64,000 nt of DNA, taken from contig JARHZA010000001.1 in NCBI GenBank assembly GCA_029258375.1, forward strand, positions 434,001 to 498,000, in the 5' to 3' direction. The DNA is from Eubacterium sp. (GTDB lineage Bacteria; Bacillota; Clostridia; Oscillospirales; Acutalibacteraceae). The position numbers were made by a program, and so were the translations under genes. Positions within the stretch are counted from its first letter, which is position 1. The number at the start of each line of letters is the position of its first letter. Shown piece by piece: positions 1 through 64,000 of the stretch. The notes below the pieces were generated by a model. It was given only the letters and a program-made list of their open reading frames with translations. It did not search any database and was not told the DNA's origin.

Positions 1-170
<170 letters not shown>

Positions 171-264
171 TTAATGTATTTATATATAGTTTAATTTTAT
201 ATCATAATACAATAGTTATCCGTTAAAGACCATCTTTACTATTATAAACTAATTCATATTACTG

Positions 265-729
265 TCAATCTGTTTTGCTTTTTTTACAGGTTATTATTTT
301 TTGTATTATAAAATAAATTGCAATGAAAATTATTGCGCCTATTATTGCACCAAAAGTGTCTATTGCCCAATCTTGCACTTTGCAAGAACGTCCCTCAACA
401 AAAAGTTGATGAAATTCATCAGTAATTGCATATAGCGATGAAAATAATATTGCAAGAAAAGGTTTAATTTTATTAGTTTGTTCAAAAAGTGCAATGTTAA
501 ATAAAAAAGATAATCCAGCAAATTCAAGGCAGTGCGCCAATTTTCTAACTATAAAATCGGTAATTGCATTGTTGCCAAAAATCTTTTGAAAAAGAATAAC
601 AAAGTAACCACTTTGATTTGAAGACTCAGTTGAAGTTCTTGAAGAAAAATAAAATATTGTTCCCATACAAATTGCAACAAGTGCCCAACAAAAAATTTTT
701 TTAGTTGTATTTTTATTTGCGTTTTGCAT
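265..729 (-). CDS. VanZ-family membrane protein
   Basis: A 154-residue integral membrane protein with about four hydrophobic segments. It has the VanZ-like pattern: an FSSRTS motif after the first segment, a KLAHCLEFAGL motif in the middle, and ITDEFHQLFVEGR near residue 105. VanZ itself gives low-level teicoplanin resistance, but most family members have no known function and there are no van genes here. Its ATG overlaps the 3' end of the substrate-binding protein gene by 17 bases, so the two are probably translated together. The function is not predicted beyond membrane location. Confidence 0.8.
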   Translation of the reverse strand: MQNANKNTTKKIFCWALVAICMGTIFYFSSRTSTESSNQSGYFVILFQKIFGNNAITDFIVRKLAHCLEFAGLSFLFNIALFEQTNKIKPFLAILFSSLYAITDEFHQLFVEGRSCKVQDWAIDTFGAIIGAIIFIAIYFIIQKIITCKKSKTD

Positions 730-2350
730 TTATAAATGAAACCCTTCCTGTTCCTGGGTGAAATTGAACACCAGATACTCCTTTTGCAGTTGCATAGTAG
801 TTTGACTCATAAAATAGGGGAACATAGCAAAATGAATCAATTAGTTCTTTTTCACATTTTTGACAAGCAGAAACAAGTTTGTCTGTGCTTTCTGATTGTG
901 CACGATATAATGCTCTGTCAAAAGATGTTGTATCAAAAGAAGATAAATTTACTGCAGAGAATGATTCTAAAAATGAAATAGGGCTTGAGGTTGTAGCTTC
1001 AAAAGGATATAAAGCAATATCGTAATTTCCTGAATATACTGCTGATTTTAACTTACTTTCAGGCATTGTTTCAATTTTTAAGGAAAATGATGCTTTCTTT
1101 TCGTCAATGCTTGAAATTGCACAAATGCTTTTTTGAACTCCTTGTAAAAGTTCTTTTGCAATGTCTTTCATATTTTCCGGAACAAGAACTGTTAATTCAG
1201 CAGAATATTTTGAAGAACCCTTTGCAGCAGTTTTCCACAGTGAAATTGCTTTTTCTTGGTCAAGGCTATATGTTACGTCAGAAGATTGTTCAGTAAACGG
1301 CTTGTCATTTACTGTGCAGGTTGGCGGAACAATTCCTTTTGCCTCTGTAAGATAGTTATAATCTTTGTAATCAATTTCTGATAATGCAAGTGAAAATGCA
1401 CGGCGTGCGTTTGGATAAGATAAAATGCCACTGTTTGAATTTAAAACAAATGCCCAAGTAATGTTGCTGTAAGGAATTAAGTTTATTCCTTTTTTCTTGC
1501 TTGCAGATGAACTTTCATAACCTCTGAGGTATGCAGCATCGTAATATCCACTTATTAAATCTGATGCAAGTGAAGTATCGCCATCAACAATTTTAAGTGT
1601 TATATCACTAACGGCTGTTTGGTTAGGACCAGTATATTTATTCTTATCTCCACGTCTTTTTAATATATAAGAGTTTTCAAGAACATTTGTAACAATAAAT
1701 TGACCGTTAAAAAGTGTGTATTTTAAATCAAGACCATAACGTCCTTTTGTACTATCAAAAAATTCTTTGTTACAAGGCATTGCAACGGCAGTTGAAAGTG
1801 TTTGTAAAAATCCTTCATCAGGGGATGAAAGGTTAATTTGTAATGTGTAATCATCAATGGCAGAAACACCAAGAGCAGAAACATCTTTAAAACCACCGTG
1901 AATTTGAGGCGCATTAACAATGCCAGAAACAGTTGAGTAAAGTGGACTATTTGTGTTTTTATCAACTGCTCTTTGAAGAGCAAAAACAAAGTCGTGCGCA
2001 GTTACTTCTGGAGAATAATTTTCGCCCATTTTTTCTTGTGTTGATTTAAAAACATACCATTTTAAACCTTTTTGAATGTTAAATGTGTATGTTAAACCGT
2101 CACTTGAAATGCTCCAGTCTGTTGCACAGGCAGGAATTATTTTGCCTTCATCATCACTTCTTACTAAACCTTCAAAGCAGTTTTCAATTATAAGATATTC
2201 GTCTGAAGTTGATGCTACTTGTGGGTCGTAACTGTTTACTTTGCCACTAAAAGGGTATATTAGGTCAATCCTTTTATCTTTATGTCCACAACCAGCAAAA
2301 ACGGTTGCAACCAAAACAATACTAAGCATTAAAGAAACTATTTTTTTCAT
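713..2350 (-). CDS. Peptide ABC transporter substrate-binding lipoprotein (SBP family 5)
   Basis: A 545-residue extracytoplasmic solute-binding protein of the DppA/OppA type, which captures peptides or similar ligands for an ABC importer. It starts MKKIVSLMLSIVLVATVFAGCG, a lipoprotein signal with the lipobox cysteine, and then has family features such as IENCFEGLVR and TYTFNIQKGLKWY. The start at 2350 is preferred to an ATG four codons upstream because GGTGA lies at the right distance. No permease or ATPase genes are adjacent, so it must work with components encoded elsewhere. It is the first gene of the VanZ/metG run on this strand, with an extended -10 promoter just upstream. The ligand is unknown. 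Confidence 0.88.
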   Translation of the reverse strand: MKKIVSLMLSIVLVATVFAGCGHKDKRIDLIYPFSGKVNSYDPQVASTSDEYLIIENCFEGLVRSDDEGKIIPACATDWSISSDGLTYTFNIQKGLKWYVFKSTQEKMGENYSPEVTAHDFVFALQRAVDKNTNSPLYSTVSGIVNAPQIHGGFKDVSALGVSAIDDYTLQINLSSPDEGFLQTLSTAVAMPCNKEFFDSTKGRYGLDLKYTLFNGQFIVTNVLENSYILKRRGDKNKYTGPNQTAVSDITLKIVDGDTSLASDLISGYYDAAYLRGYESSSASKKKGINLIPYSNITWAFVLNSNSGILSYPNARRAFSLALSEIDYKDYNYLTEAKGIVPPTCTVNDKPFTEQSSDVTYSLDQEKAISLWKTAAKGSSKYSAELTVLVPENMKDIAKELLQGVQKSICAISSIDEKKASFSLKIETMPESKLKSAVYSGNYDIALYPFEATTSSPISFLESFSAVNLSSFDTTSFDRALYRAQSESTDKLVSACQKCEKELIDSFCYVPLFYESNYYATAKGVSGVQFHPGTGRVSFINAKRK

Positions 2351-2378
2351 ATATATCACCATTTTATTTAATTACATT

Positions 2379-2387
2379 ATTATAGCA
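2379..2387 (-). promoter_or_regulatory. Extended -10 promoter for the substrate-binding protein gene
   Basis: On the minus strand this reads TGC followed by TATAAT, an extended -10 element, about 30 bases before the chosen start at 2350. No good -35 is visible (TTTTCA at 17 bases is the best), which is acceptable for an extended -10 promoter. Confidence 0.5.
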
Positions 2388-2557
2388 GATTGTAAACACT
2401 TTGAAAAGAGAGAAATGGATAAACATTTTTATATTTTTTTAGGCAAAAATCGTTTCAAAAAAAGGCTAAATTTTACAAAAATCGTAAAAATATAAAAAAC
2501 GCAAGGTAACGTGTAACAAAAACTTTTTATGAATTTATAAATAATTTTAGATAATTG

Positions 2558-2586
2558 TTGACTTATTACTTGACTAAGTTTATTAT
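2558..2586 (+). promoter_or_regulatory. rpoB operon promoter
   Basis: TTGACT at 2558-2563 and TATTAT at 2581-2586 are separated by 17 bases, a good sigma-A promoter. Transcription would start near 2593, giving a 5' leader of about 140 bases before rpoB. The rest of the 370-base gap to the minus-strand gene holds the divergent extended -10 promoter and AT-rich sequence with no gene. Confidence 0.75.
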
Positions 2587-2634
2587 ATATGCACGTTTAA
2601 AATGGAAATTTGTGCGTGTATATATTAAAATATC

Positions 2635-2681
2635 GCGCAACCGAAACAGAAAACACTTGGTTTTCCCGTCGGATTTTGCGC
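2635..2681 (+). promoter_or_regulatory. Structured leader hairpin upstream of rpoB
   Basis: The leader folds on itself: GCGCA at 2635-2639 pairs with TGCGC at 2677-2681, CCGA pairs with TCGG inside it, and AAAAC with GTTTT nearer the loop. A run of six T follows about 11 bases after the outer stem. It could be an attenuator or a stability element for rpoBC mRNA. It does not match any riboswitch I recognise; the pairing is seen by eye only. Confidence 0.4.
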
Positions 2682-2732
2682 ACGAATTAAACCTTTTTTC
2701 AGTAAATCATACAGAAACGGAGTGATTACCAG

Positions 2733-5700
2733 ATGGTAAATGTGAAGGATGTGCAATTAGGCACAACCACACGAAAAAGTTTTGCAAAAATCAATGAGGT
2801 TATGCAGATGCCAAATCTTATTGAAGTGCAGAAAAAGTCATACCAGTGGTTCCTTGATGAAGGTCTTGAAGAAGTTTTCCGTGATATCGGTTCAATAACT
2901 GATTACACAGGCAACCTTGTTCTTGATTTCATTGACTATTCCATGGATGAACAACCAAAATACACCATTGCACAGTGCAAGGCTCGTGACGTTACTTACG
3001 CAAAACCTCTTAAAGTAAGAGCTCGTTTGCAAAACAAAGAAACTGGCGAAGTTAAGGAAAACACTATTTTTATGGGTGACTTCCCACTCATGACAGATGC
3101 TGGTACTTTTGTAATTAACGGTGCAGAAAGATGTATTGTATCACAGCTTGTTCGTTCTCCAGGTGTTTATTATCACATGGAACACGATAAAACAGGTAAG
3201 GAATTATTTACTAACACAGTTATTCCTAACCGTGGTGCATGGCTTGAATATGAAACCGATGCAAACGATTTGTTCTATGTTAGAATAGACAAAAACCGTA
3301 AAATATTCATCACAACATTCCTTCGTGCCCTTGGACTTGGCAGTGACGAAGAAATTCGTGAATATTTTGGTGACGACGAAAGAATTGAAGCAACAATCGA
3401 AAAGGATACAACAAAGAACCAAGAAGAAGCTCTTCTTGAAGTTTACAAAAAGTTGCGTCCAGGCGAACCACCAACACTCGAAACAGCTCAGGCTCATATT
3501 GATGGCTTATTCTTTGATGCTCACCGTTATGACTTATCAAGAGTTGGTCGTTACAAGTACAACAAAAAACTTGCTATTAGCGATCGTCTTACAGGTCATA
3601 AACTTTCTCAACCAATCATTTCTCCACAAGGCGAATTTCTTGCTGATGCAGGCGAAGTTATTTCAGCTGAAAAAGCACTTGAAATTGAAAACGCAGGTGT
3701 TATGAATGCGTTTATTGACCTTGAAGGCAGAGAAATCAAAATCGTATCTAACGGTATGGTTGATATTTCAAAATATGTTGATTTTGATTGCAAAGAACTT
3801 GGTATAAACGAAAAAGTTTCATATCGTGTACTTTCAGAAATTCTTGAAAAATGTGGCGACGATGAAGATGCTCTTAGAGAAGAAATTAAACTTCACCAAG
3901 ACGATCTTATTCCAAAACACATCATCACAGACGATATTTTCGCAACTGTTTCTTATCTTATTAACCTTGCATTTGGCGTTGGTAACATTGATGATATTGA
4001 CCATCTTGGTAACCGTCGTATTCGTGCAGTTGGCGAACTTTTACAAAACCAATTTAGAATTGGTTTCACAAGAATGGAACGTGTTATTCGTGAAAGAATG
4101 ACACTTCAAGCACAAGACGAAGATGAGTCAATTACTCCACAGGCTCTTATCAATATTCGTCCAGTAGTAGCAGCAATTAAAGAGTTCTTTGGTTCTTCTC
4201 CACTTTCACAGTTTATGGACCAAAACAACCCTCTTGCAGAACTTACTCATAAAAGACGTCTTTCAGCTCTTGGTCCTGGTGGTCTTTCTCGTGACCGTGC
4301 CGGATTCGAGGTTCGTGACGTTCACTATACACACTATGGACGTATGTGTCCTATCGAAACACCTGAAGGTCCTAACATCGGTCTTATCTCTTATCTTGCT
4401 TGTTATAGCCGTCTTAATGAATATGGTTTCATTGAAGCTCCTTATAGAAGAGTAGATAAAGAAACTGGTGTTGTAACATCTGAAGTTGTTTATATGACAG
4501 CAGATGTGGAAGATGATTATAAAGTTGCACAGGCAAACGAACCACTTGATGAAAATGGTCACTTTGCAAACAAACGTGTTACTTGCCGTCATCGTGATGA
4601 ATTTATCACTTGTGACCCAGCAGAAGTTGATTTTATGGACGTATCTCCAAAAATGGTAGTATCAGTTGCTACTGCTATGATCCCATTCCTTGAAAACGAT
4701 GACGCAAACCGTGCTCTTATGGGTGCTAACATGCAGCGTCAGGCAGTTCCTCTTCTTAGAACAGAAGCTCCAGTTGTTGGTACAGGTATGGAATATAAAG
4801 CTGCTTACGACTCAGGTGTTGTAGTTATTGCAAAACGTGGTGGTACAGTTTCAGCAGTTGATGCAAAAACAATTGAAATCACAACAAAGAGTGGTGAAGT
4901 TGATAGATACGAACTTGTTAAGTTCTGCGGATCTAACCAAGGTACTTGTATCAACCAACGTCCAATCGTTTCTCTTCATCAAATTGTTGAGGATGGTCAA
5001 GTTATTGCAGACGGTCCTGCTACAAACAACGGTGAAATCTCTCTTGGTAAAAACGCACTTATCGGATTTATGACTTGGGAAGGTTATAACTACGAAGATG
5101 CTGTTCTTATCAATGAAAAAATGGTACGTGAAGATGTATATACATCTATTCATATTGAAGAACACGAAGTTGAAGCTCGTGATACTAAACTCGGACCAGA
5201 AGAAATTACTCGTGATATTCCAAACGTTGGCGAGGATGCACTCAAAGACCTTGATGAAGACGGTGTAATTAGAATTGGTGCAGAAGTTCACAGTGGCGAT
5301 ATTCTTGTTGGTAAGGTAACACCTAAGGGTGAAACAGAACTTACAGCAGAAGAAAGACTTCTTCGTGCAATCTTTGGTGAAAAAGCACGTGAAGTTAGAG
5401 ATACTTCAATGCGTGTTCCACACGGTGAATACGGTATCGTTGTTGACGTTAAAGTATTTACTCGTGCAAATAGCGATGAATTAAATCCTGGTGTAAACAA
5501 AGTTGTTCGTGTTTACATCGCTCAAAAGAGAAAAATCCAAGTCGGCGATAAAATGGCTGGTCGTCATGGTAACAAGGGTGTCGTTTCTCGTGTACTTCCA
5601 CAAGAAGATATGCCATTCCTTCCAGACGGACGTCCTCTTGATATTGTTCTTAACCCTCTTGGTGTACCTTCTCGTATGAACATCGGTCAGGTACTTGAAG

Positions 5701-6437
5701 TTCATCTTGGCTATGCAGCTATGGCTCTTGGCTGGAAGATGTGCACACCTGTATTCGACGGTGCACACGAAGATGATATTCGTGAATGCTTAAAACTTGC
5801 AGGTCTTTCTGAAGACGGTAAAACTGTTCTTACAGACGGACGTACAGGTGAAAAATTCGATAACCCTATTACAGTAGGTTATATGTATTACTTGAAACTC
5901 CATCACCTTGTTGACGATAAGATCCACGCTCGTTCAACTGGTCCTTACAGCCTTGTAACTCAGCAACCACTTGGTGGTAAAGCTCAGTTCGGTGGTCAGC
6001 GTTTCGGTGAAATGGAAGTTTGGGCTCTTGAAGCATACGGCGCAGCTTATACACTTCAAGAAATTATTACAGTTAAATCTGACGACGTTGTTGGACGTGT
6101 TAAGACTTACGAAGCAATCGTTAAGGGCGAAAATATCCCAACAGCTGGAACACCTGAATCATTCAAGGTTCTCTTTAAAGAACTTCAAGCTCTTGGTCTT
6201 GATACTCGTCTTTATGACAGAGCAGGCAACGAGATTGAATTAAAGCAAGATCTTGATGACGGCACAGGTATTCAACCACTTGATGAAAACGCTTTCACAG
6301 AAGTTAACGATTTTGATAATGCTGGCGAAGGTTTCTCAATCGAAGATGCTGAAGAAGAAAGCACGGAAGCAGGTCAGGATTTTTCATTTGAATCAATGAT
6401 GGGCGATTTTGGCGACGAAGATTCAGACGAAGAATAA
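2733..6437 (+). CDS. rpoB: DNA-directed RNA polymerase subunit beta
   Basis: The 1234-residue beta subunit of RNA polymerase, which forms one half of the active-site cleft and holds the rifampicin pocket. Visible signatures are [11 protein letters not shown] near residue 135, the rifampicin-region motif [35 protein letters not shown] and [13 protein letters not shown] near residue 950. The C terminus is acidic (Glu/Asp rich), as is common in Clostridia. Codons are those of a highly expressed gene (CTT, CGT, GGT). In many Bacillota rpoB follows rplJ-rplL; here it begins its own transcript, with a divergent unrelated gene upstream. rpoC follows after 55 bases. Confidence 0.99.
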
Positions 6438-6492
6438 TTATAATTACTGACTGAAAACCCACATTACATTATATATAAAGGAGTGCTTCCCT

Positions 6493-9400
6493 ATGGAAAA
6501 TGAATTTAGTTCAATTAAAATCGGACTTGCTTCACCAGAACAGATTCGTGAATGGTCTTATGGTGAAGTTACAAAGCCTGAAACAATAAATTATAGAACT
6601 CTTAAACCAGAACGTGACGGCCTTTTCTGTGAAAGAATTTTCGGACCTATGAAGGACTGGGAATGTCACTGTGGTAAGTATAAAAGAGTTCGCTACAAAG
6701 GCAAGGTTTGTGAACGTTGCGGAGTAGAAATTACAAGAGCAAAAGTACGTCGTGAACGTATGGGCCATATTGAACTTGCTGCCCCAGTATCTCATATTTG
6801 GTACTTCAAAGGTATACCAAGTCGTATTGGTCTTGTTCTTGACATCAGCCCTCGTTACCTTGAAAAAGTGCTTTATTTTGCACTTTACATTGTAACAGAT
6901 CCTGGTGATACACCTCTTGAAAAGATGCAAATTCTTAATGAAAAAGAATATGCAGAAATGAGAGAAAGATACGAAGATGACTTCGAAGCAGGTATGGGTG
7001 CTGAAGCTATCAAAAAGCTTCTTCATGATATTGATGTTGAACAACTTCGTAATGAACTCACAGCAGAACTTGACACAGCAACAGGTCAAAAGAGAGTTCG
7101 TCTTCTTAAAAGACTTGATATTGTTGACGCTTTCTATAAGAGTGGCAACAAATTAGAATGGATGATTATGGATGTAATTCCAGTAATTCCTCCAGATATT
7201 CGTCCAATGGTTCAACTTGACGGTGGTCGTTTTGCTACATCAGACCTTAACGATCTTTACAGAAGAGTTATTAACCGTAACAACCGTTTAAAGAGACTTC
7301 TTGAACTTGGCGCACCAGACATTATCGTTAGAAACGAAAAGAGAATGCTTCAAGAATCTGTTGATGCTCTTATTGATAACGGTCGTCGTGGTAGACCTGT
7401 AACTGGTCCAAACAACCGTCCTCTTAAATCACTTTCAGATATGCTTAAAGGTAAGCAAGGTCGTTTCCGTCAAAACCTTCTTGGTAAACGTGTTGACTAT
7501 TCTGGCCGTTCAGTTATCGTTGTTGGTCCTGAACTTAAAATGCACCAGTGCGGTCTTCCTAAAGAAATGGCTATCGAACTCTTTAAGCCATTCGTTATGA
7601 AGCGTCTTGTTGCTACTGGCGCTGCATCAAATATTAAATCAGCAAGAAAAATGGTAGAGCGTGCATCTAACCCAGCAGTTTGGGATGCTCTTGAAGTTGT
7701 AATTAGAGATCATCCAGTTATGCTTAACCGTGCCCCTACACTTCACCGTCTTGGTATCCAAGCATTTGAACCAGTACTTGTAGAAGGTCGTGCAATTAAA
7801 CTTCACCCTCTTGCTTGTACAGCGTTCAACGCCGACTTCGACGGTGACCAAATGGCTGTTCACGTTCCTCTTTCTGCTGAAGCTCAAGCAGAAGCTCGTA
7901 TGCTTATGCTTGCTGCAAACAACCTTCTTAAACCATCTGACGGTAAGCCAGTTGCTGTTCCTACACAGGATATGGTTATCGGTTCATATTACCTTACAAT
8001 GCTTAAGGAAGGCGAACCAGGTCAGCCAAGATTCTTTAAGAATGTTGAAAGAACAGAAGAAGTTTCGTTTGAAGATGTTAAGGCAATCACAAATGGTGCT
8101 CTTTCAGATTCAGAAATTCTTTGTGATTGTGACGAAGAAACATTCGCAAGCGAATATGGTTTATATCGTTCATATCACATTTATAGAGATAAAGATGAAG
8201 CAATGGTTGCTTATCAAGAAGGTTCTCTTGGTATGCACTCTCCAGCAAAAATCCGTGTAAGCAAGGAAATTGACGGAGAAGTTAAAACAGGTATCATCGT
8301 TACAACAATTGGTAGAATTATCTTCAATAACCCAATTCCTCAAGATCTTGGATTTATTGACCGTTCTATCCCAGAAAACGAATTTAAACTTGAAATTAGC
8401 ACAGTTGTTAAGAAGAAACAACTTGGCCAAATCGCAGATAGACTTATTTCTGTTCACGGTGTTAAGGTTGCATCAATTGCACTTGACGCAATCAAGGCTC
8501 AAGGCTACAAGTATTCAACAGTTTCAGGTACAACAGTTGCTGTTTGTGACGCACTTATTCCTGATGCAAAGAAAGAATATCTTGCAGAAGCAGAAAAGAA
8601 AGTAGACGAAATCACAGTTAACTACAACTTCGGTCTTATCACAAACGATGAACGTTCATCTGCTGTTATTAAGGCTTGGGAAGATTGTACAAATAAAGTA
8701 ACTAACGAGCTTACATCAAACTTTGACGGTACTCATAACCCAATTCATATGATGGTAGACTCTGGTGCTCGTGGTAGTACAGCTCAGTTACGTCAGCTTG
8801 CAGGTATGCGTGGTCTTATCGCAAACACAGCAGGTAAAACAATCGAAATTCCAATTCGTGCTAACTATCGTGAAGGTCTTAATATTCTTGAATACTTCAT
8901 TTCTTCTCGTGGTGCTCGTAAAGGTCTTGCCGATACAGCTCTTCGTACAGCTGACTCTGGTTACCTTACTCGTCGTCTTGTAGACGTATCTCAAGACGTT
9001 ATCATTCGTGATGATGATTGCGGATGTAAAGAAGGTATCGTTGTTAAAGCTATTATGGATGGTAATCGTGAACTTGAATCACTTCACGAACGTCTTGTTG
9101 GTAGATTCCCACTCGAACCAGTTATTCATCCAGAAACAGGCGAAGTTATTGCTTCTCCAGATGAAATGATGACTATTGAAATCGCAGACAAGATTGTTGC
9201 TGCTGGTATCAAAGAAGTTAAGATTCGTTCTCTTATCACTTGTAAATCACGTCACGGTGTTTGCCGTAAATGTTATGGTTCAAACCTTGCATTTAATGAA
9301 CCTGTTCAGGTTGGTGAAGCAGTTGGTATTATCGCTGCTCAGTCAATCGGTGAACCTGGTACACAGCTTACAATGAGAACATTCCACACCGGTGGTATCG

Positions 9401-10239
9401 CAGGCGGAGAAGATATTACACAGGGTCTTCCTCGTGTAGAAGAACTTTTCGAAGCAAGAAAACCAAAACAGTATGCAATTCTTAGTGAAATTGAAGGTAC
9501 TGTTAGATTTGAAGAAATCAAAAAATCAAATCACGTTGTTGTTACAAACCCAGAAACTCTTGAAGAGAAGAAGTACCTTATCCCTTATGGATTTAGACTT
9601 CATGAAGAAATCGTTGAAGGGGCACACGTTCAAAAAGGTCAAGAACTTACTTACGGTTCTAAAAACCCACATGACGTACTTGCTATCCTCGGCGAAGAAG
9701 CAGTTTATAACTACCTTATTCGTGAAGTACAATTTGCATATCGTACTCAGGGTGTTGATATCAACGATAAGCATATTGAAGTTATTGTTCGTCAAATGCT
9801 CAAGAAATGTACAGTTGACGATCAAGGAGATACAAACCTTGTATCTGGTACAATGGTTGACGTTGCTGAAGTTGATGAAGCAAACGAAAACATTGACAAG
9901 AGAATTGCAGAGGGCGAGGCTAATCTTAGACACGCTACTTACATTCCAATTCTTATGGGTATTACAAAAGCATCACTTGCAACAGACTCATTCCTTTCAG
10001 CTGCATCATTCCAAGAAACAACTCGTGTTCTTACAGACGCAGCAATTCGTGGAAAGAGCGACCCACTTATCGGTCTTAAAGAAAATGTTATCATCGGTAA
10101 ACTTGTTCCAGCCGGAACAGGCATGGAAGTGTTCCGTGATGTTGATGTTAATCCAAGTTATTTTTCAGCAGAAGGTTCTGAAGAAGTTATGAACCTTGAA
10201 CAATTACAAAAACTATTGACAAATAATATGTCAGAGTGA
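6493..10239 (+). CDS. rpoC: DNA-directed RNA polymerase subunit beta'
   Basis: The 1248-residue beta' subunit, which carries the catalytic magnesium site. An N-terminal zinc-binding cluster is seen (CHCGKYK and CERCG near residues 55-80), then [14 protein letters not shown], and the absolutely conserved [12 protein letters not shown] near residue 450 with its three aspartates. Later motifs include SGARGS in the bridge-helix region and the second zinc cluster (CGCKEG, CRKCYG). AAAGGAG lies 7 bases before the ATG. The last codons overlap the -35 box of the rpsL promoter, and the stop codon directly abuts its -10 box. Confidence 0.99.
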
Positions 10240-10245
10240 TATAAT
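10216..10245 (+). promoter_or_regulatory. rpsL (str operon) promoter overlapping the rpoC 3' end
   Basis: A consensus TTGACA at 10216-10221 lies inside the last codons of rpoC and a consensus TATAAT at 10240-10245 begins right after the rpoC stop codon; the spacer is 18 bases. Transcription would start near 10252. The leader opens with a GGGTGC/GCACCC hairpin at about 10258-10276. This lets the ribosomal protein and elongation factor genes be expressed beyond the level of rpoBC read-through. Confidence 0.7.
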
Positions 10246-10338
10246 TCTAAATTGTGCGGGTGCGATTTAAGCACCCTTCACAAAATTCAACAGATTATTT
10301 TGTTGAAAATACAGAAATTTCAGAAAGGAGATAAACTA

Positions 10339-10761
10339 TTGCCTACCTTTAACCAGTTAGTAAGAACAGGACGTAAGTCCATCGAAAAGAAGGCTAAAGC
10401 ACCTGCTCTTTTAAAGAGCCTCAACACAAAGAAGAATGTTATGAATGATAACAATTCTCCTCAAAAACGTGGTGTATGTACCGCTGTTAAAACAGCAACT
10501 CCTAAGAAGCCTAACTCAGCGCTTCGTAAGATTGCCCGTGTACGTTTAACAAACGGTATGGAAGTATCTGCTTACATTCCTGGCGTTGGTCACAACCTTC
10601 AAGAACACTCAGTTGTTATGGTTCGTGGCGGACGTGTTAAGGACCTTCCTGGTGTACGTTACCATATTATTCGTGGTACACTTGATACTCAGGGTGTTAA
10701 CGGAAGAATGCAGAGCCGTTCAAAATACGGTGCTAAAAGACCTAAGGCTGCAAAGAAATAA
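10339..10761 (+). CDS. rpsL: 30S ribosomal protein S12 (TTG start)
   Basis: Ribosomal protein S12 of the small subunit, which sits at the decoding centre and influences accuracy. With a TTG start at 10339 the product is 140 residues and begins (M)[12 protein letters not shown], the normal S12 N terminus. AAAGGAG lies 8 bases upstream. A longer reading from 10252 would add 29 residues unlike any S12, starts at the predicted transcription start site and lacks a binding site, so it is rejected. The core motif [10 protein letters not shown] and the basic C terminus are present. rpsG follows after 139 bases with no convincing promoter in the gap. Confidence 0.96.
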
Positions 10762-10900
10762 GCCTAAAATAAGTACAAACTTCTTTTGGAAAAACAATAG
10801 TTTATACCTTATTATTATAATGCGTATAGCCTACTTGTTGACTCCACGGGAAAAACTCGAGTACCTATGAACTCATTAAATATGAAGGAGGGAAGCGAAG

Positions 10901-11371
10901 ATGCCAAGAAGAGGCCAAATCGCTAAGCGTGACGTATTGCCAGACCCACTTTACAACTCAAAGCTTGTAACTCGTCTTATCAATAACGTTATGTATGATG
11001 GAAAAAAGGGTGTCGCTCAAAAGATCGTTTACGATGCTTTCGACATCATTAAAGAAAAAACAGGTAACGACCCATTAGAGACTTTCCAGGCTGCTATGGA
11101 AAACGTTATGCCTGTTCTTGAGGTAAAAGCTCGCCGTATTGGTGGTGCTACTTACCAAGTTCCTCTTGAAGTTCGTCCAGAAAGACGCCAGACTCTCGGA
11201 TTACGTTGGATCACAGCTTATTCACGTCAGCGTTCTGAAAGAACAATGAAGGAACGTCTTGCTGCTGAAATTATGGACGCTGTTAATAAAACAGGCGGCG
11301 CAGTTAAGAAGTGTGACGATACACACAAAATGGCAGAAGCAAACAAAGCATTTGCTCATTTCAGATATTAA
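10901..11371 (+). CDS. rpsG: 30S ribosomal protein S7
   Basis: Ribosomal protein S7, the 156-residue primary 16S rRNA-binding protein that nucleates assembly of the 30S head. It begins [21 protein letters not shown] and contains [16 protein letters not shown] near residue 70, both hallmarks of S7; length is normal. AAGGAGGG precedes the ATG by 9 bases. It is followed by fusA after 27 bases, the standard str operon order. Confidence 0.98.
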
Positions 11372-11398
11372 TCCGTGTTTAATTTTTAGGAGGATATT

Positions 11399-13492
11399 AT
11401 GCCAAGAAAAGTATCTCTTGAAATGACAAGAAATATTGGTATCATGGCACACATCGACGCTGGTAAAACTACAACTACTGAACGTATTTTGTACTACACC
11501 GGTAAAACACATAAAATTGGTGAAACACACGATGGTGCTGCTACTATGGACTGGATGGAGCAGGAACAAGAAAGAGGTATCACAATTACTTCTGCAGCAA
11601 CAACTTGCTTCTGGAAAAACCATAGAATCAATATTATCGATACACCAGGACACGTTGACTTCACAGTTGAAGTTCAGCGTTCCCTTCGTGTACTTGACGG
11701 CTCTGTAACTGTTCTTTGTGCAAAGGGCGGCGTTGAGCCACAGTCTGAAACTGTATGGCGTCAGGCTGATGATTACCATGTTCCACGTATGATCTACGTT
11801 AATAAAATGGATATCATGGGTGCAGATTTCTACAATGTACTCAACATGGTAAGAGAAAGATTCAAATGTAATGCTGTTCCAATTCAGCTTCCAATCGGTT
11901 CTGAAGATACATTTAGAGGTATCATCGACCTTGTTGAAATGGATGCTGAAATATATTATGACGATATGGGTAATGATGTTCGCAGAGAACCAATCCCAGA
12001 AGACATGATGGAACTTGCAACAAAATATCATGATGAACTCATCGAAGCTGTAGCTGAACAAGATGAAGCTCTCATGGAAAAATATTTCGAAGGTGAAGAA
12101 CTCACTACTAAAGAAATAATGAAAACTATTAGAACTGCTACTTGCGAAGGTAATATGGTACCTATTTGTTGTGGTACTTCTTACAGAAACAAGGGCGTTC
12201 AACCTCTCCTTGATGCTATCGTTGCTTATATGCCTGCACCAACAGACGTAGAAGCAATTAAAGGTATCAACCCAGATACAGAAGAAGAAGAAGTTCGTCA
12301 TTCTTCAGACGATGAACCATTTGCAGCTCTTGCATTCAAGATTGCAACTGACCCATTCGTTGGTAAGATTTGCTTCTTCCGTGTTTATTCTGGTACACTT
12401 AACTCAGGTACACCAGTTTACAACTCTGTAAAGGGACACAGAGAAAGAATGGGACGTATTCTTCAAATGCACTCAAACCACAGAGAAGATATCGACACAG
12501 TTTACGCTGGTGATATCGCTGCTGCAGTTGGTCTTAAGAATACAACAACAGGTGATACTCTTTGCGATGAAGATCACCCAATCATTCTTGAATCAATGAA
12601 TTTCCCAGAACCTGTTATTCGTGTTGCTATTGAACCAAAAACAAAAGCAGGTCAGGAAAAGATGGGTATTGCTCTTGCAAAACTTGCAGAAGAAGACCCA
12701 ACATTTAAAGCTTACACTGATGAAGAAACAGGCCAAACTATCATTGCTGGTATGGGTGAACTTCATCTTGAAATCATCGTTGACCGTTTACTTCGTGAAT
12801 TCAAAGTAGAGGCTAACGTTGGTGCTCCTCAGGTAGCTTACAAAGAAACAATCCAACAAGAGTCAATGTCAGATACTAAGTTCAAGCGTCAATCTGGTGG
12901 TTCTGGTCAATACGGTCACGTTAAGATTCGTATGTCTCCAAACCTTGATGAAAACGGCGTTGGCAAGGGTTATGAATTTGTTAACTCAATCGTTGGTGGT
13001 TCTATTCCTAAGGAATATATCCCTGCTGTTGACGCAGGTATCCAGGGCGCTATGAAGAGTGGTATCCTTGCTGGTTACCCAATGGTTGACATCAAAGTAG
13101 AACTTTATGATGGTTCTTACCACGAAGTTGACTCATCTGAAATGGCATTCAAAATTGCTGGTTCTATGGCATTTAAAGATGCTGCTAAGAAAGCAAGCCC
13201 TGCAATTCTTGAACCTATGATGAAAGTAACTGTTATTGTTCCTGAAGATTACATGGGCGACGTTATTGGTGACCTTAACTCTCGTCGTGGACAAATTCAG
13301 GGTATGGAAGACAGAACTGGCGCTAAGCAAATTAACGCTCGTGTTCCTCTTTCAGAAATGTTTGGTTATGTTAACGATCTTCGTTCTAAGACTCAAGGTC
13401 GTGGACAATATACAATGGAACCAGACGGTTACGATCAAGTTCCTAAGTCAATTTCAGAAGGAATTATCTCTGAAAGAGCTAAAAAGGACTAA
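11399..13492 (+). CDS. fusA: Elongation factor G
   Basis: A 697-residue translational GTPase that drives tRNA and mRNA translocation on the ribosome and helps recycle it. The G1 motif [10 protein letters not shown] is near residue 17, the switch II motif DTPGHVDFT near 82 and the G4 motif NKMD near 136. The C-terminal domains IV and V are complete, and length is normal for EF-G. AGGAGG lies close upstream of the ATG. The gap to tuf contains a separate promoter. Confidence 0.98.
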
Positions 13493-13517
13493 TAGACTAT
13501 AAAATTATTAAAAACAC

Positions 13518-13546
13518 TTGATATTTTTATAGTGCTTTGCTAAAAT
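13518..13546 (+). promoter_or_regulatory. tuf promoter in the fusA-tuf gap
   Basis: TTGATA at 13518-13523 and TAAAAT at 13541-13546 are 17 bases apart. This would give tuf its own transcript starting about 40 bases before its ATG, consistent with the need for more EF-Tu than EF-G. Confidence 0.6.
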
Positions 13547-13592
13547 AGCATTAACAATTCACTATTGAAATTTTTTAGGGAGGAAATCCAAA

Positions 13593-14789
13593 ATGGCTAA
13601 AGAAAAATTTAACCGATCAAAACCACATGTAAACATTGGTACAATCGGACACGTTGACCACGGTAAAACTACTCTTACTGCTGCTATCACAAAGTACCTT
13701 GCTAACAAAGGTTATGCACAGTTCGAAGACTATGCTGATATCGATAAGGCTCCAGAAGAAAGAGAACGTGGTATCACAATTAACACATCTCACGTTGAAT
13801 ACGAAACAGATACTCGTCACTACGCTCACGTAGACTGCCCAGGACATGCTGACTACATCAAAAACATGATCACTGGTGCTGCTCAAATGGACGGTGCTAT
13901 CCTTGTTATCGCTGCAACTGACGGCCCTATGGCTCAAACAAAAGAACACCTCCTTCTTGCTCGTCAAGTAGGTGTTCCATACATCATCGTATTCATGAAC
14001 AAGTGTGACCAAGTAGACGACGAAGAACTTCTTGAACTCGTTGAAATGGAAATCCGTGAAACACTTGACGAATATGAATTCCCTGGCGATGATACTCCAA
14101 TCATCAAGGGTTCAGCTCTTAAAGCTCTTGAAGCTGCATCAAACGATGATCCAGCTTGCGCTTGCATCCAAGAACTTATGGATGCTGTTGATAGCTACAT
14201 CCCAACTCCTGACCGTAAAGCAGACCTTCCTTTCCTTATGCCTGTTGAAGACGTTTTCACAATCACAGGTCGTGGTACTGTTGCAACTGGTAGAGTTGAA
14301 CGTGGCCAATTAAACATGGGCGAAGAAATCGAAATCGTTGGTCTTAAAGATGAAATCGACAAGACTGTATGTACTGGTATCGAAATGTTCCGTAAACTCC
14401 TTGATTACGCTGAAGCTGGAGATAACATCGGTTGTCTTCTTCGTGGTGTTCAAAGATCAGATATCGAACGTGGTCAAGTACTTGCTAAACCAGGTTCAAT
14501 TCACCCACACACAAAATTCTCAGGTCAAGTTTACGTATTAAGCAAGGATGAAGGCGGTCGTCATACTCCTTTCTTCAACAACTATCGTCCACAGTTCTAT
14601 TTCAGAACAACTGACGTTACTGGTGTTATCACTCTTCCAGAAGGCACAGAAATGTGTATGCCTGGCGATAACGTTGTTATGAACGTTGAACTTATCACTC
14701 CTATCGCTATCGAAGAAGGTCTTCGTTTCGCTATCCGTGAAGGCGGTAGAACAGTAGGTTCAGGTGTTGTTACAGCTATTAACGAATAA
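13593..14789 (+). CDS. tuf: Elongation factor Tu
   Basis: The 398-residue GTPase that delivers aminoacyl-tRNA to the ribosome. The N terminus ([20 protein letters not shown]) and the G1 motif GHVDHGKTT at about residues 19-27 are classic, as are DCPGHADY near 81 and NKCD near 136. Domains II and III follow at normal length. GGGAGG lies 9 bases before the ATG. It has a promoter of its own and is followed by a strong terminator that closes the rpoB-tuf block. Codon choice is the most biased in the window, as expected. Confidence 0.99.
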
Positions 14790-14846
14790 TTTTATTCAAG
14801 TTGTTTTAACATTTTGAACTTTTAGTTCTGATAATTTTATTAAATT

Positions 14847-14880
14847 CCGAGAAGAGCAGTAATGCTTTTCTCGGTTTTTG
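14847..14880 (+). terminator. Rho-independent terminator after tuf
   Basis: A 12-base-pair stem (14847-14874, one G-U pair) with a GTAA loop is followed by TTTTTG. It ends the rpoB-tuf transcription block. From here to 15102 the sequence is very AT rich and I see nothing else in it. Confidence 0.9.
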
Positions 14881-15102
14881 TTTTATAATAATCTTTTAAC
14901 TAATGTCATAAATAGTTTACACTTATAGATAAATCAATAATCAACAATATTTTAATTGGTTTTAAGAATTTGATACTGCTATATTATAAATTTTAATGAA
15001 TTATTTTTACTTTTAATTCATTTATGAGATTATCATTTAGCATTTAACTTAAACAAAAAAATTATTACTAAAACGCTTTTATTGTTTTAATATATAAATA
15101 TA

Positions 15103-15133
15103 AAAATAGCCCCTTTATCGTATGATAAAGGGG
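15103..15133 (-). terminator. Terminator of the TlpA-CcdA operon
   Basis: A perfect 10-base-pair stem, 15110-15119 with 15124-15133, around a four-base loop; on the minus strand it is followed by CTATTTTT. It lies 22 bases beyond the stop of the TlpA-like gene. Confidence 0.85.
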
Positions 15134-15155
15134 TTGTTTATTATCAAAGTCTTGT

Positions 15156-15755
15156 TTATTCACTATCAGTTGTGATCATATCTATTCCTTTTTGAAGCGT
15201 TTCTGGCTTAATAAGACCGTTTACATATCCAACTAATTCGCCTTCGCTATTTATGAAATATGTTGAAGGAACAGAATATACTCTATATTTGTTTGCTGCA
15301 TCAATATCAGTATCATAGAAAACTGGGAATGTGTATCCGTTTTGTTCTATGTATTTTGATGCTGTTTTAACGGTTTCTCGTTTACCATCTGTTAAGTTTA
15401 CCATAGCAAATTGAACATCGTTTTTGTAATTTGAATATGATTCTTCAAAATCTTCCATTTCAATTTTACAAGGACCACACCAACTTGCCCAGAAGTTTAA
15501 TACAACAGGTTTGCCTTTAAAACTTGAAAGTGTCATTTCATTACCATCTTTGTCATACACAGTGAAGTCCGGAGCAGGTAATGGCGCTTTTTCTTCTTCT
15601 TTTTTGTCATCACTTTGACTTTGATTTTGTGAAGTTGTTTGAGGAATTTGTTCATGTCCTATTTTGTCTTTAAAAATATTATATAAAACTGCTGATATAG
15701 CAATTAAAGCGACAAGCACTATTGTAAGTATTAAAAAGTTCTTTTTATCTTTCAT
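15156..15755 (-). CDS. TlpA/ResA-type membrane-anchored thioredoxin
   Basis: A 199-residue thiol-disulfide oxidoreductase held on the outer face of the membrane. Residues 7-27 form one transmembrane anchor, residues 37-60 a hydrophilic Gln/Ser/Lys-rich linker, and the rest a redoxin domain with the active site WCGPC (Cys93, Cys96) and the cis-proline loop VPSTYF. It lies 8 bases downstream of ccdA, so electrons probably flow from cytosolic thioredoxin through CcdA to this protein. No cytochrome c genes are in the window, so the target is more likely another exported thiol protein or a peroxide or sulfoxide repair partner. The final acceptor is not known. Confidence 0.88.
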   Translation of the reverse strand: MKDKKNFLILTIVLVALIAISAVLYNIFKDKIGHEQIPQTTSQNQSQSDDKKEEEKAPLPAPDFTVYDKDGNEMTLSSFKGKPVVLNFWASWCGPCKIEMEDFEESYSNYKNDVQFAMVNLTDGKRETVKTASKYIEQNGYTFPVFYDTDIDAANKYRVYSVPSTYFINSEGELVGYVNGLIKPETLQKGIDMITTDSE

Positions 15756-15763
15756 AAAATCTC

Positions 15764-16426
15764 CTAACTTAAAAATGATAATAAACTTCCAAGTGTTCCA
15801 GTAGCCATTAAAATGCCAACAATGATAAGAATTATGCCACTAACAGTGTTAATTACTTTGTAGTGTTTTTTGATGAAATCGAAAGTTGACTTTAACTTGT
15901 CAATTAAAATTGCACTTAAAATAAATGGTACACCTAAACCAGCTGAATAAAGTAAAAGCATAATCATACCTGTTAAAACGTGACCTTGTTGTGAAGCAAG
16001 CATAAGTGCTGAACCTAAAAATGCACCAACACAAGGTGTCCATCCTATTGAAAAGATAATACCAAATACCAATGATGAAAAGAATCCAAGATTACTTGTG
16101 TCAACTTTTTTATTAGAACCTTTAAATATGTTAAGTTTAAATACACCTAAAAAGTTGAGTGCGAAAAATATTACAATTAAACCTGAAACAATGTTAACTG
16201 CAGTTTGGTATTCTTTTAAAAATGCACCAACTGTTCCGGCAAGTGCGCCCATTGCAACAAATACAGTGGTAAATCCTAAAACGAAGCCAAAGGCATTTTT
16301 AAGTGTTGTTTTTGTATTTCTTTCTCCGCCACCTGCAAAATAAGAAATGTAAAGTGGTAGCATTGGCAGTAGGCAAGGAGAAACAAAGGTAATAATACCT
16401 TCAAGGAATGAAACTATATATTGCAT
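15764..16426 (-). CDS. ccdA: CcdA-type thiol:disulfide interchange membrane protein
   Basis: A 220-residue, six-segment membrane protein of the CcdA/DsbD-beta family, which passes reducing equivalents from cytoplasmic thioredoxin across the membrane. The two catalytic cysteines are visible: Cys18 in VSPCLLPMLPLY and Cys132 in GWTPCVGAF, at the symmetric positions expected for the inverted repeat. It is the upstream gene of a pair with the TlpA-like protein and lies 128 bases downstream of trxB on the same strand, which places the whole transfer chain in one locus. Confidence 0.92.
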   Translation of the reverse strand: MQYIVSFLEGIITFVSPCLLPMLPLYISYFAGGGERNTKTTLKNAFGFVLGFTTVFVAMGALAGTVGAFLKEYQTAVNIVSGLIVIFFALNFLGVFKLNIFKGSNKKVDTSNLGFFSSLVFGIIFSIGWTPCVGAFLGSALMLASQQGHVLTGMIMLLLYSAGLGVPFILSAILIDKLKSTFDFIKKHYKVINTVSGIILIIVGILMATGTLGSLLSFLS

Positions 16427-16554
16427 ATAAAATTCTCTCTTTGCTTAGATTTTTAAATTATTTAATCTTAAATAATTTGAATCTATTTTTATCATAAATC
16501 ACGTTGCTTGTTGTTAGTGTTCATTTAAAAATTTGTAAACAATATATGAAGAAT

Positions 16555-17490
16555 TTAGTTGTAGTTTTCTGCAAGAAATTCTTCTGCAAAATGTGATGCA
16601 ATTGCACCGTCAGCGGCAGCAGTTATGATTTGGCGAACAACTTTTGTTCTAACATCGCCAACTGCAAAAACACCAGCAATGTTTGTTTTTGTGCTTTCGT
16701 CAGCAACAATGTATCCACTTTCGTCAAGTTCAAGTTGATTTATAAATAACTTTGTAGAAGGTGTGCGACCAATGCTAATAAACACACCGTCGCAGGCTAT
16801 TTTTTCAGTTTCATTAGTTTTAATATTTCTTATTTCAACACCATTGATTTTAGAATCATTAAGCAGTTCGTCAATTTTGCTATTCCACTTAAATTCAACG
16901 TTATGAGAATTTAAAAGAGTATCGTGATAAATCTTTGTTGCTCTAAGAGTATCTCTTCTGTGAACTAAATAAACTTTTTTACAAACTCTTGATAAAAGAA
17001 GTGCATCAGCAACTGCAGAGTTTCCACCGCCAACTACAACAACAGTTTTATCTCTGTAAAACATTCCGTCGCAAGCAGCACAGTAACTTACACCTTTGCC
17101 GATAAGTTCATTTTCTTTTTCAATACCAAGGTGTTTGTGGTCTGCGCCAGTTGCAATAATAACAGTTTTTGCAAGGTATTCTCCAGTATCAGTAACAACT
17201 TTTTTAGGGTTACTAATCAAATCAACAGAAAGCACTTCTGATTGAAGAGATTCTGTTCCAAAACGTTCTGAACCTTGTTTCATTTTAAAACCAAGAGTAA
17301 AACCGTCTATAGTTTCATCATAGCCGGGATAATTGTCTATTTGCTCAGTTTGTGTCATTTGACCACCGGCAGAAAATTTTTCTATAAGCAGGGTGTTAAG
17401 ACCAGCTCTTGATGTATATAAAGCAGATGTGTACCCAGCAGGTCCACCGCCAATAATAATTGTGTCATAAATTTTGTTTTGATTAGTCAT
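16555..17490 (-). CDS. trxB: Thioredoxin reductase (NADPH)
   Basis: A 311-residue FAD enzyme that reduces thioredoxin with NADPH. It has the FAD-binding GGGPAGYTSALY near residues 14-25, the redox-active CAAC at Cys137-Cys140, the second nucleotide motif GGGNSAVADALLL and the C-terminal FAVGDVR motif. The start at 17490 is chosen because GGAGG lies 8 bases upstream; an upstream TTG at 17508 has no such site. Upstream are TATAAT (17518-17523) and a GTGA-N5-TCAC palindrome centred about 41 bases before the predicted start of transcription, which suggests activation by the divergently encoded Crp/Fnr protein. Confidence 0.95.
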   Translation of the reverse strand: MTNQNKIYDTIIIGGGPAGYTSALYTSRAGLNTLLIEKFSAGGQMTQTEQIDNYPGYDETIDGFTLGFKMKQGSERFGTESLQSEVLSVDLISNPKKVVTDTGEYLAKTVIIATGADHKHLGIEKENELIGKGVSYCAACDGMFYRDKTVVVVGGGNSAVADALLLSRVCKKVYLVHRRDTLRATKIYHDTLLNSHNVEFKWNSKIDELLNDSKINGVEIRNIKTNETEKIACDGVFISIGRTPSTKLFINQLELDESGYIVADESTKTNIAGVFAVGDVRTKVVRQIITAAADGAIASHFAEEFLAENYN

Positions 17491-17545
17491 AGTAAATCCT
17501 CCAATCAATTTTTTATTATTATATACAAAAAATTATAGTTTTTCT

Positions 17546-17558
17546 GTGACAATATCAC
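17546..17558. promoter_or_regulatory. Putative Crp/Fnr operator between trxB and the crp-like gene
   Basis: GTGACAATATCAC is an inverted repeat (GTGA-N5-TCAC). It ends 22 bases upstream of a TATAAT box for trxB, so its centre would be about -41, a class II activator position. A similar site lies at nearly the same distance before trxA. The odd five-base spacer differs from the six of E. coli Crp. Binding by the adjacent regulator is an inference. Confidence 0.5.
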
Positions 17559-17643
17559 TTAATTTATTGTAGCAAAATGTTTGTTTGCTTGTATTTTAAA
17601 TTAAATAATGATAAAATAGTTTTAGTTTGAAGGAGGCGTGTTT

Positions 17644-18300
17644 GTGAGTTTTTCAGAATATTTTCCAATTTTTAATAAGTTAACAAGTGAAGAACAGGCA
17701 ACTCTTCTAAAACACGCAACGTTACGAAAAATTCCAAAAGGAACTTTGATTCATAATGGTGCTGATGATTGTATAGGTTTGTTGCTTATGCGTTCAGGGC
17801 AGTTAAGAGCATATATATATTCTGATGAGGGCAGAGAAATAACTGTTTATCGTTTGTTTGAGAGGGATATGTGTATTCTTTCTGCATCTTGTATGCTTAG
17901 AAGTATTCAGTTTGATATTACAATTAGAGCAGAAAAGGACACAGAGGCGTGGCTTATTCCACCAGATATTTTTAAAAATCTAATGGAAAATTCAGCTGTA
18001 ATTGCAAATTATACAAATGAAATTATAGGCGAACGTTTCACAAGTGTAATGTGGCTAATTGAGCAAATTATGTTTAAAAGTTTTGATAAAAGACTGGCGA
18101 CATTTCTTGTTGATGAGTGCAATATTGAAGAAAAAAAGGTTCTAAAAATAACACATGAGCAAATAGCATCGCATCTTGGAACTGCAAGAGAAGTTGTAAC
18201 AAGAATGCTTAAATATTTTCAAAATGAGGGCGTTGTCAAATTAACTCGAGGAACAATTGAAATTCTTGATGTAAAAAAACTTGTTGAATTAAGTCAATAA
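17644..18300 (+). CDS. Crp/Fnr-family transcriptional regulator
   Basis: A 218-residue regulator with an N-terminal cyclic-nucleotide-type beta barrel (residues 1-120), a dimer helix and a C-terminal winged helix whose recognition region reads THEQIASHLGTAREVVTRML. GTG at 17644 is chosen over GTG at 17638 because AGGAGG at 17631-17636 is 7 bases from it. There is no N-terminal cysteine cluster like that of E. coli Fnr; the two cysteines at about 79 and 83 (CILSASC) could be redox sensitive. It is divergent to trxB and convergent with trxA, and matching palindromes lie before both, so it probably controls the thioredoxin system. The effector is unknown. Confidence 0.85.
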   Translation: MSFSEYFPIFNKLTSEEQATLLKHATLRKIPKGTLIHNGADDCIGLLLMRSGQLRAYIYSDEGREITVYRLFERDMCILSASCMLRSIQFDITIRAEKDTEAWLIPPDIFKNLMENSAVIANYTNEIIGERFTSVMWLIEQIMFKSFDKRLATFLVDECNIEEKKVLKITHEQIASHLGTAREVVTRMLKYFQNEGVVKLTRGTIEILDVKKLVELSQ

Positions 18301-18331
18301 AAAAGCCACAGGAAAAACCTGTGGCTTTTTA
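18300..18331. terminator. Bidirectional terminator between the Crp-like gene and trxA
   Basis: A perfect 12-base-pair stem (AAAAGCCACAGG with its complement) around a five-A loop, with T runs on both strands. It serves the two convergent genes. Confidence 0.92.
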
Positions 18332-18340
18332 CTTATCCTT

Positions 18341-18649
18341 TTAGATAAACATATTAAGAATTTCTTGCTTTGATCTTACACCAACTGATTGGTCATAGAT
18401 TTCACCATTTTTAATAACAAAAAGAGAAGGAATGCTCATAACTTGGAATTGAGTTGCAAGAGCTGTTTCTTCATCAACATTTACTTTGCAAACCTTAATT
18501 TCTGGGTGACCTTCTGCAATTTCATCAACGATTGGTGAAAGCATACGGCAAGGACCACACCAAGATGCCCAGAAGTCAATAAGTACAGGTCTGTCACTCT
18601 TAATTACTTCTTCTTCAAAATTATTTTTATTTACTGTTACTACTGCCAT
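18341..18649 (-). CDS. trxA: Thioredoxin
   Basis: A 102-residue classical thioredoxin, the small cytoplasmic dithiol carrier reduced by TrxB. The active site is WCGPC with Cys31 and Cys34, and the cis-proline loop MSIPSLFV is intact. The start at 18649 is chosen because GGAGG lies 8 bases upstream; the longer reading adds five residues that overlap that site. The promoter region has TATAAT at 18684-18689 and a GTGA-N5-TTAC palindrome centred near -40, matching trxB. Confidence 0.97.
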   Translation of the reverse strand: MAVVTVNKNNFEEEVIKSDRPVLIDFWASWCGPCRMLSPIVDEIAEGHPEIKVCKVNVDEETALATQFQVMSIPSLFVIKNGEIYDQSVGVRSKQEILNMFI

Positions 18650-18710
18650 TTTATTTTCCTCCATAACTTTAATCTGTAATTATATTATATACATAATTTT
18701 TGTTTTTACA

Positions 18711-18723
18711 GTAACTTTGTCAC
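18711..18723. promoter_or_regulatory. Putative Crp/Fnr operator upstream of trxA
   Basis: On the minus strand this reads GTGACAAAGTTAC. It ends 21 bases before the TATAAT of trxA, so its centre lies near -40. The arrangement closely copies the one upstream of trxB. Confidence 0.45.
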
Positions 18724-18806
18724 ATAAGCAAAACTGAAATATGATTATGTTTTTTATTTCGTTTGCTTGTGTTGATGTTAATATACCACATCGCAACTTT
18801 ATTATC

Positions 18807-18821
18807 TGTGATAAAATCACA
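18807..18821. promoter_or_regulatory. Perfect TGTGA-N5-TCACA palindrome in the trxA-recD2 gap
   Basis: TGTGATAAAATCACA is the most perfect of three similar palindromes in this locus. It lies about 76 bases before the likely recD2 start of transcription (TATAAT at 18878-18883) and about 137 bases before that of trxA, so which gene it serves is unclear. Confidence 0.45.
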
Positions 18822-18920
18822 AAAGTCAAATATTTATTTTTTATTGTTTCTTTTTTTAATTTGCTACCATTTATCAATATAATTTGTTATAATTATATTG
18901 TATGTTTTGAGGTATTTTGT

Positions 18921-21143
18921 ATGGTAAAAGAACTTGAAAATTTAACAGGCACAGTTCAAGAAATTACTTTTAATAACGAAGAAAATGGATTTACTGTTAT
19001 GGATATTGTAACTGATGAAGGCGAATACGTAACAGTTGTTGGAAACTTTCCTCAAATAGTTGTTGGCGAAGGCGTTTTGCTAAGAGGCGAGTGGGTAATT
19101 CATCCATCTTTTGGCAGACAGTTTAAAGCGACACTTGTTGAGCAAACTATGCCAGCAGATGCAAGCAGTATTTTAATGTATCTTGCAAGTGGAATTATTA
19201 AAGGTGTTGGCGAATCAACTGCGGTTAAAATAGTTGAGGAATTTGGTACTGAGTCTTTTGATGTTATAGAAAATGATGTTGATAGGCTTGCATCAATAAA
19301 GGGAATAAGCAAACCTAAAGCAAGAAAAATTCAAAAAGAATTTAAGTCACAAATCGGCACTCGTGAAGTTATGAAACAACTTAAAGAACTTGGTTTAACT
19401 CAAGCGGAAGCTTTTGATGCTTACAATATGTTTCGCACTGCGGCTTATGAAATCATTTCTGAAAATCCTTATGCGTTTGTTTCTAAAAATGGTTATTCTT
19501 TTGATAGAGCAGAGGAAATTGCAGAGGGGTTAAATTCTGAAACTTTGTTTGATTACAGAGTTCAGGCGTGTGTTATTTATGTGGTTCAACATAATCTTGA
19601 TAATGGGCACACGTGTTTACCAAGAAAATCTGTTGTAAAAACAGCAATGAATTATCTTGAAACAACAGAAGATGAAGTTGAAATTGCAGTTGATAGTGCA
19701 ATTGAAGCAAATCAACTTTTTTCAGAAAATATAGATGGCAAAGATTTTTTATTTTTGCCACATATTTACCACGCTGAAACTTCTGTTGCACAACGAATTA
19801 AAGTAATGGTAAATTACCCCCCACAGCAGTTAGAAATTTTTTCAAGTGAAATAAGTGCTTTTGAAAAAGCGAATAATATTGAATTTGATGATAAGCAAAG
19901 AAATGCTATTGAAATTGCAGTTAATAAAGGGCTTTTAATTTTAACTGGCGGTCCTGGTACTGGTAAAACAACTACTGTTAAGGGCATAATAACCCTTATG
20001 AAAAATAAAGGAATGAATGTTGCCCTTGCTGCTCCAACTGGAAGAGCTGCCAAAAGAATGACAGAGCTTACCGGCTACGAGGCAAAAACTATACATAGAC
20101 TTCTTGAGGTTGAGTATAGAGATGGTGCAACAGAGCCAACTTTTGTTTATAACAGAAAAAATCCTCTTGATATAGATGCAGTTATAATTGATGAACTTTC
20201 AATGGTAGATATAACTATTTTTGATAGTTTGCTTGATGCACTGCCACTTCATGCAAGACTTATTATGGTTGGAGATAAAGACCAGTTACCTCCTGTTGGA
20301 GCAGGCAATGTTCTTAAAGACTTAACAGAAAGTAAAATGATTCCGGTTGTTTCACTTGATAAAGTTTTTAGACAAGCGATGGAAAGTTTAATTGTTACTA
20401 ATGCTCACAGAGTTGTAAAGGGCGAAATGCCTGTTTTAACAAGAAATGATATAGATTCAGATTTCTTTTTACTAAAAGAAAATTCAAGATATAATGCAGC
20501 TAAAAAAATAGTTGACCTTGTAACAAGAAGAATACCAACTACTTATGGCTTTGATGTTTTAACAGATGTTGAAGTACTTTGCCCAAGCAGAAAAGGCGAA
20601 GTGGGCACAGAAAATCTTAATATGCTTCTTCAGCAAAAACTCAATCCACCTTCAAAAAATAAAAGAGAATTAAAATATAAGGGCTATACTTTGCGTGAAG
20701 GCGATAAAGTTATGCAAATCAAAAACAATTATGATGTTCCGTGGTTTAAAAGTAACGATAATGGAACAGGTGTTTTTAACGGAGATATTGGGGTTTTAAC
20801 AAAAATAGATAAAGCAAATGATATTTTAAATGTTTTGTTTGATGATAGAGAGGCTATGTATTCTCTTGAAAATGCAAAAGAACTTGAACTTGCTTATGCT
20901 ATGACAGTTCATAAAAGTCAGGGTTCAGAATTTGGTGCGGTCGTTATGCCAGTTCTTTCAACTCCTCCAAAACTTGCATATAGAAATCTTTTTTATACTG
21001 CTATTACAAGAGCAAAAAATTTGCTTGTTTTGGTTGGTAATGAAAACTCTGTTCGTGTTTTAGTAGATAACGATAAAAAGAGCAGGCGTTATAGTGCTCT
21101 TCATCACTTTTTAATGGTTGACAATAACCCTTTAATAAAGTAA
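18921..21143 (+). CDS. recD2: RecD2-type ATP-dependent DNA helicase
   Basis: A 740-residue superfamily 1B helicase of the RecD2/YrrC type that works without RecBC and unwinds DNA 5' to 3' in repair. The N-terminal OB-like region and helix-hairpin-helix segment are followed by Walker A GGPGTGKTTT near residue 345, the DELSMVD Walker B region, GDKDQLPPVG (motif III) and a C-terminal YAMTVHKSQGSE motif. The start at 18921 is chosen because GAGG lies 8 bases upstream and the protein then begins at the conserved GTVQEITFNNEENGFTV region; an upstream 60-residue extension is hydrophobic noise over the promoter. It is followed by the MreB-like gene after 34 bases. Confidence 0.93.
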   Translation: MVKELENLTGTVQEITFNNEENGFTVMDIVTDEGEYVTVVGNFPQIVVGEGVLLRGEWVIHPSFGRQFKATLVEQTMPADASSILMYLASGIIKGVGESTAVKIVEEFGTESFDVIENDVDRLASIKGISKPKARKIQKEFKSQIGTREVMKQLKELGLTQAEAFDAYNMFRTAAYEIISENPYAFVSKNGYSFDRAEEIAEGLNSETLFDYRVQACVIYVVQHNLDNGHTCLPRKSVVKTAMNYLETTEDEVEIAVDSAIEANQLFSENIDGKDFLFLPHIYHAETSVAQRIKVMVNYPPQQLEIFSSEISAFEKANNIEFDDKQRNAIEIAVNKGLLILTGGPGTGKTTTVKGIITLMKNKGMNVALAAPTGRAAKRMTELTGYEAKTIHRLLEVEYRDGATEPTFVYNRKNPLDIDAVIIDELSMVDITIFDSLLDALPLHARLIMVGDKDQLPPVGAGNVLKDLTESKMIPVVSLDKVFRQAMESLIVTNAHRVVKGEMPVLTRNDIDSDFFLLKENSRYNAAKKIVDLVTRRIPTTYGFDVLTDVEVLCPSRKGEVGTENLNMLLQQKLNPPSKNKRELKYKGYTLREGDKVMQIKNNYDVPWFKSNDNGTGVFNGDIGVLTKIDKANDILNVLFDDREAMYSLENAKELELAYAMTVHKSQGSEFGAVVMPVLSTPPKLAYRNLFYTAITRAKNLLVLVGNENSVRVLVDNDKKSRRYSALHHFLMVDNNPLIK

Positions 21144-21177
21144 CATTAAATATATTATTATTTTAAGGAATGGCGTT

Positions 21178-22206
21178 ATGTTTGGTTATGATTTAGGTAT
21201 TGATTTAGGCTCAAGTTCAATAGTTGTTTCGGTTCCTGGAAAGGGAATTGTTGCAGATGAACCATCTTATGTTGCCTATGATATTGAAACAGAAAAAATC
21301 TTATATGCAGGTCGCCGTGCTTATTTTCTTGAAGGAAGAGAGCCAAATGGCATTGCAGTTATTCAGCCTATTGTTAATGGTGCTATAACTAACTATGCAA
21401 TTGCACAGCAAATGGTAAGATTTTTTATAAATAAAGTAATAAAGAAAAGTGTATTTAAGCCAAGAGTAGTTGCATCTGTTTCTGCTCTTACAACAGATGT
21501 TGAAAGACGTACACTTATATCTGTAATAATTTCAGCAGGCGCAAGGTCTGTTTGTCTTGTAGAAGATCCACTTTGTGCTGCTTTTGGGGCAGGCGTAGAT
21601 CCACTTTTGCCAACAGGTGTGTTTGTTATTGATATAGGTGGTGGCACAACGGATATGGCAGTTGTTGCCCAAGGTAGTATGAGTCAAATTGAGGCACTTC
21701 GTATTGGTGGCGATAGATTTGATGAAGAAATAACAAAATATATGCGTGATAAATACGGCCTTCTTATTGGTAAAAGAAGTGCAGAAGAAATAAAAAAGAG
21801 TATAGGTTCTGCGGTTTATCGTGAAGAAGATGTGGTTATGACTGCTAAGGGAAGAAACACTCTTTCAGGTATGCCAAGTTCTGTTGAAATTACAGGTAAC
21901 GAAATATATGAATGTCTTAAACCTCTTTTTGATGAACTTGCAAATGCGGCAATAGCACTTTTTGAAAGAACAACTCCTCAACTTGTTGCAGATATAACTG
22001 CAAGTGCAGTTATTCTTACTGGTGGCTGTTCTCAAATTTATGGTATAGATAAAATGTTTAGTGAAGCACTTGGTCTTGAAGTTACTATTGCACCAAGAGC
22101 TGAACTTTGTGTGTCTAAAGGCACACTTGTTGCACTTAATAAAATGCATATTCTTGACCAGTATGGTTACAGATTTAAAACAAAACAAGATGTTAGAATA
22201 AGATAA
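21178..22206 (+). CDS. MreB/Mbl-like actin-family protein
   Basis: A 342-residue bacterial actin of the MreB family, which forms membrane-associated filaments that guide cell wall synthesis in rod-shaped cells. It has the phosphate-binding LGIDLGSSSIVVSVPGKG at the N terminus, the IGGGTTDMAVV loop near residue 150 and ILTGGCSQIYGID near 280. The N terminus lacks a clear amphipathic helix. The usual mreC and mreD genes are absent, so this is a stand-alone paralog (Mbl or MreBH type) rather than the head of an mre operon. It lies between recD2 and the ECF transporter genes on one strand. Confidence 0.85.
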   Translation: MFGYDLGIDLGSSSIVVSVPGKGIVADEPSYVAYDIETEKILYAGRRAYFLEGREPNGIAVIQPIVNGAITNYAIAQQMVRFFINKVIKKSVFKPRVVASVSALTTDVERRTLISVIISAGARSVCLVEDPLCAAFGAGVDPLLPTGVFVIDIGGGTTDMAVVAQGSMSQIEALRIGGDRFDEEITKYMRDKYGLLIGKRSAEEIKKSIGSAVYREEDVVMTAKGRNTLSGMPSSVEITGNEIYECLKPLFDELANAAIALFERTTPQLVADITASAVILTGGCSQIYGIDKMFSEALGLEVTIAPRAELCVSKGTLVALNKMHILDQYGYRFKTKQDVRIR

Positions 22207-22263
22207 AATATAATTTTAATAGGCATTGAATTTAACAACGCCGTAAATTACGGAGGAACTGAT

Positions 22264-23121
22264 ATGGATAGATTTGCAAAATTTCACCCAGTAGTCAGTT
22301 TCTCTTTTTTTATGGCTGTTATAGTTTTAACTGTTATTTTTTCAAATCCAATTTATCATTTTATTTCTCTTGTTGGTGCGTTTTTGTATCTTTTAAAGTT
22401 AAAAGGAAAAGAAGTTTTTAATACTCTTTTTAAATTTATTATTCCACTAATAATTTTTGTTGGTGTGTTTAATATGATTTTTTGCCATTATGGAGACACT
22501 GTTTTGTTTTCAGTAAAAGAAATTAAATTTACACTTGAGTGCCTATTATATGGTTTTTCTAATGGTTTAATGCTTTCAGCAGTAATATTATGGTTTTCTT
22601 CTTATAATGAAGTTATTACAAGTGATAAATTTATGGCTTTATTTGGCAAATTTTCTCCAAATTTGGCACTACTATTTTGTATGATTTTACGCTTTATTCC
22701 ACTTATGGAAAAAACATCAAAGGAAATAAAAGATTCTCAAATTGGAATTGGTAACGAAACAAAAGGATTAAAAAACACGATTTCACGCTTTTCCTCTTTA
22801 ATATCAATAAGCCTTGAAAAAAGCATTGAAACTGCCGACTCAATGAAATCAAGAGGATTTGGCACAAAAAAACGCAGTCATTATTCAAGGTATTATTTTA
22901 AATTTAAAGATGCGTTTATGCTTGCTATTGTTTTAGCTTTGTTTATTTTTCTTATTGTTTCAAAATTACTTGGCTTTTATGATTTTTCTTTTAATCCAAT
23001 GATTAAAATTATAAGTTATAATTATATTTCACTTGTTATTTCTGTTTTATTATTTTTAATTCCACTTATGGTAGATATAATGGAGGATATTAAATGGCAT
23101 TACTTGAAATCAAAAATTTAA
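22264..23121 (+). CDS. ecfT: ECF transporter transmembrane component (EcfT)
   Basis: A 285-residue membrane protein that couples the ATPases to the substrate-binding S component of an energy-coupling factor vitamin importer. It has four to five membrane segments and the cytoplasmic coupling helices with the family's Ala/Ser-Arg-Gly motifs, here seen as SMKSRGFG near residue 195. CGGAGG precedes the ATG. Its end overlaps the ATPase gene by 28 bases, so translation is coupled. The 57-base gap after the MreB-like gene contains no riboswitch. Confidence 0.88.
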   Translation: MDRFAKFHPVVSFSFFMAVIVLTVIFSNPIYHFISLVGAFLYLLKLKGKEVFNTLFKFIIPLIIFVGVFNMIFCHYGDTVLFSVKEIKFTLECLLYGFSNGLMLSAVILWFSSYNEVITSDKFMALFGKFSPNLALLFCMILRFIPLMEKTSKEIKDSQIGIGNETKGLKNTISRFSSLISISLEKSIETADSMKSRGFGTKKRSHYSRYYFKFKDAFMLAIVLALFIFLIVSKLLGFYDFSFNPMIKIISYNYISLVISVLLFLIPLMVDIMEDIKWHYLKSKI

Positions 23122-24572
23122 GTTTTACATATCCAACTTCAAAAGATGTAGTCCTAAAAAACATAAATTTAACTGTTAATCATGGGGATTTTTGCGTTCT
23201 TATTGGCAAATCTGGCAGTGGTAAGTCAACTCTTTTAAAACTTTTAAAAAAAGAGATTGCGCCTTTTGGCAATTTAAGTGGAGAAATTATATTAAATAGT
23301 AATAAAGTAGGCTTTGTTAATCAAAATGTAGAGAGCAATATTGTTACAGATACAGTTCTTGGCGAACTAAGTTTTGCGCCACAAAATTATGGCAAAAGCA
23401 GAGAAGAGATAAATTTAAAAGTTGCTGAAATTTCAAATTATTTTAACCTCAATAATTATATTGATGAAAAAATAGAAAATCTTTCCGGTGGATCAAAGCA
23501 AATAATTTCTCTTGCATCTGTTATGACAATGTCACCAGATGTTTTGCTTTTTGATGAGCCTGTATCGCAACTTGACCCAGTTTCAGCAGAAAACTTTATA
23601 AATACAGTTATAAAACTGAATAAAGAACAGGGCATCACTGTTATTATTAGCGAGCATAATATTGCAAACGTTTTGCCTTTTGCAGATAAAATTATTGTTC
23701 TTGAAAATGGTAGTTTGTCATTTTGTGGAACACCTATTGAAATGGCAAATTATCTTGTTGAAAGCGATAGCGAAATAAAAGATGTTTTACCACCATACAC
23801 TTTTTTAACAGAAAATAGAGAAATAAATTTCGCAAAAGCTAAAAATTTTGCTGATAAAATAATTGAAAAAAATGCAGAACCTTATGTAAATGGCGAAAAA
23901 TCACTTGTTGCAAAAAATATTTCTTTTGCATATAAAAAGGGACTTAAAGACGTGTTCTTTGAACTTGATTACTCAGCTGAAATGGGTAAAATAAATACAA
24001 TTGTTGGTGCAAACGGAAGTGGCAAAACAACTCTTTTAAAATGCCTTTCTAATATTTTAAAATGTTATAGTGGCAAAATCAAATCAAAAGGTAAAACAGC
24101 CTATTTACCTCAAAATGTTCAAACATTATTTTTAAAAGATACTGTTTTTGAAGAAGTTCCTAACGAAAATATACTTAAAAATTTTGACCTTTATAATTAT
24201 AAAGACCAAAGTCCGTTTGATTTAAGTGGCGGTGAGGCTCAAAGACTTGCACTTGCAAAAGTAATTTCATTAGATGCAGATATAATTTTACTTGATGAAC
24301 CAACTAAAAGTGTTGATGTTGTATTTAAAAAAGAGTTTGCAAATATGTTAAAAGAACTTGCAAAAAGCGGCAAAACAATAATAATTGTTACTCATGATTT
24401 GGAATTTGCCGGTAAATATTCTGACGTGGTTTCATTTTTGTTTGATGGCAAAATTATTGCATCATCACCACGTAGAGAATTTTTCTCGAGCCTTGAAATT
24501 TACACAACTTCACTTTCTCGATTAACCAGTGGGCGAGTTGTTTCGCTAAGTGACGTTGAGGTGGTAAAGTGA
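23094..24572 (+). CDS. ECF transporter ATPase, two ABC domains in one chain
   Basis: A 492-residue protein that joins both ATPases of an ECF importer (EcfA1 and EcfA2, normally separate genes). Domain 1 has Walker A GKSGSGKST near residue 38, signature LSGGSKQ near 130 and Walker B VLLFDEP; domain 2 has GANGSGKTT near 303, LSGGEAQ near 378 and IILLDEPTKS. Both sites look catalytically complete. It overlaps ecfT upstream and the S-component gene downstream by four bases, giving a complete three-gene transporter. Fused ATPases are common in dedicated (group I type) ECF systems, which supports one fixed substrate. Confidence 0.92.
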   Translation: MALLEIKNLSFTYPTSKDVVLKNINLTVNHGDFCVLIGKSGSGKSTLLKLLKKEIAPFGNLSGEIILNSNKVGFVNQNVESNIVTDTVLGELSFAPQNYGKSREEINLKVAEISNYFNLNNYIDEKIENLSGGSKQIISLASVMTMSPDVLLFDEPVSQLDPVSAENFINTVIKLNKEQGITVIISEHNIANVLPFADKIIVLENGSLSFCGTPIEMANYLVESDSEIKDVLPPYTFLTENREINFAKAKNFADKIIEKNAEPYVNGEKSLVAKNISFAYKKGLKDVFFELDYSAEMGKINTIVGANGSGKTTLLKCLSNILKCYSGKIKSKGKTAYLPQNVQTLFLKDTVFEEVPNENILKNFDLYNYKDQSPFDLSGGEAQRLALAKVISLDADIILLDEPTKSVDVVFKKEFANMLKELAKSGKTIIIVTHDLEFAGKYSDVVSFLFDGKIIASSPRREFFSSLEIYTTSLSRLTSGRVVSLSDVEVVK

Positions 24573-25279
24573 AAAAGAGTATTAAAATAATTTCATTTTT
24601 AGTTGTGATTATAACAACTATTTTAATTGTTTTGTGGCAAATATTTTTATCAAGCACAACTTCATTTTATCTTGTTTCTGTAATAATTCTTGTGTTATCA
24701 ATGTTTCCTTTTTTTCTTAGTTTTGAAAAATCTATGCCATCTGCAAGGGAAATGTCACTTCTTGGTGTTTTGATTGCGCTTGCAGTTGTTTCAAGAGCAG
24801 TGTTTTATCTTGTGCCACAGTTTAAACCGGTTGCAGCAGTAGTAATTGTTTCTGCAGTTTGCCTTGGTGCAGAGCGTGGTTATATTGTTGGTGCTTTTAC
24901 TGCTTTTGTTTCAAACTTTATTTTTGGGCAGGGTATATGGACTCCTTTTCAAATGGTTGCACTTGGTGTTGTTGGCTTTATTGCAGGTTTGATTTTTAAA
25001 AAAGTTAAACCAAATAAATGGAATTTATCAATAATTGGTGCAGTTCTTGTATTTTTCTTTTATGGGTTTATAGTTGATTTAAGTTCTGTTTTAACGATGG
25101 TTACAGATTATTCGTTTGCATCAGTTTTTGCAATTTATATGGCAGGTATTCCGTTTAATGCTATTTTTGCTTTTTCAACATTTATATTTCTTTTCATTTT
25201 TGGTGAATCTTTTGTTAAAAAGATAAATCGTATCAATACAAAATATGGCATTGTTATGATTGACAATAAAAGTGTTTAG
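24569..25279 (+). CDS. ECF transporter substrate-binding S component
   Basis: A 236-residue, roughly six-segment membrane protein that binds the vitamin. After two N-terminal helices comes a conserved core with SAREMSLLGVLIALAVVSR and a GAERGYIVGAFTAFVSNFI stretch near residue 110, typical of ECF S components. It starts with GTG at 24569 overlapping the ATPase gene. This S-component type often sits near cobalamin-related genes in Clostridia, from memory, so cobalamin is possible, but no cobalamin riboswitch is seen and the substrate cannot be fixed from sequence. Confidence 0.82.
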   Translation: MKKSIKIISFLVVIITTILIVLWQIFLSSTTSFYLVSVIILVLSMFPFFLSFEKSMPSAREMSLLGVLIALAVVSRAVFYLVPQFKPVAAVVIVSAVCLGAERGYIVGAFTAFVSNFIFGQGIWTPFQMVALGVVGFIAGLIFKKVKPNKWNLSIIGAVLVFFFYGFIVDLSSVLTMVTDYSFASVFAIYMAGIPFNAIFAFSTFIFLFIFGESFVKKINRINTKYGIVMIDNKSV

Positions 25280-25314
25280 TGATAAAATTCTTTAATGATT
25301 TGGGAGGATATAAA

Positions 25315-25581
25315 ATGCAGAATAAAGATATAATTTATAAACTTTCTCGCTTTGCTTATATCACATCATTGATTGGAATTTGCACTCTTGGCATTTGCCC
25401 ATCTTTTGGCGCAATAGCAGTTGTAGTTCCTTGTGTATTAAAGGCAAAAAAAGCAAAAATGGATGAAGATATTGTAAAAACAAATAAAAAATCACTTATA
25501 ATTGGTTCAATTTCGCTTGCACTTTTTGTTGTAGATATAATTGTTTTAGTTGTTTTAAATAATATTTATCATTGGTTTTAA
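25315..25581 (+). CDS. Small membrane protein with two helices, function unknown
   Basis: An 88-residue protein with two transmembrane segments (about residues 15-38 and 60-82) and a lysine-rich loop between them, resembling DUF4190-type small membrane proteins. The start at 25315 is chosen because GGGAGG lies 7 bases upstream; an earlier TTG at 25279 has no binding site. It follows the ECF S component closely and precedes a terminator, so it is probably the last gene of the ECF operon. I do not recognise a specific function. Confidence 0.6.
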   Translation: MQNKDIIYKLSRFAYITSLIGICTLGICPSFGAIAVVVPCVLKAKKAKMDEDIVKTNKKSLIIGSISLALFVVDIIVLVVLNNIYHWF

Positions 25582-25594
25582 AAAATAAAATAAT

Positions 25595-25637
25595 TAAAAG
25601 AGCAGTATCAACTTTGTTGTTGTTACGGCTCTTTTTT
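25595..25637 (+). terminator. Terminator after the ECF operon
   Basis: AAGAGC pairs with GCTCTT around an inner CAAC/GTTG stem and is followed by seven T. It separates the ECF genes from the YoaS-type cassette. Confidence 0.75.
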
Positions 25638-25702
25638 TATTTGTACACAAATGTAAATAATCGTAAAAGAAATAAAAATATGTGAAATTTAATAAATAAT
25701 TA

Positions 25703-25731
25703 TTGACAAACGATAATTGTTGTGTTATTTT
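25703..25731 (+). promoter_or_regulatory. Promoter of the DUF2975/HTH/DUF4173 cassette
   Basis: Consensus TTGACA at 25703-25708 and TATTTT at 25726-25731 are 17 bases apart. The spacer contains AACGATAATTGTT, a loose palindrome that could be an operator for the cassette's own HTH protein; that part is a guess. Confidence 0.65.
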
Positions 25732-25769
25732 CAATGTAGATTAACAAACAAGTTAAAGGAGAACTAATT

Positions 25770-26237
25770 ATGTGGGATAATGAAAAATCGTTAAAACTAT
25801 CTTTATTTATAACTCGAGTTTTTTGGGTTGCGTTAATTTTGTTTACAATATTTGCCTATCCGTTTTTTAAATGGTATGTAACTGGATATATTATTGATAC
25901 AAGAAATTTTGTTGTAACATTACTTACCGTTTCAGCCTATTTTGCAATACCACCAGCAGCAGTAACTCTTGTTTGTCTAAATAAACTTCTTGTTAACATT
26001 AGCAAAAAATTTACTTTTGAACAAGAAAATATAAAACTACTTCGCATAATTTCTTGGTGTTGTTTTTATATTACAGCAGAGGGCATTATTTTATCAATAA
26101 TTTATGCACCACACATTTCTTTTTCTTTTATAATTATAACAATTGCTGCGTTTTTTGTTGGACTTATTGTAAGAGTTGTAAAAAATGTTTTTGTTTCAGC
26201 AATAGAAATAAAAGAAGAAAATGATCTTACTATATAG
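25770..26237 (+). CDS. DUF2975 (YoaS-like) membrane protein
   Basis: A 155-residue protein with four transmembrane segments, of the DUF2975 family (Bacillus YoaS). It ends in a charged KEENDL tail. GGAG lies close before the ATG. The gene is followed after 9 bases by a small Cro/CI-type regulator, the same pairing as yoaS-yozG of Bacillus. A membrane protein that holds or signals to the partner regulator is often proposed for such pairs, but no mechanism is established. Confidence 0.75.
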   Translation: MWDNEKSLKLSLFITRVFWVALILFTIFAYPFFKWYVTGYIIDTRNFVVTLLTVSAYFAIPPAAVTLVCLNKLLVNISKKFTFEQENIKLLRIISWCCFYITAEGIILSIIYAPHISFSFIIITIAAFFVGLIVRVVKNVFVSAIEIKEENDLTI

Positions 26238-26246
26238 GAGAATAAA

Positions 26247-26453
26247 ATGAGAATTGTTGTAAATCTTGATGTTATGCTTGCAAAAAGAAAAATGTCTTCA
26301 GGCGAACTTGCTTCAAGAATAGGAATAACACCTGCAAACCTTTCAATTTTAAAAACTGGAAAGGCAAAAGCAATTAGATTTTCCACACTTGAAGCTATAT
26401 GCAATGAACTTGAATGTCAGCCAGGGGATATTCTTGAATTTGTAAAGGATTAA
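26247..26453 (+). CDS. YozG-like Cro/CI-family DNA-binding protein
   Basis: A 68-residue protein made of one helix-turn-helix domain (YozG type): MRIVVNLDVMLAKRKMSSGE, then GELASRIGITPANLSILKTGK as the helix-turn-helix and the family's LEAICNELECQPGDILE ending. It sits between the DUF2975 and DUF4173 genes with gaps of 9 and 13 bases, so all three are one operon, and it is the natural candidate for autoregulation of the promoter at 25703-25731. Confidence 0.85.
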   Translation: MRIVVNLDVMLAKRKMSSGELASRIGITPANLSILKTGKAKAIRFSTLEAICNELECQPGDILEFVKD

Positions 26454-26466
26454 AGGAGATATTGCT

Positions 26467-28257
26467 ATGAATGATAATGAAATTTTAAAAAATAGCGAAA
26501 ATCTTAAAGAAAAACAAATTATAGAAAATAATTTAAACGAAAACGATATATCAGTAAAAAGTGCAAGCACATATTATGTGCCACCAATTAAAGCAAAAGA
26601 AAAAATTAAAATTGTGCCAATGACTAAAAAAGACACAATATTTATGATGCTTCTTTTTGTAATATCATTTTTGTTTGTTGACTTTGCATTTTTAAATAAC
26701 TTTAATTTAGGTTTTACTATTTCGTTTTTTGCTCTTTTTATATTTACTACTGCATATTTTTTTAATAATAAAATTAAAGTAACTATTTTTACTTATATAA
26801 GCGGTATATTATCTCTTGTTAGTGCATTAGCACCTGCGATGTTTACAAGTTATTCTATAAAATCAATAACTGTGCTATTATCAGCTTTTCTTTTTACAGT
26901 TTACACCTGTGGAATAAGTGGCACTTTTAAAAATAATGAGGGCAGTTTTAGAATTATTGTTGATATGATAAGTGGAATTTTTATTTCTCCATTTATAAAT
27001 ATTGTAAACGTGGTAAAGTCTTTTAAATCATCTTTAACAAAAAACAAAAAGAGTTTTGACGCAGTTATAGGCGTTATAATTGCAATTCCTATTTTATTTA
27101 TAATTGTTCCACTTCTTGTAAAAAGTGATGCGGCTTTTGCAGGCCTTATTGATAAGTTAGTACTAAGTTTTAGAGATGTTATTATGGAGTGTTTCTTTGT
27201 AGTTATTATAACACCTTATCTTATTGCTTATTTTTATAGTAAAAAGGCTAAATATAAAGTAGGTTCAGAAATAATAACAAGTAAAAAATCAAATACAAGA
27301 TTTATTACAAGCAGCATATCTGTGTCATTTCTTACTGTAATTTCAATAACTTATTTGGTTTATCTTTTTTCTCAACTTGCCTATTTCTTTAGTGCTTTTT
27401 CCGGAATACTTCCAGAGGGTTACGAGTTTTCTGCAAGTGTTTTTGCAAGACGTGGCTTTTATGAAATGTTTGTAATATGCCTTATAAATATTGCAGTTAT
27501 TTCTGTTGTTAATATTTTTACAAAAAGAACAGAACAAAACAAAGTATCAATTCCTTTAAAGGTGCTTGAATGTTTTATTTCATTATTTTCAGTATTACTT
27601 CTTATAATTGCAATGTCTAAAATGAAACTAAATATAGAACATTTTGGTCTTTCAAAGGCAAGACTTATAGTTGCGCTTGTTGAATGTATGCTATTTGTAA
27701 TTTTAGTATTTCTAATTGTTCATATCTTTTTACCAAAAGTAAATTATATGCAGCCAATCATAATCATTTGCAGTTTGATGTTTTTAGTATTTTCATTTGC
27801 TAATGTAGATGCACAAATTGCAAAATACAATGTGGAAATGTATAAAAAAGGTGAACTTCAAACTGTTGATATTAGTTATCTAAATATATTGTCTGATTCA
27901 TCAATTCCTTATTTAGTTGAGTTAACAGATGATAAAAACGAAGACGTTGCATCAACTGCAAAATCTGTGTTGCGTGACAAATATGAGTACAGTTATAGAA
28001 CATATATGACTCTAAATGATAATAATGAAATGGAAGATGATTATAGAGAAGATTTTCGTAAATATAATCACGAAAGAAAAAGAGCGTGTATGTATTTAGC
28101 AGAATACTATAATTCTTTAAATAAAGATGAAAAAATGCAATTTTTAGATTTTGGCAAATCTTATTTCAAACCAATTGCTCCACCTCAATATGAATATGAA
28201 TTTAATGATGATTATAACTATAATTATTATAATAATTCGTATGAATCTTTACAGTGA
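26467..28257 (+). CDS. DUF4173/DUF4153-type polytopic membrane protein
   Basis: A 596-residue protein with a hydrophilic N-terminal region of about 60 residues, some ten to twelve membrane segments, and a soluble C-terminal region of about 120 residues that ends in a Tyr/Asn-rich tail. The overall pattern fits the DUF4153/DUF4173 families, which have no established function. AAAGGAG lies 7 bases before the ATG. It follows the small HTH protein in the same operon and is followed by another anchored protein 20 bases later. Confidence 0.7.
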   Translation: MNDNEILKNSENLKEKQIIENNLNENDISVKSASTYYVPPIKAKEKIKIVPMTKKDTIFMMLLFVISFLFVDFAFLNNFNLGFTISFFALFIFTTAYFFNNKIKVTIFTYISGILSLVSALAPAMFTSYSIKSITVLLSAFLFTVYTCGISGTFKNNEGSFRIIVDMISGIFISPFINIVNVVKSFKSSLTKNKKSFDAVIGVIIAIPILFIIVPLLVKSDAAFAGLIDKLVLSFRDVIMECFFVVIITPYLIAYFYSKKAKYKVGSEIITSKKSNTRFITSSISVSFLTVISITYLVYLFSQLAYFFSAFSGILPEGYEFSASVFARRGFYEMFVICLINIAVISVVNIFTKRTEQNKVSIPLKVLECFISLFSVLLLIIAMSKMKLNIEHFGLSKARLIVALVECMLFVILVFLIVHIFLPKVNYMQPIIIICSLMFLVFSFANVDAQIAKYNVEMYKKGELQTVDISYLNILSDSSIPYLVELTDDKNEDVASTAKSVLRDKYEYSYRTYMTLNDNNEMEDDYREDFRKYNHERKRACMYLAEYYNSLNKDEKMQFLDFGKSYFKPIAPPQYEYEFNDDYNYNYYNNSYESLQ

Positions 28258-28277
28258 TATAAGTGAAAGGGACTTTC

Positions 28278-28733
28278 ATGAAAAAGAAATCATTATTAAC
28301 TGTTTTAGTTGTGCTTGTGGCACTTGTTATTGCTGGTTATTTTTTTGTTGGAAATCCAGTTGTTGCTATTCATAATAACCAATTAAAAAAAGCAGTAACA
28401 TCAATTAAAGATAGTCAAACTGTTACTCTTAATGAGGTTGTTCCTTTTGAGTGGGACACAGTTTATACCTTTAAACCTTATGAAACTAAAGAAAATATAG
28501 AAAAAGTTATTGGCACAAAAAGTTCTTCAATTAAAGAAACTGTAAATGAAGAAATGGTATCGCTTGTTTTTGTAAAGGATAATAAAGTTACAGCAAGTGT
28601 ATTTGCTTATCCTTCAAATTTAGGATATGAAATAAATTTTGAAGGCTCTGTTTCTTACGAAGATAACAAAACATTTTTAGTTGAAAATTCTATTGGAGAA
28701 GAAACAAACATAGTTAAGTTAATGTTACAATAG
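28278..28733 (+). CDS. Membrane-anchored extracytoplasmic protein, function unknown
   Basis: A 151-residue protein with one N-terminal transmembrane anchor (residues 5-25) and a soluble domain outside the cell. The ATG at 28278 is chosen because GAAAGGG lies 5-6 bases upstream; a GTG at 28263 falls before that site. I do not recognise the domain. It is the last gene of the cassette and is followed by a strong terminator. Confidence 0.6.
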   Translation: MKKKSLLTVLVVLVALVIAGYFFVGNPVVAIHNNQLKKAVTSIKDSQTVTLNEVVPFEWDTVYTFKPYETKENIEKVIGTKSSSIKETVNEEMVSLVFVKDNKVTASVFAYPSNLGYEINFEGSVSYEDNKTFLVENSIGEETNIVKLMLQ

Positions 28734-28774
28734 ACGGATATTCCCATAATTGCACAATTTATTTGTTGCGAAAG

Positions 28775-28812
28775 AAAAGCAGAAGATATAATTTTATCTT
28801 CTGCTTTTTCTT
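28775..28812 (+). terminator. Terminator after the DUF4173 cassette
   Basis: A perfect 14-base-pair stem (28775-28788 with 28795-28808) around a six-base loop, followed by TTCTTT. Confidence 0.9.
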
Positions 28813-28839
28813 TATATTTAAAATGAATATATTAATAAC

Positions 28840-28864
28840 AAAGGGACTGGCGTTAGCCAGTCCC
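28840..28864 (-). terminator. Terminator of the adhesin gene
   Basis: GGGACTGGC and its complement form a perfect 9-base-pair stem around a four-base loop. On the minus strand it lies about 20 bases past the adhesin stop and is followed by TTTG. Confidence 0.8.
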
Positions 28865-28886
28865 CCTTAATTATTTATGTTTTAAA

Positions 28887-31800
28887 TTACTTTTTATTTG
28901 GCCTTTTGTATTTTCTGTTTTTATTAGAAAGAATAACTGCAGAAGAACAAATTGAAACAATTAAAACAAATGTTGTAAGAGCAATTAAAAAGTCATTACC
29001 GGTGTGAGGTGCATTTATATCAGGCACAAGAGGTATGTGACGTTTTAATTTGTTAGTAATTGTAAACGTGTTGCCTTCACTTTTAATAGACTTTTTATAA
29101 TTGTCTGGAACATCTATTTCATCAACAGTCCATTTTGCATCTTCATCAAGATTTTTCCAAGTGTATTGCCAGTTGTTTTCTTCATTTAAAATAACAGGCT
29201 CGCCAAAAGGAACACCGTCTTTGTAAAGTTGAACTTTAATAAAATATGGTCTGTCTGTTTTGTTATTATTATCATCCCATACTTTAATTACCCTAACAGA
29301 AGATAATGTGTTTGTTTTGTTTTCAAAAGTTGGAATATCTATCGTTTTGCCGTCTTTTTTATAAGTAACGTTAGCAATGTAATTATCGGTAAGCGTTACA
29401 TCAACTGTTGCTTCATAAACGGTAGAATCATAAATAATACTATTGTCTTTGCCTTTTACTTCAGAAATATAGTATTTGTGCGTACCAACTTCAGAGAAAA
29501 TAAGAGTGTCAAAAGTTGCTTTGTTATCTTTATTTTTCTTGGTTTGAATCAAGTTACCATTTTCGTCTTTTAATTCGAAACTAAATAAATCACTTGCAGG
29601 TGCAACGCCATCAAGAGTTTTTAAAACTTCAAAGTTAACTTTTGCAGGATTTGGGTCTGGTTTTGGGTCTGGCTTAGGGTCAGGATCTGGATCAGGTTTA
29701 GGGTCAGGATCTGGATCAGGTTTAGGATCAGGATCTGGATCTTTTTCTTTTGTATTTGTAATTATAAAGCCACTTTCAGCGTCACCCACAATATTTGTTA
29801 TATATCCTTCAATATCATTTTCTGTTATTGAATATTTGATTTCGTGACCGTCAGATATATCATATTTTGGTAGTGCAGTAAAGTGATGATACCAGTTGTT
29901 ATTTGCGTTAAGAATTACTGTATCAATAACTTTTCCATCAGCAACTAAATTTATAGTAACTGAATCTGTTGCAATTCCAACCCATTGTTTAGTAACGGGT
30001 ATAGATGTTTGAACAGATATGGTGTTAGTTACAGTAAATCCATTTTCCATATCTCCACTAATTTCTGTTTTGTAATCTTCTAAAGCATCTTCTGTAATTG
30101 TGTAAACAATTTCGTGGCCATCTTTAGAATCATATTTTGGCAAATTATCGAATGTGTGTTGCCAGTTGTTTTCTTCGTTAAGAATTATTTTGTTAACTTC
30201 TGTGCCGTCTGCAAATAAGTTAATAGTTACAGATTCAGCAACAGGTCCAATCCATTTCTTGTTTACAGAAACAGCTGTTGTGCCAGTTATTGTGTTTGTA
30301 ACAGTAAAACCATTTTGAATATCACCAGAAATATCTGTTTTATAACCTTCTATTTCGTCTTCTGTTATAGTATAGATTATTTCGTGACCGTCTGTTGCAT
30401 CATATTTTGGTAAATCAACAAATTTATGATACCAGTTATTTTCTGCATTAAGTGTTATAGTTTCAATAACATTGCCATCTGCTTTTAAGTTGATAACAGC
30501 AGAATTGCCGGCAGGGCCAATCCATTTTTTAGTAACAGGGAATGAAGTTGTGCCAGTTATTGTGTTTGTAACTATAAATCCGTTTTGTGCATCGCCACTA
30601 ATTTCTGTTTTATATCCGTCTACTGTAACTTCAGAGATGGTATAAACGATTTCGTGACCATCTTTTGAATCATATTTTTGTAAATCTTTAAAAGTATGTT
30701 GCCAGTTATTGTCTTTGTTAAGTGTAATTGTGCTAACAATGTTATTATCTGCTAAAAGACTAATGTTAACAGATTCGGTAGCAGGCCCAATCCAATTCTT
30801 TGTAACTGGTATTGATAATTTACCAGTAATTGTATTAGTAATAGTGAAACCGTTTTCAGCACTACCACTAATATTTGTAATATATCCGTCTACTGTGTCT
30901 TCTGTTACTTTGTATTCAATTTCGTGGCCGTCTTCTGAATCATACTTTTGTAAGTCTTTAAAAGTGTGTTGCCATTTATTGTCACTATTAAGTGTTACGG
31001 TGTCAACTTTAATACCATCTGCAATTAAATTAACAACGGCTGATTCACCAGCAGTTCCAACCCATTGCTTTGTAACTGGGATTGATATTTGACCAGTGAT
31101 TTTGTTTGTAATTTTAAATCCACTGTGCATATCTCCACTAATAGTAGATTTATAACCTTCAAGAGGTTCTTCAAATATTGTGTATTCTATTTCGTGGTGG
31201 TCGTTTGAATCATAAACCGGAAGACCTGTAAATGTATAGTTCCAGTTGTTTTCTTGGTTAAGAATTACTTCTTCTTTTTGAACGTCATCTGCTAAAAGTT
31301 TAACTTTAACTTCATTTGCAGGTTTACCAATCCACTCTTTTGTAACAGGAATATCAATAGTTTTCGCTAAGTTTAGGTTTTTAAAAGTAGGTAATGTATC
31401 AATTGGCTTGTTTTCGCTGTCTAAATATTCAATATTTGTTTTAAGCGCATCGCCATTTTCCTCTTTAGTAACAGTTACTTTTGCTTTGTATTTTGTTTCA
31501 TCATAAGCATAGTTTCCATCCGCCAAAACCTTTTCTTTAATTGTAAAAACGAATTCGCCTTCTTGAATAAGATAAAATGTTTTAAATTTAACACTACCAT
31601 CAGCACTGTTTTTTACTGTTTCAAGAACTTTTCCAGTTGGACTTAAAAGTTCAAATTCAAATATTTCTGGAATATTTGTGCTTTCGCCGTCAAGACGTTT
31701 TTGAGCTTTTAATTCAACCTCAGCAGCGTTTATAGGGTCTTCATCTGGGGATGTTTCAGATGTTGTTAAAAGATTTTGAACGTCATAATAATCGTCTTTT

Positions 31801-32465
31801 GATCTTGGTGCAAAGCATTTTAACCATAAATTTTCTGGTGGTTGTTTAAGTTCGAAATCTGTTTGACCAGTTATTTTATTGAAAACATCTTTCATTTCTT
31901 GAGTAAATACAAATTTACCTTGACCGTTAAAGTTTAATTTGTAAATTGCATTGTTGTTACGATTTCCTTCTAATGGAAGGTTATCGTGCAAATACCAAAT
32001 GGCTGCCTGAGTAACGGCTCTAAACTGGTTGTCAGTCATATTTCCTTGCAAATTACTTGCATTATATGGATAACCATTATAAATTGCTTTAATAACAGGC
32101 CCTTCAACTGGTTTATCCATTTTTGCAGGTCTAAAGTAGAAAAATTTGCTTAAATATTCATCATCAAATGAATCATCAGGTGGTGGAAACTGCTTGTGTG
32201 CGTTGTAGCAATAAGATACCCTTGCTTCACTTCTATCTCTTAAATAAAGCTGGTAAGAATAATCATTAGGGTTATTAGGATCGGCCGGCTTTGAATAACC
32301 CATATAGTCTTCTACATAGAAAATAAGAGGTTCTTTTGGTGGTGAGGCAAAGGCAGGCACTGCGTTGATAATGCCAACCATAATAACAAATACTAATAAG
32401 CAAGATATAATCTTTTTGATTGTTTGAGTTTCTTGTTTGAATTGGTGTTCATTTTTGCGTCTCAT
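28887..32465 (-). CDS. Cell-wall-anchored thioester/Cna_B-repeat adhesin
   Basis: A 1192-residue surface protein. A signal peptide ends near residue 40 (PAFA). Residues 45-220 form a thioester (TQXA) domain with Cys86 in SYCYN and Gln153 in VTQAA, the pair that makes an internal thioester able to bind host proteins covalently. A pilin-type (FctA-like) domain follows (about 245-368), then six Cna_B domains of exactly 90 residues (371-906), a Pro/Asp/Lys-rich stalk (907-940), a second FctA-like domain (942-1050) and a last Cna_B domain (1055-1140). The end is a sorting signal, APHTG at 1152-1156, a hydrophobic helix and a basic tail; the motif has Ala where LPXTG has Leu. The Cna_B Lys, Glu and Asn suggest isopeptide bonds. 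Its substrate is unknown; no sortase gene is nearby. Confidence 0.9.
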   Translation of the reverse strand: MRRKNEHQFKQETQTIKKIISCLLVFVIMVGIINAVPAFASPPKEPLIFYVEDYMGYSKPADPNNPNDYSYQLYLRDRSEARVSYCYNAHKQFPPPDDSFDDEYLSKFFYFRPAKMDKPVEGPVIKAIYNGYPYNASNLQGNMTDNQFRAVTQAAIWYLHDNLPLEGNRNNNAIYKLNFNGQGKFVFTQEMKDVFNKITGQTDFELKQPPENLWLKCFAPRSKDDYYDVQNLLTTSETSPDEDPINAAEVELKAQKRLDGESTNIPEIFEFELLSPTGKVLETVKNSADGSVKFKTFYLIQEGEFVFTIKEKVLADGNYAYDETKYKAKVTVTKEENGDALKTNIEYLDSENKPIDTLPTFKNLNLAKTIDIPVTKEWIGKPANEVKVKLLADDVQKEEVILNQENNWNYTFTGLPVYDSNDHHEIEYTIFEEPLEGYKSTISGDMHSGFKITNKITGQISIPVTKQWVGTAGESAVVNLIADGIKVDTVTLNSDNKWQHTFKDLQKYDSEDGHEIEYKVTEDTVDGYITNISGSAENGFTITNTITGKLSIPVTKNWIGPATESVNISLLADNNIVSTITLNKDNNWQHTFKDLQKYDSKDGHEIVYTISEVTVDGYKTEISGDAQNGFIVTNTITGTTSFPVTKKWIGPAGNSAVINLKADGNVIETITLNAENNWYHKFVDLPKYDATDGHEIIYTITEDEIEGYKTDISGDIQNGFTVTNTITGTTAVSVNKKWIGPVAESVTINLFADGTEVNKIILNEENNWQHTFDNLPKYDSKDGHEIVYTITEDALEDYKTEISGDMENGFTVTNTISVQTSIPVTKQWVGIATDSVTINLVADGKVIDTVILNANNNWYHHFTALPKYDISDGHEIKYSITENDIEGYITNIVGDAESGFIITNTKEKDPDPDPKPDPDPDPKPDPDPDPKPDPKPDPNPAKVNFEVLKTLDGVAPASDLFSFELKDENGNLIQTKKNKDNKATFDTLIFSEVGTHKYYISEVKGKDNSIIYDSTVYEATVDVTLTDNYIANVTYKKDGKTIDIPTFENKTNTLSSVRVIKVWDDNNNKTDRPYFIKVQLYKDGVPFGEPVILNEENNWQYTWKNLDEDAKWTVDEIDVPDNYKKSIKSEGNTFTITNKLKRHIPLVPDINAPHTGNDFLIALTTFVLIVSICSSAVILSNKNRKYKRPNKK
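29748..31355 (-). repeat. Six tandem 270-bp Cna_B repeats inside the adhesin gene
   Basis: Repeats start at residues 371, 461, 551, 641, 731 and 821, so the period is exactly 90 residues or 270 bases with no insertion or loss (the last unit is cut a few residues short by the stalk). Each has a VTKxWxG start, a DGHEI centre and a GFxxTNT end. The copies differ by many substitutions, so they are old or under diversifying change rather than freshly duplicated. Confidence 0.93.
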
Positions 32466-32596
32466 AAAAATCCTCCTATTTCTTTAATTAACATACTTTT
32501 CTATATTAAAAATGCTATGTGGAGTCGACAAAACACGTAACATTTTTTATATAATTATTACAATAAAACGTTTAATCTTTAATAATTATACATTAT

Positions 32597-32637
32597 AAAA
32601 AAGTTTGTTCCTTTTTTATAGTAGCTAAAAAAGAACC
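32597..32637 (-). promoter_or_regulatory. Hairpin plus U-run in the adhesin leader (possible attenuator)
   Basis: On the minus strand an 11-base-pair A/T-rich stem with one bulged G (32607-32637) is followed by AAACTTTTTT. It begins about 10 bases after the predicted transcription start and about 130 bases before the adhesin ATG, so it could stop transcripts early. The rest of the 437-base gap (32466-32902) has the promoter, the galE terminator and a short CTATAC/GTATAG palindrome near 32750, and no gene. Confidence 0.35.
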
Positions 32638-32652
32638 AAATTTGTCACGCAG

Positions 32653-32681
32653 ATTATAAACGAAGTTGTTTTAAGAGTCAA
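32653..32681 (-). promoter_or_regulatory. Adhesin promoter
   Basis: TTGACT (32681-32676) and a consensus TATAAT (32658-32653) are 17 bases apart on the minus strand. Transcription would start near 32646, leaving a leader of about 180 bases, long for an unregulated gene. Confidence 0.75.
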
Positions 32682-32852
32682 TAGTTTTTTTAGTAATTTT
32701 TGTAACATTTTCAATATTTTGTAAAAAAACCATTTTTTAGCGAAAATTCTATACTACTGTATAGTGAAATTGTAGGTTTTTAGCCAAAAATTAAGGATTT
32801 TGAAGTTTGTTTTTTAACTTATTTTAATGCATAAAAATAAGTATTTATACAT

Positions 32853-32886
32853 AAAAAAACTTCCTAACAAAGCATGTTAGGAAGTT
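32853..32886 (-). terminator. Terminator after galE
   Basis: AACTTCCTAAC and its complement form an 11-base-pair stem around a seven-base loop; on the minus strand a run of T follows. It lies just beyond the galE stop. Confidence 0.88.
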
Positions 32887-32902
32887 AATATAGTGTATTT
32901 AA

Positions 32903-33919
32903 TTAGTCTGGGTAGCCGTTAGGGTTTGTGCTCTGCCAACGCCAGCTATCTTCGCACATTTCTTCAATGCCTCTTTCAGCTTTCCAGCCAAGTTCCTTAA
33001 GAGCTTTGCTTGGATCTGAATAACAAGTAGCAATGTCGCCAGCACGTCTTGGTAAAATTTCATATTTAATTTCTACACCAGATGCTTTTTCAAATGCTTT
33101 AACAACATCAAGAACACTGTAGCCGTGACCAGTGCCAAGATTATAAATATTAAGACCTGTGCAAGAACGAACTTTTTCAACAGCCTTAACGTGACCAAGA
33201 GCAAGGTCAACAACGTGAATATAGTCTCTTACACCTGTTCCGTCTGGAGTATCGTAGTCGTTACCATATACGCCAAGATGATCAAGTTTACCAATTGCAA
33301 CTTGAGTGATATATGGCATAAGATTGTTTGGAATACCGTTAGGATCTTCACCCATTGTACCGCTCTTATGAGCACCAATTGGGTTAAAGTAACGTAAAAG
33401 GCAAACAGACCATTCGTTATCAGAAACGATTAAGTCCTCTAAAATACATTCAATCATATATTTTGTTCTGCCGTATGGGTTTGTAACACCGCCAACTTCC
33501 ATATCTTCTGTAAGTGGAGAAACGTTTTTCATACCGTAAACTGTTGCAGAAGAAGAGAATACGATTTTTTTACAACCGTTGTTTCTCATAACGTCAAGAA
33601 GAACAAGAGTTCCGTTAACATTGTTGTCAAAATATTCAAGTGGTTTTTGAACACTTTCGCCAACTGCTTTAAGACCAGCAAAGTGAATAACAGAGTCAAT
33701 ATCTTCAGCTTTAAAGATTTTATCCATTCCTTCACGGTCACGAATATCGCATTCATAGAATTTAAAATCTCTGTCAACAAGAGCACGAATTCTGTCTAAA
33801 CTTGATTTTTTACAGTTATAAAAATTATCTACGATAACAACGTCAATACCAGCATTGATAAGCTCAACACAAGTATGACTACCTATGTAACCTGCACCGC
33901 CTGTAACTAAAACTGCCAT
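32903..33919 (-). CDS. galE: UDP-glucose 4-epimerase
   Basis: A 338-residue extended short-chain dehydrogenase that interconverts UDP-glucose and UDP-galactose with bound NAD. The N-terminal GGAGYIG nucleotide motif (residues 7-13), the catalytic serine region FSSSATVYG near 121-129 and Tyr149-x3-Lys153 are all present; length is typical. It lies 48 bases downstream of proS on the same strand with a GAAGGA site, so the two are probably cotranscribed. It supplies UDP-galactose for cell-surface sugars or lets the cell use galactose; no other Leloir genes are here. Confidence 0.95.
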   Translation of the reverse strand: MAVLVTGGAGYIGSHTCVELINAGIDVVIVDNFYNCKKSSLDRIRALVDRDFKFYECDIRDREGMDKIFKAEDIDSVIHFAGLKAVGESVQKPLEYFDNNVNGTLVLLDVMRNNGCKKIVFSSSATVYGMKNVSPLTEDMEVGGVTNPYGRTKYMIECILEDLIVSDNEWSVCLLRYFNPIGAHKSGTMGEDPNGIPNNLMPYITQVAIGKLDHLGVYGNDYDTPDGTGVRDYIHVVDLALGHVKAVEKVRSCTGLNIYNLGTGHGYSVLDVVKAFEKASGVEIKYEILPRRAGDIATCYSDPSKALKELGWKAERGIEEMCEDSWRWQSTNPNGYPD

Positions 33920-33967
33920 AATTTTTATCCTTCTTTCATAAAAATATAAAATATAAAGGTATTAGCT

Positions 33968-35410
33968 TTAGTAAGCCTTGCCCCAGTAAAGCATATGTTT
34001 AGCAGGTTTGCCACAACACACACATTTATCTGTTATTTCTTCTTGATCAAATGGAATACAACGAGAACCAACGCCAGTGATTTCTTTAACTTTATCTTCA
34101 CATTCTTCGTCGCCACACCACATTGCTTTGACAAAGCCATCGCCATTTTCTTCAAGTGCCTTTGTAATTTCATCCATAGTTTTGCAAGTGAAAGTTCTTT
34201 TTTCTCTGTTTTCAAGAGCGGCATTGTATAAACCATCGTGAACTTCTTGTAATTTTTGTGGAATAACTGTTTCAAGTTCATCAAGAGAAACAAAAGTTTT
34301 TTCTCTATTATGTCTTGTAACAATTACGCACTGGTTCTTTTCAATGTCTTTAGGGCCTATTTCAATTCTAATTGGAACACCCTTCATTTCATATTCAGAG
34401 AACTTCCAGCCAGGAGAGTTGTTTGAATCGTCAATCTTTGCACGGCAAACTTTTTTGATTCTGTCACAAACTTCATTTGCTTTTTCAAGAACACCTTCTT
34501 TGTGTTGAGCAACTGGAATAACAATTGCTTGAATTGGAGCAACTGCTGGAGGAAGAACAAGTCCGTCATTATCGCCGTGTGTCATAATTATAGCACCAAT
34601 AAGACGAGTTGTAACACCCCAAGAAGTTTGATGAGGATAACAAAGTTTATTTTCTTTATCAGAATATTGAATTTCAAATGCTTTTGCAAAGCCATCACCA
34701 AAATAATGAGAAGTACCTGCTTGCAAAGCCTTGCCGTCGTGCATAAGTGCTTCAATGCAATATGTGCGTTCAGCGCCTGCAAATTTATCACTTTCTGTTT
34801 TCATACCCTGAACAACTGGCATTGCAAGAGCATCTTGACAGAATTTAGTGTAAATGTTAAGCATTTTTTCTGTTTCTTCAATTGCTTCTTCAGCAGATGC
34901 GTGAAGAGTATGACCTTCTTGCCATAAAAATTCACGAGAACGAAGGAATGGTCTTGTAGTTTTTTCCCATCTAACAACTGAAACCCATTGGTTATAAAGT
35001 TTAGGTAAATCACGGTGTGAATGAACAATGTTTTTAAAGTGTTCACAGAAAAGTGTTTCTGAAGTTGGTCTTACACAAAGACGTTCTTCAAGTTTTTCGT
35101 TTCCACCCATTGTTACCCAAGCACATTCAGGAGCAAATCCTTCAACGTGGTCTTTTTCTTTTTGTAAAAGACTTTCTGGTATGAACATTGGCATACAAAC
35201 ATTTTCGTGACCGGTTTCTTTAAACATATTATCAAGAATACGCTGTATATTTTCCCATATTGCGTAGCCGTATGGACGTATAACCATACAACCTTTTACA
35301 CTGGTATATTCTATAAGTTCTGCTTTTTTACATATATCGGTGTACCATTTTGCAAAATCTTCATCCATGGAGGTAATACTTTCTACCATTTTGTTTTGAT
35401 TCTTTGCCAT
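33968..35410 (-). CDS. proS: Prolyl-tRNA synthetase, archaeal/eukaryotic type
   Basis: A 480-residue class II synthetase that charges tRNA-Pro. It lacks the inserted editing domain of the roughly 570-residue bacterial type and has the C-terminal extension of the archaeal/eukaryotic type, with a zinc-site-like [18 protein letters not shown] that ends in Tyr. Class II motifs are visible, such as [12 protein letters not shown] and the motif 2 region [26 protein letters not shown] lies 8 bases before the ATG. No T-box leader is seen in the divergent 257-base gap shared with the ATP synthase operon. This type is widespread in Clostridia. Confidence 0.95.
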
Positions 35411-35445
35411 ATCTTATCTCCTTCGGTACAATTTAATCACAGAAT

Positions 35446-35474
35446 ATTATATACCATTATATAACATAAGTAAA
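35446..35474 (-). promoter_or_regulatory. proS-galE promoter
   Basis: TTTACT (35474-35469) and TATAAT (35451-35446) are 17 bases apart on the minus strand, about 36 bases before the proS ATG. Confidence 0.55.
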
Positions 35475-35551
35475 TAACAAATTGTGATAAAATTTTTCGT
35501 TTTTGCGATATACATTTTTATATATTTGTATATTTAAGTTTCTACAAGTTC

Positions 35552-35579
35552 TTGAAATGAATTTTTTCTGTGCTATAAT
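35552..35579 (+). promoter_or_regulatory. ATP synthase operon promoter
   Basis: TTGAAA (35552-35557) and TATAAT (35574-35579) are 16 bases apart, with TG one base before the -10 (extended -10). Transcription would start near 35586, about 80 bases before atpB. Confidence 0.7.
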
Positions 35580-35667
35580 ACCATTTGTGGTAAATAAGTG
35601 GTGTTAAAAAACACATAAAAACACTACAAAAATCCATTATTTTAACATAAAAATGGGAGGCGAGTAA

Positions 35668-36378
35668 ATGACATTGATGCCTGTTACAATGGGCTTAAAG
35701 GAAGAGTTATTAGACCAGCTGGAAATTCAACCGGTTTTCAAAATTCCTAATACAAACATTGTTATTGATGAAACAACCGTTGTATCGTGGATAATAATGG
35801 CCTTTTTTGTCATTTTAGCGATTTTTCTCACAAGAAACTTAAAAGTAGAGGGCGAAATTAGCCGTCGTCAGGCAATCCTCGAAATTTGTGTTGAAAAAAT
35901 GAGAGATTTCTTTAGAAAAATTATGGGCGAAAAGGGAGATCCTTATGTTCCTTGGTTGATGTGCATGGCTATTTTTATAGGTGCTTCTAATATGATTGGA
36001 TTATTAGGCTTTAAACCACCTACAAAAAGTATGCAGGTAACTGCTGCAATGGCTATAACAAGCATAGTCCTTGTTGAGTTTGCTGGAATTAGGCAAAAAG
36101 GTTTTGGCGGTCATTTGAAATCTTTTGCACAACCAGTTGCAGTTGTTGCACCAATAAATGTATTGGAAATCGTAATTAAGCCACTTTCACTTTGTATGCG
36201 ACTTTTTGGTAACGTTATAGGTGCATTCATTATTATGGAACTTATAAAGAGCATTGCCATTTTCAAAGTCGGCGTATCGCTTGCATTTAGTTTTTACTTT
36301 GATTTATTTGATGGCCTTTTGCAAGCATATATATTTGTATTCTTAACAGCTTTATATATTCAAGAAGCTGTAGAGTAA
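35668..36378 (+). CDS. atpB: ATP synthase F0 subunit a
   Basis: A 236-residue membrane subunit that forms the ion half-channels against the c ring. The essential arginine is Arg178 in PLSLCMRLFGN, and the last helices carry the Gln-containing AYIFVFLTALYIQEA motif. GGGAGG lies 7-8 bases before the ATG. It opens the operon directly; no atpI precedes it, unlike in many Bacillota. Confidence 0.95.
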   Translation: MTLMPVTMGLKEELLDQLEIQPVFKIPNTNIVIDETTVVSWIIMAFFVILAIFLTRNLKVEGEISRRQAILEICVEKMRDFFRKIMGEKGDPYVPWLMCMAIFIGASNMIGLLGFKPPTKSMQVTAAMAITSIVLVEFAGIRQKGFGGHLKSFAQPVAVVAPINVLEIVIKPLSLCMRLFGNVIGAFIIMELIKSIAIFKVGVSLAFSFYFDLFDGLLQAYIFVFLTALYIQEAVE

Positions 36379-36398
36379 AATAAACAAAATAAAAATAA

Positions 36399-36653
<255 letters not shown>

Positions 36654-36702
36654 TTAAGGTTTTTACTAAATTATATATCCTAACAGAAAGGAATTACGGT
36701 AA

Positions 36703-37185
36703 ATGCTTAAGTTAGACTGGAATATTCTTTTTACACTTATTAACCTTGTTATTTTCTATTTACTTATGAAAAAGTTTTTCTTTAAACCAATCATTAGCAC
36801 TATGGATAAGCGTAAAGAGATGTTAGAAAAACAATTTAAAGATGCTGAAGATGTAAATACTAAAGCACTTGAACTAAAAAAAGAATACGAAGACAAAATC
36901 CAAAACGCACAAGAAGAATCAGCACGCATTATTAGTGATGCAAAAGAAAGTGCTAAAACTGAGTACGGCAAAATTTTGGATAAAGCTGAAAATGATGCTG
37001 AAAAAATTAAACAAACAGCTAAAAAAGCATCAGATGCAGAACGTGAAACTATTCTCCGTTCAGCAAAAGAAGATATTGCGTCACTTGCTATGGAAGCAGC
37101 AGAAAAAATTGTTGGCGCAAATGTTTCAGACAAAACAAACAGTCAAATTTTTGACGAATTTTTAAGTGAAGGCAGTGAAAAATAA
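36703..37185 (+). CDS. atpF: ATP synthase F0 subunit b
   Basis: A 160-residue peripheral stalk subunit: one N-terminal membrane helix (residues 5-25), then a long charged coiled coil rich in Glu, Lys and Ala up to about residue 135. Its stop codon overlaps the start codon of the next gene by one base (TAATG). In this organism its usual partner, the delta subunit, is fused to alpha. Confidence 0.94.
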
Positions 37186-39206
37186 TGATTCATAAAATTG
37201 AAGATTATATAAACACACTGCGTTCCTCTGAAATCAGTGTGTCAGATCTTGACAAAGCAAAAGAAATTTTTGATTCATCAGAAGAATTAGTGCAAATTCT
37301 TAACAGTCCATCAGTTTCACACGAAGAAAAAAAGAACGTTGTAAACGAACTTTTCCCTTCAGTTTTAAAATCATTTATAACTACTCTTGCAGAAGATTGT
37401 AATATTGATTCTTTAAGCAAAATTATAAATGAATATACAATTATGATGGATAAAAAGAACAGAGTTGCATCTGCAACTATTTACTGCGTAACAGAACCTG
37501 ATGAAAGCCAATTAAAAGGCATTGAAGAATTTGTTTGCAAAGAAGAAAATGCAGGCTCTGCAAAACTTGAAATTGTTAAAGATGAAAGCCTAATTGGTGG
37601 TTTTATTATTAGAATTGGCAATAAAGAGTTTGACAGAAGTCTTAGAAATAAAATAAATGAAATAAAAGAACAAATCACACAAAACGTAAGAAAATCATCT
37701 TCAACAGATAAAGATAAAATAATCACAACTCTTAAAAAAGAGATTAAAGATTATGATTTTGAAACATCTGGCGAAGAGGTTGGTACAGTAATTAGCGTTG
37801 GTGACGGTATCGCAAGAATTTATGGTCTTGACCACGTTAAATATGGCGAAATCATTGTTTTTGAATGTGGCATCAAAGGTATGGTGCAGGATATTAAGAG
37901 CAAATCTGTGGGTTGTATTCTTTTCGGTAACGATGTAGAAATCCACGAAGGCACAAAAGTAAAACGCACACATAAAAATGCAGGTGTACCTGTTGGTGAT
38001 AATTTCATTGGCAGAATTGTAAATGCACTTGGCGAACCTATTGATGGTAAAGGCGAAATTGAAGCAGATGATTACCGTTTTGTTGAACAGCCAGCACCTT
38101 CTGTTGTTGAGCGTAAATCAGTATCTCAACCACTTGAAACTGGTATTCTTGCTATTGACTCAATGTTCCCAATCGGTCGTGGTCAGCGTGAACTTATCAT
38201 CGGCGACAGACAGACTGGTAAAACATCTATTGCAATAGATACTATTCTTAACCAAAAGGGCAAAGATTGTATCTGTATCTACAACGCAATCGGTCAAAAA
38301 GCATCAACAGTTGCAAAACTTGTTAATACACTTGAAAAAGCCGGTGCTATGGATTACACAATTGTTGTTTGTGCAACAGCTGCTGACCCAGCATCACTTC
38401 AATATATTGCACCTTATTCTGCAACTTCTATTGCTGAATACTTTATGTATAAAGGTAAAGATTGTCTTATTGTTTATGATGATTTAAGTAAACACGCAGT
38501 TGCATATCGTGCACTTTCACTTTTACTTGAACGTTCTCCAGGACGTGAAGCTTACCCTGGTGACGTTTTCTATCTTCATTCAAGACTTCTTGAACGTTCA
38601 AGCCGTCTTTCTGATGAACTTGGTGGTGGTTCTATCACTGCTCTTCCAATTATCGAAACACAGGCTGGTGACGTTTCTGCGTATATTCCTACAAACGTTA
38701 TTTCTATTACAGATGGTCAGATTTTCCTTGAAAGTGACCTCTTCTTTAGCGGTCAACGTCCAGCTGTAAACGTTGGTTTATCTGTATCTCGTGTAGGTGG
38801 TGCAGCTCAAACAAAGGCAATGAAAAAGGCAGCAGGCTCATTGCGTGTTGACCTTGCTCAGTTTAGAGAAATGGAAGTATTTACTCAGTTCTCATCTGAT
38901 CTTGATGAAGAAACTAAGGCAGGTCTTAACTACGGTAAAGGCTTAATGGAACTCTTAAAACAACCTCTTGGAAATCCAATGTCACTTGCAGAACAAGTTA
39001 TTACACTTGTTGGTGCTATTGGTAAAAAGTTTGTTAATGTTCCTTCTGATGAACTTAAAGAATATCAAAGAAACTTATTAGATTTCTTTGAAACTTCTCA
39101 TTTTGAAATTATTAGCGAAATTGAAGACAAGAAAGTTCTTACCGACGAACTAAATTCTGCAATTCTTAATGCAATTGACGAGTTTGGAAAGGTGAATAAT
39201 GGCTAA
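37185..39206 (+). CDS. Fused ATP synthase F1 delta-alpha subunit
   Basis: A 673-residue protein that joins two normally separate subunits in one open frame. Residues 1-166 are a delta (OSCP) subunit, ending in the family signature [19 protein letters not shown] (136-154). After a short Ser/Lys linker (167-177), residues 178-673 are a full-length alpha subunit, from the N-terminal [19 protein letters not shown] through Walker A GDRQTGKT (340-347) to a normal C terminus. There is no stop or frameshift between them, and no in-frame ATG lies between Met88 and Met233, so a separate alpha is not obviously made. Because F1 has three alpha but one delta, this fusion raises a stoichiometry question. 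Operon position (b, delta-alpha, gamma) matches the normal order atpF-H-A-G. Confidence 0.95.
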
Positions 39207-40083
39207 CGCGAGAGAAATTCAAGGCAGAATGAAGTCTATTAAAGACACTATGAAGATTACAAATGCAATGTATATGGTGTCTTCTTCTAAACTTCAAAAA
39301 GCCAGAAAAGATTTATTAAATACAGAGCCTTATTTCAATATGATGCAAGATGCTCTTGCTAAAATCTTAGATGTAGCACCTGAAGTAGGTAATAAATACC
39401 TTGATGAACGTGTAAATAAAAAAGATGGCTCAAAAAAAATCGGTTATCTTGTTATCACAGCTGATAAAGGCTTGGCTGGTGCTTACAACCACAACGTAAT
39501 TAAAATTGTTGAAGAAAACGTTAAGTTGGAAAAAGACAATATGCTTTTTGTTGTTGGTCAAGTAGGTCGCCACTATTTTGAAAGAAAAAATATTCCAATA
39601 GATATTACATTTAATTATACTGCACAAAATCCTTCAATGAACCGTGCAAGACATATTGCTGAAAAACTTGTTGAGCTTTTTGTTAATGAAAAATTAGATG
39701 AAATATATGTAGTTTATACTAAAATGATTAACTCAATGACTGTTGAACCTATAACACAAAAACTTTTACCTATCAACGAAACACATATAGAAATGTCAGA
39801 AAATGAAGGTAAGCATTATGATAATGCAGAGTTTTTGCCAGATGTTCAAACAGTTTTCGATAAAATCGTTCCAGACTATGTTGCAGGTTTTATTTATGGT
39901 GCACTTATTGAATCATATTGTTGTGAACATAACTCAAGAATGATGGCTATGCAAACAGCAACAGACGCTGCAACAGATATGTTAAAACAGTTAAATGTAA
40001 GTTATAACCGTGCAAGACAGGCTGCAATTACACAAGAAATTATTGAAGTAGTTGCCGGTTCAAAAGCACAAAAGAAAAAATAG
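39199..40083 (+). CDS. atpG: ATP synthase F1 subunit gamma
   Basis: The 294-residue central shaft subunit. The N-terminal helix motif [21 protein letters not shown] and the C-terminal [18 protein letters not shown] and [13 protein letters not shown] motifs are diagnostic. It overlaps the delta-alpha gene by 8 bases and precedes atpD by 20 bases. Length is normal. Confidence 0.97.
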
Positions 40084-40103
40084 TAATTAGGAGGAAATCC
40101 TAA

Positions 40104-41489
<1,386 letters not shown>

Positions 41490-41513
41490 TTAACGCTTTA
41501 GAAGGGTTATTAA

Positions 41514-41921
41514 ATGAGTACTTTTAAACTTAAAATAGTTGCGTCAAATAAAGTGTTTTTTGACGGCGACTGTGAAAGTCTTACAATTCCATATCTCGAT
41601 GGCGGTCAAATGGCATTCCTTGCTCATCACGAAAACTGCGTTGTTCCTATTGAAGTAGGTGAAATGAAAGTTAAAGATGCAAACGGAAATGTTATAGATG
41701 CGTTTGTTGGTAGTGGCTTTATTGAATTTCTTAATAACGAAGCAACACTAATTTGTGTTTCTGCTGAACTTCCAGAAGAAATTGATAAAAGACGTGCTAT
41801 GGAGGCAAAAATTCGTGCCGAAGAAGAACTTCGCCAGAAAAGAAATAAAATGGAATATAATTTGTCTAAAGCAAATCTTGCCAGAGCTATGGAACGTCTT
41901 AAAGTTAAAAATAGACACTAA
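41514..41921 (+). CDS. atpC: ATP synthase F1 subunit epsilon
   Basis: A 135-residue subunit with an N-terminal beta sandwich (FDGDCESLTIPYLDGGQMAFLAHH region) and a C-terminal helical hairpin rich in Arg, Lys and Glu that can inhibit ATP hydrolysis. It is the last gene of the operon and is followed by a strong terminator. Confidence 0.95.
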   Translation: MSTFKLKIVASNKVFFDGDCESLTIPYLDGGQMAFLAHHENCVVPIEVGEMKVKDANGNVIDAFVGSGFIEFLNNEATLICVSAELPEEIDKRRAMEAKIRAEEELRQKRNKMEYNLSKANLARAMERLKVKNRH

Positions 41922-41930
41922 AAATTATTT

Positions 41931-41967
41931 ACAGGGAAAGCGTAATTATGCTTTCCCTGTTGTTTTT
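41931..41967 (+). terminator. Terminator of the ATP synthase operon
   Basis: ACAGGGAAAGC and its complement form an 11-base-pair stem around an eight-base loop, followed by TGTTTTT. Confidence 0.92.
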
Positions 41968-42023
41968 AATATATCTATGTGATAATATATTATATTATTT
42001 GTTCAGAAAGCAGAGGAATCTTT

Positions 42024-42848
42024 ATGGCACTTAAAATTATTGTAACTGACCTTGACGGAACTCTTATGGCTCCAGACCATATGACTGTTACTGAAAGAAC
42101 AAAAAATGCACTGTTAAAAGCGCACGAAATGGGTGTTAAAATAGCAATTGCAACTGGAAGAACACTATCTGTAATAGACAACGTAACAAACCAAATTCCT
42201 TTCGTAGACTATGTTATATATTCTAACGGTGCCGTTGTTTATGATAGAAATAATGACAAAAATGTTTATACAAATTTTGTTCCAAAAGATGCTGCTGATA
42301 AAATAGTTGATTTTCTTGAGCAATACCCAGCGTATTATGATGTTTTTAATAATGGTTGCCAACATGCACAAGCAGATAAAGGCGATTATTTTAAAAATAA
42401 TGGTTTGCCAAGTGCGTTTATTGAAGATTATATTAGCAGACTTGTTTTGCACGATGATATAGCAGATTTTGTAAAACATAATGACGTTGAAAAGATAAAT
42501 CTTTTTTATTTCAATGGGGAACATCACGATGAAATTAAAGATTTTTTATTTTCGATTGACGATATTGAATGTACTTCTCCTGTTGCTGGTGATATAGAAA
42601 TGACAGGTAAAAATGTTGATAAAGGCGAAGCACTAAAGGCTCTTTGCGATGAACTCGGATTTACTTCTGATGAAGTAATGACTTTTGGCGATGCAGATAA
42701 TGATATTGGTATGTTAAAGTTTGCAAAATATGGTTTTGCTATGAAAAATGCAGATGAAAAGTGTAAAGAAGTTGCATCGTTTATCGCACCTTCAAATGCA
42801 GATGACGGCGTTGCAGCATCAGTTGAAAAGTATGTTTTAGGAGAATAA
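42024..42848 (+). CDS. Cof-type HAD-superfamily phosphatase
   Basis: A 274-residue haloacid dehalogenase-type phosphatase of the Cof subfamily, which acts on phosphosugars, nucleotides or cofactor phosphates. Motif I is VTDLDGTL with both aspartates, motif II IAIATGR, and motif IV TFGDADNDIGML. The start at 42024 is chosen because GAGG lies 8 bases upstream; a reading from 41979 would add 15 residues over the promoter. It is followed by the DUF523 gene after 6 bases. The substrate cannot be told from sequence. Confidence 0.9.
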   Translation: MALKIIVTDLDGTLMAPDHMTVTERTKNALLKAHEMGVKIAIATGRTLSVIDNVTNQIPFVDYVIYSNGAVVYDRNNDKNVYTNFVPKDAADKIVDFLEQYPAYYDVFNNGCQHAQADKGDYFKNNGLPSAFIEDYISRLVLHDDIADFVKHNDVEKINLFYFNGEHHDEIKDFLFSIDDIECTSPVAGDIEMTGKNVDKGEALKALCDELGFTSDEVMTFGDADNDIGMLKFAKYGFAMKNADEKCKEVASFIAPSNADDGVAASVEKYVLGE

Positions 42849-42854
42849 TATTAA

Positions 42855-43295
42855 ATGAAAATACTTGTTTCAGCGTGTTTGCTTGGCGAAAATTGCAAAT
42901 ATAGTGGTGGCAACAATTACTGCGAAAATGTAGCAAAACTTGCAGATAAATTTGAATTTGTGCCAGTTTGTCCAGAATGTTTTGGTGGGTTAAAAACTCC
43001 AAGAACACCAAGCGAAATTGTGGGCGATAAGGTGCTAACTAAGGAAGGCGTTGATGTTACAAAAGAGTTTGAAGACGGCGCAGAAAAAACTCTTTACATT
43101 GCAAATGAATGTAATGTTTGTTACGCAATTTTAAAAGAAAGAAGCCCATCTTGTGGCTTTAGACAGATTTATGACGGCACTTTTTCTGGCACTTTAACTT
43201 ATGGCAATGGAGTAACTGCTGACCTTTTATATAATAATGGAATTAGAATTTTTGGAGAAAATGAAATAGATAAATTTTTAAGTGAAATTGAGTGA
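42855..43295 (+). CDS. DUF523 family protein (TudS-like thiouracil desulfidase family)
   Basis: A 146-residue protein of the DUF523 family. Three conserved cysteines are present: Cys8 in SACLLG, Cys39 in VPVCPE and Cys100 in SPSCGF. In characterised members these hold an iron-sulfur cluster used to remove sulfur from thiouracil. Whether this protein has the same activity is an inference from the family. It is the second gene of a pair with the HAD phosphatase and is followed by a terminator. Confidence 0.82.
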   Translation: MKILVSACLLGENCKYSGGNNYCENVAKLADKFEFVPVCPECFGGLKTPRTPSEIVGDKVLTKEGVDVTKEFEDGAEKTLYIANECNVCYAILKERSPSCGFRQIYDGTFSGTLTYGNGVTADLLYNNGIRIFGENEIDKFLSEIE

Positions 43296-43334
43296 TTTAT
43301 CTATTAAATTTATTGCAATAAATAATTAAAAATT

Positions 43335-43368
43335 AGAACAAGTCTTTTAATAGACTTGTTCTTTTATT
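43335..43368 (+). terminator. Terminator after the DUF523 gene
   Basis: AGAACAAGTCT and its complement make an 11-base-pair stem around a six-base loop, followed by TTTATTTT. The 170 bases from here to the rnf promoter are extremely AT rich and hold no gene. Confidence 0.9.
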
Positions 43369-43538
43369 TTAGTGGTAAAACATTTTATTTTACAATGTAT
43401 ATTATGCTGAATAATATGTATAATTGTGAATAAAATTTCAATTATACTCGTATTATATATTATTTTTAATTTATATATTATGCATTAAAATTACCAAAAG
43501 TTTAAATGTATATTTTTTAAATAATGTTGCACAATTTG

Positions 43539-43567
43539 TTGAAAAAATTATCATACTATGATAAAAT
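43539..43567 (+). promoter_or_regulatory. rnf operon promoter
   Basis: TTGAAA (43539-43544) and TAAAAT (43562-43567) are 17 bases apart. The predicted start of transcription, near 43574, falls at the ribosome binding site AAAGGAG (43574-43580), so the leader would be only about 16 bases long. Confidence 0.6.
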
Positions 43568-43589
43568 GTTCAAAAAGGAGTTTGATAAT

Positions 43590-44912
43590 ATGAGAAGACC
43601 TTCTTTTAAATCAGGGGTACATCCTTTTGAAGGAAAAATGTACTCAGAGGGTAAAGAAATTGTATCAGTAGAACCATCAGATATTATGGTTTATCCCGTT
43701 AATCAGCATATTGGTGCTCCTGCAACTCCTCTTGTTAAAGTTGGAGACAGAGTACTTAAAGGAATGAAGATTGCAGAAGCGTCTTCATTTATTTCAAGCC
43801 CAGTTTTCAGTTCTGTTTCAGGAACTGTTAAAGCTCTTGAAAAACGTACAATGATTAACGGCAACGAATCAATGTGCATTATTGTAGAAAATGACTTTGA
43901 AGATGAATGTGCAGAAGGATTCGGCGACGTGAAAAATCCAGATGATTTTTCAAATGAAGAGATTATCAATATAGTAAAAGAAAGTGGTATCGTTGGTCTT
44001 GGCGGTGCTGGTTTCCCAACTAACGTAAAAATCTCTCCAAAAAATGCAGACAATATTGATTATGTAATTGTAAACGGTTCAGAATGTGAACCTTACCTTA
44101 CATCAGACTATCGCCTTATGGTTGAACGTGCAGACGAGATTTTAAAAGGTGTTTCAATCGCTCTTCGTTTATTCAAAAATGCGAAGGCAGTTATCGGCGT
44201 TGAAGATAACAAACCAAAGGCTATTGAAGTTCTTCAAGAAAAATGCAAAAACTATAACAACATCAGCGTTATGAGCCTTAAAACTCGTTACCCACAAGGT
44301 GGCGAAAGAAGACTTATTGCATCTGTTACAGGCAGAAAGATAAATTCACATATGCTTCCAGCAGACGCAGGCGTTGTAGTTTTAAATACTGCAACATCAT
44401 ACGCAATTTATGATGCAGTATGTAACAGTCACCCACTTATCCACAGAGTAATTACAATTACTGGTGATGGCGCAAACTCACCTTGCAATGTAGATGTTCC
44501 TCTTGGTGTTTCACACGAATATGTTGTTGAAAAATGTGGTGGATTAAAAGATGAAACAGTTAAAATTATTTCTGGTGGTCCAATGATGGGTATGGCTATG
44601 CCTGGTCTTGATTTCCCAGTTATAAAAACTTCTTCATCTGTTCTTGCATTAACAAAAGACGATGTTGAACAAATGCAACCAACTGCTTGCATTCATTGTG
44701 GCAGATGTGTTACTGCATGCCCAGAAAATCTTGTTCCTCAGTTAATGGCAGCTGCTTCTAACGCAAAGGATTATGAAAGATTTGAAACATTAAATGGTAT
44801 GGAATGTATCGAATGTGGTTGTTGTACTTATGTATGTCCAGCTAAAAGACCTCTTACTCAAACATTTAAACTTGCAAAAGTTCAGGTAAGAGCCTCAAAA
44901 GTTGTTAAATAA
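43590..44912 (+). CDS. rnfC: Rnf complex subunit C
   Basis: A 440-residue peripheral subunit of the Rnf complex, which oxidises reduced ferredoxin and reduces NAD+ while pumping Na+ or H+. It holds the NADH site and FMN (glycine-rich GLGGAGFPTNVK near residue 140) and two [4Fe-4S] motifs near the C terminus, CIHCGRCVTACP (from 367) and CIECGCCTYVCP (from 406). The start at 43590 is chosen because AAAGGAG lies 9 bases upstream and the protein then begins MRRPSFKSGVHPFEGK; the reading from 43524 runs across the promoter. The C-terminal extension seen in gammaproteobacteria is absent, as usual in Clostridia. Confidence 0.95.
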   Translation: MRRPSFKSGVHPFEGKMYSEGKEIVSVEPSDIMVYPVNQHIGAPATPLVKVGDRVLKGMKIAEASSFISSPVFSSVSGTVKALEKRTMINGNESMCIIVENDFEDECAEGFGDVKNPDDFSNEEIINIVKESGIVGLGGAGFPTNVKISPKNADNIDYVIVNGSECEPYLTSDYRLMVERADEILKGVSIALRLFKNAKAVIGVEDNKPKAIEVLQEKCKNYNNISVMSLKTRYPQGGERRLIASVTGRKINSHMLPADAGVVVLNTATSYAIYDAVCNSHPLIHRVITITGDGANSPCNVDVPLGVSHEYVVEKCGGLKDETVKIISGGPMMGMAMPGLDFPVIKTSSSVLALTKDDVEQMQPTACIHCGRCVTACPENLVPQLMAAASNAKDYERFETLNGMECIECGCCTYVCPAKRPLTQTFKLAKVQVRASKVVK

Positions 44913-44923
44913 GGAGGATTAGT

Positions 44924-45862
44924 ATGTATAACGTTTCGGTTTCCCCTCATATAAGAGATAATAGTTCAACAAGAAAAATTATGATAGATGTTTGCATAGC
45001 ACTTATACCAACTCTTGCATTTGGTGTATGGCACTTTGGATTAAACGCTCTTTTAGTAATTATTTCTTCAGTATTAAGCTGCGTTGTTTCAGAAGCAGTT
45101 TTTGAACTTATAGTTAAAAAGCCTGTAACTGTATTTGATTTTAGTGCAGTTGTAACTGGTTTGATTTTAGCACTTAATATGCCTCCAAATGTTGCTTGGT
45201 GGGTTCCAGCAATCGGCGGTGTGTTCGCAATTGTAGTAATTAAAATGCTCTTCGGTGGCATTGGTCAAAATATTATGAACCCTGCGCTTGGTGCAAGATG
45301 TTTCTTGCTTATTTCATTTGCATCAAGAATGACAGATTTCGCAGTAGACGGTGTATCTTCTGCAACTCCACTTGCAACACTTAAAGCTGGTGAAACAGTA
45401 AATTTGCTTGATATGTTCCTTGGTATGCAAAGTGGTTGTATTGGTGAAGTTTCAGTTCTTGCAATTCTTATTGGTGCGGTTTACCTTCTTGCAAGAAAAG
45501 TTATTTCTATTAGAATTCCAGCAGTTTACATATTAACAACATTACTCTTTGTTTTCATCTTTAACGTAGCAGGTGGAAACGGAGTTCCAACTATGAACTA
45601 TATGGTAGGTCAACTTCTTACTGGTGGTCTTATGGCTGGTGCTGTATTTATGGCAACTGACTATACAACAAGCCCAATCACAAAGGGTGGTCAAATAATT
45701 TTTGCAGTTCTTATTGGTTTCTTAACAGCAGTATTCCGTGTGCTTGGTTCAAGCGCAGAAGGCGTATCTTATGCAATTATTATTGGTAACCTTATTGTTC
45801 CTCTTATTGAAAAAATTTCTGTACCAAAGGCATTTGGTATGACAAAGAAAGAGGAGGTGTAA
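44924..45862 (+). CDS. rnfD: Rnf complex subunit D
   Basis: A 312-residue membrane subunit with about nine to ten helices, related to NqrB. The flavin attachment site is visible as SSATPLATLK near residues 147-156, where ApbE would attach FMN to the Thr. It begins with a periplasm-facing SPHIRDNSSTRKIM motif typical of RnfD. AGGAGG lies 7 bases before the ATG. Confidence 0.95.
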   Translation: MYNVSVSPHIRDNSSTRKIMIDVCIALIPTLAFGVWHFGLNALLVIISSVLSCVVSEAVFELIVKKPVTVFDFSAVVTGLILALNMPPNVAWWVPAIGGVFAIVVIKMLFGGIGQNIMNPALGARCFLLISFASRMTDFAVDGVSSATPLATLKAGETVNLLDMFLGMQSGCIGEVSVLAILIGAVYLLARKVISIRIPAVYILTTLLFVFIFNVAGGNGVPTMNYMVGQLLTGGLMAGAVFMATDYTTSPITKGGQIIFAVLIGFLTAVFRVLGSSAEGVSYAIIIGNLIVPLIEKISVPKAFGMTKKEEV

Positions 45863-45867
45863 GGTAA

Positions 45868-46485
45868 ATGAAAAATAATAGTTTCTTAAAAAACTGCCTT
45901 GCACTTTTGTTAATAACACTTGTAGCAGGCTTCGCCCTTGCAACAGTAAATGAAGTAACAAAAGCTCCAATTGCTGCAGCAGAAGAAAAGGCTAAGTTTG
46001 AAGCATACGAAACAGTATTTAAAGATGTTAAGTTTGAAACAATTGAAGATACTGAATCATTACTTCAAAAGGCATCAGCATCTATTGAAGCAAAAGGCTT
46101 AAACGGATGCACAGTTGATGATGTTTTAGCAGCAAAAGATAGTGATGGCAATATTATTGGTTATGTAATGTCTGCAACTTCTCCAAGTGGTTACGGTGGT
46201 AATATTCAAGTGGCACTTGGTATTTCAAATGCAGATAGCAAAATTACAGGTTTTTCTGTTTTATCTGCAAACGAAACAGCTGGTCTTGGTGCAAAATGTA
46301 AAGAAGATGATTTTAAGGGCCAATTTGCTGGCAAATCTTCAAATGGCATTAACTTCACAAAGAGTGGTGCATCAACAGATACAGAGATTGACGCAATTAG
46401 TGGTGCTACAATAACAACAAGCGCTGTAACAGACGCAGTTAATGGAGCACTTGCATTTTATAACGATGTATTGAAGGAGGGCTAA
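45868..46485 (+). CDS. rnfG: Rnf complex subunit G
   Basis: A 205-residue subunit with one N-terminal membrane helix and an extracytoplasmic FMN-binding domain. The flavinylation motif is SGATITT near residue 175, with the acceptor Thr after SGA. It is 5 bases from rnfD and 2 bases from rnfE, so the cluster is tightly coupled. ApbE for the modification is encoded at the end of the operon. Confidence 0.94.
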   Translation: MKNNSFLKNCLALLLITLVAGFALATVNEVTKAPIAAAEEKAKFEAYETVFKDVKFETIEDTESLLQKASASIEAKGLNGCTVDDVLAAKDSDGNIIGYVMSATSPSGYGGNIQVALGISNADSKITGFSVLSANETAGLGAKCKEDDFKGQFAGKSSNGINFTKSGASTDTEIDAISGATITTSAVTDAVNGALAFYNDVLKEG

Positions 46486-46487
46486 TT

Positions 46488-47174
46488 TTGAAAACTTCAT
46501 TAGAAAGATTGTATAACGGTATAGTGAAGGAAAATCCAACTTTTGTTCTTATGCTCGGTATGTGCCCTACTCTTGCAGTTACAACATCTGCAATGAACGG
46601 TCTTGGTATGGGCCTTGCAACAACAGCCGTTCTTATAATGAGCAACGTTATGATTTCTCTTCTTAGAAAAGTAATTCCAAATGGCGTTAGAATGCCTGCA
46701 TACATTGTTATTGTTGCTTCATTCGTAACAATAATTCAAATGCTTCTCCACGCTTATGTAACTCCACTTTACAACGCACTTGGTATTTATATTCCACTTA
46801 TAGTTGTAAACTGTATCATTCTTGGTAGAGCTGAAAGCTATGCTTCAAAAAATAAAGTAATTCCATCATTATTTGACGGTATGGGTATGGGCCTTGGCTT
46901 TACAGTTGGTTTAACATCAATTGGTCTTGTTCGTGAACTTATTGGTACAGGTATGATTTTCGGTCTTCAAATTTTACCAAAAAGTTATGAAGGAATTTCT
47001 ATTTTCGTTCTTGCACCTGGTGCATTCCTTGTTCTTGCATTTTTATGTGCACTTCAAAACAAACTTGGAGTTAAGGGTGCTAACCGTCATGTAAAAGAAG
47101 AAAACTTCTGTGGTGGCGATTGTACACACTGTCAATCAATGTGTGCTGATAAAGATAAGGAGGGTAATAAGTAA
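46488..47174 (+). CDS. rnfE: Rnf complex subunit E with a cysteine-rich tail
   Basis: A 228-residue membrane subunit with six helices, paralogous to RnfA. It begins with TTG (46488) behind GGAGG. The core has the membrane Cys in MLGMCPTLAVTTSA and the second in IVVNCIILGRAE, which hold an intramembrane [2Fe-2S] cluster in Rnf/Nqr. After the last helix there is a hydrophilic tail with four cysteines (CGGDCTHCQSMC, near residues 207-218) spaced x3-x2-x3, which is not part of the common core. Its role is unknown; metal or cluster binding is possible. Confidence 0.93.
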   Translation: MKTSLERLYNGIVKENPTFVLMLGMCPTLAVTTSAMNGLGMGLATTAVLIMSNVMISLLRKVIPNGVRMPAYIVIVASFVTIIQMLLHAYVTPLYNALGIYIPLIVVNCIILGRAESYASKNKVIPSLFDGMGMGLGFTVGLTSIGLVRELIGTGMIFGLQILPKSYEGISIFVLAPGAFLVLAFLCALQNKLGVKGANRHVKEENFCGGDCTHCQSMCADKDKEGNK

Positions 47175-47755
47175 TGTTTAAAACTTTATTTCTTGTTCTT
47201 CTTTCAACTGCACTTGTAAACAACGTAGTTTTAAGTCAGTTCCTTGGTATTTGTCCATTCCTTGGCGTATCTAAAAATGTTAAAACAGCTGCAGGTATGG
47301 GCGGCGCTGTAATATTTGTAATTACTATTGCAAGTGCTGTTACAAACCTTCTTTATACAGGTATTATTCAAAAATTACAAATTGAATATCTTAACACAAT
47401 TATTTTCATTCTTGTAATTGCTGCGCTTGTTCAGTTAATTGAATTATTCCTTAAAAAGTTTGTTCCAAAACTTCACCAGTCACTTGGTGTATATCTTCCT
47501 CTTATTACAACAAACTGTGCAGTACTTGGTGTTGCACTTACAAATGTTCAAGAGTCAAATGATTTTATCACTTCAGTTGTAACTGGTCTTGGTACTGCTT
47601 GTGGTTTCTGCCTTGCTATTGTAATTATGGCTGGTATTCGTGAAAAAACAGAGAACAACGATGTTCCTAAGGCATTTAAAGGAACACCTTCAGTTCTTTT
47701 AACAGCTTGTCTTATGGCAATAGCCTTTTATGGCTTTAATGTGTTATCATTTTAG
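47174..47755 (+). CDS. rnfA: Rnf complex subunit A
   Basis: A 193-residue six-helix membrane subunit. It shows LVNNVVLSQFLGICPFLGVSK (cysteine near residue 26) and TTNCAVLGVAL (near 115), the two cysteines that share the intramembrane cluster with RnfE. Its ATG overlaps the rnfE stop codon. Length is normal. Confidence 0.95.
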   Translation: MFKTLFLVLLSTALVNNVVLSQFLGICPFLGVSKNVKTAAGMGGAVIFVITIASAVTNLLYTGIIQKLQIEYLNTIIFILVIAALVQLIELFLKKFVPKLHQSLGVYLPLITTNCAVLGVALTNVQESNDFITSVVTGLGTACGFCLAIVIMAGIREKTENNDVPKAFKGTPSVLLTACLMAIAFYGFNVLSF

Positions 47756-47773
47756 TGTTTAGGAGGTTTTGCT

Positions 47774-48586
47774 ATGGATTTTAAAGGTATTTTAATAGCT
47801 ACTGCAATAGTTGCTGCAGTAGGTGTTGTTATTGCAATTCTTTTAAGTGTTGCAGAAAAGGTTTTTCACGTTGACGTTGATGAAAAAGAAGTAGCAGTGC
47901 GTGAATGTCTTGCAGGTAATAACTGCGGTGCTTGCGGATATGCTGGTTGTGATGCTCTTGCTAAGGCAATTGCACAAGGCGAAGCACCTGTAAATGCTTG
48001 CCCACCAGCAGGTAAAACAGGGGCAGATAAAATTGCTGCTATTATGGGAACAGATGCAGGTGAGTTTGTAAGAAAAACTGCTTATATTAAATGTTCAGGT
48101 ACTTGTGATAAAAGAAGTCCAAAATACAACTATTTTGGTATTAAAACTTGTACTTCAGAATTGATTGCACCTGGTAACGGTAACAGATCTTGTAGTTATG
48201 GTTGCCTTGGTTATGGCTCTTGTGCCGATGTGTGCGACCATAAAGCAATTAGAATTATCAACGGTGTTGCCGTTGTAGATAGCGAACTTTGTGTTGCTTG
48301 TGGTAAATGTGTAAACGCTTGCCCTAAACATCTTATTGAACTTGTGCCATATGATTCAAAATATCGTGTTCAGTGCACAAATGGTCAAAAAGGTAAAATC
48401 GTTCGCACAAACTGTGCTGCCGGTTGTATCGCTTGTGGTATCTGCGAAAGAAATTGTCCAAGTGATGCTATTAAGGTAGTTAATAACATTGCAGTTATCG
48501 ACTATGATAAGTGTACTGCTTGTGGACTTTGTGCAGAAAAATGTCCATCAAAGGTAATTAAAGTTTTTGATGTACAAAATGCTTGA
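47774..48586 (+). CDS. rnfB: Rnf complex subunit B (ferredoxin-like)
   Basis: A 270-residue iron-sulfur subunit that accepts electrons from ferredoxin. After one membrane helix (residues 5-27) comes the four-cysteine [4Fe-4S] motif C45-x5-C51-x2-C54-x4-C59 with C76, then a Cys-rich section (CSYGCLGYGSCADVC) and at least three further CxxCxxCxxxCP ferredoxin motifs, ending CTACGLCAEKCP. The extra clusters are typical of clostridial RnfB. AGGAGG lies 7 bases before the ATG. It closes the core complex. Confidence 0.95.
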   Translation: MDFKGILIATAIVAAVGVVIAILLSVAEKVFHVDVDEKEVAVRECLAGNNCGACGYAGCDALAKAIAQGEAPVNACPPAGKTGADKIAAIMGTDAGEFVRKTAYIKCSGTCDKRSPKYNYFGIKTCTSELIAPGNGNRSCSYGCLGYGSCADVCDHKAIRIINGVAVVDSELCVACGKCVNACPKHLIELVPYDSKYRVQCTNGQKGKIVRTNCAAGCIACGICERNCPSDAIKVVNNIAVIDYDKCTACGLCAEKCPSKVIKVFDVQNA

Positions 48587-48624
48587 TTTTAAAGTATCTA
48601 ATAAATAAAAAAGGAGAGAGAATT

Positions 48625-49680
48625 ATGAAAAAATTTATTTCTATAATTCTCTCTTTGTCTTTTTTATTAACACTTGTTTCTTGTTCTGCACCACAAAATG
48701 AAAAGTTAAAACGTTTTTCAAAGTCTTTTTTTGAAATTTTTGACACTGCGTCAACAATTACTGTTTATGATAAATCACAAAAAGATTTTGAAGAACATTT
48801 TAAAATGTTTTATGATGAACTTGAAACATATTCAAAATTATATGATATTTATAATTCTTATGATGATGTTGTTAATTTAAAATATGTGAATGAAAATGCA
48901 GGAAAAAATCCTATTAAAGTTGATAAAAAAATAATAGATCTACTTGTTTATTCAAAAGAAGCCTATGAAATTACAAAAGGTTATACTAATATTTGTATGG
49001 GTTCTGTTTTATCCGTTTGGCACGATAAAAGGGAAGAAGGGCTTGAAAATCCTGAAAGTGCTTCACTTCCAAATATTGATGAACTTAAAGAAAAATCAAA
49101 CCATACAGATATTAACAATCTTATAATTGATGTGGAAAACTCAACTGTGTTTTTTGCAGATGATAAAATGACACTTGATGTTGGTTCAGTTGCAAAAGGT
49201 TTTGTTGTTGATAGAATGTGTGAATTTATTAAAGAAAATAATATTTGGAATTCTGCAACAATATCTCTTGGTGGTAATTTAAAAACAGTTGGCTATAAAA
49301 ACAATGACGGAAAAACAAAATTTATAATTGGAATAGAAAGTCCAGATAAAAGCAAAGAATATCTTACAAAAGTTTCTGTTGCAAACGGATTAAGTGTTGT
49401 AACAAGTGGCGACTACCAAAGATATTATACTGTTAACGGAGAAAAGTATTGCCATATTATAGATCCAAGCACACTAATGCCTGCTGATAAATTTACTTCT
49501 GTTTCTGTAATTACAGATAATTCAGCAGATGCAGATGCACTATCAACTGCACTTTTTATTATGAATATTGAAGACGGTAAGCAGTTGGTTGAAAGTTTTG
49601 AAAATGTTGAAGTTATATGGGTTTATAAAAACGGAAAAGAGGTTCGTTCATCGGGATTTTCAAAATATGAGGTTAAATAA
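48625..49680 (+). CDS. apbE: FAD:protein FMN transferase (ApbE), lipoprotein
   Basis: A 351-residue lipoprotein that attaches FMN from FAD to Thr residues of exported proteins; RnfD and RnfG are the obvious targets. The N terminus is a lipoprotein signal ending LTLVSC (Cys20). ApbE features include FDTASTITVYD, LDVGSVAKGFVVDR and the C-terminal magnesium/substrate region SADADALSTALF. The start at 48625 is chosen because AAGGAGAG lies just upstream; the longer reading overlaps rnfB. It is 38 bases from rnfB and directly abuts the next gene. Confidence 0.93.
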   Translation: MKKFISIILSLSFLLTLVSCSAPQNEKLKRFSKSFFEIFDTASTITVYDKSQKDFEEHFKMFYDELETYSKLYDIYNSYDDVVNLKYVNENAGKNPIKVDKKIIDLLVYSKEAYEITKGYTNICMGSVLSVWHDKREEGLENPESASLPNIDELKEKSNHTDINNLIIDVENSTVFFADDKMTLDVGSVAKGFVVDRMCEFIKENNIWNSATISLGGNLKTVGYKNNDGKTKFIIGIESPDKSKEYLTKVSVANGLSVVTSGDYQRYYTVNGEKYCHIIDPSTLMPADKFTSVSVITDNSADADALSTALFIMNIEDGKQLVESFENVEVIWVYKNGKEVRSSGFSKYEVK

Positions 49681-50070
49681 ATGAAAAATAAAGTGCTTAA
49701 AAAAGGAGATATTATTTTAGCAGTTTGCTTAATAATTTTTTGTTTAGGACTTTTTCTTGGTATTTATATTTTTAATCATAATGACGGCAATGTTGCTCAA
49801 ATAGAAGTTAATGGCAAAGTGGTGGAAAATTTACCGCTTGATGAAGACACCATTTACGAAATTAAAAAAGATAATGTTGTAACAAATAAAATTGTTATTT
49901 CAAATGGAAAAGTAAGTATGGACTTTGCAGATTGCAGAGATCAAATTTGTGTTAATCATAAGGAAATTAGTAAAACAAACGAATCCATTATTTGTTTACC
50001 AAACAAAGTTATTGTAACTGTTGTAGATAATAGTAAAAATAATAGTGGAGAGATAGACGGGGTAGCATAA
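49681..50070 (+). CDS. NusG domain II-like membrane-anchored protein
   Basis: A 129-residue protein with an N-terminal membrane helix (residues 12-31) and a small extracytoplasmic beta domain of the NusG domain II type, with cysteines in DCRDQICVNH and SIICLPNKVIV. The family often follows rnf or apbE genes in Clostridia, from memory, but has no proven role; help with Rnf assembly or flavin loading is a reasonable guess. It starts at the base after the apbE stop and its own stop overlaps the next ATG. Confidence 0.8.
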   Translation: MKNKVLKKGDIILAVCLIIFCLGLFLGIYIFNHNDGNVAQIEVNGKVVENLPLDEDTIYEIKKDNVVTNKIVISNGKVSMDFADCRDQICVNHKEISKTNESIICLPNKVIVTVVDNSKNNSGEIDGVA

Positions 50071-50573
50071 TGAATAAAAAAACTAAAAGATTAGCTTTTT
50101 TTGGACTTATGGTTGCACTTGCATTTGTTTTTTCATATCTTGAAAGTCTTATTCCTTTTAATTTTGGAATACCTGGCATTAAACTTGGTCTTGCTAATCT
50201 TGTTGTTGTTGTAGCTATTTATACAGTTCCAAAAAAAGATGCTTTTTTTATTGCTATAATTAGAATAGTGCTTGCTGGTTTTACTTTTGGTGGTGTTACA
50301 ACAATGCTTTATAGCCTTGCTGGTGGTATTTTATCTTTTGCAGTAATGGCGGTTATGCAAAAAAATGACTATTTTTCTGTTATTGGTGTTTCAATGGCAG
50401 GTGGTGTAGCTCACAATGCAGGGCAAATGATTGTTGCCGGTTTAGTTATGAATACAGCAAGAATTATTTATTATTTTCCTGTTTTAATATTTGTTGGTGT
50501 TATAACAGGTGTTTTAATAGGTGTTGTATCAAATGTATTGATAAATAGACTTAATAAAGTAATTAAGTCCTAA
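50070..50573 (+). CDS. Gx transporter family protein (HepI-like)
   Basis: A 167-residue membrane protein with five helices. It has the family pattern of a Phe-Gly-Leu-Met start, ESLIPFNFGIPGIKLGLANL near residue 30 and GGVTTMLYSLAGG near 72. Databases label the family as heptaprenyl diphosphate synthase component I or Gx transporter; it resembles ECF S components and the substrate is unknown. It is the last gene of the rnf-apbE run. Confidence 0.8.
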   Translation: MNKKTKRLAFFGLMVALAFVFSYLESLIPFNFGIPGIKLGLANLVVVVAIYTVPKKDAFFIAIIRIVLAGFTFGGVTTMLYSLAGGILSFAVMAVMQKNDYFSVIGVSMAGGVAHNAGQMIVAGLVMNTARIIYYFPVLIFVGVITGVLIGVVSNVLINRLNKVIKS

Positions 50574-50621
50574 AAAATAAAAAAGACTTGCAGTTGCAAG
50601 CCTTATAGTGAATTGTTTTAA

Positions 50622-50664
50622 AAAATACGGTTTAGCAAATTTTGCTAAGGCGTATTTTTTTATA
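50622..50664 (+). terminator. Terminator after the rnf-apbE run
   Basis: AAATACG pairs with CGTATTT outside a TTTAGCAAA/TTTGCTAA inner stem, followed by a run of T. A weaker CTTGCA/TGCAAG hairpin precedes it. Confidence 0.75.
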
Positions 50665-50669
50665 TATTT

Positions 50670-51488
50670 TTAAGTTTTTTCAACAAAAAACATTACTTTA
50701 GTTATGAATTCATTCTCGTATCTTGATGTAATATAATCGTTGATGCAAAATTAGTAGGAGTTAGAAATAATCTTTAAGTTGTTGTTTTTACAAAATTCAA
50801 TTAACTTAATATAAGAATTTTCAATTTCATAATAATTTCCATAATGATATATTGATGCAGTTAAACCTTTTTCAATTTTTCTTATATTAGGTATGCCTTT
50901 GCAGTTTTCCGTAGTTAAAAAAGCTAAATTAGCTTCAGTGAATCTTCTTTCAGTAATATGTTTTAAAGGAACAGAAACACCACATTCAAAAAATATTGGC
51001 AAGTTATTACTTAGTGCCTCGGCATAACATTTTTTTGTTGCAATGCTAATTTCTTTCATACCAAAAGGCTTTTCAACTTCATTGTAAAGAATATAAAATG
51101 TGTCAGTCATACTGAGAACTGGTTTAAAATTATTTTTGTTATAAATGTTTTCAATTTGGTTGCATCTTCGTTCAAGTCTGTTTTTTATCAAGGAAAGTTC
51201 GTCTATTTTATTTTGAATTATAGATAATTGATTTTTTAATAAAAGCATACTATTTTCAGTTGTATAGTTTTTCAAATATTCTTTAATTTCGTTTAAAGAA
51301 AAACCAATTTTTTTCATAATTAAAATTGTATCTAAATAATCAAGTTGCTCTGCACTGTAATAACGGTAACCATTTTCAGCGTCTGTGTAACTTGGATTAA
51401 AAAGTCCAATTTTATCATAATAAAGCAATGTTTGCTTTGAAATATTTTGAAGCTTTGCTAATTCGCCAGCAGAAAACATATTTTCCAT
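50670..51488 (-). pseudogene. MerR-family regulator with a premature stop near its C terminus
   Basis: A MerR regulator with an N-terminal winged helix (FSAGELAKLQNISKQTLLYYD, then YRYYSAEQLDYLD), a coiled coil (about residues 85-115) and a GyrI-like effector domain of the BltR/BmrR kind. Translation stops after 245 residues at TAA (50751-50753). Beyond that stop the same frame continues for 26 codons (FCINDYITSRYENEFITK...) to a second TAA at 50670-50672, and the continuation is the conserved end of this family. So a single GAA-to-TAA change has probably removed the last strand of the effector domain. The DNA-binding part is intact and may still act at the operator at 51515-51545. It could be partly functional, for example ligand-blind. 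Confidence 0.8.
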
Positions 51489-51514
51489 AATTTATATTTA
51501 CCTCTTGACTATAT

Positions 51515-51545
51515 AGTAACTATATACTTTATTATATAAATCCTA
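51515..51545 (+). promoter_or_regulatory. MerR-type promoter and operator of the MATE gene
   Basis: TTGACT (51515-51520) and TATTAT (51540-51545) are 19 bases apart, the overlong spacer that MerR proteins correct by twisting DNA. A perfect palindrome, TATATAGT-A-ACTATATA (51520-51536), lies in the spacer. Transcription would run to the MATE gene from about 51552. Confidence 0.8.
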
Positions 51546-51602
51546 AAATGGAAATGCAATATAAAGTGAGTTTTACTTATTTTAATTATTTAGGAGGTTA
51601 AT

Positions 51603-52919
51603 ATGAATGTATTTTCAAAGCCTATGTCATATAGGCAGTTTTTAAAGTATTTAGTACCATCAATATTAACAATGGTTTTTCTATCTTTTTACACAACCAT
51701 AGATGGCTTTTTCGTTTCACGTTATGCCAGTTCAGATGCACTTGCAGGTATAAACATAGTAATTCCAATTACCTGTATTGTTTTTGGAATATCTGTAATG
51801 ATTGCAACAGGTGCGGGTGCAATAATTGGCGAACATTTGGGAAGAAGGGAATTTCAAAAAGCAAACGAAATTTTTAGCATGATTACATTTGTTCTTATGA
51901 TTTTTTCTATAATATTTTCTGTTGTTGGAATTGCGTTTTTAAAACCTATTGCAATTTTTCTTGGCGCAAGTGAAAGACTAATGGAACACGTTTTGCCATA
52001 TGCGTTTGTGATTTTCGCAGGAACAATTCCAATGGCTTTTAAATTGTTTTTTGAATATTTGGTTAGAACAGATGGCAATTCAAAAGTTGGTTTAAAAATG
52101 TCTTTAATAGGTCTAATATTTAATGTTATATTAGATTATTTGTTTGTTGCTGTTTTTAAACTTGGTACCTTTGGTGCTGCCCTTGGTACAGTTATATCTA
52201 TTTGTATTAGTGCACTTATAGGCCTTTATTACTTCTTAAAAAATAGCAATATTAAATTTTGTAAGCCAAAATTTGATTTTAAAGTTTTATTAAAATCTTG
52301 TTATAATGGCAGCAGTGAAATGCTAACAGAATTTTCAACAGGTATAACAACGTTTCTTTTTAATTTAATTATAATTAGAGAATTAGGCGAAGACGGTGTA
52401 GCAGCAGTAACTATAATAATGTATATATATTATTTCTTTATTGCTTTTTATATGGGAATTTCAGTCGCTACTGCACCAATTGTAAGTTATAATATTGGTG
52501 CAAAAAATAAAACAAAAATAAAAGAAATTTTAAAATACAGTTTTATAACAATAGGAATAACAGCAATAGTTATAATGACAATAATTTTTATTTTTGGTAA
52601 ATCAATTATTGCATTGTTTGCAGATAGTGGCAACGTGTTTGACTTAACATTAAATGCTTTAATATATTTTAGCCCGGTGTTTTTATTTATAGGTTTAAAT
52701 GTGTTTATGTCTGGTTATTTTACTGCTCTTGGTGACGGATTATCATCTGCAATTATATCTATAATGCGTTCACTTATATTTGTTGTTATATTTATTTTGA
52801 TTTTGCCAAAATTTATTGGTGTAAATGGAATTTGGCTTACGATGCCTTTTGCAGAAACTTCAACAATAATAATTTCTTTGTTTTTATATTGCAAAAAAGG
52901 AAGAAAGTATATTAAATAA
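51603..52919 (+). CDS. MATE-family multidrug exporter
   Basis: A 438-residue transporter with 12 membrane helices that exports drugs or metabolites using an ion gradient. The two halves show family patterns such as TTIDGFFVSRY and GAIIGEHLGRRE in the first and AAVTIIMYIYYFF with APIVSYNIGAKN in the second. AGGAGG lies 7 bases before the ATG. The divergent MerR gene and the MerR-type promoter imply induction by a ligand. The substrate is not known. Confidence 0.92.
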   Translation: MNVFSKPMSYRQFLKYLVPSILTMVFLSFYTTIDGFFVSRYASSDALAGINIVIPITCIVFGISVMIATGAGAIIGEHLGRREFQKANEIFSMITFVLMIFSIIFSVVGIAFLKPIAIFLGASERLMEHVLPYAFVIFAGTIPMAFKLFFEYLVRTDGNSKVGLKMSLIGLIFNVILDYLFVAVFKLGTFGAALGTVISICISALIGLYYFLKNSNIKFCKPKFDFKVLLKSCYNGSSEMLTEFSTGITTFLFNLIIIRELGEDGVAAVTIIMYIYYFFIAFYMGISVATAPIVSYNIGAKNKTKIKEILKYSFITIGITAIVIMTIIFIFGKSIIALFADSGNVFDLTLNALIYFSPVFLFIGLNVFMSGYFTALGDGLSSAIISIMRSLIFVVIFILILPKFIGVNGIWLTMPFAETSTIIISLFLYCKKGRKYIK

Positions 52920-52955
52920 AAAATACCGAAGACTTTAATAGCCTTCGGTATTTTT
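52919..52955. terminator. Bidirectional terminator between the MATE gene and queT
   Basis: AAATACCGAAG pairs with CTTCGGTATTT around an eleven-base loop, with A and T runs on either side, serving both convergent genes. Confidence 0.88.
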
Positions 52956-53012
52956 AATTATTATATATTATAGTTTTAAATATAATAGGTAATAATTTTG
53001 CAAAATCCTTTT

Positions 53013-53546
53013 TTAGTTTTTGAATAATTTTTTATCAAGTGAACGATTGATGAAAACATAATAAAGAATTGTTCCAAGAATGAAAAGAACACCAAGCTCA
53101 CCAAGAGCAACAAGACCACCTTGTAAAAGAAAACTGCCAAAATTAAAAGGGCCTTCAATAAAGAAAGTTTCAATCTCCCAGCCGATTATAACGCCGTTCC
53201 ATAGAGCAGGCATTAAAAGTGATAAGAAAGGATAGTTCTTAATTTTTACATTTCTTAAAAAGTAAATTGATAATGTTGCGCCAAGAGTAGCAAGTGAACC
53301 AAAAATCATATCAAGTGGAAGTCCGGCACCAATGTTGTAAATATTTGATAAAATACAACCAATTGTAAGCCCTGGTATTGCGGCTGGTGTAAAAAGTGCA
53401 AGCACGTTAAGTGCTTCTGAAACACGAAATTGAACAGCAGCAGAAGTTGTGCCAGGTAATAAAAGGTTTTGCGCATAAGTTAATGCCGCATACATTGCAG
53501 CAATAACTGCAGTTTGTACTATGAAGAGTACTTTTTTGTTTTTCAT
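53013..53546 (-). CDS. queT: QueT-type ECF S component (queuosine precursor transporter)
   Basis: A 177-residue membrane protein of the QueT family, an ECF S component thought to import preQ1 or a related queuosine precursor. The diagnostic stretch is VQFRVSEALNVLALFTPAAI (about residues 38-57), followed by PGLTIGCILSNI and LPLDMIFGSLATLGATLS. It has no ATPase beside it, so it would share a general ECF module, perhaps not the one at 22264-25279. AAGGAG lies 7-8 bases before the ATG. A consensus promoter and a hairpin at the very start of the transcript lie upstream. Confidence 0.9.
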   Translation of the reverse strand: MKNKKVLFIVQTAVIAAMYAALTYAQNLLLPGTTSAAVQFRVSEALNVLALFTPAAIPGLTIGCILSNIYNIGAGLPLDMIFGSLATLGATLSIYFLRNVKIKNYPFLSLLMPALWNGVIIGWEIETFFIEGPFNFGSFLLQGGLVALGELGVLFILGTILYYVFINRSLDKKLFKN

Positions 53547-53652
53547 ATTTTTTCTCCTTAGTTTTGTTTTTAGAAGACAAATAAAAATTTGCCTGGTCAG
53601 GATTTTGCGAACTGACAGAAAGTATTATATATCGTTAACTAAAAAAAATCAA
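53547..53652 (-). promoter_or_regulatory. queT promoter and structured leader (possible preQ1 riboswitch)
   Basis: TTGATT (53652-53647) and TATAAT (53629-53624) are 17 bases apart. Transcription would start near 53617, and the leader opens with a hairpin, GTCAG/CTGAC (53596-53616), whose loop is TTCGCAAAATC. The end of the leader is A rich (AAAAACAAAACTAAGGAG) and includes the ribosome binding site. A 5' hairpin with an A-rich tail over the Shine-Dalgarno is the plan of a preQ1-I riboswitch, but here the tail is about 27 bases away, so the class cannot be assigned. Confidence 0.4.
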
Positions 53653-53660
53653 CTATGATA

Positions 53661-53767
53661 AAAGAAAAAACACCCTGTATAAAACAAGGCGTTTTCTCTG
53701 AAATTCACATATTCGGTTTTTACCGATACAAGTCTTGTCTGCTTTACTTGTATGACTAAATAATATA
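53661..53767 (-). ncRNA. Short structured RNA with terminator upstream of queT
   Basis: On the minus strand there is a TATATT -10-like box (53767-53762), then a perfect 8-base-pair hairpin (53726-53753), a TCGGT/ACCGA hairpin (53713-53726) and a terminator (53671-53691 with T run to 53661). This could be a small RNA of about 95 bases or an attenuated leader of queT. I do not recognise its family. The remaining upstream sequence, 53768-54011, is AT rich with no gene that I can see. Confidence 0.35.
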
Positions 53768-54011
53768 CTACCAATTGTAAAAAATTTGTCGTTTTATGAA
53801 ATAAAATTAAAAAAATTAAAAAAAATAATCATATTTATTATATTTTAATCTAAAATTGGAAAGCGACGATTAAGGGCGAATAAGTAATTTTTTAGGTTAA
53901 TATGTGCAATTTTGTTTGAAAAATAATGCTATTTTGTTTTTTTAGATTTTTATTTATTATATCACACAACGTAAAAACGGAGAATACTGTATGTATACTC
54001 AAACACAAAAT

Positions 54012-54050
54012 AAAAGCATTACTAAAAAGTTTAGTAATGCTTTTTAAAAG
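54012..54050 (-). terminator. Terminator of the DtxR/MntR gene
   Basis: AAAAGCATTACTAAA and its complement form a long perfect stem with a short loop just past the stop codon; T runs occur on both strands. Confidence 0.88.
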
Positions 54051-54051
54051 G

Positions 54052-54423
54052 TTATTTTAAATTTTTAAGGTATTGTTCCTTAATCAGTTGAAAACTTTCT
54101 TCACTTATATCGTGTTCAATTTTGCAAGAATCTTTGTATGCTGTTTCTTCAGAAGTTCCAAGTTGCATTAAAAATCCTGCAATTACATTATGTCTATCAT
54201 ATATCTTTTCAGCAATTTCTTGCCCTTTATCAGTGAGATGAACATAACCGTTGTCATCAACGGAAATATAATCGTCATCACGAAGATTTCTTAAATAAAC
54301 AGAAACAGAAGGTTTAGAAAACCCCATTTCATTGCAAATATCAATACCTCTGCAATAACCTTTTCTGCTGTTAATTACTAAAATTGTTTCAAGATAATTT
54401 TCAGCACTTTCTTTTATTTGCAT
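54052..54423 (-). CDS. DtxR/MntR-family metal-dependent repressor
   Basis: A 123-residue regulator with an N-terminal winged helix (SAENYLETILVI..., then KPSVSVYLRNLRDDDYI) and a metal-binding dimer domain containing HNVIAGFLMQLG, then Cys and Glu-His ligands in KDSCKIEHDIS. It is of the short MntR type, without the SH3-like third domain. It would repress manganese or iron uptake genes, none of which are adjacent. The promoter just upstream is not clear. Confidence 0.88.
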   Translation of the reverse strand: MQIKESAENYLETILVINSRKGYCRGIDICNEMGFSKPSVSVYLRNLRDDDYISVDDNGYVHLTDKGQEIAEKIYDRHNVIAGFLMQLGTSEETAYKDSCKIEHDISEESFQLIKEQYLKNLK

Positions 54424-54472
54424 ATTCTGTCACCTCGGTAAGTGTATATTAACACAAACACTATTAAAATGC

Positions 54473-54508
54473 AAAAGACTTCCCTAAAAAATAGAGAAGT
54501 CTTTTTAT
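54473..54508 (-). terminator. Terminator of the GDPD gene
   Basis: AAAAGACTTC pairs with GAAGTCTTTT around an A-rich loop immediately after the stop codon, followed by T-rich sequence on the minus strand. Confidence 0.8.
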
Positions 54509-54509
54509 G

Positions 54510-55514
54510 TTAGTTATTTTCGCCATGTATAATTTCGTAAGCACGTTTAGGATTATCAGTGATAATTGCATCTGCTTTGCGATCATTAAGGTCTTTAATT
54601 TCTTCATCATCATTTATTGTCCAGTATTGAACAGCAATGTTGTATTTGTGTGCTCTGTTAATCATATCTTGTTTACCAAAGTTGATAACAAATTGCTTGT
54701 AAGGAATTTGAAGAACGTCAAACTTAATATTATCCTTGTTCATTTCAGTACCGGTAATAGATGAAAAATAAAATTTAGCAACTTCTGCAATACTTGCGGA
54801 ACGAATCATATCATCATATTTTTCGTCAAAGTATTTAGTAATATCGCCTTTAAATGTTCCTGCAATAACATTTTTAAATATGCCTTTTTCGTTTATAATT
54901 CTGTAAAGTTCATCAGTTGCAGTTTTACCAATATCGCCACCATCTTTAATTTCAATAATATAGTGGTATTCTTTATCTTGAGAGATAAGGTAATCAAGAA
55001 CGTCTTCAAGTCGAACTACTCTTAAGTCTTCTGGAATTTCTTCTCCACGAAGGCCTTTGAATGGATAAGAGCCATCAGGCGCTTCATAATTTTCACCAAG
55101 GTTAAGACCTTCTCTTAATTCTGCATAAGTTTTTTCTGAAGGTTTTACACCTTTTTTACCGAAGTATTCTTCAGAGTTACTTGTTCTATCAAAGTTTTTA
55201 TCGTGCAAAAGAACAAGTACATTATCTTTTGTTAAATGCAAATCGAACTCAAAAATATCTGTTTCAAAATCATCACTTTCACAACAACTCTTAAAAGCAT
55301 AAAGTGTGTTTTCTGGATAAATTTCGCCACCAGAACGGTGAGCAGCAACAAGTGCGTAATCCTCAGTTATGTATGGGTTTGTGTTTTGGTAACCGTTTGC
55401 AGGTTCAACCTCTTCTTTTTTTAATGTGCAAACCAAAACAAAACTAAGTATAAGTGCAGCAATTACAACTAAGGTTATAATTAAGCCCTTTTTACTTTTC
55501 TTTTTCTTTTCCAT
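54510..55514 (-). CDS. Membrane-anchored glycerophosphodiester phosphodiesterase
   Basis: A 334-residue enzyme of the GDPD family, which splits glycerophosphodiesters into glycerol 3-phosphate and an alcohol. An N-terminal helix (residues 10-30) anchors it outside the cell. The catalytic barrel begins with AAHRSGGEIYPENTLYAF (His and Glu ligands), then FEFDLHLTKD with the metal-binding Glu and Asp, then LLHD. The end has IAVQYWTINDDEEI and ADAIITDNP, usual for the family. GGGGGG lies close before the ATG. Confidence 0.92.
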   Translation of the reverse strand: MEKKKKSKKGLIITLVVIAALILSFVLVCTLKKEEVEPANGYQNTNPYITEDYALVAAHRSGGEIYPENTLYAFKSCCESDDFETDIFEFDLHLTKDNVLVLLHDKNFDRTSNSEEYFGKKGVKPSEKTYAELREGLNLGENYEAPDGSYPFKGLRGEEIPEDLRVVRLEDVLDYLISQDKEYHYIIEIKDGGDIGKTATDELYRIINEKGIFKNVIAGTFKGDITKYFDEKYDDMIRSASIAEVAKFYFSSITGTEMNKDNIKFDVLQIPYKQFVINFGKQDMINRAHKYNIAVQYWTINDDEEIKDLNDRKADAIITDNPKRAYEIIHGENN

Positions 55515-55667
55515 TATTTTTCCCCCTTAAAAAATTAACCACTTAATTAAAATGAATTACAGTGGTATAACAACAAAACGTATTATAGCACATTTATATG
55601 ACAAAATATATAAAAATATCAAAAAATGTTAAAAAAATATATAAAATAATGATAATTATGTATAAAA

Positions 55668-55702
55668 AATAAGAACTTAACGCATATAATGTTAAGTTCT
55701 TA
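55668..55702 (-). terminator. Terminator after the zinc-ribbon gene
   Basis: TAAGAACTTAAC and its complement form a 12-base-pair stem around a nine-base loop, followed on the minus strand by TTTTTT. Confidence 0.92.
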
Positions 55703-55719
55703 AAATTAAAGATATTAAA

Positions 55720-56160
55720 TTATAAAACTTTTACCTCAAAATTTGTTTTACAATGAGGACATTTTACATTGTGTTTGCCTTTTTGTTTTTTTAATCTTAA
55801 AACAGCCTTGCAGTTTGGGCATTTTCTAAAAATATGTGTTTTTCTAAATTTCCATCTATCTTTAATAAGACGAAATTCTTTTTTTATTTTGTTTTCAAAA
55901 ACAAGCCATTTTTGATTTTCCATTCTGCGTTTTTCGTAATTTTTTGAAAAAACACGGTAAAATGCAAAAATGATAATGCCAAGCCCTAATATTGAAACAG
56001 CAGAAGAAATGCGTCTGTCTATTGTGCTGCCAAGAATAACACCAACAAGTATTGTTAAAAGATATATCCAAAATAAACCTCTGTAAAGTTCATCTATTCC
56101 ATATCTTCCATACATAAATCTTTGAAATTTTACTCCAAGATCGTTAAAAAATTTTTTCAT
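55720..56160 (-). CDS. Membrane protein with a C-terminal zinc ribbon
   Basis: A 146-residue protein with two adjacent membrane helices (about residues 25-65), a basic linker and a C-terminal zinc ribbon with CPNCKAVL and CPHCKTNF (two CxxC pairs about 19 residues apart). No function is recognised. It lies 17 bases downstream of the DnaJ-domain gene and is probably made together with it. Confidence 0.7.
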   Translation of the reverse strand: MKKFFNDLGVKFQRFMYGRYGIDELYRGLFWIYLLTILVGVILGSTIDRRISSAVSILGLGIIIFAFYRVFSKNYEKRRMENQKWLVFENKIKKEFRLIKDRWKFRKTHIFRKCPNCKAVLRLKKQKGKHNVKCPHCKTNFEVKVL

Positions 56161-56177
56161 ATTTTCACCTTAGTATT

Positions 56178-57011
56178 TTAATTGTTTGCTGTATATGAAC
56201 CGTTGTCAGTTCCAAAATATTCATTAAAATCTGTTTGATTTTCGTTGTTGTAATGTTGACTATAAGAACTTCCTGCATTTGCATATCGGTATCTGTTAAA
56301 ACGATTATATCCAACATTAAAGAACGAAAAAATTAAAGTAAGAACAACTCTAATTATAATTATAATAAAAACAAATTTTAAGATGCTATAAAGGCAACCT
56401 TTGTTTTCGCTTCTTGAATTATAGGTGTATGTTTTGTATTCAGTGCCATTTTGGTTGTTAAAACCTCCAAAACCACCAAATCCGTTAAATCCACCACGTG
56501 TTTCAAACGGGTTAGGTTCTTCGTTAGGGTTCATATTTCTTCTTATACTGCTATAAGCTGCAGAATAAGTGAAGTTGTTAGGCTCCATAGCACAAGCTTG
56601 TTGAATGTGACTAAGAGCAAGATTTTTGTTCCCAGTTCCCATATTTGCAAGAGCAGAAAGATAATACCACTGCGCATTTCTATCTTCTATTTGATTAAGA
56701 AGATTTAGTGCCTGCGCATATTGACCACTTCTAATAAACTGTGAAACAGAAATAAAATAATTAGGGTTAGAAGTGTTTGATGAATTTCTATTTCTGTTTG
56801 TAGTGTAGCCATATTGACTTTGTGAATTTACATTGCCACTTTTAATTTGGTCAAAAGCCGCATTGATTTCAGCCATTTTTTTTGCAGCTGTTTCATCATT
56901 TGGATTTAAGTCAGGATGATACTTTTTAGCAAGCTTTCTATAAGCAGCTGCACATTCTGCCTCAGATGCACCATCTGGAACACCAAGAACTTTGTATGGA
57001 TTTGTAATCAT
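56178..57011 (-). CDS. DnaJ-domain membrane protein
   Basis: A 277-residue protein with an N-terminal J domain (residues 4-60; the HPD motif is His32-Pro33-Asp34) that would stimulate a DnaK-type ATPase. It lacks the Gly/Phe and zinc domains of true DnaJ. Residues 85-165 look like a small TPR-like helical repeat region, followed by an Asn/Gly/Phe-rich stretch, one membrane helix (about 210-230) and an Asn/Tyr-rich tail. It forms a pair with the zinc-ribbon membrane protein. The partner and role are unknown. Confidence 0.85.
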
Positions 57012-57248
57012 AAATATTCCTTAAATAAAATTTCTTTATGTATAATAAATATACAAAAAGTTAATTGCAGTGTTGCATGTATTAACACTTTAATTTACAT
57101 TAACACAATTTAAAAAATTATGTGTTAATAATATGTAAAGAATATATTGTATTATAATTAAATAACATATTTTATATATTAGTTGAAAATTTTAACATTT
57201 ACTGTTAAAATAAATTTAAAAATGAAAATATATTTAAGGGGTATGTTT

Positions 57249-58154
57249 ATGGAAATGGTTTTATTGACTATCGGAACTTCTATTGATAAACTGTTTTACG
57301 GTTTTGATTTAGCAATTTTCGAGTTTTTTGGCAATATGCAAAATGCGTTTTTAACTTTTGTTGCAAAGTTTTTTACTGCACTTGGTGATGAAAAGTTTAT
57401 AATTATGATTGCATTATTAGGTGTAATTCTTGCATTATTTAAGAAAACAAGAAAATATGGCGTTGCACTTATTTTTGCCATTGTAATAGGAACGCTTATA
57501 ACTAATATAATTGTTAAACCAACAGTTCTTCGTATTAGACCATATAACACATTACAGGGCAATGCAGATTATTGGGCTTGGTATATAGGCGCAGGTGCTT
57601 TAAGCGAGTCTGACTATTCATTCCCAAGTGGTCATACAACTGGTGTTTTTGAAGTTGCAATTTCAATGTTCCTTGTTTTACGCAGCGATAATAAAAAGAA
57701 AATTAGTTGGCTTTTACCAGCACTTGCACTTTGCACAATGGGTAGCCGTGTTTATTTAATGGTTCATTATCCAACAGACGTTCTTGCTGGTCTTATTGTT
57801 GGTACACTTGCAGGTGTTGCAGCATATTTCCTTATGAAACTTGCAATTTATCTTTTAGAAAATGTAAAACCATTTACTTATCTTGATAAAATTGACCTTG
57901 GTAATACAAAGTTGTTTAAATGGGCTACTGGAAAAGGTGGCGCAATTGCAGTAACAGTATTTGTTTTAGGTGCATTTTTATTCTCTTATATTCCTGCACT
58001 TTCAGAGGGTGGCGACAGTGCCGTTCGTTGTGCTTATAATGATGAATACGATTGCTATAATGAGGCAAGAGTTGATGATGAAAAATATCCTGCAATAGAC
58101 GGTAAAGAATATTGCAAAATCCACTGGAAACAACTTTCAGGCGTAGAAGAATAA
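57249..58154 (+). CDS. PAP2-family membrane phosphatase with a cysteine-rich tail
   Basis: A 301-residue phosphatase of the PAP2 family, probably acting on lipid phosphates such as undecaprenyl diphosphate or phosphatidic acid. The three catalytic motifs are KPTVLRIRP, SFPSGHTT and SRVYLMVHYPTDVLAG, and there are about six to seven membrane helices. After the last helix is a soluble tail with CAYNDEYDC and, 20 residues later, YCKIH, which may bind zinc; this is not part of the usual PAP2 fold. The start at 57249 is chosen because AAGGGG lies 7 bases upstream; ATGs at 57183 and 57243 are badly spaced. Confidence 0.88.
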   Translation: MEMVLLTIGTSIDKLFYGFDLAIFEFFGNMQNAFLTFVAKFFTALGDEKFIIMIALLGVILALFKKTRKYGVALIFAIVIGTLITNIIVKPTVLRIRPYNTLQGNADYWAWYIGAGALSESDYSFPSGHTTGVFEVAISMFLVLRSDNKKKISWLLPALALCTMGSRVYLMVHYPTDVLAGLIVGTLAGVAAYFLMKLAIYLLENVKPFTYLDKIDLGNTKLFKWATGKGGAIAVTVFVLGAFLFSYIPALSEGGDSAVRCAYNDEYDCYNEARVDDEKYPAIDGKEYCKIHWKQLSGVEE

Positions 58155-58446
58155 TTTTTGCATGCGGTCACAAAATAAAGTATTGTCGAAAATGCTTTAT
58201 AATTCTACTCCTAACGATTGTACCTTTTTTTGAAAAAGTAAAAACGGTATGCTCGTTTAGATAGTGAAATATTGGTTTGTTGGAATTATCAAAATATATC
58301 TAACAGACCGACTAATCAATTTGATTAACCGATATGTTGAATTTTCTGTGGTAAATTATAATTCTACGCTAATTCTCCATATGGGGGATGTTATTTCAGG
58401 TTAATGAATGATATTCTTCCACTATAAAGAAATGGCGGTAAGTTAA
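58155..58446. other. Non-coding stretch with repeats before the XRE pseudogene
   Basis: No gene is visible. The stretch has a 12-base direct repeat TTATAATTCTAC at 58197-58208 and 58356-58367, and a perfect palindrome TAATCAA-T-TTGATTA at 58313-58327. Base use seems less A/T extreme than in the neighbours. It may be the flank of an old insertion together with the two pseudogenes to the right. Confidence 0.35.
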
Positions 58447-58911
58447 ATGAATCAAATAGCTACGGGAAAATTTATAGCACAAAAAAGAAAATAAAAAAAC
58501 TATACACAGCAACAATTGGCAGAAAAAATAGGAGTCTCAAATAAAACGATATCAAAATGGGAAGTCGGTAAATGTATGCCAGATTATAGTATTATCAAAA
58601 GCCTGTGTGATGAATTGGAAATCTCAGTTGCATAACTAATGAATGGCAAGGTAACTGATGATAAAATCTCATGTACTTATGATGAAAAACATATTGTGGA
58701 TTTATTGCGATGAACACAGGAATTGGAAAAACAAAAAAATCTGTTGTATGGTATTTTATTGATTGTTATGGGTGTTGCTTTTCAAGCACTTTCTTATACT
58801 TTTGGTGGCTCTGCATTTCAAGACTTTATATCTGGATTGATGAGGGGCATATCTATTGGTGGAAGTTTAGTTGGTGCTTATGTAATAGGAAAGAGCATTG
58901 CAAATCGATAA
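58447..58911 (+). pseudogene. XRE-family regulator with a membrane segment, broken by three stop codons
   Basis: One frame of 155 codons from ATG 58447 to TAA 58909-58911 reads as an XRE regulator: MNQIATGKFIAQKRK, then a helix-turn-helix (QQLAEKIGVSNKTISKWEVG) and a C-terminal region with one or two membrane helices. The frame is interrupted by TAA at 58492, TAA at 58633 and TGA at 58711. Each stop sits where the family has Glu, Glu and Arg, so each is one base from GAA, GAA and CGA. There are no frameshifts, so the decay looks recent. Codon use (TTG, ATA) differs from the highly biased neighbours, which suggests it was acquired. Confidence 0.85.
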
Positions 58912-58933
58912 ATTTAATAACAGAGTATATAGA

Positions 58934-58970
58934 AATCGGAGTGTGTCAGCTTGGACACACTCCGATTTTT
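58934..58970 (+). terminator. Terminator after the XRE pseudogene
   Basis: A perfect 14-base-pair stem (58934-58947 with 58954-58967) around AGCTTG, followed by TTT. It is intact although the gene before it is not. Confidence 0.9.
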
Positions 58971-59022
58971 CATTATTAAAAACTTACTTATGTGCGAACC
59001 CTTTTAGTTAGTTCTTTTTGTT

Positions 59023-59209
59023 TTATTTGTTGAGTATCCTTTTTAGCTTCGCAATATCCAGTAGGTTTACTGTTTCAAACTTACCTTTTTAAAACACACT
59101 AAAGTTATTAAAAACACAAGGCAAGTTTTTTGCTTTTTCAAGAGGTACATATTCAATAAAAACTGTTGCTTTATCTTTCTTGTTTTTTGAATTTGTCTAA
59201 TAAGCCCAT
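59023..59209 (-). pseudogene. Small frameshifted gene remnant, family unknown
   Basis: From ATG at 59209 the minus strand codes MGLLDKFKKQER and stops, but shifting by one base gives a run DKATVFIEYVPLEKAKNLPC, an in-frame TAA, then GKFETVNLLDIAKLKRILNK and a stop at 59023. Its composition is protein-like, so it may be the remains of a protein of about 60 residues with one frameshift and one stop. I do not recognise it. It lies in the same decayed stretch as the XRE pseudogene. Confidence 0.4.
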
Positions 59210-59253
59210 AATAAAATAACCATTTCAAATTGTTTTGATTTTAAAATTTAATT

Positions 59254-60318
59254 CTAATTTAAACTCAAATATTCTTTTGTTTTATCAAGAAAAACGTTCA
59301 TTTCTTCGTCTGTGCCAATAGTTATTCTAACGTAATTATCAATTTTAGGAATATTGAAATATCTTATAAAAACGTTTTGTTCTTTGAGCCATTCAAAATA
59401 ATCTTTCATATTTTTGCCATTATAAGTTGCAAAAAGAAAGTTTGTTTTTGAATCAAGAACCGTAAAACCAAGTTTTCTTAATTCATATGTTATTCTTTCT
59501 CTTGTTGCAATTACTTTTGAAACTGTTTTTTCAAAATATTCTTTATCATTTATAGATGCAGTTCCAACTGCCATAGAAACACTGTTAACTGTGTAACTGT
59601 TATATGAGTTTTTAACTGCTTCAAGAACAGAAATAAGTTCTTTGCTACCTATTGCAAAACCAATTCTCATACCGGCAAGACTTCTGCTTTTTGAAAATGT
59701 GCCAACAACTACAAGATTTTCATATTTATCTATAAGTTCAACACTTGAAAATCCACCAAAATCAACATAAGCCTCATCAATAATTACAATGCTATCTTGG
59801 TTATAATTCAAAAGTTTTTCAATAAATTCTTTACCCTCTCCAAGAGAAGTTGGTGCATTAGGGTTTGGAATTATTACACCACCATTTTCTTCTTTATAAT
59901 CTTCTACATTTATGCGAAAATCACTTGAAAGAGGGTGGTTTTTATAAGGAATTTTAAAAAGATTACACCAAACAGGGTAAAAACTATATGTTATATCTGG
60001 AAAAACAATAGGTTTTTCACTATTAAAAAATGATTGAAAGCAAAGTGCAATAACATCATCAGAGCCGTTGCCTAAAAATACATTTTCTGGCTGAATATTA
60101 TAAAATTTTGCAATAGCTTTTTTAAAATCAACTGCGTTTGCATCTGGGTAAAAACGAAGTGAAGAGCAGTTGAAATTGTTTAACACTTCAATCGCTTTTG
60201 GAGATGGAGGATAAGGGTTTTCGTTTGCGTTTAATTTTATAATATCCTTGTTTTTGCTTTGCTCTCCTGGTACATAAGGCTCAACATTTCTTAAATTATT
60301 CTTCCAAAGTTTTTCCAT
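59254..60318 (-). CDS. hisC: Histidinol-phosphate aminotransferase
   Basis: A 354-residue pyridoxal-phosphate aminotransferase of class I/II. The N-terminal NANENPYPPSP, the cofactor region IIDEAYVDF (near 179-187) and the Schiff-base Lys210 in TFSKSRSLAGMRIG are all typical of HisC. GAGGTG lies close before the ATG. No other histidine genes are nearby, so this orphan copy may also act on aromatic amino acids or on another phosphorylated amine; sequence cannot decide that. Confidence 0.9.
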   Translation of the reverse strand: MEKLWKNNLRNVEPYVPGEQSKNKDIIKLNANENPYPPSPKAIEVLNNFNCSSLRFYPDANAVDFKKAIAKFYNIQPENVFLGNGSDDVIALCFQSFFNSEKPIVFPDITYSFYPVWCNLFKIPYKNHPLSSDFRINVEDYKEENGGVIIPNPNAPTSLGEGKEFIEKLLNYNQDSIVIIDEAYVDFGGFSSVELIDKYENLVVVGTFSKSRSLAGMRIGFAIGSKELISVLEAVKNSYNSYTVNSVSMAVGTASINDKEYFEKTVSKVIATRERITYELRKLGFTVLDSKTNFLFATYNGKNMKDYFEWLKEQNVFIRYFNIPKIDNYVRITIGTDEEMNVFLDKTKEYLSLN

Positions 60319-60438
60319 AATTACACCTCTTTATTTTTGTATTTTATCATAGCAGTACAAAAATCGCAACTGTGATGCAATAAAGTTGTTTTGGTGTCTT
60401 TAATATGTTAGAATGTAAAAAAAGGAGGCAATATTATA

Positions 60439-61650
60439 ATGGAATTACTTTATATTTTACTTGCAATTGTAATTGTGTTGTTAATAGTTGCAATTTATCT
60501 TACTACAAAAAACAAGCCTAAAGAAAATAACGATCTTGATAACAGTATTTCTCTTCTTAATCAAAAACTTGATATGACTTCAAAAAGAACAGAAGAGGAA
60601 CTTCGTTTTGTTGCAAAAGAAATGCAACAGTTAACCGAAAAGAATTATCAGCAAATGCTAAAAATAAACGAATCGTTAAATGACAATGCAGAAAAGCAAA
60701 CAAAAAAGGTTAACGATGCTATTTTACTTATGCAAGATAGTAACGAAAAGAAACTTGAAGAAATGCGTAAAACTGTTGATGAGAAACTTACAGACACTTT
60801 AAATCAGCGTCTTAATGCGTCATTCAAAACTGTTTCAGAGCAACTTTCAAGAGTTTATCAAAGTCTTGGCGAAATGAAAACTCTTTCAGAGGGTGTAACA
60901 GATAATGTAAAAGGGCTTAATCGTGTTCTTACAAATGTAAAGGCTCGTGGCACTTGGGCAGAAGTTCAACTTGGTAATATTCTTGATGAAACTATACCTG
61001 GAATGTACGATACAAATGTTAAAACTAATCCAAAATACAACGGACAGGTTGAATTTGCAATTCGTATTCCAAATCAAGAAGACGATGGCGTTACATATCT
61101 TCCAGTTGACTCAAAGTTCCCAATGGAAGACTATGCTCGCCTTTCTGCAGCTGCTGAAGCAGGTAACACAGAAGAACTTGAAAGAGCTAAAAAAGCACTT
61201 GAACAAAGAGTTAAGGACGAAGCAAAACTTGTTCGTCAATACATTAGCACACCAGAAACAACTCCTTTTGCAATACTTTATCTTGCAACAGAGGGGCTTT
61301 ATGCTGAAATTACTTCAAGCAAAAGTGGCATTGCAGAAAAATTGCAAGCAGATGGCATAATGATTGCAGGTCCAAGCACAGTAACTGCACTTTTAAATTC
61401 GCTTGCAATGGGCTTTAGAACAATGGCTATTAACAAAAAAGCAAATGAAGTGTGGAAAGTTTTGGGTGCAGCAAAAACTCAGTATGATAAATTTGGCGAT
61501 CTTCTTGCAAAAGCAAGAAAGAAAGTTGATGAAGCAGGCAAAGTTCTTGATGAAGCTGACCACAGAAATGAAATTATACAAAAAAATCTTCGCAAAATTG
61601 AAACACTTGATAGTAGTGAGGCAAACTCACTTCTTGGTTTAGAAGAGTAA
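60439..61650 (+). CDS. rmuC: RmuC-family DNA recombination protein
   Basis: A 403-residue protein of the RmuC family, linked to limiting DNA inversions and having a predicted nuclease-like core. It has one N-terminal membrane helix (residues 4-22), a long coiled coil (about 30-150) and a conserved core with ARGTWAEVQLGNILDE, YLPVDSKFPMEDY and MAGPSTVTALLNSLAMGF-like segments. AAAGGAGG lies 10 bases before the ATG. Confidence 0.93.
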   Translation: MELLYILLAIVIVLLIVAIYLTTKNKPKENNDLDNSISLLNQKLDMTSKRTEEELRFVAKEMQQLTEKNYQQMLKINESLNDNAEKQTKKVNDAILLMQDSNEKKLEEMRKTVDEKLTDTLNQRLNASFKTVSEQLSRVYQSLGEMKTLSEGVTDNVKGLNRVLTNVKARGTWAEVQLGNILDETIPGMYDTNVKTNPKYNGQVEFAIRIPNQEDDGVTYLPVDSKFPMEDYARLSAAAEAGNTEELERAKKALEQRVKDEAKLVRQYISTPETTPFAILYLATEGLYAEITSSKSGIAEKLQADGIMIAGPSTVTALLNSLAMGFRTMAINKKANEVWKVLGAAKTQYDKFGDLLAKARKKVDEAGKVLDEADHRNEIIQKNLRKIETLDSSEANSLLGLEE

Positions 61651-61662
61651 TTTTATCAAAAT

Positions 61663-61696
61663 AAAAGGCTAACCTAATAAAAGGTTAGCCTTTTTT
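61663..61696. terminator. Bidirectional terminator between rmuC and the GH16 gene
   Basis: AAAAGGCTAACCT and its complement form a 13-base-pair stem around a short A-rich loop, with T runs on both strands. Confidence 0.92.
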
Positions 61697-61704
61697 ATAT
61701 GTAA

Positions 61705-62679
61705 TTATTTTTGGTAAACCTTTACGTAATCGACAATAAAATCATAAGACTTAGTTTTGTCGTTGTCATTGGGATTACCACACCAGTAGTTTTTTTCTTT
61801 TCCATCAACTAATTCTTTGCCAACGTGAAAATTGCCGTCATCATCTTTGAAGCCTGCCACTTCAACAGTCATAAGAAGATATTCTTCAACTTGAGAAACA
61901 CCAAGTTCTTCGCCATCAACTGTGTGCTTAGTTCTCCAAGTTTCTTTACCATCAATATAAAAAACATATTCATTTTCATCCCATAAAACACCATAAGTGT
62001 GGAATTCATCATACATATTTGGTACCTTTAAAAGAGGTGATGATTCAGTTTTATTAAGCTTGTAACCGTCTCCGTGAAGAACATGTTGGTTTGTATTTTT
62101 ATTAAATGTTTTAAAATACCAAGGTGATTCCATAACATCAATTTCAACACCGTCTGCACCAGTGCCTATAATATCATCTTTGGTCATACCCACATTTTCG
62201 TTTGGCATAAGCCAAAATGCAGACCAAATACCTTTTGTTTTTGGAACTTTGCATCTAATTTCATAATATCCGTATTTGCCAGCAAAACCTTTGAAGTTTT
62301 CAGGTGTTTGTGTATGTCCTTTGTTTTTGTCTGTGCAGGATTCAACCCAAGAGGTATACCAACCCTCGCCATATTGACCATTTTTTTTATAAGATGTTCT
62401 AATAACAAGATTTCCATCTTTTAGAAAAACAGTATCTTCGCTGTCTTCATAATAGCCAGCACGGCGATCGGGAGTTTTATAACCAACTCTCCACTTAGTT
62501 CTGTCTATTTTTTCTCCATCAAAATTATCACTAAAAACAAGATTATAATTTTCTTTATTTAATATGTCTTTTATACTTTCTGTTTTTGAAATTGTATTAT
62601 TCATACTGCACCCTACAAAAGATAAAAAACAAGTGATTAAAGTTATTGTTTTTATTACTTGCTTTATCTTCTTTTTCAT
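61705..62679 (-). CDS. Glycoside hydrolase family 16 lipoprotein
   Basis: A 324-residue secreted lipoprotein (signal ending SFVGC, Cys24) with a GH16 beta-jelly-roll domain. The catalytic motif is EIDVME, with Glu179 as nucleophile, Asp181 and Glu184 as acid/base. FDGEKIDRTKWRVG and GIWSAFWLMPN are typical GH16 features. GH16 enzymes cut beta-1,3 or mixed beta-1,3/1,4 glucans or galactans; the EIDxxE form without a bulge residue cannot alone tell which, though laminarin- or lichenan-type glucans are plausible. It probably feeds on plant or fungal polysaccharides in the gut. The acyltransferase gene lies 25 bases upstream on the same strand. Confidence 0.88.
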   Translation of the reverse strand: MKKKIKQVIKTITLITCFLSFVGCSMNNTISKTESIKDILNKENYNLVFSDNFDGEKIDRTKWRVGYKTPDRRAGYYEDSEDTVFLKDGNLVIRTSYKKNGQYGEGWYTSWVESCTDKNKGHTQTPENFKGFAGKYGYYEIRCKVPKTKGIWSAFWLMPNENVGMTKDDIIGTGADGVEIDVMESPWYFKTFNKNTNQHVLHGDGYKLNKTESSPLLKVPNMYDEFHTYGVLWDENEYVFYIDGKETWRTKHTVDGEELGVSQVEEYLLMTVEVAGFKDDDGNFHVGKELVDGKEKNYWCGNPNDNDKTKSYDFIVDYVKVYQK

Positions 62680-62704
62680 AAATTAAAACCCCTAATAAAT
62701 ATAT

Positions 62705-63580
62705 TTAGTCTATTAAAACACCCATTCCCTCGCCAAAAGTGCCACCGTTATTTATATAGTTAATAGCACTTTTTTGAAGAGAAGTGTTTTGTGGCAAATT
62801 ATCTGTGTTACCGTATTTGCCAAACTTTTTCTTGTTTTCAGTTAAAGCACTTTCGTTTTCTTTAGTTCCGAAAATCCACAAATATGTTTGTGCTGGGTGT
62901 TCTGTTGTTTTAACAATATCGAATAGTTTTTGAAATTTAATTATATTGCTATTATCTTTCATAAAATTTTTATTTTGTGGATATAGTAACCAGCTATGAC
63001 AGATAAATTTGTTGTTTGGGTAATTTGAAAAATGTTTTTTAAAGAAGTCTTTTGCCATTGATATTGATTTTTCACACTCATTAATATCAAGTTTATCTCC
63101 ACGAGGAATATGTATGTTTAAAATTTTTTCTCCAAATCTAATTTCTTTGTTATCTTTTTTATATGATGCGTTAAAGTAATATTTAAATTTTTGAAATTGA
63201 AGTCTACCTAATTTGAATATATCAAGATTCATATGGTGCATAATCCAATTTAGTTCGTATAAACCATATTCACCAGTTCTGCTTTTATGGTCATCAATCC
63301 AAATTTTAATATCTTCCATAGTGTCAAAGAAAATCTTTTCACTTATGCCAAGTTTATCATATCTGTTTTTTACTGTAGGCAAAAATGCATAAACTAAAGC
63401 AAGTTTATAAAAAGGATTTCTTTTAAAGAAAAACTCCCATCTTTTTTTATTGCAAAAATAAAGGTCAAAAGAAATTTTTGCTTTGTTTCTTTTTACATAT
63501 TTTTGAAGCATTTGGCAAAGTTCATTATTGTTATATATTTCTAAAAATAATTTGTTTGAATTATTAAAGTCTATCGTCAT
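62705..63580 (-). CDS. Acyltransferase-domain protein (GNAT_C/DUF5596-like)
   Basis: A 291-residue soluble protein that resembles the two-part family with a GNAT-like N-terminal domain and a GNAT_C domain. The pattern NIHIPRGDKLDINECEKS (about residues 153-170) followed by FICHSWLLYPQN is characteristic. No membrane segment is present. Members are widespread in gut Clostridia and have no proven substrate. It begins 25 bases before the GH16 gene and may share its transcript. Confidence 0.65.
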   Translation of the reverse strand: MTIDFNNSNKLFLEIYNNNELCQMLQKYVKRNKAKISFDLYFCNKKRWEFFFKRNPFYKLALVYAFLPTVKNRYDKLGISEKIFFDTMEDIKIWIDDHKSRTGEYGLYELNWIMHHMNLDIFKLGRLQFQKFKYYFNASYKKDNKEIRFGEKILNIHIPRGDKLDINECEKSISMAKDFFKKHFSNYPNNKFICHSWLLYPQNKNFMKDNSNIIKFQKLFDIVKTTEHPAQTYLWIFGTKENESALTENKKKFGKYGNTDNLPQNTSLQKSAINYINNGGTFGEGMGVLID

Positions 63581-63602
63581 ATTAACCTCTTCTAAATAAA
63601 AC

Positions 63603-63637
63603 TAAAGGTAAAGTCGATTCAAAATCAACTTTACCAA
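63603..63637 (-). terminator. Terminator after the metallophosphoesterase gene
   Basis: GGTAAAGT-type 12-base-pair stem with one G-T pair and a short loop; on the minus strand TTTAGTTTTA follows. It sits 35 bases past the stop of the gene at the window edge. Confidence 0.75.
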
Positions 63638-63671
63638 TATTATTTACAGTTTATATAAGTCTTTTAAACTA

Positions 63672-64000
63672 TTATAAAAGATTTGTAAGCAATAAAATTA
63701 AAGCAATTATAACAGCAAGAACAATTACTATTTTTATACCTCTATGTATAGCGTCATAAACGTTAGTAGGCATAATTTTGAAAAGTGCATATCTTATTTT
63801 TTCTTTAACCTTTGTTCCTACAATATCTTTATATCTTAAATCGTATGTATCAATTGTGCCATTTGAATCAAGGTTTATAACTCTAACACCTCTGTTAAGA
63901 TCTGGGCCGTAAACATGGAATCCAGCACCTTGTGTGTAGCCAAGATCAACACCTTTAACAAGACCGTGGAAAGAGTTGTTATGGTCGTGACCAAAGTACA
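63672..64000 (-). CDS. Calcineurin-like metallophosphoesterase, C-terminal part (cut by window edge)
   Basis: The last 109 residues or so of a protein whose first visible motif is YFGHDHNNSFHG, the metal-binding GHDH signature of calcineurin-like phosphoesterases. It continues through a beta-rich end and finishes with a membrane helix (VIVLAVIIALILLLTNLL), so the enzyme is tail-anchored. The catalytic N-terminal part is outside the window. Confidence 0.8.
   Translation of the reverse strand, partial: YFGHDHNNSFHGLVKGVDLGYTQGAGFHVYGPDLNRGVRVINLDSNGTIDTYDLRYKDIVGTKVKEKIRYALFKIMPTNVYDAIHRGIKIVIVLAVIIALILLLTNLL

Follow-up and report, generated by a model that had tools for sequence, protein, structure and literature searches.

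The open reading frame at positions 37185..39206 on the forward strand of the window (the entire analyzed stretch of 64,000 nucleotides of Eubacterium sp. DNA) encodes a real, full-length fusion of the delta and alpha subunits of the F-type ATP synthase, and this fusion is found in most of the genus as well as beyond it. The delta and alpha subunits are normally separate chains that are present in one and three copies per enzyme, respectively. Here, a single frame encoding 673 amino acids is open throughout from the ATG at 37185 to the TAA at 39206, and both the frame and the domain matches confirm the coordinates given for it in the initial annotation. The OSCP profile (PF00213), which represents the delta subunit, matches residues 20-163 over the cut-off (99 bits against 22.3; E-value 4e-28) and is covered from position 24 to 171 of 172, that is, in both its N-terminal and its C-terminal parts. 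The N-terminal domain of delta spans approximately residues 1-93 (37185..37463) and the C-terminal domain, which binds the b dimer, approximately residues 94-166 (37464..37682), as delineated by the OSCP match and by the alignment with the engineered chain 9jc1_I, which starts only at residues 94-95. An 11-residue linker of variable sequence (residues 167-177; 37683..37715), lacking in-frame ATG, GTG, TTG and CTG codons, leads into a complete alpha subunit (residues 178-673; 37716..39206, including the stop codon) with an N-terminal helix identified by alignment. The beta-barrel, nucleotide-binding and C-terminal domains of alpha are all recognized over the Pfam cut-offs (ATP-synt_ab_N, residues 198-262; ATP-synt_ab, 320-535; ATP-synt_ab_C, 542-667), and residues 176-669 score over the cut-off of the NCBIfam equivalog for atpA (TIGR00962). 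None of the 25 listed NCBIfam matches to this protein, of 41 in total, is a model for a delta-alpha fusion.

The fusion gene is located in a complete F-type operon on the forward strand, with the genes for subunits a (35668..36378; PF00119), c (36438..36653; PF00137) and b (36703..37185; PF00430) upstream and those for gamma (39199..40083; PF00231), beta (40104..41489; PF00006 and PF02874) and epsilon (41514..41921; PF02823 and PF00401) downstream. The stop codon of the b gene overlaps the start of the fusion by one base, and the gamma gene overlaps its end by 8 bases. In the genome that contains the window (98.5% complete, 3 contigs), there is a single OSCP match and no second delta was found, nor was an alpha other than that in the fusion ORF; the fusion protein otherwise matches only the beta subunit of the same operon, with 24% identity. 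Further downstream, an ORF (43524-44912) encodes a protein that, judging from its sequence, resembles RnfC, and an ion-pumping Rnf complex may directly follow the atp operon.

Distribution of fused and separate genes

Among the 80 genomes of the genus, 73 contain an OSCP match and 75 an alpha match at an E-value of 1e-60, in each case one per genome. Classification of the loci by domains and frame revealed full read-through from delta to alpha in 62 of the 73 delta-bearing genomes, including 5 in which the contig ends after the junction has already been read through. Eight of the 73 have only the C-terminal half of delta fused to alpha (in one of these, G331, the match is at a contig end and contains a stop codon), and in one more (G364) the contig stops just after the frame enters the N-terminal helix of alpha. 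Separate delta and alpha genes are present in only two of the 73, G301 and G346 (loci L253 and L254), where the TAA of delta is directly followed, in the same frame, by the ATG of alpha. Because these two members keep separate genes, function in this genus background does not depend on the fusion. The initial annotation had suggested a search for the same domain pair in relatives and considered that separate atpH and atpA genes in all of them would speak against the fusion; as the above counts indicate, such uniform separation is not observed.

Two other explanations were considered and rejected. An assembly or sequencing error is incompatible with the crossing of the junction, with a full delta, in so large a fraction of the delta-bearing genomes. 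A freak of one lineage is excluded by the full fusions among the named loci from Lachnospiraceae, Oscillospiraceae (Ruminococcus) and Monoglobaceae. The named loci are a biased sample, fetched with the protein from the window as the 80 best among 591 confirmed stretches; 26 of these 80 are full fusions longer than 660 residues, for example, in Pseudobutyrivibrio xylanivorans DSM 14809 and Oribacterium parvum. Butyrivibrio hungatei DSM 14810, in turn, carries the half fusion. In a survey of the family, 84 of the 300 sampled genomes have an OSCP match at an E-value of 0.001.

Variant loci and evolution of the joint

Five arrangements are seen in the family and among the named loci: separate full delta and alpha; full delta and alpha in one chain; half delta and alpha in one chain; a stand-alone half delta beside a separate alpha (13 loci); and a triple fusion in which b, half delta and alpha form a single chain of 738-754 residues (7 genomes). 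The triple fusions (L121, L123, L124, L125, L126, L127 and L128) combine a b-type N-terminus with a complete alpha. In the five of the seven that were compared with Pfam, the half-delta and alpha domains score over the cut-off, as does the b domain in two, with the remaining three below it. A separate b gene is located upstream of the triple fusion in all seven cases, and in five of the seven genomes (80 to 98% complete) the triple fusion is the only alpha at an E-value of 1e-30; a second alpha is present in the other two, G251 and G148. Should the b-delta-alpha chain remain uncut, it would tie every alpha to the membrane.

The stand-alone mini-delta frames (L134-L145 and L147) are 73-106 residues long from stop to stop, except for one of 157, and contain the C-terminal domain only, with a separate alpha adjoining. 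A further variant is a 785-residue delta-alpha fusion (L119:4527-6881) with an extra delta N-terminal domain before the full delta. At two loci (G057:C22:119124-119600 and G148:C36:4461-4880), the OSCP match to the half delta extends upstream across several stop codons. A search for a stray delta N-terminal domain in 7 half-delta genomes yielded a best E-value of 0.019, but it is a weak test, as its profile found the separate delta of G346 at 2e-4 and missed that of G301. More telling is the start of the frame: in those half-delta loci in which an upstream b was seen (51 of 53), the first start codon is located from 107 bases before to 14 bases after the stop codon of b.

A phylogenetic tree of alpha was constructed from 164 sequences by a quick LG+G4 search with midpoint rooting. 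Every one of the 80 named loci is included, as are 24 full fusions of the genus (out of 62), 9 loci each from the family set L004-L033 and the class set L183-L212 (30 in each set), and the remaining family and genus loci that had been fetched, except for the incomplete L134 and L245. Many branches of the tree are weak, and long branches may meet in the stand-alone half-delta group. On this tree, at least 11 changes between the fused and separate states are required, 8 of these forced by well-supported branches, along with at least 14 changes in the presence or absence of the N-terminal domain, 9 of these similarly forced. Half fusions appear in three places within the genus of the window, not all of them well supported. 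The tree does not show that fusion leads to the loss of the N-terminal domain, as approximately two independent pairs are informative, one in each direction, which is too small a number for testing. Given that the two genes of G301 and G346 are separated by a TAA only, and that 19 of 83 separate full-delta loci, counted with duplicates, have delta and alpha in the same frame, the loss of a stop codon would be a simple route to the fusion.

Synthesis of the chain and composition of the enzyme

The enzyme is probably built from one uncut delta-alpha polypeptide that, as the only source of both subunits in the cell, would enter F1 in three copies and leave most molecules with a single stalk. Each crown helix of alpha would then have a delta C-terminal domain tethered to it, three per enzyme, and the three delta N-terminal domains would compete for the threefold axis, which seats only one; once one of these is seated, the two spare deltas would be idle or would intermittently hold an additional stalk. 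The initial annotation listed three options, namely three delta domains per enzyme, a cut chain, or two unused deltas; the possibility that additional stalks are held by the surplus deltas goes beyond these. In the Bacillus PS3 enzyme, the N-terminal domain of delta is located on the threefold axis of F1, and Ueno et al. (2025) argue that, seated there, it restricts the enzyme to one stalk (PMC12229609). Given that the chain in the window retains this domain, three deltas per F1, with one seated and mainly one stalk, would be expected. The domain itself looks to be kept under conservation in the full fusions, because among 27 of these F57 is invariant and P42 and K49 are nearly so. Decay of the fused N-terminal domain is unsupported: the ratio of N-terminal to C-terminal domain identity, compared over 171 loci with duplicates included, is 0.63-0.92 in bins under 1.0 for the fused deltas and 0.69-0.90, with one bin of 6 pairs at 1.17, for the separate ones, without a consistent difference between the two.

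A different composition, one fusion and two plain alphas per F1, would arise if the translation of some free alpha began at an internal non-canonical start or relied on another translational trick. Such a mechanism would provide exactly one delta per enzyme, and non-canonical starts such as ATT and ATA are outside the counts that follow, but we regard it as very unlikely. Methionines are located at residues 1, 87, 88 and 233, in agreement with the initial annotation, which had noticed that no in-frame ATG occurs between Met88 and Met233; there is no in-frame GTG, TTG or CTG in this interval either. A search of 37600-37800 for seven Shine-Dalgarno-like words yielded none in 37600-37775 and a single GAGG at 37776, which coincides with the beginning of the beta-barrel of alpha. 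Internal initiation on ATG, GTG or TTG in the window, which had already been considered improbable, accordingly looks unlikely. Other fusions were examined, with identical junctions removed, in a zone that begins 20 codons ahead of the start of alpha and ends 22 codons after it. This zone contains no ATG, GTG or TTG in 36 of the 86 full, 16 of the 53 half and 4 of the 7 triple fusions, compared to none of the 80 separate full-delta loci and none of the 13 stand-alone half-delta loci. A start codon accompanied by a nearby Shine-Dalgarno-like word occurs in 19/86, 16/53 and 1/7 of the fusions, respectively, and in 63/80 and 12/13 of the two classes of separate loci, so that the word test evidently overlooks some genuine starts. 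Of the full fusions, 50 of 86 have some ATG, GTG or TTG in the zone, at scattered positions, and 5 of 86 have an ATG with a Shine-Dalgarno-like word.

The usual 3:1 ratio would also be restored if the complete chain were synthesized first and subsequently cleaved in the linker, yielding normal alpha and delta, with the surplus two thirds of delta degraded. The linker is short, polar and variable, conceivably of the type that general proteases cut, but no conserved site is seen in it: in 27 aligned fusions, most columns have no majority residue and hence no shared cleavage motif is apparent. Furthermore, a cut in the half-delta relatives (53 distinct junctions) would free a delta without the N-terminal domain that holds it, although this objection is weakened by the 13 stand-alone half-delta loci, which suggest that such a delta can work. 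On balance, cleavage appears unlikely. It is quite unlikely that the full-fusion enzymes regularly have two or three stalks and a subunits, like the engineered half-delta enzyme, with the N-terminal domains displaced and the C-terminal domains tethered at each of the three alphas. Measured from the end of the delta profile, the tether in the window spans 14 residues before alpha is reached, with medians of 14 (86 full fusions), 13 (52 half fusions) and 13 (7 triple fusions). Its length resembles that of the engineered chain, and the number of stalks was tied by Ueno et al. to the count of delta C-terminal domains that are able to sit on F1 (PMC12229609). Against this, the same report holds the N-terminal domain responsible for the restriction to one stalk, and this domain is kept in the window and conserved in the relatives.

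The uncut chain with mostly one stalk, the reading that we favor, raises the question of the number of side-stalks on the natural enzyme. A natural chain that would be expected to force three whole deltas on each F1 tests whether the N-terminal domain alone sets the stalk number and whether the ion cost of ATP depends on the c-ring only, and the occurrence of separate, full-fused and half-fused versions within one genus makes the comparison possible between close relatives. A broader interpretation, which we consider rather doubtful, is that natural multi-stalk synthases are common in anaerobic Clostridia and that lineages alter the number of stalks through the delta-alpha joint: one, with spare sockets, in full fusions, more sockets open in half fusions, and an obligatory three in the b-delta-alpha chains. 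If so, the loss of the N-terminal domain in the 8 half-fusion genomes of the genus would open all three sockets, and the triple fusion would entail three stalks and hence an obligatorily high ion-to-ATP ratio.

Comparison with known ATP synthases

The half-delta fusion is already known, and the full-length form is a variant of this recently described kind. The initial annotation knew of no described delta-alpha fusion; this does not hold for the half form, which is in print (PMC12229609), but it stands for a fusion containing the whole delta, of which no description was found in a search of open-licence PMC papers. Within the same open-licence scope, no description was found of the stand-alone half delta or the b-delta-alpha chain, several of the queries being for delta-alpha only. 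A study of 62 butyrivibrios counts all F1 subunits, and its main text does not use the term 'fused' (PMC4478896). In Clostridia, partial gene sets lacking delta between alpha and b are reported beside whole operons (PMC5709465), and overlooked fusions may explain some of these operons seemingly without delta. With respect to assembly, the stalk of the E. coli enzyme is described as touching all three N-terminal helices of alpha by three different contacts (PMC5214741), and in Acetobacterium delta is reportedly added only after formation of the alpha3beta3 ring (PMC8904574).

The operon in the window has the same gene order as the ordinary bacterial F-type operon (a-c-b-delta-alpha-gamma-beta-epsilon) and all eight subunits, but its delta and alpha are encoded in one ORF. 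The b-delta fusion of Gordonia and some mycobacteria (PMC5709465; NF009961) is, like that in the window, a natural fusion of delta; its partner is b, however, so that the one-to-three copy conflict does not arise, whereas b in the window is an ORF of its own. The natural gene fusion of Acidaminococcus fermentans, mentioned in the Discussion of Ueno et al. with two further similar UniProt entries (PMC12229609), lacks the N-terminal domain of delta that the window keeps.

The closest counterpart is the engineered PS3 FoF1, in which delta is deprived of its N-terminal domain and the C-terminal domain is joined to alpha. This enzyme works and makes ATP; its stalks and a subunits number two on average and three at most, and its proton-to-ATP ratio is raised from 3.0 to 5.8 (PMC12229609). 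Residues 95-270 of the fusion in the window align with the engineered chain (9jc1_I, which occurs three times in the entry), and the alignment has one gap of 2 residues in the linker, the engineered linker being the shorter one; the covalent joint is thus of the kind that, in the engineered enzyme, has been shown to fit all three alphas. In both cases, the C-terminus of delta is followed by a short linker and the N-terminus of alpha, and the chain is the sole source of the two subunits. The engineered chain, however, lacks residues 2-104 of delta, whereas the one in the window is natural and keeps the whole delta, including residues 1-93.
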